From contig JAUQWO010000067.1 in NCBI GenBank assembly GCA_030835135.1, forward strand, positions 1 through 43,755: a stretch of 43,755 nucleotides of DNA, given 5' to 3'. The notes beneath the pieces are model-generated. The model made no database searches. It was given only the letters and a program-made list of their open reading frames with translations, and was not told the origin of the DNA. This stretch comes from Bacteroidota bacterium. GTDB lineage: Bacteria; Bacteroidota; Ignavibacteria; UBA10030; UBA6906. Below, piece by piece: positions 1-43,755 of this stretch (position 1 is the first letter of the stretch; every line of letters begins with the position of its first letter). A program made the position numbers and the translations under genes.

Positions 1-923
<923 letters not shown>

Positions 924-927
<4 letters not shown>

Positions 928-3900
928 GCGCTCTTCTCCGAATGGATGTTACGTAACCTCGCGATGTACGTGACGTTGGGGCGCACATTCAGTTCGCCAA
1001 GCACATCGTAACCCAACTGATGCTCCCGCATCTTCGTCACCGGCGACGCGGGGTCAAGCACGTTGCCGAATTCGATGGCGCGCGCCGGACACGCCTCCTG
1101 GCAGGCCGTCCGCACGTCCTTCCCCTCGATCGTCCGGCCCTGCTCCGTGGCAAGCTGACGCGCTTCCATGATCCGCTGAACGCAGAAGGAGCACTTTTCC
1201 ATCACGCCGCGGGAACGCACCGTGACCTCGGGATTCTGCATCAGGTTCAGTGGCTCTTCCTGCTGGTACCCACCCGCGAGATCATCACGGAAATTGAAGA
1301 AGTTGAAACGGCGGACCTTGTACGGACAGTTGTTCGAGCAGTATTTCGTGCCGACACACCTGTTGTAGATCATCTGGTTCAGTCCATCCGCGCTGTGGTT
1401 GGTTGCCACCACCGGACAGACGTTCTCGCACGGCGCATTGTCGCAATGCTGGCACAGCATCGGCTGATGGCTTGCCACCGGATCCTCGGGCGTGCCGCTG
1501 TAGTAGCGGTCGAGCCTGATCCACTGCATCTCACGGCCCTTCGCCACCTGTTCACGGCCGACCACCGGCACGTTGTTCTCGACATTGCAGCCGGCAACGC
1601 ACGCATTGCAGCCGGTGCACTTGTTGAGATCGATCGCCATCCCCCACTTCAGTCCGGCATATTCGACGCGCGGGCTGATGCTCTCGTACTCCTTCCGCTC
1701 GATCCCCAAAGAGTGCGGATCACGGCGGTACTCCTCCAGCGTCCCCTCCTGAATGATGTGACGCTTCAGGTGGAAGTCCTTCACGAACGTATCGTCCAGT
1801 GCATGGTGCTCCTGCGTCGAAGCCAGAGCATACGACCCCTCCGCCTTCGTCACCGCTGAAGCAGCAACCACGCGCGTACCGTTCAACGCCGCGAGGGAGA
1901 GCAAGGGCGTCACGTCCACTCCAACGCCGGAGCCCACGGGACCAGCGTTCGTGCGGCCGTAGCCGAGGGCGACACTGATGAGGTCCTCGGCCGTCCCGGG
2001 CTGCTCGAACACCGGGAGCGTCACCTTCCCGTTTGCTGTGCTCACCTCGATGCGGTCATCGGACTTCACGCCGAGCCGCTTTGCGGTTGCCGGGGCGATG
2101 GCCGCGTAATTGTCCCACACGATCTTCGAGACAGGGTGCGGCAGTTCCTGGAGCCATCCATTGTTGTTGAACGCACCGTCCCCGATGTACGGTGCAGCGG
2201 TCACCAGCACGGACATGCCCGTGGGAGCCGTGATCCGGATGTCCGCAAGGGCATCAGCGCGGAGAGCTCCCCTCACCGGGGTCGCGTGGGGCAGTTCGAT
2301 CACGCCATCGTGCAACGCTGACTGCCAGAACGCGGTGAAGTCCACCGCCGCTCCCGCCAGCGGATAGACCGCCGTCTCCCAATACTTCTTCACATGGTCA
2401 CGGTATGCCGACTCATTGAACGGACCGGAGGCGCCCATCCAGTGCAAGAGCACAGCCTCCTTTTGCCGGGTGGCATACAGCGGAGCGACGACCGGCTGTT
2501 GAAGCGAGAGCACGCCGTCGCGCACACTGTGATCGCCCCACGCCTCGAACATCGAATGGACCGGAAGCATGTACGTGCATGCCACCGCTGTCTCATTCTC
2601 CGCCTCGACGAATGCGACCGACAGCGGAACCCCGGCGAGAGCTGCGCCATACCCCAGGGCTGCCGGGAGGTGGTACACGGGGTTCACATCAAGATGTGCG
2701 ATGAAGCCGACCAAACCCGCCTTCATGTCCCTGACCAGCCCCGTAAATTCCTCGACCGGAGAGACGGCCGCGCCATCGGCGCTGCGCACGGGGCCATATA
2801 GTGCGGTATTCCCGAGAAGTTCATTCACGACGTTGACAGCGGCATGCATCTCCGGCGAGTGCACGGCACCGGCGTACACGATCGCTTTGCCGCGTGCGGC
2901 AACAAGATCATCGATGAGGCGGGCGAGCGTCGGTGCAGCAAGACCATAGGCGGTCGCAAGGCCATCGAGGCTCCGGCCTGCGGGATACTGCGCGGTCCTG
3001 ATGTTCACTCTGCGGCCGATCTCGTGCAGCAGGGCGAGGACCAATTCGAGCTGGGCGGCCGGGGTCAGCCGGATGCGGTAGTCCGCATTCGTGCCGGTCA
3101 GCGACATCGCACCTTCGACGGCATACAGCCGGATGAAATCATCCGGGCGGTCCACGTCACGGCCGGCCGCGAATGCGCCGGTCTGCTCGACCACGGCACC
3201 TTCGGCACCGAGAATATCGGCCTCCAGCGTAACGATCACGCGCGCCTTCTCCCACATGATCGTGGGGACCGGGCCGCTGCCGTACGTGCGTTCCCATCCG
3301 CGGCGGCGCGTGTCCTCATGGAGGCGATCATAGGTCAGCACGCGCGTGGTCGGGAATGCGGCCTTGAAATCCGTGATCACCTTCCGGGCGGAGGGCGATG
3401 TCTGCGGCCCCGTGACGAGCACCACCTGCTTCCCATCGCGGATGCACGCGGCCAGTTGTTGTACCGCCTCGGTATCCACCCGGTCCCACGTCACATCACC
3501 GGAACGCGCGGATGCGGCACCGGTGTGCGGTTGGCGGAGCCGTGCGGGGTCATACATCTGGAGCAATGTTGCCTGGCCCGTCGCGCACAAGCGGCCCCGA
3601 TTCACCGGATGATCCGGATTGCCATCCACCTTCACCGGACGGCCTTCGCGGGTCTTGATCAGTGTGCCACAGACCTGCGTGCAGGCCGTGCATGTTGACG
3701 CGTAGTACAGCGGGCGGCCCGGGGTGATATCCTCGGGTTTCTTGCTGTACGGAACGATCTCCCCCTTGTCGCGGTAATTCGTGCACCCCGCGGCACCGAA
3801 CGCCGCAGACGCCGCCATCAGTGCGAGGAATTGTTTGCGTGAGAGGGGCGACATCTCCGACGGATCGAATGTGTCGGTCACCCCCGGTTCGAATTCACGC

Positions 3901-3971
3901 GACTTGCGTTCTTCCGTCGCACCCGCGTCCTGCAGGTCACGCAGACTGCGCCAGTGGTTCTTCTCATTCAT
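924..3971 (-). CDS. actB: ActB, fused molybdopterin-oxidoreductase-like/Fe-S subunit of alternative complex III
   Basis: The 1015-residue protein fuses a CISM catalytic-like domain (about residues 85-740) to an NrfC-like ferredoxin domain (about 780-965). The latter holds CTGCNACVAGC, CQHCDNAPCENVC, CVGTKYCSNNC, CSFC and CQEAC. These 15 cysteines fit three [4Fe-4S] and one [3Fe-4S] cluster, as known for ActB. A Tat-like segment, SRKQFLALMAAS, lies near residue 44 with RK instead of RR, and a cysteine follows at 63. Residues 94-129 keep a CxxCxxxC-x27-C motif typical of CISM proteins. ATG at 3971 is chosen because it starts MNEKNHW, like known ActBs, and overlaps the end of the small Tat gene (ATGAATGA). 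The in-frame start at 3989 would add six residues. The subunit carries electrons from ActC toward the heme subunits on the periplasmic side. Confidence 0.95.
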
Positions 3972-4182
3972 GGGACGGCGGCCTCGCATTGGTCCGTGGA
4001 ACGGCGTGAGGATGAGGGCGGACGGTCACGTGCGCATCGTCCTTCGATGCGGCGGACACGATCGCCGGAAGCCGGAAGATGTTGCCGGCAGCAACGCCAG
4101 CAACGATCGCGGCGGCAGTCCGCGCGAGAAATGATCTGCGGCGGACAGGTGTGCCGGGGTTCGTGTGTTCGGGCAACGACAT
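3964..4182 (-). CDS. Small twin-arginine signal protein inside the act operon
   Basis: This is a 72-residue open frame with a textbook Tat signal: RRRSFLAR at residues 14-21, then an Ala/Val-rich hydrophobic stretch ending near residue 46 (VSAAS). Only about 25 polar, His/Pro/Arg-rich residues follow. It starts at ATG 4182 behind AGGAGAG, which overlaps the actA stop codon, and its stop overlaps the actB start. It therefore sits exactly between actA and actB with tight coupling on both sides. I recognise no domain. It may be a small periplasmic accessory of the complex, or the remnant of a longer Tat substrate. It is real by ribosome-binding site and context; its function is unknown. Confidence 0.68.
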   Translation of the reverse strand: MSLPEHTNPGTPVRRRSFLARTAAAIVAGVAAGNIFRLPAIVSAASKDDAHVTVRPHPHAVPRTNARPPSHE

Positions 4183-4192
4183 CGGGTCTCTC

Positions 4193-4762
4193 CTACCGGT
4201 GACAGGCATTGCAGTTTTCCGGGCCGCGCTTGACGCCCTGGATCGACGCGAGTCGCGTCGGCGCATTCCGGTGACAATCGAGGCATGCAGCCATTGTGAA
4301 CGGCTGGATCTGGCTGAGGACATCCATATTCTGGACCGGACCATGGCAATGCACACAGTCGATCCCTTTGTTCACGTGGGCGCTATGGTTGAAGTACGCG
4401 TAATCCGGAACGCGGTGAACACGTTTCCAGGGGATCGCGACACCTTCTTCGTAATACTTCGTGAGTTTAATGATCTCGGGACGGGTCTTGCGTGCAACCG
4501 TATGGCAATTCATGCAGGTGGAGGCGGCGGGCACGGTGGCGTGCCGCGATGAGGTAACGGCCGTATGACAGTACTTGCAGTCGATCTGCATCGTCCCCGC
4601 ATGCAATGTGTGGGAGAATGCGATCGGTTGGACGGGCGCATACCCGACTCCGTCCCGTTCGCTCCGTGAGAGATAGTAGGTTGCAATGAACGATCCGGCC
4701 GCAACCATCATGATCAACGGGACGCGGACCTTGAGGGTATGATCAAGCCATGCCTTCTTCAT
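4193..4762 (-). CDS. actA: ActA, pentaheme c-type cytochrome subunit of alternative complex III
   Basis: The 189-residue protein has one N-terminal membrane anchor (about residues 13-30) followed by five CxxCH heme-binding motifs: CKYCH, CMNCH, CVHCH, CLDCH and CNACH. Five c-hemes plus an N-terminal anchor match ActA, which takes electrons from ActB and passes them to soluble or oxidase-bound cytochrome c. ATG 4762 (MKKAWLDH) is preferred; a GTG two codons upstream at 4768 is possible, and neither has a strong Shine-Dalgarno sequence. It is the first gene of the act operon and diverges from bshC. Confidence 0.93.
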   Translation of the reverse strand: MKKAWLDHTLKVRVPLIMMVAAGSFIATYYLSRSERDGVGYAPVQPIAFSHTLHAGTMQIDCKYCHTAVTSSRHATVPAASTCMNCHTVARKTRPEIIKLTKYYEEGVAIPWKRVHRVPDYAYFNHSAHVNKGIDCVHCHGPVQNMDVLSQIQPFTMAACLDCHRNAPTRLASIQGVKRGPENCNACHR

Positions 4763-4918
4763 ATGCACTCATGACAGGTGGAGCGAGGGGATGAAGCCGG
4801 ACGTACCCATGCGTGAACCGAGCGGTCGATGGACTGCATGAGCAGAGGGATCAACGACTTACAAGGAACACGAAATGCAGTACTCGACAGGAGCGTGCCG
4901 GCGTTACGATTTCGCCAA

Positions 4919-4947
4919 ATGTTACAAAAGTTTGGACTTGAAAGCAA
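4919..4947 (-). promoter_or_regulatory. Candidate promoter for the act operon
   Basis: On the minus strand, TTGCTT (4947-4942) and TAACAT (4924-4919) are separated by 17 bases. This would give a leader of about 150 bases before actA. The boxes overlap the candidate bshC promoter on the other strand, so the two genes may share control. It is a sequence match only, and the -35 box is weak. Confidence 0.35.
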
Positions 4948-4958
4948 CGGGTATTTTG
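4931..4958 (+). promoter_or_regulatory. Candidate bshC promoter, Bacteroidota type
   Basis: TTTG at 4931-4934 and TATTTTG at 4952-4958 are separated by 17 bases, close to the TTTG/TAnnTTTG pattern of Bacteroidota. The start codon at 4973 would then sit only about 10 bases after the transcription start. No clear Shine-Dalgarno sequence is visible in between. Confidence 0.38.
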
Positions 4959-4972
4959 CCGATATTCGGCAC

Positions 4973-6613
4973 ATGAACTGGATAGAATACTCCCGCCTCC
5001 CATCCGCCGCGGGCGGATACTCTGAATTGTACCTCGACTTCATTGCCGGGGCTTCCTCTGCCCGCCCGTTCTACCCTTTCAGCTTCCGGGAGAACAGCGG
5101 GTTCGAATCGATCCTCCGGCTGCAGCAGGAGCATCCGCGCGACCGGACGGTCATCGCCGGCGTTCTCCGCGAGCAGAACGCACGCTTTGGCGCGTCCGCC
5201 AGGACCCTTCAGCACATCGCAGCGCTCGAGAACCCGTCCACCTATGCCGTCGTCACGGGGCAACAGGTCGGCATCCTCGGGGGGGCATTCTACACAGTGC
5301 TGAAGACCCTCACGACGATCCAGCTTGCCGCCAGGCTCCAGGAGAAGTATCCCCTCTTCACCTTCGTGCCTGTGTTCTGGCTCGAGGGAGAGGACCATGA
5401 CTTTGCGGAGATGCATTACGCGCAGTTCCCGGATCCCTCCGGCGCGCTCGCGAAGTTCGAATACCTCCCGGGTGGGGTCCTCCCCGAACGCAACCCCGGT
5501 GCGGTCGGTGAGATCCGGTTCGACCATTCCATTGCCAACGTCCTCGAGGCCCTGGAAAAGGGTCTCCAGCCGACCGAGTTCACTCCCCCTCTGATGGCTT
5601 CGATCCGCGAGTGTTATGCAGAGGGCGTGTCGTTCAACGAAGCGTTCGCACGATGGCTCAACCGGCTGTTCCCCGATGATGGACTGGTCTTTATGTCCGT
5701 CAACCATCCGACGCTGAAGAAACAGCTCTCCCCGCTGTTTCTCCGGGAGATCACCGAGTTCCCGGCGTCATCCCAGATCGTGATCGGACAGAGCGCGGAG
5801 CTGGAGAAGACCTATCACGCTCAGGTGAAGCCAAAGTCGGTGAATCTGTTCCTCTTTCACAAGGGCGGCCGGTACTCCATCGAACCCCGGGAGAACGATT
5901 TCAGTCTGCGGGGCACGCGCCATTTCCTCACCCCTGACGAGCTGGCCGCGATCGCGCGGGACACGCCCGAACAGCTGAGTCCCAACGTCATCCTCCGCCC
6001 GATCGTCCAGGATACGCTCCTCCCGACCGTGGCCTACGTCGCGGGCCCCTCCGAGGTCGCGTATCATGCACAACTCACGCCGCTGTATGGACACTTCGGG
6101 GTCCCGCAGCCGGTCCTCTACCCCCGTGCGAGTGCCACCGTGGTCGAGGAACGGGTCCGTCGTGTCCTCGAGAAATATTCCCTCGAGATACAGGACCTGT
6201 ACGGCGACCCGGGCCTGCTCACCAACAGGATCCTCGAGCAGATCTCCGAGATCAAGCTGGACGATCTGTTCGACCGGACGGGAAAGGGCATCCAGACGCA
6301 GCTCAACGAGTTGCGCTTCGGGTTGAAGGAACTCGATCCCACCCTCCTCGGCGCCCTGGATACTGTGGCAGGAAAGATCGACAGCAGTCTCGGACAGCTG
6401 AAGGAGAAGAGCGTCGGCGCCCAGAAGAAGCGGAATGAGACCGCGGTACGTCAGATCGAACGCGCGGTGGCATCCGTGCTCCCGGGAGGCACACTGCAGG
6501 AGCGGCAGGTCAATATCGTGTACTTCCTGAACAAGTACGGCCCTGGGTTCATGAAGTGGCTTGCCGGCGAGATCGACATCAATGGGTTCCAGCACCAGAT
6601 CGTGTCACTGTAG
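4973..6613 (+). CDS. bshC: BshC, putative cysteine ligase of bacillithiol biosynthesis
   Basis: The 546-residue protein begins MNWIEYSRLP with YLDFIAG shortly after, the family's characteristic N-terminus. It continues with VVTGQQVGILGG and VFWLEGEDHDFAEM, both strongly conserved in BshC, and ends in a long coiled-coil region. BshC is thought to add cysteine to glucosaminyl-malate in the last step of bacillithiol synthesis, giving the main low-molecular-weight thiol of Firmicutes and Bacteroidota-type bacteria. The frame is open upstream to 4829, but the family N-terminus fixes the start at 4973. It stands alone, with a strong terminator behind it, and diverges from the act operon. Confidence 0.93.
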   Translation: MNWIEYSRLPSAAGGYSELYLDFIAGASSARPFYPFSFRENSGFESILRLQQEHPRDRTVIAGVLREQNARFGASARTLQHIAALENPSTYAVVTGQQVGILGGAFYTVLKTLTTIQLAARLQEKYPLFTFVPVFWLEGEDHDFAEMHYAQFPDPSGALAKFEYLPGGVLPERNPGAVGEIRFDHSIANVLEALEKGLQPTEFTPPLMASIRECYAEGVSFNEAFARWLNRLFPDDGLVFMSVNHPTLKKQLSPLFLREITEFPASSQIVIGQSAELEKTYHAQVKPKSVNLFLFHKGGRYSIEPRENDFSLRGTRHFLTPDELAAIARDTPEQLSPNVILRPIVQDTLLPTVAYVAGPSEVAYHAQLTPLYGHFGVPQPVLYPRASATVVEERVRRVLEKYSLEIQDLYGDPGLLTNRILEQISEIKLDDLFDRTGKGIQTQLNELRFGLKELDPTLLGALDTVAGKIDSSLGQLKEKSVGAQKKRNETAVRQIERAVASVLPGGTLQERQVNIVYFLNKYGPGFMKWLAGEIDINGFQHQIVSL

Positions 6614-6634
6614 GGACGCATCCGCGAAACACAC

Positions 6635-6665
6635 GGGGACGCTCAGCGATGAGCGTCCCCTTTTT
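6635..6665 (+). terminator. Rho-independent terminator of bshC
   Basis: A perfect 10-bp stem (GGGGACGCTC, 6635-6644, with 6651-6660) has a six-base loop and is followed at once by TTTTT, 21 bases after the bshC stop. Confidence 0.9.
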
Positions 6666-6752
6666 CCGGTCGGATGGCGACCGCGGCATCCCCTTCACCC
6701 TCTCTCCCCGTCGCTCTTCCTCCGATCGCAGGGAAGCACCACCGTCCAGTGC

Positions 6753-6800
6753 AAAAAAAAGACGCAACAGTTCTCCGGTCTCCCGGTTTCCTGTTGCGTC
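6753..6800 (-). terminator. Rho-independent terminator after pnp
   Basis: Reading the minus strand, a perfect 10-bp stem (GACGCAACAG/CTGTTGCGTC, arms 6791-6800 and 6761-6770) encloses a 20-base loop with its own CCGG pairing and is followed by eight T. It ends the rimP-pnp operon. With the bshC terminator it makes a back-to-back pair insulating convergent genes. Confidence 0.9.
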
Positions 6801-6822
6801 CAGGGTTCTTCAGCGGGGTAGT

Positions 6823-9027
6823 CTACCCTTCTGACTGCTCGCCACCCTTGTGTTCTCCTCCACGCGGACCGCTATGATGGCGGCGGTCGCCATGCGGCCG
6901 GTCGCCACCTTCGCGTCGCGGTGCAGGACCGCGTTCGTACGGCACATCGGGCTGGAGCACCGCCTTGCGGCTCAGCTTCCAACGACCCTGGTCGTCCTTG
7001 TCCACGATCTTCACTTCGAAGACATCGCCCACCTTGCAGACATCGGCCGGGTTGGCGACGCGCTTCACATCGAGCTGTGACACGTGCACGAGGCCTTCCT
7101 TCCCCGGCAGGAATTCCACGAACACACCAAAGTCCATGATCTTCTTGACGGTGGAGTTGTACACCTTCCCGACCTCGGGGACTTCCGTGATCCTGCTGAT
7201 CTCGTTGATGGCACGGTCCGCGGCTTCCTTGGACGTCGCCGCGATGACCACCGAACCATCATCCTCGATATTGATCTCCGCGCCGCTCTCGGCAACGATA
7301 CGGCGGATGTTCTTTCCACCCGGACCGATCAGCGCACCGATCATGTCGGTGGGGATCATCAGGGTGGTCAGGCGCGGCGCATACTGCGACATCTCCGTGC
7401 GTGCCGTCGAGATCGTTTCCGCCATCTTGCCGAGGATATGCATCCGTCCCTCACGGGCCTGCTCGAGAGCATTGCGCATGATGTCCAGCGAGATCCCGCG
7501 GATCTTGATGTCCATCTGGCACGCCGTGATACCGTCCTTTGTGCCCGCGACCTTGAAATCCATGTCCCCGAGATGATCCTCGTTCCCGAGGATATCGCTG
7601 AGGATCGCGACCCGGTCCTGTTCCTTCACGAGGCCCATCGCGATACCCGCGACCGGCTTCTTGAGTGGCGCACCGCCGTCGAGCAAAGCAAGCGTTGCGG
7701 CGCAGACCGTGGCCATGGAGGACGAGCCGTTGGATTCGAGGATATCCGACACCACACGCGTGGTATACGGGAATTCCTTCGCATCCGGCATCATGATCTT
7801 GATCGCGCGTTCGGCGAGGTTCCCATGCCCGATCTCCCGGCGGCCGGTGGTGCCGAGGCGGCCCACTTCACCGACGGAGAACGGTGGGAAGTTGTAGTGC
7901 AGCATGAACCGCTTCGAGTACTCGGGCAGCAGGCCGTCGATGATCTGCTCGTCCAGCTTCGTGCCGAGCGTCAGGGTCGTGAGGCTCTGCGTCTCGCCGC
8001 GCTGGAACAGCGCCGAACCGTGCGTCCGCGGGAGCAGGCCGACCTCGATCGTGATCGGGCGGATCTCACGCAGCCCGCGGCCGTCAAGACGTTTGCCGTG
8101 GGCGAGGATCATCTCGCGCATCTCGCGATACTCGAGGTCGTGCAGGATGGTCCTGATCTCGTCAGCCTGATCCGGATACTTCTCGGCCAGTGCTGCGACG
8201 ACCTCTGCCTGCATCGTGGCGGTGCGTTCTGCGCGTTCTTCTTTGAGGAGCGGGGTCATGGCCAGCTCGCGCGTGCGCGCTGCAGCCAGGGCTTCCACAT
8301 CCGCCTTCAGCGCGGATGCGCCTTCGGCTGCCGGGGGCTGGCGCTTTGCGGCACCCACCTCTTTCGCGAGCGCGGTCTGGATCGCGCACATCTGACGGAT
8401 GTACCCGTGCGCGAACGCGAGGGCATCGAGCATCTCCTGTTCGGAGATCTCGTGGGCTTCACCTTCCACCATCACGATCGAATCATCCGTGCCGGCAACG
8501 GTGATGTCCATGTCGCTGGTCTGCAACTGGGTGAACGTCGGATTGATCACGAGCGCGCCGTCGATGCGGCCCACGCGGACCTCACCGATCGGGCCCTCGA
8601 ACGGGATATCCGAGATCATCAGGGCCGCGGAGGCGGCCACGGCGCCCAGGACGTCGCCGTCGTGTTCCTGGTCCGACGAGTAGACGGTAACGATGACCTG
8701 CGTCTCGCACTGGAACCAGTCGGGGAACATCGGGCGGATCGGACGATCGATGATGCGGGCGGAGAGGATCTCCTTCTCGGACGGGCGCGCCTCGCGCTTG
8801 AAGAATCCGCCGGGGATCTTGCCGGCCGACGCCGCCTTTTCCCGGTACTCGACCTGCAACGGGAAATAGTCGATGCCCGGCTTCGCTTCCTTGTTGGCCA
8901 CCACGGTGGCGAGCACCATGGTATCGCCGAACCGGGCCATCACGGCGCCATCAGCCTGCTTGGCGAACCGGCCGGTTTCGAGCGAAAAGATCTTTCCGCC
9001 GATCTCAACTTCTTTTGTGACTTTCAT
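6823..9027 (-). CDS. pnp: Polyribonucleotide nucleotidyltransferase (PNPase)
   Basis: The 734-residue protein has the full PNPase order: RNase PH domain 1 (about 10-140), a helical domain, RNase PH domain 2 (about 310-460), KH domain (IGPGGKNIRRI, about 565-615) and S1 domain (KVYNSTVKKIMDFGVFVEF onward, about 625-695). A His/Gly/Arg/Asp-rich tail of about 35 residues follows. It degrades RNA 3'-5' by phosphorolysis in the cytoplasm and usually works with RNase E or Y. It is the last gene of the operon, 36 bases after rpsO, the classical rpsO-pnp pairing. The start is ATG 9027 behind AAGAAGAGAG. The basic tail varies between species and may contact RNA. Confidence 0.98.
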   Translation of the reverse strand: MKVTKEVEIGGKIFSLETGRFAKQADGAVMARFGDTMVLATVVANKEAKPGIDYFPLQVEYREKAASAGKIPGGFFKREARPSEKEILSARIIDRPIRPMFPDWFQCETQVIVTVYSSDQEHDGDVLGAVAASAALMISDIPFEGPIGEVRVGRIDGALVINPTFTQLQTSDMDITVAGTDDSIVMVEGEAHEISEQEMLDALAFAHGYIRQMCAIQTALAKEVGAAKRQPPAAEGASALKADVEALAAARTRELAMTPLLKEERAERTATMQAEVVAALAEKYPDQADEIRTILHDLEYREMREMILAHGKRLDGRGLREIRPITIEVGLLPRTHGSALFQRGETQSLTTLTLGTKLDEQIIDGLLPEYSKRFMLHYNFPPFSVGEVGRLGTTGRREIGHGNLAERAIKIMMPDAKEFPYTTRVVSDILESNGSSSMATVCAATLALLDGGAPLKKPVAGIAMGLVKEQDRVAILSDILGNEDHLGDMDFKVAGTKDGITACQMDIKIRGISLDIMRNALEQAREGRMHILGKMAETISTARTEMSQYAPRLTTLMIPTDMIGALIGPGGKNIRRIVAESGAEINIEDDGSVVIAATSKEAADRAINEISRITEVPEVGKVYNSTVKKIMDFGVFVEFLPGKEGLVHVSQLDVKRVANPADVCKVGDVFEVKIVDKDDQGRWKLSRKAVLQPDVPYERGPAPRREGGDRPHGDRRHHSGPRGGEHKGGEQSEG

Positions 9028-9063
9028 GCTCTCTTCTTTCTGGTCGCTTTCGACCCTAGTGTC

Positions 9064-9333
9064 CTACTTGCGCAGCTGCAGCTCTTCGATGACCTTCCGG
9101 TAGCGGTCGATGTTCTTCTCGCGGAGATAGTCCAGCAAGCGGCGACGCTTGCCGACCATCTTCAGCAGACCGACGCGCGAATGGTGATCCTTCGGAAACT
9201 TCTCGAAGTGAGGCGTGAGGTCGTTGATGCGAGCGGTCAGTAATGCGACCTGGACCTCGGGCTTCCCCGTATCCACCGAGCCGTTGCCGAACTTCTTGAC
9301 GATCTCGGCTTTCATCTCCTTCGTTACAGCCAT
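9064..9333 (-). CDS. rpsO: 30S ribosomal protein S15
   Basis: The 89 residues are the normal S15 length. They contain the conserved core [20 protein letters not shown] and the C-terminal [16 protein letters not shown] segment that contacts 16S rRNA helices. The start is ATG 9333, with AAGGAG overlapping the end of ribF. S15 is an early binder of the 30S central domain and in many bacteria represses its own translation; I cannot identify a regulatory fold in the very short upstream spacer. Confidence 0.98.
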
Positions 9334-9339
9334 GACGAA

Positions 9340-10302
9340 TTACTCCTTGTTATGGGTTGACGTGTACGACAATGCCGATATCATGCGCCGCGCATCCTCG
9401 CGGTCCCTGTCCAGCTGCTCTACCAGTTCCTGCACGGAGCCGAACTTCTGTTCGTCGCGGAGCCGCCGCAGAAACGTGACCGCAATGCGTTCGCCGTAGA
9501 TATCGCGTGAAAAATCCAACAGGTGCACTTCCATGACGCGCTGCACGCCGGCACTGACCGTCGGCCGCACGCCGATATTCATGATCCCGAACGTCTGCGT
9601 TGCACCGACGCCGACACGGACCACATACACTCCGTTCCCGGGCACGATCTTCTTCGTCGCGTCCGGATCCAGGTTCGCGGTCGGGAAACCCAGGGTCCGA
9701 CCCCGGCGATCGCCCCCGACCACCACCCCTGCCAGCTGGTACGGATGACCGAGCATCCGCTCTGCACGCGTGATGTCTCCCGCCTGCAGCGCCTGGCGGA
9801 CCCTCGTGCTGCTGATCGCCTCACCGTCGAGCGTCAGGGGGTGCGCGGTGAACACCGAGAAATCCAGATCCCTGCCCAGTGCCATCAACGACTCGGTGCC
9901 CGCTTCCCGGTCGCGGCCGAACATGTGATCGTAGCCCACAACGACCTCGCTGACCCCGACCCGCGCATCGATGATGCTCCGGTAGAATTCGCCGGCGGTC
10001 ATCCGGGAGAACTCCCAGGTGAACGGGATCACCAGGACGATGTCCACATGCAGTGCATCCAGCAGGGCGATCCGTTCCTCGATCGACGACAGCAGCTGCA
10101 CCGGGCCGCGTGCGCGGGTCACGACCTCCTTCGGATGCGGATCGAACGTCACGACCACACTGCGTCCTTCGCGCATCCGCGCGCGATGCACCACCTCGCG
10201 GATGATCTCGCGATGGGCCAGATGGACACCGTCGAACGTGCCGACGGTGACCACCGAGTTCTTCTGGCGTTGCAGCTTCTCAAAGGAACGAAGGACGATC
10301 AT
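9340..10302 (-). CDS. ribF: Bifunctional riboflavin kinase/FAD synthetase
   Basis: The 320-residue protein has an N-terminal FMN adenylyltransferase domain with VGTFDGVHLAH (HxxH nucleotide-binding motif), VTFDPHPKEVV and VGYDHMFGRDREAG. A riboflavin kinase domain follows with GRTLGFPTANL and NGVYVVRV. It makes FMN from riboflavin and FAD from FMN. ATG 10302 (MIVLRSFEK) overlaps the truB stop by four bases (ATGA); the longer open frame to 10413 is antisense-free but inside truB and lacks family similarity. Location between truB and rpsO is common in bacteria. Confidence 0.96.
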   Translation of the reverse strand: MIVLRSFEKLQRQKNSVVTVGTFDGVHLAHREIIREVVHRARMREGRSVVVTFDPHPKEVVTRARGPVQLLSSIEERIALLDALHVDIVLVIPFTWEFSRMTAGEFYRSIIDARVGVSEVVVGYDHMFGRDREAGTESLMALGRDLDFSVFTAHPLTLDGEAISSTRVRQALQAGDITRAERMLGHPYQLAGVVVGGDRRGRTLGFPTANLDPDATKKIVPGNGVYVVRVGVGATQTFGIMNIGVRPTVSAGVQRVMEVHLLDFSRDIYGERIAVTFLRRLRDEQKFGSVQELVEQLDRDREDARRMISALSYTSTHNKE

Positions 10303-11009
10303 ACCCCGCGCATTTCCCTTGCCCGTTCGACCAATGCTTCGACCGTCTGCGCATCTTCGATGCGGTACGGTCCGATCCTCGTGCGCCGCAGCGCCGTCAT
10401 CGTTCCACCACATCCAAGCCGCTCACCGATATCGTACACAAGCGTGCGGATATACGTGCCTTTTGAACATGCGACCGTCATCACGACCTCGGGCATCGCC
10501 ACGCGGTCCACCGTGAGCGATCCGATCCGGACCTCGCGGGGCGCGCGTTCCACCTCGATCCCTTTCCGTGCAAGCTCGTACAGACGCCGGCCATCCTTCT
10601 TGACCGCCGACCACATCGGGGGGACCTGCTGTTGCACGCCCACGAACGCTGCCGCAACGGTACGCACCGCCGCTTCATCGATACCATCGGTGGGCCGCTC
10701 GCGGAGGACCGGCGTTTCGGTATCATAACTCGCCGTCACCACGCCCAGCCGCATCGTGGCAACGTATTCCTTGTCCAGCCCCATGAACTGCTCGATCTCC
10801 TTCCGCTTGCGCCCGGTGCAGATGATGAGCAGTCCCGTCGCGATCGGATCGAGTGTTCCCGCGTGCCCCATTTTCAATCCGCCATACGCCCGGCGGAGCT
10901 TGTTCACGACATCGAACGATGTCCACCCGGCGGGCTTGTCGACCAGCAGGAGTTCTCCCGCCGAGGCTGCCGCATCAGGAGCCGCTGGTGTCACCGTGCC
11001 CGCTGTCAT
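10299..11009 (-). CDS. truB: tRNA pseudouridine-55 synthase
   Basis: The 236-residue protein has the family motifs [32 protein letters not shown] (the Asp of TLDP is the catalytic nucleophile) and [10 protein letters not shown]. It converts U55 of tRNA to pseudouridine. The start is uncertain: ATG 11009 is given, but ATG 11024 and GTG 10994 are also in frame, and all lie inside the end of rbfA. The family N-terminus would fit the shorter forms. Confidence 0.95.
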
Positions 11010-11346
11010 TCTTGTGGATCTCATTGATCAGCGTATTGATGCGGTGCACCCGGTCCATCGTTGTATCATGATAGAACTGCAGGTCCGGGATGAAACGCAA
11101 CGTCAGCTTGCGTGCCACCATGCCCCGGATGTGGGACCGTTCCTGCTCCAGCATGGCCATCGTCTTCTTCTGGACGTCGGGCGCACCCATGATGCTGAAC
11201 ATCACCTTCGCGATCTTCAGATCGGCGGTGACGCGGACGTCGGTGACGGTAATGAAGCCGTACGCCGGGTTGTTGTAGTCCCTGACCAGCAGGGCCCCGA
11301 TCTCCTCTTTGATCACCGAGGCCACGCGTTCTGTCCGGATCGACAT
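10975..11346 (-). CDS. rbfA: 30S ribosome-binding factor A
   Basis: The 123-residue protein has the KH-like RbfA fold signature: [17 protein letters not shown], then [20 protein letters not shown] and a C-terminal [20 protein letters not shown]. It helps late maturation of the 16S rRNA 5' end on the 30S subunit. ATG 11346 comes one base after the infB stop, so translation is coupled. Its end overlaps the start of truB by about 35 bases. Confidence 0.96.
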
Positions 11347-11347
11347 A

Positions 11348-14125
11348 TCAGAGCTTCCGTTTGCTTTCCACGATCTTGAAGGCTTCGATCGTATCACCCA
11401 CCTTCACGTCGTTGAAATTGTCCAGACCGATACCGCATTCGAAGCCGGCCTCCACCTCGCGGGCATCCTCCTTGAAGCGCTTGAGCGAACTGATCGTCCC
11501 CTCGAACACCTGGATGCCGTCGCGCAACAGGCGCACGCGGTTATGCCGCGCGATCTTGCCGTCCTGCACGTAGCAACCGGCGATCAGACCGATCTTCGGG
11601 ACCTTGAAGACATCGCGCACATCGATCGTGGCAACGATCTCTTCCTTCTTCTCGGGCGACAGCATGCCTTCGAGCGCTTTGTGAATGTCATCGATGGCAT
11701 CATAGATGATGTTGTACGTCCGGATGTCCACCTTTTCTTTCTCGGCCAGACGGCGGGCGTTGAGGTTCGGGCGCACACGGAAGCCGATGATGACGGCATT
11801 CGAGGCCGCGGCCAGGATGATATCCGATTCGGAGATCGTCCCGACGCCGCTATGGATGACGTTCAGCTTCACTTCCTTGTGCTGGATCTTCATGAGCGAA
11901 TCGGCGAGTGCCTCGACCGAACCGTCCACGTCGCCCTTCACGATCACGCCCAGCTCCTTGACCTGCCCGTCCTTGATCTGACGGGAGATGTCGTCCAGCG
12001 TGGTGAGGTGGATCTGACGGAAATCCTGCTCGCGTTTGAGCTGCTGACGGCGCAGGGAGATCTCGCGCGCGACCCGGTCGGAATCGACGACCATGAACGT
12101 ATCGCCGGCCTGCGGGAATCCATCCAGACCGGTCAACTGCACCGGCGTGGACGGGCCCGCGAGTTCCACGCGGTTCCCGCGCTCGTCGAACATTGCCCGG
12201 ACCTTCCCGCTGAAGATACCGGCGATGAACGGATCGCCAACCTTGAGCGTACCCTTCTGCACCAGCAACGTCGCCGTGATGCCCTTCCCCTTGTCCAGCT
12301 GCGCTTCCACGATGGTGCCGGATGCGAGGCGGTCGGGGTTCGCCTTCAGCGCCAGGACGTCGGCTTCCAGAAGGATCTTCTCGAGGAGCAGGTCGACGTT
12401 CTTTCCCGTCTTCGCGGAGAGCTCGACGCACTGGTACTTCCCGCCCCACTCTTCCACGAGGATGTTCTTCTCCGAGAGCTGCTGACGGATGCGGTCGGGA
12501 TTGGAATCCGGTTTGTCCGTCTTGTTGACCGCGATGATGATCGGCACGGCGGCGGCCTGCGCGTGGCTGATCGCCTCCAGTGTCTGCGGCATCACGCTGT
12601 CATCGGCCGCGACCACGAGCACGACGATGTCGGTGATCTGCGCACCGCGTGCACGCATGGCCGTGAATGCCTCGTGGCCCGGCGTATCGAGGAACGTGAT
12701 CTTCTGCTGCGACGCGGTCGTCACTTCATACGCACCGATATGCTGCGTGATGCCACCCGCTTCACCTGCCACCACATTGGAACGGCGGATGTAGTCCAGC
12801 AGCGACGTCTTGCCATGGTCCACGTGGCCCATGATCGTCACCACCGCAGCACGTGGCTGCAACGTTTCGGGCGCATCCACCGGTTCGGGGATGTCGCCTT
12901 CCTCCTCGACACCCGAGGAGAACGTCACCTGGAACCCGAATTCATCCGCCACCAGCAGGATCGTGTCCTTGTCCAGGCGCTGGTTGATGGACACCATGAT
13001 GCCGAGTTCCATGCACTTCTTGATGACGTCGGAGACGTTCACCTTCATGAGGTTCGCAAGGTCGTTCACCGAGACGAACTCGGTCACGCGCAGGATACCC
13101 TGCTCACGCAGTGCCTCCTCTTCCTTGCGGAGTTCCTCCTCTTCGCGTTCCTTCCGCTTCCGCTTCTTGAACGCGGTGCGTCCGCTCACCGGAGTGTCAT
13201 CCATTGCGGCGAAGGTGCGGCGGATGGCTTCCTGCACTTCCGACTGATTGACTTCCTTGTGCCGGAGCTTCTTCTTCTTTTTCTTCTTCTTGTCCTGGTC
13301 TTCGGTCTCCGGCGCCTTGGTTTCAGGCACGTCGTCCCGGACCTTCTTTTTGACCTTCTTTTTCTTCTTGTGGTCGTCTGAATCCGAGGCCGGCGTTGCC
13401 GTCGCAGGTTGCGCACCCTTGGCCGCCTTGCCCGGCGCCGGCTTCTTCGGCGCCAGATCCATCTTCCCCTTGATCGTCAGGCCGATCTTGCCGCGCCGAT
13501 CCTTCAGGCTGTCCAACGGCGAGCGGACATCCGAACGGACCTTGGCGGGCGGGGCCTCAGGCTTCGGCTCCTCCACCGGTTCGGCGACCGTTTCCGTGGT
13601 CTCCGCAACCTCTTCTTCGGCGGCCGGTACCGGTGTCGCGTCCTCAACGGCAGCCACGGCCGGCGGCACGTCTTCCGCGACCGGTTCGGGCGTACCGTCG
13701 ACGGATTCCTCGGCGACGTCGATGGGCGCTTCTTCCTGGACCGGGGTGGTATCCTCGATGGGCTCCACTTCGGGTTCGGGGGTCTCCGCGACCGGCAGTT
13801 CCGCTTCGGGGACGTCGGTCTCCGCCGCCTCCTTTGCACTCACCTCCGTACGCGGCGCACCATCGGTCTCTTCGGCCGCCTTGCGCTCCGCACGCTTCTT
13901 GTTCTCGCGGATCTCCTGGATCTTGCGCTGGTGCTTCTCCGCGACGTCCTTATCCTTCTTGAAGTGGATGAGGATGTCGCGCATCATGTCGTCGTCCACC
14001 GACGACATGTGGCCCTTCACCTCATGCCCCTTCTTGCGCAGGAACTCGATCAACGTCTCGTGCGAGATGTTGAGTTCCGTCGCAACCTTGTAGATCTTCT
14101 TTTTCTTTTCTACCGTCTCGGCCAT
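11348..14125 (-). CDS. infB: Translation initiation factor IF-2
   Basis: The 925-residue protein starts with an IF2 N-terminal helical domain (about 10-55). A low-complexity acidic Glu/Pro/Val/Ala linker (about 85-200) and Lys-rich tracts near 253-262 and 279-286 follow. A second N-domain ([20 protein letters not shown], about 347-400) precedes the G domain with GHVDHGKT at 433-440, DTPGHEAF and NKTDKPD. Domains II, III and the fMet-tRNA-binding C-domain complete the protein. It places initiator tRNA on the 30S subunit and hydrolyses GTP on subunit joining. It lies nine bases downstream of nusA. The linker produces large spurious open frames on the other strand. Confidence 0.98.
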
Positions 14126-14134
14126 GCGATTCCT

Positions 14135-15532
14135 TTACGAGTTCTTGCCCCCGTCACCGGGCGCGGGCTGCGCCTGGTCGGTGGCTCCCGCTGCGGGTGC
14201 GGGGCGCGGAGCGCTCACGCCTCCCGGCGGCAGATCGTCGGGTGTGGCCGTGGCGATCGGTTTGCCCGGCTCCACCTGTTCCTCTTCGTCCTCCACCTCG
14301 GCCTCCTCGAGATCGCGGCGGATCATGTCGCGGATCTCTTTGATCCTCGCCTCATCCAGCCCCTCGATCGCGAGCAACGAGTCCATGGTGGCGTTCAATA
14401 CGTCTTTGGCCGTTTCAAGGCCGGCATTGATCAGCTTGTCGTACAACTCCGCACCGAGCTCGGGTTTGAAGTCCACCAACTCGATGTCGTAATCGTCTTC
14501 GTCGCCGCCCTCCTTGATGAGATTGATCTCGTATCCCGTCAGCTTGCTTGCCAGACGGATGTTCTGGCCGTTGCGCCCGATGGCCAGCGATACCTGGTCC
14601 GATGCCACAAGCACGTTCGCGGTCCGCGCATCCTTGTCGACCTCCACCCCTTTCAGCTTCGCCGGGGCGAGGGCGCGCGCGATGAACAGCTCCGGCACGT
14701 CCGCATAGTTGATGACATCGATGTTCTCGTTGTTCAATTCCCGCACGATCGTGTGGATGCGCACGCCCTTCATGCCCACGCAGGCACCCACCGCATCGAT
14801 GCGGTCGTCGTGCGATTCCACCGCCACCTTGGCGCGTTCACCCGGTTCGCGGGCGATGCGCTTGATCTCGATGATGCCGTCGTAGATCTCGGGGATCTCC
14901 ATTTCGAACAGCTTCGACAGGAACATGGGATCGGCACGCGAGACGATGACGGCCGGATTGCCGTTGTTCTTGCGCACTTCCTTCACGGCCGCGCGGATCG
15001 TATCGCCCTTCTTATACCGTTCCTTGAAGATCTGCTCGGCCTTCGGCAGGATCAGCTCGTTCCGGTTGTGGTTGATCAGGATCTCGTTCCGGCGGATCTG
15101 ATAGATCTCGCCGACGATGATGTCACCCACCGTGTTGTTGTACTCATTGAACATCAACTCGCGCTCGATCTCCTTGATGCGCTGGTTGAGATTCTGCTTC
15201 GCGCTTACCACCAGGCGGCGGCCGAACGTCACCAGGGGGACGACCTCGACATAGTCCTCGCCGACGTCCAGGTCCTCACCAGAGAGTTCCTTTGCCGTCT
15301 CGCGGTCGATCTGGGTCGCGGGATTCTCGACGGTCTCCACGACCTCACGCTCGAGAAAGATCTCGATGTCGCCCTTGTCCATATTGACGACCACATCGAA
15401 TTTCGCGTCCTGGCCGTACTTCTTGCGGACCATCATCGAAAAGACATCCTCGACGATGCCGGCGAGAATGTCCTTGTCGATCCCCTTCTCGCGGACCATC
15501 TGCGCGAATGATTCGACGATCTCGGAATTCAT
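14135..15532 (-). CDS. nusA: Transcription termination/antitermination factor NusA
   Basis: The 465-residue protein contains the NusA N-domain (about 1-125), an S1 domain (about 135-200), tandem KH domains (about 200-345; VGACVGMKGVRIHTIVREL is the first KH core, SLAIGRNGQNIRLASKLTG the second) and a short helical C-terminus. It binds RNA polymerase and nascent RNA, controlling pausing, termination and antitermination. ATG 15532 (MNSEIVESFAQM) is chosen by family N-terminus, 40 bases after the rimP stop. The last 40 residues are Pro/Ala-rich and probably disordered. Confidence 0.97.
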   Translation of the reverse strand: MNSEIVESFAQMVREKGIDKDILAGIVEDVFSMMVRKKYGQDAKFDVVVNMDKGDIEIFLEREVVETVENPATQIDRETAKELSGEDLDVGEDYVEVVPLVTFGRRLVVSAKQNLNQRIKEIERELMFNEYNNTVGDIIVGEIYQIRRNEILINHNRNELILPKAEQIFKERYKKGDTIRAAVKEVRKNNGNPAVIVSRADPMFLSKLFEMEIPEIYDGIIEIKRIAREPGERAKVAVESHDDRIDAVGACVGMKGVRIHTIVRELNNENIDVINYADVPELFIARALAPAKLKGVEVDKDARTANVLVASDQVSLAIGRNGQNIRLASKLTGYEINLIKEGGDEDDYDIELVDFKPELGAELYDKLINAGLETAKDVLNATMDSLLAIEGLDEARIKEIRDMIRRDLEEAEVEDEEEQVEPGKPIATATPDDLPPGGVSAPRPAPAAGATDQAQPAPGDGGKNS

Positions 15533-15572
15533 TACACCCTCCACATATGAGAACAGATTGTGCCCGGCGATC

Positions 15573-16025
15573 TCACCAGGGCAACACGATTCGCGCCTCA
15601 CTGATTTCGCTGAAAGCCAGCCGCACGCTCATGTCAGCCTTCGCCTTCAGGACAACCACATCATCCTCCACTGCTTCAAGCGTCCCGGTGACCGCCTCGC
15701 TTTCCGGCGCGCCCGTCATGGTGATGCGGAGCGGACGCCCGATGTGCTTTTTGTATTGCCAGAGGTACCGCAGGGGGCGGTCAAGACCGGGCGACGAGAC
15801 CTCCAGCCGGTACTCCTCGGCGATCAGCCCCTTCCCGTCCAACTCGCCACTGATGCGCCGGCTGACCTCCGCACACACGTCGGTCGTGACCGGGCCGGGG
15901 GCGTCCAGATATACCTCGAGGACTGGTCTGCGGTAATGACCGCGCATGACCAGATCCACGAGAACGGCCTGACTCTCCGCTACACTAGCTTCGATGATCT
16001 GCCGGACGGTATCCGGAAGCTGCAT
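15573..16025 (-). CDS. rimP: Ribosome maturation factor RimP
   Basis: The 150-residue protein has the RimP hallmarks DVCAEVSRRISGEL, YRLEVSSPGLDRPL and a C-terminal SH3-like domain ending in KADMSVRLAFSEISEARIVL. It assists 30S assembly. ATG 16025 is preceded by AGGAA at five bases. It is the first gene of the rimP-nusA-infB-rbfA-truB-ribF-rpsO-pnp operon, preceded by a recognisable promoter and a leader hairpin. Confidence 0.95.
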   Translation of the reverse strand: MQLPDTVRQIIEASVAESQAVLVDLVMRGHYRRPVLEVYLDAPGPVTTDVCAEVSRRISGELDGKGLIAEEYRLEVSSPGLDRPLRYLWQYKKHIGRPLRITMTGAPESEAVTGTLEAVEDDVVVLKAKADMSVRLAFSEISEARIVLPW

Positions 16026-16050
16026 GGAGTTCCTGCTTGTGCAAATGAAA

Positions 16051-16069
16051 ATAGCCCGTTACGGGCTAT
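16051..16069 (-). promoter_or_regulatory. Leader hairpin before rimP
   Basis: A perfect 8-bp stem (ATAGCCCG/CGGGCTAT) with a three-base loop lies between the predicted transcription start and rimP. On the minus strand it is followed by TTTTCATTTG, so it could act as a weak attenuator of the operon, perhaps sensing NusA. It is a structural observation only. Confidence 0.45.
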
Positions 16070-16082
16070 CTCTACAAACCGT

Positions 16083-16110
16083 ATTATAGTAAGGGTTTCG
16101 CGCGACAAAA
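16083..16110 (-). promoter_or_regulatory. Promoter of the rimP-pnp operon
   Basis: On the minus strand, TTTTGT (16110-16105) and a consensus TATAAT (16088-16083) are separated by 16 bases. Transcription would start near 16076, about 50 bases before rimP. Confidence 0.65.
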
Positions 16111-16169
16111 GCAAGGAAAATATGAAACAGCAGCCCCCTACACGATCAGGGGCAGGTCCGCGGAATACC

Positions 16170-16198
16170 TTGCAGTTCACCCTCCGGGACGCTATATT
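16170..16198 (+). promoter_or_regulatory. Promoter of the 16209 gene
   Basis: TTGCAG (16170-16175), a 17-base spacer and TATATT (16193-16198). The predicted start near 16205 leaves only a few bases before the ATG at 16209, suggesting a nearly leaderless message. Confidence 0.5.
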
Positions 16199-16208
16199 CT
16201 CCCTCTCC

Positions 16209-16940
16209 ATGCAACGATCCTTCACATCCTGCGTTCTCCTGGCCCTTCTCGGGGCATCCGCGCTCCTGGCCTGCTGCCAGACAGCCCGGGCCCAGGAATC
16301 TCCACAACACACCCCCGCTGTCGCGTATCCCGGACCACTGAACCTCTGGCAGTGGGAGCGATCGGTCGGCATCAGCCTCAGCACACTGCCCAGGGTGATC
16401 GTCGAAGAGGAATTGAACCAGTCACCCGCTCTCGACGCACGCTCCCGCCTTGGCCTGCCGTGGGGATTCAGCGCCGAGGTACGCATCCTCGCGCAGGTCC
16501 TCACCAACCATGTTGAGTGCGGCGGGAGCTGGTCGTTCTCTCTCGGACGCTTCGCGTTTTCCATTGGCGACAACGCCGCCTTCTGGTTCGGATTCCTGAC
16601 CATCGATGGGTTCGACAACAGCGCGAATGGCTGGCTCAACTACCCGCACGTCTCCATCGGGTACGACCTCGGACGGTTCCGCTGCACCCTGCGCGCGGAC
16701 ATGCTCCTCGTCCTTTCGTTCCGTTCGTATGCCGGCGACTACCTCCTCGCCTCCGACAAGAACGGGTTCGGCGGATACTCCGCAAGCCTGACGATCGAAC
16801 AACCCTTCTGGAAGAACACCCATGTCCTCATCGGGTTCAAGGCGTCATACCTGAAATACTTCTATCAGTCGTGGTTCACGTTCGAGACATTCAACCGGTA
16901 TCTCTTCATTCCCGAACTCTCCTTCGGCTTCCTTCTGTGA
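16209..16940 (+). CDS. Secreted beta-rich envelope protein, unknown function
   Basis: The 243-residue protein has an N-terminal signal peptide (MQRSFTSC then a Leu/Ala-rich core) with likely cleavage after TARA, about residue 34. The mature part alternates aromatic and polar residues in short strands (RCTLRADMLLVLSF, HVLIGFKASYLKYFYQ) and ends in FLL, as expected for a small outer-membrane beta-barrel, though no family is recognised. Its stop overlaps the GTG start of the glycerophosphodiesterase, so the two are co-translated. ATG 16209 is chosen because it starts the signal peptide; the frame is open far upstream without protein-like sequence. Confidence 0.72.
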   Translation: MQRSFTSCVLLALLGASALLACCQTARAQESPQHTPAVAYPGPLNLWQWERSVGISLSTLPRVIVEEELNQSPALDARSRLGLPWGFSAEVRILAQVLTNHVECGGSWSFSLGRFAFSIGDNAAFWFGFLTIDGFDNSANGWLNYPHVSIGYDLGRFRCTLRADMLLVLSFRSYAGDYLLASDKNGFGGYSASLTIEQPFWKNTHVLIGFKASYLKYFYQSWFTFETFNRYLFIPELSFGFLL

Positions 16941-18232
16941 CGCGCCGGATCGCCATAGCGCTGGCCGTCCTCCTCGTGTTCGCATCGTGTGCACCGGAGG
17001 ACACCGTGATCGTCCCTGACGATGCGTCCTATGCGCTCCCTCCCGGGACATCACCCCTGGCGCCCGCTTCACGCAGGGTCCTCGAAGGGGTGTATCAGGT
17101 CCTGGACACTGCCAAACCCTTCGGCGAGTACCTTGTGCTTCGGTGGAGCTATGTGGCGAACGGTGCAGACACGACACACTATCTGTCCATGTTCGGTGGA
17201 CGCGAGGTCAGCTATCTCATTCTTGAAGGCGGACGGACGGACTCCACCGTCCACTTCTCGGGGTACTGGCGGAAGATGACCTCGTTCCAGACCGGCAATG
17301 CGGCCTTCACCATCATCCCGGCGAACGGCGGCAGCGCCATCACGGCGGTCCTGCCACATGCCCAACGTGATACGCTCACGATCACGGGACGGTACGATAC
17401 CGGCAGCGGGTCCGAAGGCCAACCCATGACCCTCCGGTACGTGCGGCCTCTCTACGTCACCACACCATTCGCCATCATCGGACACCGGGCCGGCGGCCGC
17501 AACTCCGACATGTTGCCCGCCAGCGAGAATACGGTTGCCATGACCCTCATGGCCGAACGGCTCGGGGCGAACGGGATCGAGATCGATGTGCGCATGACGA
17601 CGGACAACGTGCCGATCCTCTTCCACGATGAGAACCTGAATCTCCGGCTGAACATCAAGAACGGACTCGTCGGCCCCGTGGAATCATATTCCTACGCACA
17701 GTTGCAGACGTTCGTCCGGCTCCTCCACGGCGAAAGCATTCCGACCCTCAAGGAAGTCCTGGATGCGGTGATCGATCGCACCAACCTCCGCATCGTCTGG
17801 CTCGACATGAAATCCGCGCGCCCCTCCATGGCCGCCGTCCGCGCCGTCCAGCGTGCGGCGATGGCCCGTGCCAATGCGCAGGCGGCGCTGGGCAAACGCA
17901 ATCCGCTGGTGATCCTCATCGGACTGCCGGACGAGGCGAAGGCGGATGAGTACATGACGTTGCCCGACCGCAGTGAGGCGTACGCGATCTGTGAACTCGG
18001 ACTGGATCAGGTGCGCCGCACATCCGCGAACGTCTGGGCTCCCCGGTGGACGATGGGCACACCGCCGGCAGACGTGGCCCAGATGCATGCGGAGGGTCGC
18101 AAGGTGCTCGTGTGGACCCTTGACGTCCCGCAGTACATCTCCCAGTTCATTCAGCAGGGCGACCTTGACGGGATCCTGTCGAACTATCCCTCCAGCGTCG
18201 CCTTCATGTACTTCGTGCGGCCACCACAATGA
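16937..18232 (+). CDS. Lipoprotein with a C-terminal glycerophosphodiester phosphodiesterase domain
   Basis: The 431-residue protein starts at GTG 16937, overlapping the preceding stop as GTGA. A lipoprotein signal ends in VFASC (lipid-modified Cys18). Residues 45-170 form a beta-rich region I cannot assign. From about 178 comes a GDPD domain with IGHRAG (His183, Arg184), Glu197 in the ENT motif, IEIDVRMT (Glu215, Asp217) and His230 in ILFHDE, the expected metal and catalytic residues. It should cleave glycerophosphodiesters to glycerol-3-phosphate and an alcohol, outside the cytoplasm. It lies between two beta-barrel-like genes, suggesting lipid or phosphate scavenging at the envelope. Confidence 0.88.
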   Translation: MTRRIAIALAVLLVFASCAPEDTVIVPDDASYALPPGTSPLAPASRRVLEGVYQVLDTAKPFGEYLVLRWSYVANGADTTHYLSMFGGREVSYLILEGGRTDSTVHFSGYWRKMTSFQTGNAAFTIIPANGGSAITAVLPHAQRDTLTITGRYDTGSGSEGQPMTLRYVRPLYVTTPFAIIGHRAGGRNSDMLPASENTVAMTLMAERLGANGIEIDVRMTTDNVPILFHDENLNLRLNIKNGLVGPVESYSYAQLQTFVRLLHGESIPTLKEVLDAVIDRTNLRIVWLDMKSARPSMAAVRAVQRAAMARANAQAALGKRNPLVILIGLPDEAKADEYMTLPDRSEAYAICELGLDQVRRTSANVWAPRWTMGTPPADVAQMHAEGRKVLVWTLDVPQYISQFIQQGDLDGILSNYPSSVAFMYFVRPPQ

Positions 18233-18834
18233 GCACACGGCACACGCTGCGCCTCCTCTGTCTCCTGTCCTGTGTGATGACGTCGCTCTTCACGGGCACG
18301 CCGGCCTGTGCGCAGCCGCATCCCGACTCATCCTATGCCGTCGTCCTGTATGGTGGTGCCGGTCTCACCCGCTACGTTGCGGCGATCAACACGCCGGTCG
18401 GGGTGCGCGCATCACTCCACCCGGGCGGCGCCGCTTTCACACTCCGTGCCATGTGGTACCCGGATCACCTCCTGCGGGTGGGCATTGAAACGGGCTGGGT
18501 GCGGTTCTATTCGTACACGCTGCACGGTGCGGCCGACGGGAACCTCACAACCTCCGCGGCTCCGTTACTCCTCGTGTTCTCCATGCCGGTGACCGAACGG
18601 TTGAATGCGTACGTGGGGGGGGGTGGCTATTACGTGTCGTCAAAGCTCGACTTCGAGGGGGTGGTGCGCGAAACGAAGTTCAGCCAGGGATACATGCTTG
18701 GCGCATCCTACCACTTCCCGTTGAACGAGACGCTGGGCCTCGCCGCTGAACTCAAGTGGTACAATGCGAGTCAATTTGAAGATGGGACGTTCTGCGCCCA
18801 GGCGATGATCGTCTGGCGGTGCCTCTCCTGGTAG
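18229..18834 (+). CDS. Small outer-membrane beta-barrel-like protein
   Basis: The 201-residue protein has a signal peptide cleaved probably after ACA (about residue 28). The mature part of repeated amphipathic strands contains Gly-rich turns (AYVGGGGYYVSSKLDF, YMLGASYHFPLNETLGLAAELKWY) and ends in Trp, typical of an eight-stranded OmpA/OmpW-like barrel. It overlaps the previous stop as ATGA, completing a three-gene operon. Its end is only three bases from the convergent threonine aldolase gene. No specific function can be read. Confidence 0.75.
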   Translation: MSTRHTLRLLCLLSCVMTSLFTGTPACAQPHPDSSYAVVLYGGAGLTRYVAAINTPVGVRASLHPGGAAFTLRAMWYPDHLLRVGIETGWVRFYSYTLHGAADGNLTTSAAPLLLVFSMPVTERLNAYVGGGGYYVSSKLDFEGVVRETKFSQGYMLGASYHFPLNETLGLAAELKWYNASQFEDGTFCAQAMIVWRCLSW

Positions 18835-18837
18835 CGG

Positions 18838-19875
18838 TCAGCGACCCCCGGATGTGAACACGCGCACCATGATCTGCGCGGCGGTGCGCACATCCTCTGC
18901 AGAGACATCGAGATGCGTCACGGCGCGCAATGTGCGCTCGCTTGCCTGACTCACCCGGACACCGGCCGCGGCGCACCGCGCCGCCCACTCGCCTGCCCCG
19001 ATCCCGGTGCCCGCGGTGTCCATGATCACGATGTTCGATTGCACGGTGGCCATGTCGATGACGACACCCGGTATGCCGCCAACGACGGTCGCGAACGCCA
19101 GCGCATGTGCATGGTCCTCCGCGAGCCGGTCGACGTTGTGATCCAATGCATACAGGCCCGCCGCAGCCAGGATCCCTGCCTGCCGCATCCCGCCACCGAA
19201 GATCTTCCGGTAGTGCCTCGCCTCCTCGATGAAGTCCCTGGACCCGGCAATGACCGACCCGACCGGCGCCCCGAGCCCCTTCGAAAGACACACGGACACC
19301 GAGTCCACATGGGCACAATACGATGCCGGGGTCTCCCCCGACGCCACGCATGCATTCCACAGACGCGCGCCGTCCAGGTGCACCCGCAGGCCGGCATCGT
19401 GTGCCACCCGTGCGATCGATGCGAAGGCATCGAGCGGATACACTGCCCCGCCGGCCCGATTGTGCGTGTTCTCCAGGCAGAGGAGGCGCGTCCTTGGCAT
19501 GTAGTAGATGTCGGGACGGATCGCCTGACGCACGTCGTCCGCCGCAAACACACCGCGCGTTCCGTGCACCTGGTGGATCTGCACGGACGAGAGGAAGGCC
19601 GCGCCGGCGGTCTCGTAGAAGAATACATGCGCCCCTGCTTCAGCGATCACTTCATCGCCCGCGCGGGTATGGGTCTTGATGCAGAGCTGGTTGCCCATCG
19701 TCCCGCTTGCCACGAACAGCGCGCGCTCTTTCCCGAGGAGATCCGCGACCCGGTCCTGCAGCCGGTTCACGGTGGGGTCTTCGCCGAACACATCGTCGCC
19801 GACCTCCGCTGCTGCCATTGCCTGCCGCATCGCCGGTGAAGGGCGTGTGAGGGTGTCACTTCTCAGATCAATCAT
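18838..19875 (-). CDS. ltaE: Low-specificity L-threonine aldolase
   Basis: The 345-residue PLP enzyme begins [20 protein letters not shown] and contains [36 protein letters not shown] and the PLP lysine in [12 protein letters not shown] (Lys199). All are diagnostic of fold-type I threonine aldolases, which split L-threonine or allo-threonine into glycine and acetaldehyde. ATG 19875 overlaps the lnt stop (ATGA). It is the last gene of the long minus-strand run. Confidence 0.95.
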
Positions 19876-21545
19876 TGCTGCTGCCATGCCAGTGAACGTT
19901 TCCGTGAAAGGAACGCCTGCCCGAGTCCCGCCCCCAACACGACCACCGAGAGCCACAGGCACAACTCGCCGAGCAGATCCCCGTGTCTCGTGTAGAATGT
20001 CAGTTCCGTATTCCGGGCGATGCGGCTGCTCAGGAGCCGTTGCGTGAAGAGCTCCGTTGCTCCATGCGCCCGCCCATACGGGTCGATGGTGCAGGAGATG
20101 CCACCGACCGCACACCGTGCGATCCAGCGACGGTTCTCCACCGCACGGAGCACGGCGATCTGTTGATGCTGATACGCGCCGGACATATGGTCCCACCAGC
20201 TGTCGATCGTGATGAGCGTCAGGAATTCGGCCCCGCGCCGCACGAACTCCGCGATGAAGCCGGGATACGTGGATTCATAACAGATGATGGTCGAGAACCG
20301 GGCACCCGATCGTGCGTGTTCGAAGACCGTGGTATCCGGGCCGATCTGCCACCCACCGATCCCGACATCCCACCGGAGGAAATCCAGGGCCTGGAACATA
20401 TCGGCGTACGGGATCCGTTCAGCGAACGGCACCATCTTCATCTTTCCGTACCAGGCCGGAGGAACAGAGTCGGGTTGAATGAATGCAGCAGCATTGTACC
20501 AGTCGTAGCGCGTGCTGCTGAATTTCTCCTTCCGGGCGCTCTTCGGTGCGCGCAGGGAGTCGGGATAGATCACCTTATGGGGAAGCCCGGTGAGCAGCGA
20601 CGTGTTCCATGCAGCAAGGTGTTCCTTGATCGAGGCAAGCACGGGTCCATTCTGCGCACCGAGCACATCCAGCGGCGCAGCGGTCTCCGGCCACAGCACG
20701 ATGTCCGGCCTGGCTGCACCGACGCTGTCGATCAATCGTTTCGTGAGGTCCATGTACAGCGCGTGGGTCTCGAACCCGTTCGCCTTCCATTTGTCCCAGG
20801 GGTCCACATTCGACTGAATGATGCCGATGGTGACACCCCGCGGATCATCCTGCGCCACGTCGCCTGATCCTGCCGGCGACAGAACGATGAGTCCGTGGAC
20901 CGAAGGCAACAACGCGAGCACGACCGTTATGGCAGCGAGCACTTTCGTGGACGACCGCCAGGTGGAGCGCAGATCCGCGATGACCCGGAAGCAGAGCTCA
21001 TACAGCAGCACGTTCAGCGCGATGAGCCAGAACGACAGACCCCACACCCCGGTATACTCGATGAACTGGATCTTCGCCAGGTCGTACGTCTGGCTGTTGC
21101 CGAGCGTCAGCCACGGGAACGACCATTCACTCAACGAATGACTGTACTCGTAGCCGACCCAGAGAAAAGGAAGGAAGAACAGCGCGCGTGCCACGCCGAG
21201 CCGGCGGCGGACGAACAGGAAGACGCCCATCGGCAGGTAATAGAAGAACGGATGGATCAGGATGGTCGCGGTGCCCGCGATCATCATGTAGGGATCGTTC
21301 CCGTGCACAAACCCGCCCGTCCAATTGATCGCGATCGCGTGGAACACGAGCATCGCCAGGTACACGTAGCGGAGCGGCACCCGGATGCCCGATACCCCCT
21401 GCAAGGCAACGAGGAGGGGTACCAGTCCGACGGCGGCAAGAAACCCGAGATGGAACGGAGGGAACGACAAGCCCAGGAGCACGCCGGAGCACACGGCGAG
21501 GAGGATGCGGTGCCATCGTTTCAGTTCCGGAACGTCATCGCTCAC
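19872..21545 (-). CDS. lnt: Apolipoprotein N-acyltransferase
   Basis: The 557-residue protein has an N-terminal membrane domain of about six helices followed by a nitrilase-like periplasmic domain. The domain carries the Glu-Lys-Cys triad in [20 protein letters not shown] and [10 protein letters not shown], and a final C-terminal helix. It transfers a third acyl chain from phospholipid to the N-terminal Cys of lipoproteins in the inner membrane, consistent with a diderm host and with the lipoprotein seen here. The GTG start at 21545 has AGGAGG nine bases upstream and overlaps the PAP2 gene by 11 bases. Confidence 0.95.
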
Positions 21546-22149
21546 GGGCGATCCCTCCTGACGGTTCGAGGCTCAACCACGGCGCGACCGTGCGTCCACA
21601 CAGTTCCCACACCCGAAGGAGGATCATGGCAACGCCCCAGCCGATGAGCGCACCTCCGAGAATGTCGAGCGGAAAGTGGACACCCACCGCGACACGTGAG
21701 AGCGCGACAAGGGTGGCCCAGACGAACAACCAGACCCGTGCACGCGCATAGAAGAAGGCGAAGAGTGTCGCGACCGCAAAGTTGTTGACGGCATGGGATG
21801 AGGGAAACGACTTTCCTCCGCCGCATCCGACGAGGAGGTGGACGTTCTCCACGACGGGGACACCCTCCACGCTGTGGCATGGCCGCGGGCGGTTGACCAG
21901 GGGTTTGATCACGAAGCTGCTGAGCTGATCTGAACACACGATGACAAGCACCACCAACAACGCCGCCGTGCGGCCGCGCTTTCCCCCCCGGATCATGAGC
22001 GCCAGCCAGACACCGACGAGCAGGATGCGCACAACGGGGATCCGGTCGTAATCGGTGATCCAGGGCCACAGCATGTCGCCGAGGGGGTTCGCCAGGGTGG
22101 TGTTCACGAAGACGAACACTGCTTTGTCGATGCCGAGAAGGAGGTCCAT
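21535..22149 (-). CDS. PAP2-family membrane phosphatase
   Basis: The 204-residue polytopic protein has the three PAP2 motifs: KPLVNRPRP, PSSHA (PSGH variant) and SRVAVGVHFPLD, the last with the catalytic His. Members dephosphorylate lipid pyrophosphates such as undecaprenyl pyrophosphate or phosphatidate. Its neighbours lnt, dedA and ispF favour a role in envelope lipid metabolism, perhaps undecaprenyl phosphate recycling. ATG 22149 overlaps the dedA stop by one base (TGATG). Confidence 0.9.
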   Translation of the reverse strand: MDLLLGIDKAVFVFVNTTLANPLGDMLWPWITDYDRIPVVRILLVGVWLALMIRGGKRGRTAALLVVLVIVCSDQLSSFVIKPLVNRPRPCHSVEGVPVVENVHLLVGCGGGKSFPSSHAVNNFAVATLFAFFYARARVWLFVWATLVALSRVAVGVHFPLDILGGALIGWGVAMILLRVWELCGRTVAPWLSLEPSGGIARER

Positions 22150-22766
22150 CACTGCTTTCGTTTCCCGCCGTTCGTCCGCTTGTACACGAACCGCGCCGCC
22201 CACACGAGGACGACGAGAACCACGATGGTCGTCACGATCTGGCTATACGTCGAGATGAAGAAGCTGATGCGGTCCCAGTTCTGCCCCAGATAGAAGCCGC
22301 AGAGGATCAGGATGGCATTCCAGACGAGTGCGCTGATGAAGCACAGGCCCGTCGTGGGCAGGAGCTTCAGCTCCGACATCCCGGCGAAGAAGGAGACGAC
22401 GGCCCTTGTCCCGGTGAGGAATCTGTTCACCACGATGATCATGTAGCCGTATTTCTGGAACCATTGTTCGACACGGTGGACCTGTTCGATGGGCAGGAAC
22501 GTGATCTTCCCCTGTTCCAGGATATGATCGCCGAACCAATCTCCGATCTTATACATGATCATGAACCCCAGCGTGCTTCCCGCCGTCGCGCTGAGCAGTG
22601 ACGGTATGAACGACACATGCCCCATGCCGACGAGCGTGCCCGCGGCGACGATCATGACATCGCTCGGCGAAGGCGGGAACAGATTCTCCACGAGGGCCAG
22701 CCCCATGACGAGGGCATAGACGTACAGGGGGTCGATACTGCTCAGATACTGGAAGGCTTCTTGCAC
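22149..22766 (-). CDS. DedA/SNARE-associated (VTT domain) membrane protein
   Basis: The 205-residue protein contains the DedA features ENLFPPSPSDVMIVAAGTLVG near the N-terminus and VVNRFLTGTRAVVSFFAG with conserved Arg and Gly residues. About five hydrophobic segments and a basic C-terminus (KRTNGGKRKQ) complete it. The family includes undecaprenyl-phosphate and phosphatidylethanolamine translocases. GTG 22766 is preferred over longer starts because it has AAGGA at the right distance and gives the family N-terminus. Confidence 0.9.
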   Translation of the reverse strand: MQEAFQYLSSIDPLYVYALVMGLALVENLFPPSPSDVMIVAAGTLVGMGHVSFIPSLLSATAGSTLGFMIMYKIGDWFGDHILEQGKITFLPIEQVHRVEQWFQKYGYMIIVVNRFLTGTRAVVSFFAGMSELKLLPTTGLCFISALVWNAILILCGFYLGQNWDRISFFISTYSQIVTTIVVLVVLVWAARFVYKRTNGGKRKQ

Positions 22767-22788
22767 AGAGGTCCTTGCGTGTGAAGGG

Positions 22789-23289
22789 CTACGGGAGTTG
22801 GAGGATCGCGGCGACCGCGTGGGCCGCCGCGCCTTCACGCCGCCCGACGAAGCCCATGGCCTCACCGGTCGTCGCTTTGATCGAGATGCGGTCTGGATCG
22901 ACACCAAGCGCCGCGCCGATATTGGCCTGCATCTGCGGCACATGCGGAAGGATCTTCGGGGCTTCCAGGATGAGGGTGGCGTCGATGTTCACCAGCGCAT
23001 ATCCCCGCGAGGCCAGAAGTTCGCCGACATGGGCGAGGAGTCGGACACTGGAGATCCCCCGGTACTGGGGGTCGGTATTCGGGAAATGCTTCCCGATGTC
23101 GCCCAGAGCAGCGGCACCCAGGAGTGCATCCATGATGGCATGAATGAGGACGTCAGCATCCGAATGGCCATCCAGCCCGTGGGTGTGTGCGATCGCCACC
23201 CCGCCGAGAACCAGCGGACGGCCGGTGACGAGCTGATGCACATCGTAGCCAAAGCCGATGCGCGGGATAGGATGCTCAGCGGATCTCAA
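22789..23289 (-). CDS. ispF: 2-C-methyl-D-erythritol 2,4-cyclodiphosphate synthase
   Basis: The 166-residue enzyme has [11 protein letters not shown] (metal ligands Asp and His), [22 protein letters not shown] and [16 protein letters not shown]. It forms the cyclic diphosphate in the MEP pathway, showing non-mevalonate isoprenoid synthesis. The only plausible start is TTG 23289, overlapping the acylphosphatase gene by 14 bases; AAGGA lies upstream. Confidence 0.95.
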
Positions 23290-23551
23290 AGGGCTTCGTG
23301 TCCTTCTGTAGTTCCTGCCATACGATCTGCAGATCGCGCACCTGTGAGGAGCGCGGTCCGACCTTCACATGGGCGATCAACGCTTCGATGAGTGAGCGGT
23401 CGCCCTCTGCCTCGAGTTCCACGGTCCCTTCGGTGCGATTCCTGACGAACCCCCGGAGGCCGAGGCGGCCTGCCTCGCGGGCCACGAACCAGCGGAAACC
23501 CACACCCTGGACGAGCCCGTGGACGATGATGTGGACACGCGCTTCCATCAT
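23276..23551 (-). CDS. acyP: Acylphosphatase
   Basis: The 91-residue protein matches acylphosphatase: [18 protein letters not shown] includes the phosphate-binding loop with Arg, and [19 protein letters not shown] includes the catalytic Asn. It hydrolyses acyl phosphates. Two adjacent ATGs (23551, 23548) could start it. A longer upstream open frame has no family similarity. Confidence 0.92.
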
Positions 23552-23588
23552 GCTGACCGACCTATGATACAGCCGCACGTTTTGAAAG

Positions 23589-24476
23589 TCAAGATTCGCC
23601 CCCGAGTGCGCGGTTGAGGAGGGGGATGTTGTCCGAGAGCTCCGACAGCAGGACGCCGCCGATGATAAGCCCGCCGCCGATGACCCCGGCGGTGCCGAGC
23701 ACTTCGCCCAGGATGAAATACGAGAGGATGGCGGCAACGACCGGTTCGATCGAGAATATGACGACGGCCCGCGTGGGGGTGGTCTCTTTCTGGTACCGCG
23801 TCTGGACATACGTCGTCAGCAACGTCGCACAGAGGGTCAGATACACCACGCCGGCGATCGCCGTGGTGTCGTACACGAAATACACATCCTCGAATCCGAA
23901 CGTGGCGATCAGGGCATACACCGACGTGGCGGCCATCTGCATGAACAGGAGCTGGAGGGCGGACATGTCGCGTGAGATCACATCGAGGTAGACGATATAC
24001 ACCGCGAACAGGAGCGCGCACAGCAGCGTAAGCGCATCGCCGCTGTTCAGTGCGGCGCCCGCGGGTGAGGTCAGCAACCAGAGCCCGCCGACCACGACGA
24101 CGATCCCAACGATGTTCCCGATCTTCGGCGGTTTCCGCTCGATCACGAACTGCAGGAGCGGCACGAACAGCACCATAAGTCCCGTGATGAATGCCGATTT
24201 CGATGCCGTGGTCACGGTCAGACCGATGTTCTGCGCCACGAACCCGAGGAACAGGAAGAGCGCGAGCACGCTTCCCTTCCCCACGGCGCCCGGCGGCAGA
24301 GGAAAGATCCGCTTCCGGAAGACGAGCAGAAGGATCAGGGCCGCGAGCGAGAAGCGGATCGCCACAAGCAGGACGGGCGAGACGAACGCCATTGTGAGTT
24401 TCACGATGGGGAACGTCCCGCCCCAGATGAGGGTCATGGACAGCAGCGCTGTCTCAGCCCGGGTCTTCGATGTCAC
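23589..24476 (-). CDS. DMT-superfamily (EamA) transporter
   Basis: The 295-residue protein has ten predicted helices in two EamA repeats. The first begins LLSMTLIWGGTFPIVK; the second runs from about residue 148 and ends PVVAAILSYFILGEVLG followed by a Gly-rich helix. This is the classic drug/metabolite transporter pattern, usually exporting amino acids or metabolites; the substrate cannot be told. It starts at GTG 24476, 17 bases after the DUF362 gene. Confidence 0.92.
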   Translation of the reverse strand: MTSKTRAETALLSMTLIWGGTFPIVKLTMAFVSPVLLVAIRFSLAALILLLVFRKRIFPLPPGAVGKGSVLALFLFLGFVAQNIGLTVTTASKSAFITGLMVLFVPLLQFVIERKPPKIGNIVGIVVVVGGLWLLTSPAGAALNSGDALTLLCALLFAVYIVYLDVISRDMSALQLLFMQMAATSVYALIATFGFEDVYFVYDTTAIAGVVYLTLCATLLTTYVQTRYQKETTPTRAVVIFSIEPVVAAILSYFILGEVLGTAGVIGGGLIIGGVLLSELSDNIPLLNRALGGES

Positions 24477-24493
24477 GGTGTGCCGGGAGCTCC

Positions 24494-25585
24494 TTACATC
24501 TTCTCATACTGCTGGAACATCCCGCCCCACTGCGTTGTCGCGCGCCAGTGCTCGAACGTCGCACGGTCCTTCAGTGGCCAGCGGTAGTAGTCGTGGTATG
24601 CCTCCGACGCGAAGATGAAGGCATGCACCATCGGCGTATGGAAGAAGAGCTTCTGGGCGAACTTGAGCGGGCCGAACCATGCGAGGTTGCCGAACATGCT
24701 CGCGCCGTTGTTCCCCACCTTGAAGCCCCACGACTCGTTGCTGATGTCGGCCCCGACGATCTCGATCTCCCGCGGGTCGCCGACCCCCAGGCCATCCTGA
24801 TGGGCGACGCGGATGAATTCGATCGACATGGGATCGAAGCCCATCATCTTCGCGGCCACGGCATCGATCGCGGTCTGATCGGCGCTCGCCAGGATGTAGT
24901 CTTTCACCACGGGGAACATGGTGCGCGGACCGGGGCCATTCCCCACCGTGGTCCCATCCATGAAGGCGAACACTCCGGCATGGATCTCCTTCTGGATCGC
25001 GAGCAGGTCGACCAGGGTCCGGTGGATCCATGAATGCGTATAGTGCCGCTTCGTGTTCAGGAGGCCGCCGAACGCGTTCTTCATGGCGCCCGTGGTCGTT
25101 GAATAGATGTGACACTTCACGGTGGGCAGGTGCACGATGTTCTTGCCGGCGAAATAGTCCGGGATACGGATCCCTTCGGGGAAGATCCGGTCGAGGACAT
25201 GCATCTTCGCCTTCGGCCTGATCGGCACCCACCGCATGTCCGCATCGCGGAAGTTGAAGAGGACGGGGATCTGGTATTTCTTGAAGATGGGGACATACCG
25301 GTTCAGATCTTCGCCCTTGAAGGCATCCGTCACCACCGTCTTGTTCTGCACGGCGGTCACGTCCTTGTAGCCGGCGTTCTTCAACGCCATGATCGTCCCT
25401 TCCAGCTGCCAGGGCGTCGTGTTCGCCGAGGGGAACGGGAAATGCCATGAGATATTGTCCTTCAGGATCGTCGTCGCATTCTTGCTCAACGCCTGTTCCA
25501 TCCCCGCCAGTTCTGCAAGACGCGCGTAGTCCTGCAACACCGTTGCAGGGGTCGTTTTCAAAACGGCGACTTTGGATCTGGTCAT
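24494..25585 (-). CDS. DUF362 domain protein
   Basis: The 363-residue protein has DUF362 signatures: KNIVHLPTVKCHIYSTTTGAMKN, FGGLLNTKRHYTHSWIH, FAFMDGTTVGNGPGPR and ILASADQTAIDAVAAKMMGFDP. There is no ferredoxin-type cysteine motif, unlike many DUF362 members. No signal peptide is seen, so it is probably cytoplasmic. The family function is not settled. ATG 25585 follows GAGGAAG. It lies just downstream of the mutase subunit and is probably co-transcribed, but no functional link is evident. Confidence 0.85.
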   Translation of the reverse strand: MTRSKVAVLKTTPATVLQDYARLAELAGMEQALSKNATTILKDNISWHFPFPSANTTPWQLEGTIMALKNAGYKDVTAVQNKTVVTDAFKGEDLNRYVPIFKKYQIPVLFNFRDADMRWVPIRPKAKMHVLDRIFPEGIRIPDYFAGKNIVHLPTVKCHIYSTTTGAMKNAFGGLLNTKRHYTHSWIHRTLVDLLAIQKEIHAGVFAFMDGTTVGNGPGPRTMFPVVKDYILASADQTAIDAVAAKMMGFDPMSIEFIRVAHQDGLGVGDPREIEIVGADISNESWGFKVGNNGASMFGNLAWFGPLKFAQKLFFHTPMVHAFIFASEAYHDYYRWPLKDRATFEHWRATTQWGGMFQQYEKM

Positions 25586-25621
25586 TGCTTCCTCATCATG
25601 TGATACGTTGCTGGTAACTGC

Positions 25622-27214
<1,593 letters not shown>

Positions 27215-27268
27215 CCATCCCTCCATCCGTCATCCCGCTCAGTATACATACTTTCGGCGAGACATGCA

Positions 27269-29125
27269 TTATTTCCGCCCGAACCGCCGATCGAGTTCGT
27301 CCGTCGAGATGCGCAGGACGACCGGACGGCCATGCGGGCACACATACGGCATGGACGTCGCGAACAGCTGATCGATCAGCGAGCGCATCTCTTTCTCCGT
27401 CAGGGGGTCGCCCGCCTTGATGGCCGACCTGCAGGCGTAGGCCTTGGCCATATTGTCCCGCACCTCGGTGGGAGCGTGGTGCTGGTACTCTTTGTATTGC
27501 TCCAGGATCTCCTGCAGGATGCCCTGTTCGTGTCCGGGCTTGACATCCACCGGGACACCTTCCACGAGCACCGTGTGTTTCCCGAACGGTTTCGCATCGA
27601 AGCCAAGAGCCGCAATGTGCGGCAGCAGTTCCTCGAACAGTGCGAAGTCACCCGGGCTGAGATCGATCGTGCACGGGAAGAGCAACTGTTGCGATGAACG
27701 CATCCCCTTCTCGAACATCTCCAGCGCACGCTCGTACAGGATCCGCTCATGGGCAACGTGCTGATCGACGATCATCACCCCGTTCCTGATCTGCGAGAAG
27801 ATGTAGCGGTCATGCAACTGCCAGAGGAGCAGCGACGCACCCTCGTCGGCTGCGGCGAGCGGCGTGGCAGTCACCTGTGGGCGCACCGCATCGACGGAAG
27901 CGGCGGGGCCGAACAGTATCTCGCTCTGACTCATCCCGGCAGTGCCCGTGCGCGACGTGATCTCTCCGGTGACAGGGTTCACCTCTTCCCGTCCCGGGAG
28001 ATCCCAGGCGGATCGTCCACCGGCATCCCCCGGTCCCCACGCATGTTGCCGTGGTGTGAACCGGAACCCGACATCCGGGGACTCCACGTCACCGTATGCG
28101 CTCAGCGCAGGCACCGCCCCGGCCGCGCCGAGGGCCTTCCGTGCAAGCGCGGCGATGAAGCGGTGGACCCCCTGCTCATCATCGAACTTCGCTTCCATCT
28201 TGGACGGGTGGACGTTCACATCGATCCTGTGGGGATCGATCTCGAGGAACAGGAGGAAGAACGGAAAGCTCCCTTTCGTGAGGAGATGCTCATAGGCCGT
28301 GTGGATGGCGTGGCTCACATTCCGGCTCACGATGAAGCGCTTGTTCAGGAACAGGTATTGTCCGGAACGCGACCGCTGGCCGAACTGTGGTTTGCCGATG
28401 TACCCGGTCACGCCCAGGAAGTCCGTCGTCTCCTGCACCGGGATCATGGCCTCAACGGCGCGCTGACCGAACACCTCGATAAGGCGGTCCTCCATCCCGG
28501 CCGGCTTCAATCGGAAGACCGCTTCTCCGTCGCTGATGAATTCGATCGCGAGTTCCGGATGCGCGATGGCCGTGCGCTGGATGACGTCAAAGATGTGCCG
28601 GAACTCGGTGTTCGTGCTCTTGAGGAACTTGCGCCGCGCGGGAACGTTGAAGAAGAGATTCTGTGCGATCACGGTCGTGCCGCGGGCGTGAGCATCGCGT
28701 GTGACCACCGGACGTGCCTCGCCGGCGACCTTGATGACGACCGCCATGTCGTCCTCCTGCCGGCGGGTCTTCATGGTCACCTGCGCCACGGCAGCGATCG
28801 AAGCCAGGGCTTCGCCCCGGAACCCATACGTGGTGATGGCTTCCAGCTCGTCGTACGTCGCGATCTTGCTCGTCGCATGACGGAGGAATGACAGCACCGC
28901 ATCCTGCTCATCCATCCCGACACCATCGTCGGTCACCTGGATGTAGTCCTTCCCACCCTCGCGTATCACGACCTGCAGCGAGGTTGCGCCCGCGTCGAGC
29001 GCATTCTCCACCAGTTCCTTGACCACGGAGTCCGGCCGCTGGATCACCTCCCCGGCTGCGATCTTGTTCGCCAGGTGGTCCGGCAACACCGCCACACGCC
29101 GGCGTGGAGTGTCGGTTGCGGTCAT
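27269..29125 (-). CDS. mutL: DNA mismatch repair protein MutL
   Basis: The 618-residue protein has the GHKL ATPase core (NKIAAGEVIQRPDSVVKELV with catalytic Glu, DDGVGM, TYGFRGEALASI) and an acidic linker. The C-terminal endonuclease domain carries DQHVAHERILYE and CPHGRP near the end. The nuclease motifs suggest a nicking MutL, as in organisms lacking MutH. ATG 29125 overlaps the ftsY stop (ATGA). Confidence 0.96.
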   Translation of the reverse strand: MTATDTPRRRVAVLPDHLANKIAAGEVIQRPDSVVKELVENALDAGATSLQVVIREGGKDYIQVTDDGVGMDEQDAVLSFLRHATSKIATYDELEAITTYGFRGEALASIAAVAQVTMKTRRQEDDMAVVIKVAGEARPVVTRDAHARGTTVIAQNLFFNVPARRKFLKSTNTEFRHIFDVIQRTAIAHPELAIEFISDGEAVFRLKPAGMEDRLIEVFGQRAVEAMIPVQETTDFLGVTGYIGKPQFGQRSRSGQYLFLNKRFIVSRNVSHAIHTAYEHLLTKGSFPFFLLFLEIDPHRIDVNVHPSKMEAKFDDEQGVHRFIAALARKALGAAGAVPALSAYGDVESPDVGFRFTPRQHAWGPGDAGGRSAWDLPGREEVNPVTGEITSRTGTAGMSQSEILFGPAASVDAVRPQVTATPLAAADEGASLLLWQLHDRYIFSQIRNGVMIVDQHVAHERILYERALEMFEKGMRSSQQLLFPCTIDLSPGDFALFEELLPHIAALGFDAKPFGKHTVLVEGVPVDVKPGHEQGILQEILEQYKEYQHHAPTEVRDNMAKAYACRSAIKAGDPLTEKEMRSLIDQLFATSMPYVCPHGRPVVLRISTDELDRRFGRK

Positions 29126-30063
29126 GCCTGAAACAATGCCTCGGTGAAGTCCGCCGGACTGAACGGCTGCAGGTCGTCCACGCCCTCACCGACACCGATG
29201 TACCGGACCGGCAACTGCATATCGCGGGCAATGGCGAGGACGATGCCGCCCTTGGCGGTACCATCGAGCTTCGTGAGAACGATGCCGGTCACGCCGGAGG
29301 CGGCGCTGAAGAGCTTCGCCTGCTGGAGTCCGTTCTGCCCTGTGGATGCATCCAGAACGAGCAGGACCTCGTGCGGTGCCGCGGGGTACTGTTTCGCGAT
29401 CACGCGGCCGATCTTCTTCAACTCCTCCATGAGGTTCACGCGCGTGTGGAGCCGACCGGCCGTATCGATGATCACCACATCGGTCTTTCGCGCCGTGGCC
29501 GCCGCCACCGCATCGAACGCCACTGCCGCCGGATCTGCTCCCTGTTTCTGGATGACGATATCCGCACCGGCACGCTTCGCCCAGATCTCGAGTTGTTCTC
29601 CCGCGGCCGCACGGAAGGTATCCGCGGCAGCGATGAGCACCTTGTTCCCCGCGGCGACATACCGCCGGGCGAGTTTGCCGATGGTGGTGGTCTTGCCGAC
29701 ACCGTTGATACCTACCACGAGGATGACGTATGGACGCGCGGGCGGCAGCGCAAAGGGATCGGCACTCGCGGGCCCGGAGCCGGCGAGCTGCGACGTCACT
29801 TCCAGTTGCAGGAGTGGAAGCACACCCGACACATCCGCAGGCGGTGTGTCCTTCAATCGCCGGCGCAGTCCCTTCATGATCTCACCCGCCACGCCCGCGC
29901 CGACGTCGGCACCGATCAGGCTCTCTTCGAGCCGTTCGAGCAGATCCTCATCGATCTTCGGGGCACCGGTGAGGATGCGCGTGACGGTCCCGACGAGCCC
30001 CTCGCGTGTCTTTGCAAGACCCTCCTTCAATTTGCTGAAGCCCAGCGTGTCAAGAATACCCAT
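29122..30063 (-). CDS. ftsY: Signal recognition particle receptor FtsY
   Basis: The 313-residue protein has the NG domain: helical N-domain (about 15-90), G1 GINGVGKTTTIGKLA, DTFRAAAGEQL, DTAGRLHT, and TKLDGTAKGG near the end. It lacks the long acidic A domain of E. coli. It docks SRP-ribosome complexes at the membrane and hydrolyses GTP with Ffh. It sits between pgsA and mutL, in the purF operon. Confidence 0.97.
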   Translation of the reverse strand: MGILDTLGFSKLKEGLAKTREGLVGTVTRILTGAPKIDEDLLERLEESLIGADVGAGVAGEIMKGLRRRLKDTPPADVSGVLPLLQLEVTSQLAGSGPASADPFALPPARPYVILVVGINGVGKTTTIGKLARRYVAAGNKVLIAAADTFRAAAGEQLEIWAKRAGADIVIQKQGADPAAVAFDAVAAATARKTDVVIIDTAGRLHTRVNLMEELKKIGRVIAKQYPAAPHEVLLVLDASTGQNGLQQAKLFSAASGVTGIVLTKLDGTAKGGIVLAIARDMQLPVRYIGVGEGVDDLQPFSPADFTEALFQA

Positions 30064-30069
30064 GACGGG

Positions 30070-30612
30070 TCACCTTTTCGTGCGAATGACAGTAAGGAAT
30101 CGTTGGACGTATCCCGTGGTGGAGATCACGACCATGATCACGCTGAGCCAGGTGCCGATGGGGACGATGAGCATGGTATTGTCGATGAGGGCGAACAGCA
30201 GCGTGAACCCGATGACGCCCACCGCCCACTTGCCCGCCGTATTCGACGGGAGGACCTCCCCCGTCCGCCGGCGCAGATAGAGTCCGCCGGCAAGAATGAG
30301 CACGTCGCGTATCAGCAGGAGCAGCACGAACCATGCGGGCACCAGACCGAGCCAGAGCAGGACGAGCGCCATGACCGCCACGGCCACCTTATCCGCAAGC
30401 GGATCGAGGATCCGTCCCCACTCGCTCTCACAGTGCAGCCAGCGCGCGATGTCCCCGTCCAGTTTGTCCGTGATGACACCCAGGACGATGATGCCGACGG
30501 CCCACCATCGGGCGCCGGGAACATCCGCGAGCATCACATACGCGAACGGCACGGCGAGCAGGAGCCGGAGCATGCTCAGCGCGTTCGGTATCGTCCAGAA
30601 CTCACGCTTCAT
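30070..30612 (-). CDS. pgsA: CDP-alcohol phosphatidyltransferase, probably phosphatidylglycerophosphate synthase
   Basis: The 180-residue polytopic protein carries the full CDP-alcohol phosphotransferase signature DKLDGDIAR-x8-GRILDPLADK (DG, AR, G, D, D all present). The N-terminus WTIPNALSMLRLLLAVPF is typical of PgsA. It likely joins CDP-diacylglycerol and glycerol-3-phosphate. ATG 30612 has GGAAGAG just upstream and overlaps purF by 11 bases. Another CDP-alcohol substrate cannot be excluded. Confidence 0.9.
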   Translation of the reverse strand: MKREFWTIPNALSMLRLLLAVPFAYVMLADVPGARWWAVGIIVLGVITDKLDGDIARWLHCESEWGRILDPLADKVAVAVMALVLLWLGLVPAWFVLLLLIRDVLILAGGLYLRRRTGEVLPSNTAGKWAVGVIGFTLLFALIDNTMLIVPIGTWLSVIMVVISTTGYVQRFLTVIRTKR

Positions 30613-32092
30613 GCTCTTCCTTGGATTGGCGCACATCGACCTTCACCGGATACTGCCCGTTGAAGCACGCCGTACAATAGTGTTCCCCGTTCTCCCGCGG
30701 CACCGCGTCGAGCAGCTCCTCGATCGTGAGGTAGCCCAGGCTGTCGACGCCCAGTTCGTCCGCGATGGCATCGATGTCGCCGTGCTTCTCATTCGCGATG
30801 AGCTCGTCCTGTGTCGGGAAGTCCATGCCGTAGTGGCACGGATGCATGATGGGGGGGGCCGTGACCCGGAAGTGGACCTCCTTCGGAGCGGCCTGGCGGA
30901 TGAGCTGGACGAGCTGCTTGGAGGTGGTACCGCGGACGATCGAGTCGTCCACGATCACCACCACTTTGTCTTTCAGGACGCCCTTCACGATGTTGAATTT
31001 CGTCTTGACCTTGTTCTGCCGGATCTCCTGCACCGGCTGGATGAAGGTGCGTCCGATGTAGTGGCTCCGGATCAGGCCGATCTCCAGCTTCGCATTCCCG
31101 CCGAGCTTGTTGGTCTGCTGCACGAACCCCATCGTGGCGGTATTGCTTGAATCGGGCACGTTGATCACGATCAACTTCTCCCCGTCGGTCTTCGGCGTCA
31201 CCGGCCGCGCCGTCGCGAGCGCCTTCCCCAGTTTGCGGCGCACCTTGTCCACGCTGTGACCGAAGATCTGGCTATCGGGACGGGAGAAGTAGATGTACTC
31301 GAACACGCAGTGCGACGGGCGTGCCGGCTTGTCATCGATGCGGTAGGAGTGCGGGATCCCTGTCTTCAGCGTCGCATCATCGAACACCACGATCTCGCCC
31401 GGTTCCACATCACGCACATACTCGGCGTCGATGATATCGAATCCCACCGTCTCCGACGCGACCACGAACGCCCCTTCTTTCTTCCCGATGGCCAGCGGCC
31501 GGAACCCCTGGTGGTCGCGCGCCACGATCAACCGGTTGTCTGCCAGGATCACCAGGGAGAAGGCCCCTTCCACCTGCGACAGGGCATCGCGGATCTGTTC
31601 CAGCTGGTCCGTCCTGGTGCTGCGTGCGATCAGATGCAGGATGACCTCGGTGTCGGACGTGGTCTGGAAGATCGTTCCCGCGTCCTGCAGGCGCTGACGG
31701 ATCGCACGGAAGTTCGTGAGATTGCCGTTGTGGGCAATGGCGAGGTTGCCGGATTTGTAGAGCACGGTGAACGGCTGGACGTTCGCCTTGTTGTTCGCGG
31801 CGCCGGCGGTGGAGTAGCGGTTGTGCCCGATGGCCGCGCTTCCCTTCAGCACATCCGTGAAGATCCGGTTGTCCGAATAGACATCGTTCACGAGTCCGAA
31901 GTCCTTGTGCACATGGAAGCGTGGCCGCTTCTGTGCCGGGTCGAACTCCGATGTCACGATCCCCGATCCTTCCTGTCCGCGGTGCTGCTGGGCAAGCAGA
32001 CCGTAGTAGGTGAGGTGCGCGGCGGAATGGTGCCCGAACACGCCGAACACGGCACAATGACAGCGAGGTTTGTCTATCGCAGGATCACTCAT
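30602..32092 (-). CDS. purF: Amidophosphoribosyltransferase (PurF), Fe-S type
   Basis: The 496-residue enzyme makes phosphoribosylamine from PRPP and glutamine, the first purine step. Aligned by eye to the Bacillus enzyme, CAVFGVFGH places the catalytic cysteine at 13, after a 12-residue propeptide with an extra Cys11. LTYYGLLAQQHRGQEGSG follows. The PRPP loop is VVIVDDSIVRGTTS. Cysteines in SHCVFEYIYF, MHPCHYGMD and YCTACF match the [4Fe-4S] ligands. ATG 32092 starts a run of close or overlapping genes (pgsA, ftsY, mutL). Confidence 0.96.
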   Translation of the reverse strand: MSDPAIDKPRCHCAVFGVFGHHSAAHLTYYGLLAQQHRGQEGSGIVTSEFDPAQKRPRFHVHKDFGLVNDVYSDNRIFTDVLKGSAAIGHNRYSTAGAANNKANVQPFTVLYKSGNLAIAHNGNLTNFRAIRQRLQDAGTIFQTTSDTEVILHLIARSTRTDQLEQIRDALSQVEGAFSLVILADNRLIVARDHQGFRPLAIGKKEGAFVVASETVGFDIIDAEYVRDVEPGEIVVFDDATLKTGIPHSYRIDDKPARPSHCVFEYIYFSRPDSQIFGHSVDKVRRKLGKALATARPVTPKTDGEKLIVINVPDSSNTATMGFVQQTNKLGGNAKLEIGLIRSHYIGRTFIQPVQEIRQNKVKTKFNIVKGVLKDKVVVIVDDSIVRGTTSKQLVQLIRQAAPKEVHFRVTAPPIMHPCHYGMDFPTQDELIANEKHGDIDAIADELGVDSLGYLTIEELLDAVPRENGEHYCTACFNGQYPVKVDVRQSKEEHEA

Positions 32093-32146
32093 CGTCGGTC
32101 TCCGGCCTCAGCCACGGTTGAACAATGGGACATGAACAAAATGACG

Positions 32147-32175
32147 GCGGGCTCCCGGATCGTCCGGCAGCCCGC
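32147..32175 (-). terminator. Strong stem-loop between the lectin gene and purF
   Basis: GCGGGCT and CCGGA pair with TCCGG and AGCCCGC around one mismatch and a three-base loop. On the minus strand it is followed by CGTCATTTTG, so it may end the lectin-like gene transcript, but the T run is short. Confidence 0.5.
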
Positions 32176-32222
32176 ACAGACACTCCTTCAATGTGACGGG
32201 GTCCGCGCACGGTGCGCCGCAC

Positions 32223-32588
32223 CTACTTGACCCCCACGGCGATCCAGTTCCCCCACACGGACCCGACGCGTCCCTCGCCCCAGGTCTTGACCCGAAGGGT
32301 GAATCCCGTCTTCGTCACACGGAAGGCAGAGGCATGCAACCGCACCGTGTTGTCCGGTCCGGCGGTGGCATCGTAGCCCGAGAGAGAAACGAGGACGCGG
32401 GGTGGGACCGTGAACGCCTTTTCGAATGTGACTTCTTCGATGTACGTTCGTTCGCCGGTACCGCCATTCAGGGACCACCCCTCCTTGTCGGGTTCGCCGC
32501 TGTATTCACCCGCGAGGATGGTCTGTGCCCCGGCGCCTGCCACGCAGACACAGAGGAGAAACAATGCCGTACACATGTAGTTGATCAT
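32223..32588 (-). CDS. Small secreted H-type lectin-domain protein
   Basis: The 121-residue protein has a signal peptide (cleavage after AGA, residue 21). A domain resembling the H-type lectin family follows: FEKAFTVPPRVLVSLSGYD, then ASAFRVTKTGFTLRVKTW and a closing WGNWIAVGV, the usual conserved Trp-Ile-Ala segment. Such domains bind sugars such as GalNAc and are best known from snail agglutinin and discoidins. It is monocistronic between a divergent glycosyltransferase and a hairpin. Identification is by pattern recognition; binding specificity cannot be read. Confidence 0.75.
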   Translation of the reverse strand: MINYMCTALFLLCVCVAGAGAQTILAGEYSGEPDKEGWSLNGGTGERTYIEEVTFEKAFTVPPRVLVSLSGYDATAGPDNTVRLHASAFRVTKTGFTLRVKTWGEGRVGSVWGNWIAVGVK

Positions 32589-32700
32589 GACCTATGCTCC
32601 GGAACGGATGAGTGTGGCGTCCGTGCCATCACGAAGAGTGTTCACTGTGCTCAATGTGTCCAATATACGGAAATGGAGCCAAGGTCGCAACCGCCGCTCC

Positions 32701-32729
32701 TTGCATCCGCGGTCGGAATTCAGTATCGT
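32701..32729 (+). promoter_or_regulatory. Candidate promoter of the glycosyltransferase gene
   Basis: TTGCAT (32701-32706), a 17-base spacer and TATCGT (32724-32729) would start transcription about 30 bases before the GTG at 32767, which supports that start over longer in-frame ones. Confidence 0.4.
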
Positions 32730-32766
32730 TTCCTGTCCGCGCACCCCTTCACAACCGCAGGTCCTC

Positions 32767-33873
32767 GTGCTCTCTGCAGTGCTCATCACGCTCACCGTCA
32801 TGTATGCGGCCGGCATCGCTATCACCGCGCTTGTCGCATTGATCGCCCGTCATCGGACTGGTGCGGGCCGGCGTCCCTTCGTGTCGGTGGTCGTTGCCGC
32901 ACGCAATGAGGAGCACAATATCGGCCGGTGCCTGGAATCCATGTCGCGCCTCACCTGGCCGCGCGACCAGCTCGAAGTGATCATAGTGAATGACCGGTCG
33001 GAGGATGCCACGCCGGCGATCGTGCGCGAGTACGCGGCACGGTTCCCGTTCATCGCCCTCCTGTCCGCGGCGCCCGGCACCGGCCATCTCGCCGGCAAGA
33101 CCAACGCGGTCACCCAGGGGATCGATGCCTCGAAGGGTGAGATCATCATGATGACCGATGCGGACTGCGCCGTGCCACCTTCATGGATCGAGGAGACGGT
33201 GAAGTACTACACGGCGGACGGGATCGGGCTCGTCCCGGGCTTCACGGCCATCCGCGCGCGGAACCTGTTCGAGGCGATCCAGACCATCGATTGGTTCGCG
33301 CTCTTCACCGTTGCGTCCGCCACGAATTCCATGGGTTTTCCCGTCACTGCCGTCGGCACGAACTTCTCCGTACGGCGTACCGCGTACGAGGCCGTCGGTG
33401 GCTACCGGAAGATCCCCTTCAGCGTCACGGAAGACTACGCCCTCTTCCATGCCGTGACCTCGCACCCCTCGTATCGGGCGGTGTTCCCCATGGACCCCGG
33501 AACGATCGTCACGAGTGAACCCTGTCCGACCTGGAAGGACCTCTACCGGCAGCGGAAGCGCTGGTTCACCGGTGGGAAAGGAATGGACCTGAAGAGTGTC
33601 GGGATCTTTGCGGTGATCTGGCTCATGCACGCAGGCATCATCGGCGGCCTCATCCTGAATGCTCCCGTGGCGATGGTCGCTCTCGGGATCAAGGCAGCGG
33701 CGGACCTCATCCTCATGCTCCCGGGGATCGTGCGCTTCCGGAAGCCGGCGCTGCTGGCGGCATTCCCCTTCTACGAGATCTACTTCTTTCTGTATGTCAT
33801 GCTGTTCCCCCCGATCGTCCTGATCCACCGGAACGTCGTCTGGAAGGACAGGGACTTCAAAGCGAACGGGTGA
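32767..33873 (+). CDS. Membrane family-2 glycosyltransferase
   Basis: The 368-residue protein has an N-terminal helix (about 2-26) and a GT-A domain with VSVVVAARNEEHNIGRCLESM, MTDADC (DxD, 131-133), VTEDYAL and RQRKRW (QxxRW-like). Two or three C-terminal helices follow. This is the layout of processive or cellulose-synthase-like GT2 enzymes that add sugars from nucleotide donors at the inner membrane. The start is uncertain: the frame is open to 32581, but the region before 32767 does not look like protein and holds a promoter-like sequence. No pathway neighbours are present. Confidence 0.85.
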   Translation: MLSAVLITLTVMYAAGIAITALVALIARHRTGAGRRPFVSVVVAARNEEHNIGRCLESMSRLTWPRDQLEVIIVNDRSEDATPAIVREYAARFPFIALLSAAPGTGHLAGKTNAVTQGIDASKGEIIMMTDADCAVPPSWIEETVKYYTADGIGLVPGFTAIRARNLFEAIQTIDWFALFTVASATNSMGFPVTAVGTNFSVRRTAYEAVGGYRKIPFSVTEDYALFHAVTSHPSYRAVFPMDPGTIVTSEPCPTWKDLYRQRKRWFTGGKGMDLKSVGIFAVIWLMHAGIIGGLILNAPVAMVALGIKAAADLILMLPGIVRFRKPALLAAFPFYEIYFFLYVMLFPPIVLIHRNVVWKDRDFKANG

Positions 33874-33921
33874 GAGCACGGACGGCACCCCGGCGGGTCC
33901 GCAGGCAGGGAAGGAAAGAGA

Positions 33922-33958
33922 AAGGGCGTCTGTCCCGGTCCACGGGGCAGACGCCCTT
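33922..33958 (-). terminator. Terminator after the AAA+ regulator, possibly bidirectional
   Basis: Arms 33922-33936 and 33944-33958 pair over 15 bases with one G-T type mismatch and a seven-base loop. On the minus strand TTTCTCTTTCC follows. It separates the convergent glycosyltransferase and regulator genes. Confidence 0.75.
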
Positions 33959-33990
33959 GGTATGTTCAGGGCCTCGTGAGGGGCCGCACG

Positions 33991-35013
33991 TTAGGACCGC
34001 GTGCGGGCACTCGCGATGCCGAGGCGTTTCAGCTTGTACCGGAAGGTCTGTTCGGTCATGCCGAGGAACTGCGCGGCCTTCGACTGGTTGAAGCCGAACT
34101 TCTCGAGGGAGCGTTCGATGATCCCCTTCTCGATCACGTCCAGCGACTTGTCCAGAACGAACTCCTGGCCGGCCATGATGTTGTTGATCATCTTCACCAC
34201 CTCGGTCTTCTCGTCCAGCAACTCCGGCGGCAACACGAACCGTCCGTCCGTCGAGAAGAGCACGCACTTGTCGATCACCGATTTCAATTCGCGCACGTTC
34301 TCGCGCCATGGCTGGCGCACGAGCACGTCGACGGCATTGATATCGATGGCCAGTTCCGGCATGTTCATCTCACGGCAGATCTCCGCGGTGAAGTGCTTCA
34401 CCAGCAGCGGGATATCCTCCTGACGCTGGCGGAGCGGCGGGATATCCACCCGGTCGAGGTCCTTGATCTTCGCGTACAGCTCATCGAGCAGCTTGCGCTG
34501 GTCGAGGAGCACCGAAGGCTCGGCTTTCAGGGTGAAGATCACCCGGAGGTCGCCCGCCGCGGCAGATTCCGCGCGTCTGGACTTCCGCTCATTGATGAAG
34601 GACAGGACCTTCATCTGGCTGCGGAAGGAAGCATCCTCCAGGTTCTCGATCAGCAGTGTGCCGCGCGGCAGCAGGTCCAGCACGGATGCTTTCGGTGCGC
34701 CCGCGGCGGTCTGCAATCCGCGATCGCCGCCAAAGAGGATCTGTTCCAGCTCCTGGTCATCAGCCACGGACATGTTCACGGACAGGAACGGTCCGTCGCT
34801 GCCCACAGGCTTGCCATGGAGGTAGATGTTCTTCGCGACAGCCCCCTTGCCGACGCCGCCTTCGCCGACGATGACCACATCGCGGCGCGACTTTGCCAGG
34901 ACCGAGATCTGTTTCACGAGCGCATCGACCGCCCTTGATTTCCCAACGATCGGGTATTCAAAGGCATGCTTCCCCTTGCCTGCGTCGTTGCCCTTATGTT
35001 CTTTTGGTTCCAT
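33991..35013 (-). CDS. AAA+/Fis-type regulator, degenerate sigma-54 activator-like
   Basis: The 340-residue protein aligns with the central and DNA-binding parts of sigma-54 activators but has no receiver domain. Key positions are changed. Walker A is GEGGVGKG; Walker B reads GTLLIENL where GTLFLDEI is expected; the GAFTGA loop is replaced by GLQTAAGA; arginine-finger residues before IPPLRQRQEDIPLL are missing. ENVREL and a Fis-like HTH (NQSKAAQFLGMTEQTFRYKLKRLG) remain intact. It may therefore bind DNA without ATP-driven remodelling of sigma-54 polymerase, for example as a TyrR-like or structural regulator. It lies 21 bases after the membrane protein gene, probably in one operon. Confidence 0.85.
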   Translation of the reverse strand: MEPKEHKGNDAGKGKHAFEYPIVGKSRAVDALVKQISVLAKSRRDVVIVGEGGVGKGAVAKNIYLHGKPVGSDGPFLSVNMSVADDQELEQILFGGDRGLQTAAGAPKASVLDLLPRGTLLIENLEDASFRSQMKVLSFINERKSRRAESAAAGDLRVIFTLKAEPSVLLDQRKLLDELYAKIKDLDRVDIPPLRQRQEDIPLLVKHFTAEICREMNMPELAIDINAVDVLVRQPWRENVRELKSVIDKCVLFSTDGRFVLPPELLDEKTEVVKMINNIMAGQEFVLDKSLDVIEKGIIERSLEKFGFNQSKAAQFLGMTEQTFRYKLKRLGIASARTRS

Positions 35014-35034
35014 ACGGTTTCCGTAGTAGTTTGA

Positions 35035-36219
35035 TCAATTCCCGGCGTCGGATTTCGGACGTTCGTAAAGGGCGAAGAGCCGTCCGTGGACAACCTTCCG
35101 GTTGAAGAAACTTTCCACGACGATCGTGTCGAAGGCGTCGCGCCACCGGGTGATCCCGGCCGGACGCGCCTCGAGTTCGGTCTCGTAGAACTCCCCCTTG
35201 ACAGACATGATGAAGCGGAGACGAAGAGCGAAGAAGACGGCGATCAGGAAGCACACCACCGACGTCGCATACTGTCCGGCCACGAGGATCTCCGCGAACA
35301 CGTTCCACTCCAGCAGTTTCACCAGACTGGCATGGTGCAGGATCTCCATGCTCGTCGACAGCAGGAAGAGGAACATCATCTTCTCGATGTAGGCTCCCTG
35401 GGGCGGGTCCCGCATGTACTGGTAGCCGAAGAAGAGCAGGATGAATCCGACGGTCAGGACGCCCATGAAGATCATATACGAGTGCGCGGGCTTCCAGAGC
35501 AGCATGAGGTAGTTGTCGCCTTCCAGATACGGGAAGAGTTCCTCCACCCTCGCCAGACGTGCATCATTATAGAGCGTCGCGACCTCGACACCATCCCGGT
35601 ACACGAACAGGTTCGTCCGCTCGGCGAGCTGTGCTGGTGTCGGCTCCACGTCATTGTGCGCGTTCTTGAAATCCATCAGCGCATTGTCCATCTGCTTCCA
35701 GTCACGGGTGTCCTGCGTCGTGTACGCATACTCGGGATCGACCAGGAATCCGTTGAAGTAGGTGGCGAAGAAGGTGCCGACGATCGCCAGGGCGATGAAA
35801 TACTTTTGCGCGGTCTTGAAATCCCTGAAGAGCGTGTCGACGGAAAGATACACGATCGCGAATGCCAGGAAGAAGCCATAGGCGCCGTACCCGACATACT
35901 GCTCGAAGTAATGGTTCGCCTTCGCGGCTTCGGTGAACAGGACGCGACCCTTCCCCACAAATGGACCGACCCACCCGATGATCGCAATCGAAAAGAACAC
36001 GCCGAAGTTCGCAAAAATAAACTTGTTCTTCGTGGAGGGTTCATGCCGCATGATGGCAAAGGAGATCAGCGCCAGGAGAGCCTGGAACGAGGTCACCACG
36101 AAGAGCGACAGCTCCACCTCCTTGTGCGGCAGCGTGAGGAGCGCAGTCGCATAGGTCGCAACAAGTGCTACCCAGATCCAGAGGATCTTGCGAAGCGATA
36201 TGGAGAATTGTGTTTTCAT
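35035..36219 (-). CDS. Polytopic membrane protein of unknown function
   Basis: The 394-residue protein has about eight hydrophobic helices: five in residues 10-155, a polar segment of about 85 residues (near 160-245) and three more up to about 340. A soluble basic tail follows. Charged and His residues lie in the last helices (MEILHHASLVKLLEW). I recognise no family. ATG 36219 is directly preceded by GGTGAG and by a very strong promoter with a leader of only about 11 bases. It is followed by the degenerate AAA+ regulator, so it may be a sensor or transporter linked to that regulator; this is inference from position only. Confidence 0.8.
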   Translation of the reverse strand: MKTQFSISLRKILWIWVALVATYATALLTLPHKEVELSLFVVTSFQALLALISFAIMRHEPSTKNKFIFANFGVFFSIAIIGWVGPFVGKGRVLFTEAAKANHYFEQYVGYGAYGFFLAFAIVYLSVDTLFRDFKTAQKYFIALAIVGTFFATYFNGFLVDPEYAYTTQDTRDWKQMDNALMDFKNAHNDVEPTPAQLAERTNLFVYRDGVEVATLYNDARLARVEELFPYLEGDNYLMLLWKPAHSYMIFMGVLTVGFILLFFGYQYMRDPPQGAYIEKMMFLFLLSTSMEILHHASLVKLLEWNVFAEILVAGQYATSVVCFLIAVFFALRLRFIMSVKGEFYETELEARPAGITRWRDAFDTIVVESFFNRKVVHGRLFALYERPKSDAGN

Positions 36220-36236
36220 CTCACCGTTCCTGGGCA

Positions 36237-36265
36237 AATATAGGTAGCCACCCCCTTGCAGTCAA
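36237..36265 (-). promoter_or_regulatory. Strong promoter of the membrane protein/AAA+ operon
   Basis: On the minus strand, TTGACT (36265-36260), 17 bases and TATATT (36242-36237) continuing as TATATTTG. This is a near-consensus sigma-70 promoter and a perfect TAnnTTTG Bacteroidota -7 box. The start codon follows within about 11 bases of the predicted start. Confidence 0.75.
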
Positions 36266-36380
36266 GAGCAATCCGCAAAAAACCTTCAATCAGCGTAGAA
36301 TTGTGCTATGTATCACATTGAATATCGGTGGGATTTCGTAGAGAAACAACATTGATGCCACATGATAACGAGAGTGTAAA

Positions 36381-36413
36381 CGGCGAAATGTGGCGCCTTT
36401 TCGCCGCTTTTTC
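36381..36413 (+). terminator. Terminator-like hairpin with no known gene upstream
   Basis: CGGCGAAA (36381-36388) pairs perfectly with TTTCGCCG (36399-36406) around a ten-base loop and is followed by CTTTTTC. It points in the plus direction although no plus-strand gene precedes it. It may insulate the downstream promoter or end a small RNA. Confidence 0.5.
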
Positions 36414-36422
36414 AGAATTGCC

Positions 36423-36451
36423 TTGACAAATCCTGTGCGGTTGGCTATATT
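36423..36451 (+). promoter_or_regulatory. Strong promoter of the repeat-peptide gene
   Basis: A consensus TTGACA (36423-36428), a 17-base spacer and TATATT (36446-36451, followed by TCG). Transcription should start near 36458, about 260 bases before the start codon. Confidence 0.78.
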
Positions 36452-36455
36452 TCGT

Positions 36456-36467
36456 ATCCATATGGAT
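36456..36467. promoter_or_regulatory. Operator-like palindrome at the predicted transcription start
   Basis: ATCCATATGGAT is a perfect 12-bp palindrome placed on the predicted start site of the strong plus-strand promoter, where a repressor would block initiation. No known operator consensus is recognised. Confidence 0.45.
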
Positions 36468-36582
36468 GCCTATACGCACCTTCGTGTTCCACAGGGGGGA
36501 GGCAATCTCAAGGGTCACTTCCCCGGTTCCTGCTTCGACGGTTCGCCCCAGTCTACCTTATAAAGTAGTACAGACGCCATAG

Positions 36583-36653
36583 CACACGTGTACCCTCTCG
36601 CCCCGTGACTGGCGACGATCGCCCCAGGGACGTGTGTATCCGCACATGCGGAT
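36583..36653 (+). promoter_or_regulatory. Structured 5' leader of the repeat-peptide gene
   Basis: CACACGT (36583-36589) can pair with ACGTGTG (36630-36636), enclosing GGCGA-CGA-TCGCC (36611-36623). ATCCGC-ACAT-GCGGAT (36638-36653) follows. No known riboswitch class is recognised, but the clustering before a gene with a strong ribosome-binding site suggests post-transcriptional control. Confidence 0.35.
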
Positions 36654-36720
36654 CCCGAGAAGAATGAAAACTCTACTCACCACGAACCACACATTCACCG
36701 ACTTAACTCACGGAGGAGTC

Positions 36721-36945
36721 ATGTCCACGAACGCACGTCGTTTCCGCTCACTCGCCATCACGATCCTTGCCGTTGCCGCAACGAACGCAGCCATTGCGTT
36801 TGCAAGCGGAGTGCCGGTAGGCAAGCCGGATTCCCCGCGCCCGAAGACGAGCGGCGTGCCCGTTGGCAAGCCCGATTCTCCGCGCCCGGATGCCGAGAAG
36901 ACCAGCGGCGTACCGGTCGGCAAGCCGGATTCTCCGCGTCCGTAG
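36721..36945 (+). CDS. Small secreted peptide precursor with three identical 13-residue repeats
   Basis: The 74-residue product has a signal peptide (Arg-rich start, Ala/Ile/Leu core) ending AFA at residue 28. The predicted mature 46 residues are SGVPVGKPDSPRP three times, joined by KT and DAEKT, then stop. Cleavage after AFA would start exactly at the first repeat. ATG 36721 follows GGAGGAG at an ideal distance; in-frame ATGs at 36634 and 36664 lack the signal-peptide logic. A strong promoter, palindrome and structured leader precede it. The repeats are coded by different synonymous codons. I recognise no family; the form recalls precursors that release several copies of one peptide, or a small cell-wall peptide. 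Confidence 0.85.
   Translation: MSTNARRFRSLAITILAVAATNAAIAFASGVPVGKPDSPRPKTSGVPVGKPDSPRPDAEKTSGVPVGKPDSPRP
36805..36942 (+). repeat. Three coding tandem repeats of 39 bases
   Basis: Units lie at 36805-36843, 36850-36888 and 36904-36942, with spacers of 6 and 15 bases. Each pair of units differs at five bases, all silent third positions, while all 13 residues are identical. Confidence 0.95.
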
Positions 36946-37126
36946 TTGCGCGAGCGTTTCGCTGCAACTGCAGGGACCAGGAGTTCACCACGGGACAAGG
37001 AGTACCTGACCCGCGTGCATGAGACAGTGTGCGGAATTTGCGCATGACGTGCTTTTTCCGCATACTTTCTTCAGGTGCTATGCTGTCTCCTTACTCCATA
37101 TCTCCCACGTGGTGTTCCCGTTCGTC

Positions 37127-38086
37127 ATGCCGCTGAAGCAACTCCTGATCCACATCGGATTGTTCCTCCTGACATTCCTTACCACATCCTTCGCGGGTGT
37201 GGCATGGCTGAACCTGGATCCATTGGAATTGCTGAACCTGCAGGAGGGTCTGCTGTACGCGACCCTCCTGCTCTTCATGCTGTTGAGTCATGAGATGGGA
37301 CACTATGTCGCCGCGCGCGTGCATGGCGTGGACGCGACACTTCCCTTCTTCCTGCCGTTCCCCACGCACCTCGTACCTGTACCGGTCTTCCCCTTCGGCA
37401 CTCTCGGTGCTGTCATTCAGTTGCGCTCCCGTGTGCCAAGCCGTCGCGCGCTGCTGGATATCGGCGCAGCCGGGCCGATCGCAGGATTCATCGTGAGCGT
37501 TGCGTATCTGTACATCGGATTCCGCACCCTGCCGTCGATCGAGTACCTGTACACGATCCATCCGTTGTACCGCGGACTCCCGGCGATCCCGACCGATGGC
37601 CTCGCCTTCGGTTCGAGTCTGCTGTACGATCTCATGCGATCGTTCACGCCGTCACCCGGAACGTTCGTCCCTCCGTTGAACGAGGTGTACCACTATCCTT
37701 TCCTGTGTGTCGGATGGTTCGGGCTGTTCATCACATCGATGAACCTGTTGCCTGTCGGACAGCTCGACGGTGGGCACATCACGCGGGCGCTCTTCGGCGA
37801 CCGATCGCGCATCATCAGCCGCTCGGTTCTCGGTCTGCTGGCACTGATCGGGTTGCTGGGATTCCTCCCCCTGGTGGGTTTGCCTGACACCTACGGATGG
37901 AGCGGGTGGCTGTTCTGGGCAGGGATGCTCTACTTCGTCTTCGAGCGCAAGAAACGACGTATGATGGCGGCCGTGCCCCTGCGCGACGATACGCCGCCGG
38001 GCCCGGTGCGTACGGCCATCGGATGGACCTGCTTCGTGATCCTGGCACTCGGATTCGCCGTGGCGCCCTTCACGATCGTGATGTGA
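37127..38086 (+). CDS. M50-family (site-2 protease type) membrane metalloprotease
   Basis: The 319-residue protein has about seven hydrophobic segments. The zinc motif HEMGH is at 55-59, and NLLPVGQLDGGH carries the third ligand Asp214, the standard M50 pair. GAAGPIAGF lies between. No PDZ domain is seen. Such enzymes cut helices within the membrane, often releasing sigma factors from anti-sigma proteins. ATG 37127 (MPLKQLLIH) is preferred over upstream in-frame starts. It follows the repeat-peptide gene by 181 bases on the same strand, and its end overlaps the convergent CHAT gene by 17 bases. Confidence 0.9.
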   Translation: MPLKQLLIHIGLFLLTFLTTSFAGVAWLNLDPLELLNLQEGLLYATLLLFMLLSHEMGHYVAARVHGVDATLPFFLPFPTHLVPVPVFPFGTLGAVIQLRSRVPSRRALLDIGAAGPIAGFIVSVAYLYIGFRTLPSIEYLYTIHPLYRGLPAIPTDGLAFGSSLLYDLMRSFTPSPGTFVPPLNEVYHYPFLCVGWFGLFITSMNLLPVGQLDGGHITRALFGDRSRIISRSVLGLLALIGLLGFLPLVGLPDTYGWSGWLFWAGMLYFVFERKKRRMMAAVPLRDDTPPGPVRTAIGWTCFVILALGFAVAPFTIVM

Positions 38087-41000
38087 CGCGCGACAGGCGC
38101 CATCTCCTCCATATATATCCGCCCACGACAGAGATCACCGTCGCGCACCCCAGCAGGATCAACCACCGATCCCAGCCGCCCGTGCTCCCGGCAACAGCAG
38201 GCACCACGAGCGCGCCACCATCGCCGTACAGCTGGAAACCAGCCCACACCCGGTACGAGTGGTGGCCACGGGCGATCATCGTCTGCATCGCGCTCCGCAC
38301 CGCATCCCCTTTCGTCTCCCCTTTCGCCAGTGCACCATAGAACGCGGCGAGGAACTCCACCGCAAGATCATCATCAACACTCCACCTCGCCGCAAGGACG
38401 GTACCGGCCCCCGCTTCCAGGAACGCGTGTGCGATGCTCTCCACATCTTCCGTCAGACTCATCTGCCCTGCATAGCATACCGGAAGAACCACAAGCGACC
38501 CCTGCAACTCGAGGGGAAGGATGTCCTCCGGACCAAGATCACCGTCGGAACCGGTCGATGGCGAAAGATACAGGGCGTGCTCCTTCCGGCCCGGAGACCG
38601 CGCAGCCCCATGCGTCGCAAGATGAATGATCCAATAGCCGGGCGCACTTGCGCAGAAACGCACATCCGTCGCATCCGCCCCCCAGAGGATATCCACGCGT
38701 GAACCGAAATGGTCCTCAACGAGGGACATCTCCCGCACCGTGCCCGGTAGAGGCTGCATCAATCCGGACGCATGCTGTTCCTCACCCGTCGAGACTCCGG
38801 GGATCCCTGGAAGACGCGGCTCCATGAGCGGGAGATCCACGTCACCCACCACAAGGACCCTGCCGTTGTTCGCGCGTGGCAAGGCCCCCCCGCTCCGGGC
38901 CGATGTCAGAGCCGGTCGATACACCACGGCAAACCGGTCGATCAATCGTCGCCGGGGCGCGGCGGCACGAAGATCCATCAACGATTCGAATGGGATCAGT
39001 GTATGAGGACCGTCCCCGATCACCACAAGCTGATCCCGGCTGCCCGCGATCCGGTCAACCATCAGGAGCACCGGCTCCAGTGTGTGTGTGAGCTTTCCGG
39101 CCGGAGAGGTCGGATCCGCGTCTCCAGCATGCGCATCCTCCCCACCCGTGATCCTCCGCGCGAGCGCGGCAAATCCGGATCGGCCAACAGGGATCCGGCA
39201 GAACGTCACGGTGTCACGAGTCATCCCCATCACGGTCGTCTCGTCGGAGCCGTACACGAAGTCGATCGCGACCTCGTCCGCACCGACGCGCACGCAAGGG
39301 TCCGCACGATCATCTCCCCCCGGTACGTGCTCCTGATATCCCTGTCGCACCACATCATCCCACCTGAGGAACCGGGGGAGCGCATCCGTAAAGAATGTGC
39401 ACAGCGCACGGAATGCCGAGTCGGAGAATGCGACATCATCCAGTGATCCCCGCAGCATCGTGCGATGCACGAGAGCGGACGTGGAGCGGCGGGCACGGTC
39501 CAGGGAGCGGAGGTCATCCGGGGCAATGCCCGCAAGGTCCGGGCGGGAAGGAACCACCGGCGTCAGCACATCTTCGCGCGCCCGGGACATGATCGCCGAA
39601 GCGAGCCGCACGGCACCCACGGCGAGGAAGGCGTCGGCCAGATCTGCGTGCTGCGCGATGTACCATGACCGCATCTCGTGGGTCAGAGAGCAGAGATAGC
39701 GCAGACGACGCACGTCCTCCAGACATGCGAACGCACGTTCGAATTCCGCTCGGGCGCGGACGGTGTCTCGCCGGATGGCAGCGATCCGGCCGAGCAGGAT
39801 CCGGGATCTCTTTTCGGAGAACCGGTCGCCTGTCTGCGTGGCATGTTCCAGCGCGATTGACGCCCACGCCGCCGCGGACCGGGTCCCGGTGCGCACATCG
39901 TATGTGTGCGCCATCGCGAGCGCTGCGCTCCGCAGCTCGCCCGTATCCTGACAATCGCGGCCCAGCGCCCATTGTCGCTGGAAGTGCATGCGGGCAGCCC
40001 GTGCATTCCCGCACTGGAGTTGGATCTCCCCGAGGACACCTTCACAATTGCCGGTCAGGTCGCGGTCGGAACCCATCGATCCGGCGAAGCGCAAGGCTGT
40101 CCGGCCATACCGCATGGCAAGGGCGGAGTCTCCCATGGAGGAGTGGATCGACGCCAGCGTTGTATTGAGCCGGCATCGGTCATGGGAAGCAAACAGCATG
40201 TTCTCGAGCGTGCTTTCCGCCTGGATCCCAAGGACGATCGCGATCCGTTGCCCCCCGATCCTCGAGAGGATCCAGGCCGCGTCGATCGCGGCGCCCGCGT
40301 GAAGCCGCGGGTCAGCCCGACCGTCCAATTGCAGCAGCATGCGCGAACAGTAGTCGAGCGCTTCGGCATACCGGAACGATTCCAGAAGAAGGTCGAGACG
40401 GAGCGCGTACGCCGCAAGGATCCCATCGTATGCACCGGCCCGTCGGAAATGCTCCGCGGCGGAGTCCGTCGCCGCGAGAGCGCGGCGGATATCACCCTGT
40501 CCGGCTGCATCACGGCCGCTCTGCAGGAGGAACTGCCCCCGCCACTCGAGCATTCCGAGATCCTCCACCATGCGCAAGGCCTCATGGCATTGCACCGCTG
40601 CGGAGTCCGGCATTGCCGAGACCGCGAGTGCGCTCATCCGGACCCATTGCAGGAATGCCATCCCTTCCCAATCGCCCCGGGCGCGGGCATCCCTGGTGGC
40701 CCGGTCTACGAGACGGAGACCATCCATGTCCGGCCCCGCCGCACAGCGGATCGCGAGATGCAGCGACTCGACCCGGGGATCGGGCGGACCGCTCCGTCGT
40801 GCCTGCTCGATCGCGTTGCGTGCCTTGGTGAGATCCCATTGACTCCAGTAGGCCAGCGCGATCGCATACCACACCGGTCCCGCTCTGTCGTGATCATGCG
40901 TCAGCGCGAGCAGATGAGAGATCGCGGCATCCCGCCCATGCAACTTCTCATGCATTTCCTGGATCCCGGCATACGCGAGATAACGATTGCCGCCATACTC

Positions 41001-41351
41001 GAGTGCGGTCTGAAAATGGGCGTAAGCTTCCATCCACCGTGCGCCGTGCACATCGAGCCACGCCATGGCGCTGACCGCATCTCCCACATTCCATCCCTTC
41101 CGTACGCACGCCCCCAGGATCGAATCCGCTTCGTGTTCCCGACCCGCGTACTGACCCGCTTCAGCGAGGAGAGCATAGAATGATGCCCGGTCGGGGACCG
41201 AATCGATGATCCTGCGGGTTGTGAGGAAGGCCTCATCACATCGGCCTTCGCCCAGCAGGCGACGGATGGCAACGGCGCGTTCATCAACGGCGCATGTGGC
41301 GGTCGCAAGACCACCGATCAGGAGGATGGCGAGGCTCAGGATGATCCGCAT
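38070..41351 (-). CDS. Exported TPR-CHAT protein (caspase-like protease domain) with a C-terminal membrane anchor
   Basis: The 1093-residue protein begins with a signal peptide (RIILSLAILLIGGLATA). A long helical TPR-like array follows (about 30-620), with repeats such as ALAYWSQWDLTKARNAIEQA. A CHAT domain (about 740-1047) carries the caspase dyad: His914 in HLATHG and Cys959 in LPVCYAG, where LSACETG is more usual. AARWSVDDDLAVEFLAAFY follows, also typical of CHAT. A helix at about 1063-1081 and a basic RRWRLSR tail imply that TPR and CHAT lie outside the cytoplasm. It is the third gene of the sigma/anti-sigma operon, six bases downstream. CHAT proteins cut proteins in immunity or signalling; the target here is unknown. 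Confidence 0.88.
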   Translation of the reverse strand: MRIILSLAILLIGGLATATCAVDERAVAIRRLLGEGRCDEAFLTTRRIIDSVPDRASFYALLAEAGQYAGREHEADSILGACVRKGWNVGDAVSAMAWLDVHGARWMEAYAHFQTALEYGGNRYLAYAGIQEMHEKLHGRDAAISHLLALTHDHDRAGPVWYAIALAYWSQWDLTKARNAIEQARRSGPPDPRVESLHLAIRCAAGPDMDGLRLVDRATRDARARGDWEGMAFLQWVRMSALAVSAMPDSAAVQCHEALRMVEDLGMLEWRGQFLLQSGRDAAGQGDIRRALAATDSAAEHFRRAGAYDGILAAYALRLDLLLESFRYAEALDYCSRMLLQLDGRADPRLHAGAAIDAAWILSRIGGQRIAIVLGIQAESTLENMLFASHDRCRLNTTLASIHSSMGDSALAMRYGRTALRFAGSMGSDRDLTGNCEGVLGEIQLQCGNARAARMHFQRQWALGRDCQDTGELRSAALAMAHTYDVRTGTRSAAAWASIALEHATQTGDRFSEKRSRILLGRIAAIRRDTVRARAEFERAFACLEDVRRLRYLCSLTHEMRSWYIAQHADLADAFLAVGAVRLASAIMSRAREDVLTPVVPSRPDLAGIAPDDLRSLDRARRSTSALVHRTMLRGSLDDVAFSDSAFRALCTFFTDALPRFLRWDDVVRQGYQEHVPGGDDRADPCVRVGADEVAIDFVYGSDETTVMGMTRDTVTFCRIPVGRSGFAALARRITGGEDAHAGDADPTSPAGKLTHTLEPVLLMVDRIAGSRDQLVVIGDGPHTLIPFESLMDLRAAAPRRRLIDRFAVVYRPALTSARSGGALPRANNGRVLVVGDVDLPLMEPRLPGIPGVSTGEEQHASGLMQPLPGTVREMSLVEDHFGSRVDILWGADATDVRFCASAPGYWIIHLATHGAARSPGRKEHALYLSPSTGSDGDLGPEDILPLELQGSLVVLPVCYAGQMSLTEDVESIAHAFLEAGAGTVLAARWSVDDDLAVEFLAAFYGALAKGETKGDAVRSAMQTMIARGHHSYRVWAGFQLYGDGGALVVPAVAGSTGGWDRWLILLGCATVISVVGGYIWRRWRLSRVTSRS

Positions 41352-41357
41352 GCCGGT

Positions 41358-42182
41358 CTACCGTCGCGCGTCCAATACTGCGAGGATGCGGCGCGCGTCC
41401 GGCACGAAGACGCCGCCATGCTCCACGATCCGTCGCAATCGAGTCCGGGCCTCATCCGGCTCGCCCTTCATCAGGAATGACCTCGCCTCGAACCAGGCGA
41501 TCTGTTCGCTCTCACCGGGTGATGGCATGCCCGATCGCGCATTGTCCAATGCCGCCAGCGCACTGTCCACAAGGGAACGGTCGTAATGAAGGCCCAGGCC
41601 CACGAAGTCTTTTCTGGCCCCCATGAGGAAGCCCGCCGCGCGTATGATGTATACCGTTGGCCGCTCCGGTGCGGCGGCATGCACGGCAAGGTACCAATCA
41701 GCACGCCGGACAGCTTCTTCCCATTCACCCTCATAGAGATACGCGCGCATCGTTGCGACTTCCGCGGTCGACCCGTCCCGAATGCGCAAATGCAGTTCTC
41801 CGGCATCCATCCGCGCAAGGTGCGCGTACGGCGGAGCCAGGGCACCATCGATCAACTTCCCCGCACCGAGGATCATCAGGAGCACGGCCGCAACGCGCAG
41901 GAGCACGAGCCCCGGTCCGGCAGCCTCCCGGAGTGTACGTCCCCGCTCCTTCGTCTGATCGTACCGTGTCGGACGCTCCTCGCGCATCCCTTCACCCATC
42001 ATCAGGATGATGAGATCCAGCTCCTTCGACAGTTCATCGTCCGCAGCCACCCGGTCAAGGAGTTGCCGCGCTTCATCGGCACTCAGGCGTCCATGCGCCA
42101 GTTCCACAAGAAGTGAATGGTCATCCCCTTGCCCGCCTCCACCGCGCCGGACAGCGTTGAGCTCACCGCCTCCTGTCGTCAT
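41358..42182 (-). CDS. Membrane anti-sigma-like protein with a helical C-terminal domain
   Basis: The 274-residue protein has a cytoplasmic helical N-terminus (LAHGRLSADEARQLLDRVAADDELSKEL) resembling an anti-sigma domain without zinc ligands. One membrane helix lies at about 92-111 (LVLLRVAAVLLMILGAGKL). The extracytoplasmic part (about 115-274) looks TPR-like (YLYEGEWEEAVRRADWYLAV, FLMKGEPDEARTRLRRIVEHG). ATG 42182 overlaps the sigma-factor stop as ATGA. Position directly after an ECF sigma gene and one-helix topology support an anti-sigma role; the N-terminal similarity is weak. Confidence 0.7.
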   Translation of the reverse strand: MTTGGGELNAVRRGGGGQGDDHSLLVELAHGRLSADEARQLLDRVAADDELSKELDLIILMMGEGMREERPTRYDQTKERGRTLREAAGPGLVLLRVAAVLLMILGAGKLIDGALAPPYAHLARMDAGELHLRIRDGSTAEVATMRAYLYEGEWEEAVRRADWYLAVHAAAPERPTVYIIRAAGFLMGARKDFVGLGLHYDRSLVDSALAALDNARSGMPSPGESEQIAWFEARSFLMKGEPDEARTRLRRIVEHGGVFVPDARRILAVLDARR

Positions 42183-42715
42183 AGGCCACGCTCCGCAAAG
42201 AACTTGCGAATCCTTTTCAGTGCCGCATCCTCCCTGCTCTTCAGGGTCGAAACCGGCGCACCGACGATCTGTGAGATCTCGATGAAAGTCAGACCAGAGA
42301 AGAACCGGAGCTTCACGATCTGGTAATCCTGTTCACTCATCGATTGCAGGACCGCCTTCAGTGCCGCACGCTCCTCCTTCTGCTCCAGGCCCGCCACATC
42401 GCCCGTCGACTCGAGGAGGCCGATCCCTGTCGAACCTTCATCGAACTCACACACCCGTTGGCCACGCTGATATGCCTGACCGGCACGGTTCAGCATCGCG
42501 CGGGCCACGTAGTTACGCACATGTGCGATGGACTCGAACCCGACATCCCTCCGGGCAAGCAACGACCCCATGATCGCGTGGAGGATGTCCTCCGCCTCTT
42601 CCGTCGGGAGTTTCGCGGTACGCCCAAGGTTGATCCAGAATGGGCGGTAGCGCTGGTACGCGCTCACGATCAGACTCGTGTAAGCGTCCACGCAAGGAGG
42701 CTCATCTCTGTGCAT
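42179..42715 (-). CDS. ECF-type RNA polymerase sigma factor
   Basis: The 178-residue protein has sigma region 2 (about 20-85; AEDILHAIMGSLLARRD, HVRNYVARAMLNRAGQAYQR) and region 4 (about 125-172; LQSMSEQDYQIVKLRFFSGLTFIEISQIVGAPVSTLKSR), with no regions 1 or 3. It directs polymerase to a regulon probably including its own operon. ATG 42715 is preferred, with AGGA eight bases upstream; GTG 42763 is also in frame. It is the first gene of the operon with the anti-sigma-like and TPR-CHAT genes. Confidence 0.88.
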   Translation of the reverse strand: MHRDEPPCVDAYTSLIVSAYQRYRPFWINLGRTAKLPTEEAEDILHAIMGSLLARRDVGFESIAHVRNYVARAMLNRAGQAYQRGQRVCEFDEGSTGIGLLESTGDVAGLEQKEERAALKAVLQSMSEQDYQIVKLRFFSGLTFIEISQIVGAPVSTLKSREDAALKRIRKFFAERGL

Positions 42716-42859
42716 CCGGATGGTCCTGAGCAATCGTCCGGTGAATGGTTTGGGGCCGGTCACGCCTGGCGGTCGCGAAACGACCGCGCTCCCCGGGCCC
42801 GCGGCCTGCCGGGCCCCTGATACTGCTACACGCCACTGACAGGATTTCCGAAACGGTGG

Positions 42860-42892
42860 GTCAGAGTCAGGAGATCCCCTGCAGACTCTGAC
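42860..42892. repeat. Inverted repeat upstream of the ECF sigma operon
   Basis: GTCAGAGT-CAGG (42860-42871) pairs with CCTG-(CAG)-ACTCTGAC (42878-42892): 12 base pairs with a three-base bulge and six-base loop. No T run follows on either strand, so it is more likely an operator or RNA element than a terminator. Confidence 0.6.
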
Positions 42893-42994
42893 GAAAAGTA
42901 GTGAGGGGAACAGAGAGAATCAACCGTCGCGGGGCCGGGGCGGTGCGCACGTCACGCCACACGGGTTTCTCCTGTGACAGCCATCAACCGCGCA

Positions 42995-43023
42995 TTGCAT
43001 CTTCACTCGCCATTCCCTAGTTT
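42995..43023 (+). promoter_or_regulatory. Candidate promoter of the 43079 gene
   Basis: TTGCAT (42995-43000), a 17-base spacer and TAGTTT (43018-43023). Spacing is ideal; the -10 is weak by E. coli rules but near the TAnnTT pattern of Bacteroidota. Confidence 0.35.
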
Positions 43024-43078
43024 CCGGTCAGGTGTACAACTCCACCATTCCATTCCTGACATCTTCGGCGGTTCATCC

Positions 43079-43755
43079 ATGACCCGGCACACGTCCTCCA
43101 CTACCCTGCGTTCTCATTGGATCCTGTTCGTCATCGTCCTCATCGCTTCGCCCGTCCGCGGACAGGAGGATCAGTTCCTCAACGCCTTTGCGCCAGGCCG
43201 CGAATACTTCATCCTGCGCAGCGGCAACGCGCGCATGATCATCGAGAGCAACACGGCAGGGACGCAACCCGCCGTCACATATCTCCTCTTCGACGCGAAC
43301 AAGCCGTGTCAGACGCTCCGCAAGGAGCGCGCGTTCAACTACGAGCATGGACGCAACTGCACATCGAGCGCCCTCGAACTGATGCTCGCCGGCACCCGCT
43401 TCACCGCGGTGCCGCACACCACGCAGGTCCGCTGGGTTCGTACCAACGGGATACCGACGGTGGAAGCACGGTGGTGGGCCGGTGGCATTCGCGTTACGGA
43501 GTCATTCCTTGCCCTCGCGGAGGGCGGCACGTTCCTCCGGCGCATCCTCTTGGAAGGTGCCGACATTGCCGGACCCGACACCGTCCGCGTCCGACTGTCG
43601 CTCCCGTCCACGTCCACGGTGAGCAGCGGCGCTCTGCTGGCCACGATCTCGGGGAACGCCGCCCTTGCCATCGGCCTGATGCCTCCGGCACAGGGATCGG
43701 CACGCGCCGACGATGGATCCATCGTGTCGGCTCCCATCGCGCTCCGCCCGGGCGG
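43079..43755 (+). CDS. Secreted protein of unknown function (C-terminus cut off)
   Basis: The frame from ATG 43079 stays open for 225 codons to the window end. The signal peptide is clear (hydrophobic WILFVIVLIASP, cleavage after VRG at about residue 28). The mature part is beta-rich, with segments such as VEARWWAGGIRVTESFLAL and FLRRILLEGADIAG. These loosely recall the N-terminal beta-sandwich of large glycoside hydrolases, but I cannot assign a family from this fragment. It is divergent from the sigma operon and could be one of its targets; no sequence evidence shows that. Confidence 0.75.
   Translation, partial: MTRHTSSTTLRSHWILFVIVLIASPVRGQEDQFLNAFAPGREYFILRSGNARMIIESNTAGTQPAVTYLLFDANKPCQTLRKERAFNYEHGRNCTSSALELMLAGTRFTAVPHTTQVRWVRTNGIPTVEARWWAGGIRVTESFLALAEGGTFLRRILLEGADIAGPDTVRVRLSLPSTSTVSSGALLATISGNAALAIGLMPPAQGSARADDGSIVSAPIALRPG

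Follow-up and report, generated by a model that had tools for sequence, protein, structure and literature searches.

The closest described counterpart of the locus reported here is found in type III-E CRISPR, where an RNA signal causes the TPR-CHAT protease Csx29 to cut Csx30, which inhibits an ECF-type sigma factor (PMC10028731). It has been proposed that this cut relieves the inhibition of the sigma factor (Craspase/DiCASP, comprising Csx29, Csx30 and CASP-sigma; PMC10028731). CHAT genes are also found, along with subtilase and carboxypeptidase genes, in the genomic context of the ECF54 group of sigma factors, for which proteolytic control without an anti-sigma factor has been proposed (PMC8999054). 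Many Bacteroidota carry CHAT proteases, but outside CRISPR the bacterial members have been little studied. Our literature search, outside which most subscription papers lay, found no description of a periplasmic CHAT protein paired with an anti-sigma factor.

In the window (the whole stretch of 43,755 nucleotides analysed here), an ECF sigma factor, a single-pass anti-sigma factor and a 1093-residue TPR-CHAT protein are encoded in this order on the minus strand. As in Craspase, a TPR-CHAT Cys/His protease, a sigma inhibitor and an ECF-type sigma factor are thus encoded together. Csx29, however, is RNA-guided via Cas7-11, whereas the CHAT protein of the window carries a predicted signal peptide and membrane anchor, and its neighbouring anti-sigma factor spans the membrane. 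With the RseA/DegS/RseP pathway of sigma-E, and with RsiW and RsiP, the locus shares an ECF sigma factor, a single-pass anti-sigma factor, a proposed periplasmic first cut and the presence of a site-2 protease; the difference is that the first cut would here fall to a cysteine protease of the CHAT family whose gene neighbours the pair, and not to a serine protease with a PDZ domain or to a signal peptidase. CalpL, a type III CRISPR protease with a SAVED domain, reportedly cuts a sigma-factor inhibitor upon a cyclic nucleotide trigger. Both CalpL and the CHAT protein of the window are proteases paired with a sigma-factor inhibitor (the cleavage being a proposed one in the window), but fold and trigger differ. 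The likeness to ECF54, judged by gene context, lies in an ECF sigma factor with CHAT genes nearby, but the pair in the window has an anti-sigma factor.

The positions and the tight coupling of the three genes, as given in the original prediction, were correct. The sigma gene shares its last 4 bases (ATGA, 42179-42182) with the start of the middle gene, and 6 bases separate the middle gene from the CHAT gene. The features of the locus are collected in Table 1.

Table 1. Features of the sigma/anti-sigma/CHAT locus and of the adjoining peptidase gene, in window positions
Feature	Position	Strand	Basis
ECF-type sigma factor gene	42179..42715	-	TIGR02937 E 5.4e-14; Pfam Sigma70_r4 E 1.4e-9; ATG start
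Anti-sigma factor gene, 274 residues	41358..42182	-	Anti-sigma profile match; AlphaFold and Foldseek TPR
Anti-sigma domain core, residues 21-61	42000..42122	-	hhalign aligned region
TM helix of anti-sigma factor, residues 93-111	41850..41906	-	Hydropathy 2.24; helix 90-114 in AlphaFold model
Predicted periplasmic TPR domain of anti-sigma factor, residues 140-272	41367..41765	-	pLDDT about 90 over most; Foldseek YbgF TPR 2xev
Predicted exported TPR-CHAT protease gene, 1093 aa	38070..41351	-	Translation, Pfam, hydropathy
Predicted signal peptide region of CHAT protein, residues 1-21	41289..41351	-	Hydropathy 2.3 over residues 3-21
TPR solenoid of CHAT protein, residues 24-596	39564..41282	-	AlphaFold helices; weak Pfam TPR matches
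CHAT protease domain, residues 768-1044	38220..39050	-	PF12770
Dyad codons of CHAT protein, His914 and Cys959	38610-38612 (His914); 38475-38477 (Cys959)	-	Placed in translation
Predicted C-terminal membrane anchor of CHAT protein, residues 1063-1081	38109..38165	-	Hydropathy 1.89; basic tail after
M50 (site-2-type) peptidase gene, tail to tail with CHAT gene	37019..38086	+	PF02163 E 2.6e-20

The predicted sigma factor gene was borne out, its product scoring 52.1 bits against TIGR02937 (sigma70-ECF), above the cut-off of 42.9. Pfam Sigma70_r4 matched strongly, and Sigma70_r2 was absent from the matches at E up to 1. An earlier start at an in-frame GTG (42763) is possible. The window genome contains 20 sigma-ECF genes above the cut-off in 4.9 Mb.

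The middle protein has a single hydrophobic segment, and Pfam gave only weak TPR matches for it. At other CHAT loci, we took the proteins encoded directly after the sigma gene and built a profile from their N-terminal domains, which was searched against the open frames of all loci. The middle protein matched it with an hmmsearch E of 1.8e-4 and its relative at L041 with E 9.7e-6, the remaining orthologues being weak when taken singly (E 0.015 to 3). When the middle protein was compared with the same profile by hhalign, a probability of 88% was obtained over 41 columns. No zf-HC2 (ZAS zinc motif) match was found in the middle protein or its orthologues, and the zinc ligands are absent; this excludes the ZAS subtype alone, as zinc-less class I anti-sigma factors exist. 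After the TM helix, AlphaFold gave a well-predicted helical domain, for which the best structural matches by Foldseek were TPR domains, YbgF being the first (TM-score by target 0.83-0.84; with E-values of 0.02 and up, the match rests on fold and not on significance). Between the helix and the TPR domain (stretch 112-139), Arg135 is invariant in five orthologues. Profile and model identify the middle protein as an anti-sigma factor with a predicted cytoplasmic zinc-less anti-sigma domain, one TM helix and a predicted periplasmic TPR domain, in keeping with the one-helix anti-sigma-like membrane protein foreseen at the outset, and it probably holds the sigma factor inactive.

In the 1093-residue protein, the CHAT family PF12770 was matched with E 1.6e-38 (about 133.2-137.1 bits, cut-off 24). 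Its N-terminus is hydrophobic, and the hydrophobic segment near the C-terminus is followed by RRWRLSR. Such a combination is in keeping with export and a C-terminal anchor, the topology being read from hydropathy and charge only. The signal peptide, the C-terminal anchor and the His914/Cys959 dyad named in the original prediction were all recovered, as was the predicted export to a membrane-anchored position. The N-terminus is likewise hydrophobic in the CHAT proteins of L106, L107, L108 and L109, and a similar C-terminal anchor was seen in that of L033. His910, His914 and Cys959 are invariant across 21 long CHAT homologues of the order to which the window belongs. The same prediction regarded the export of a CHAT protein as unusual. 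This did not hold, since nearly all CHAT proteins of the sampled Bacteroidota start with a signal-like segment, and export alone is therefore not remarkable; a role of the protein in cell death, also suggested, found no support.

AlphaFold modelled the TPR part of the CHAT protein as a helical solenoid with pLDDT mostly 70-90. The model of the CHAT domain was unusable (pLDDT mostly below 50), the six-row alignment having too few sequences. A PDB sequence search with P0001 gave no matching chain, so that close kinship with Csx29 is not established; when the PDB was searched with the full alignment, all of the 60 matches listed were TPR proteins. A reading of the locus as a defence system was rejected, as PADLOC had no match for four genes and no CRISPR-like repeats were found in 30000-43755.

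Conservation of the gene order was followed in relatives. Sigma, middle and CHAT genes occur together in five genomes of the family (L033/L106, L034, L035, L037 and L041), in line with the expectation that the same trio would be found elsewhere in conserved order. A sixth family genome (L038) has the sigma gene and the start of the CHAT gene, so that a sigma orthologue is present at all six loci. At L033 the middle gene overlaps another frame and was identified by reading the sequence. The named contigs among these six loci are metagenome-assembled Ignavibacteriae and Bacteroidetes. Beyond the family, a nearly identical pair of loci from another family of the class (L128 and L130) has the co-directional order, the anchor and the TPR anti-sigma factor as in the window. 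At L035:7943-11121, the CHAT gene of the trio lies in two frames (685 and 362 aa), by assembly error or a real frameshift.

The CHAT proteins of the order form two groups, one of long exported proteins that keep the dyad and one of lipoprotein-like proteins of ~860-930 residues that lack it. The check for loss of the dyad in homologues favoured the original prediction, the residues being invariant in the long proteins, with the qualification that the dyad is absent from the separate lipoprotein-like clade. Linkage was counted for full-length CHAT genes with usable flanks, a sigma gene being scored within 2.5 kb. Such a gene was found for 16 of the 18 dyad-intact CHAT genes, 15 of which also have a single-pass anti-sigma factor beside them. 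By chance, we estimate from the 20 sigma-ECF genes in 4.9 Mb that near 4% of genes would lie within 2.5 kb of a sigma gene; the linkage exceeds this. At loci with merely partial CHAT matches, a sigma gene was within reach in 0/6. Gene order and strand vary between clades (co-directional, convergent or divergent). The distances of CHAT and sigma proteins correlate (Mantel r 0.61, n=34, 0/5000 permutations; with 28 representatives, r 0.44, 0/5000), and since related rows are not independent, these figures and the linkage counts describe co-inheritance and are not clean probabilities.

A sigma gene also lies within 2.5 kb of 20/23 dyad-less CHAT genes of the order, and only one of these has a TM anti-sigma factor beside it. 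There, the gene after sigma typically encodes an exported protein, and the one that was scanned is LiaF-like/toast-rack. These lipoprotein-like proteins resemble the CHAT protein of the window in export and sigma neighbour, but they have lost the dyad and have the LiaF-like/toast-rack partner instead of a TM anti-sigma factor. As they keep the sigma neighbour, sigma linkage alone is no proof of proteolysis. Conserved dyad-less pseudo-proteases of this lipoprotein-like kind, with a LiaF-like/toast-rack exported protein and a sigma gene as neighbours, were seen on contig C71 of the window genome (L060:6905-9598) and at L059, L082, L093 and L101.

Across the phylum, CHAT proteases were found in 61 of 118 sampled Bacteroidota genomes. 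In a sample from outside the order, a sigma gene lay within 2.5 kb of 10/19 anchored CHAT genes compared to 3/22 unanchored ones (Fisher p 0.017). The other nine anchored genes had no sigma match within that distance; among them, an anti-sigma gene adjoins the CHAT gene at L126, and one is about 4 kb off at L146. At loci with an anti-sigma neighbour, the anti-sigma factor has a TPR domain in 13/15 cases with an anchored CHAT protein and in 1/20 others, a count that leaves out L114 and L121. At these two loci the CHAT protein has no anchor and a TPR anti-sigma gene lies at a greater distance, so their inclusion would weaken the association. Independent-pair tests on the CHAT tree were not significant for anchor and sigma or for anchor and TPR, the traits shifting few times. 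The recurrence of similar sets across the phylum suggests an unstudied route of signalling from the envelope to the genes. At L112, L114 and L136, two or three CHAT genes stand in a row.

From these results the following mechanism may be proposed. The anti-sigma factor would use its cytoplasmic domain to sequester the ECF sigma factor at the inner membrane. The CHAT protein, exported via its signal peptide and kept in the inner membrane through the helix at its C-terminus, would lie on the same side of the membrane as the TPR domain of the anti-sigma factor. On a periplasmic signal, perceived either by this TPR domain or by the TPR solenoid of the CHAT protein, His914/Cys959 would become active, and the CHAT protein would cut the anti-sigma factor outside the membrane. 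A site-2 protease and then cytoplasmic proteases would finish the anti-sigma factor, freeing the sigma factor. We give an even chance to the central proposition, that the sigma factor is released when a protease tethered in the periplasm cuts the anti-sigma factor, as Csx29 cuts Csx30. In its favour we count the conservation of the trio, the 16/18 linkage, the distance correlation, the anti-sigma profile match and TPR domain, the invariant dyad, the anchor associations, the Csx29 precedent and the standard RseP present in the window genome (G000). Against it stand the few independent shifts, the 9/19 anchored CHAT genes without a sigma gene, the dyad-less clade that has one, and the want of a shared promoter motif. 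The early suggestion that the anti-sigma protein is cut by the CHAT protease is thereby supported as regards a plausible target; the cleavage itself we infer by analogy.

The main rival places the CHAT protein at the output. The sigma/anti-sigma pair would sense envelope stress via other proteases, RseP being available for ordinary degradation of the anti-sigma factor, and the sigma factor would turn on the CHAT protein, which would degrade damaged or foreign envelope proteins or harm the cell. It is common for an ECF sigma factor to drive the operon that encodes it, and the CHAT gene of the window lies in the sigma operon; in many relatives it forms a separate convergent transcript, as a regulon member could. 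However, when upstream regions of sigma and CHAT genes were searched for a common promoter motif, only close relatives matched and none was found in the larger set (a weak test), and output by itself leaves the pairing of anchored CHAT proteins with TPR anti-sigma factors unexplained. We regard this explanation as rather unlikely. Less probable still, and to our minds improbable, is a CHAT protein that acts as sensor or scaffold, binding the anti-sigma factor through TPR contacts and stabilising or destabilising it without a cut. TPR domains on both proteins and the sigma neighbour retained by the dyad-less CHAT proteins would agree with it, but a pure scaffold has no need of the dyad that the long proteins keep invariant, and the dyad-less ones have no TM anti-sigma partner. 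That the genes are merely still close, in a neighbourhood inherited from an ancestor and with no functional tie, is very improbable: phylogenetically corrected tests have little power and about half of the anchored CHAT genes elsewhere are without a sigma neighbour, but the linkage survives differing gene order and strand and long divergence of both CHAT and sigma proteins, and it is missing (0/6) at the partial-CHAT loci.

The recurrent link between anchored periplasmic CHAT proteins and sigma/TPR-anti-sigma pairs yields a direct prediction, with one protease, one substrate and one readout. If this is true, envelope stress signalling would gain a new class of site-1 protease, and the Csx29/Csx30 switch of CRISPR would seem to be built on an older cellular design. 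A broader reading, which we hold as tentative and below even chance, is that of a phylum-wide Bacteroidota system, in which an anchored periplasmic caspase-like protease would be dedicated to making the first cut in an anti-sigma factor with a TPR domain, forming the envelope counterpart, and possibly the source, of the Csx29/Csx30/sigma switch.

The M50 gene adjoins the CHAT gene, tail to tail, also in L033, L034 and L036. Its product is without a clear RseP match (TIGR00054 E 0.033). Between most genomes the peptidase shows 53-65% identity, a conservation far above that of the trio, and its gene is also present in family genomes in which no such trio was found. As a dedicated partner of the trio it was rejected: in G012, G017 and G019 the gene lies on contigs other than those with the CHAT genes found there, and the window genome has its standard RseP. 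The M50 peptidase is probably outside the module.

Beyond the M50 gene, a small exported-looking protein is encoded at 36634-36945 (+), which ends with SGVPVGKPDSPRP repeated three times; at the DNA level the repeat is about 49 nt long. At 33991-36237 (-) there follow genes for an activator of the sigma-54 type (340 aa) and for a multi-TM protein of 400 aa without a Pfam match. In L033 and L036, genes similar to this pair in size and order likewise lie past the M50 gene.
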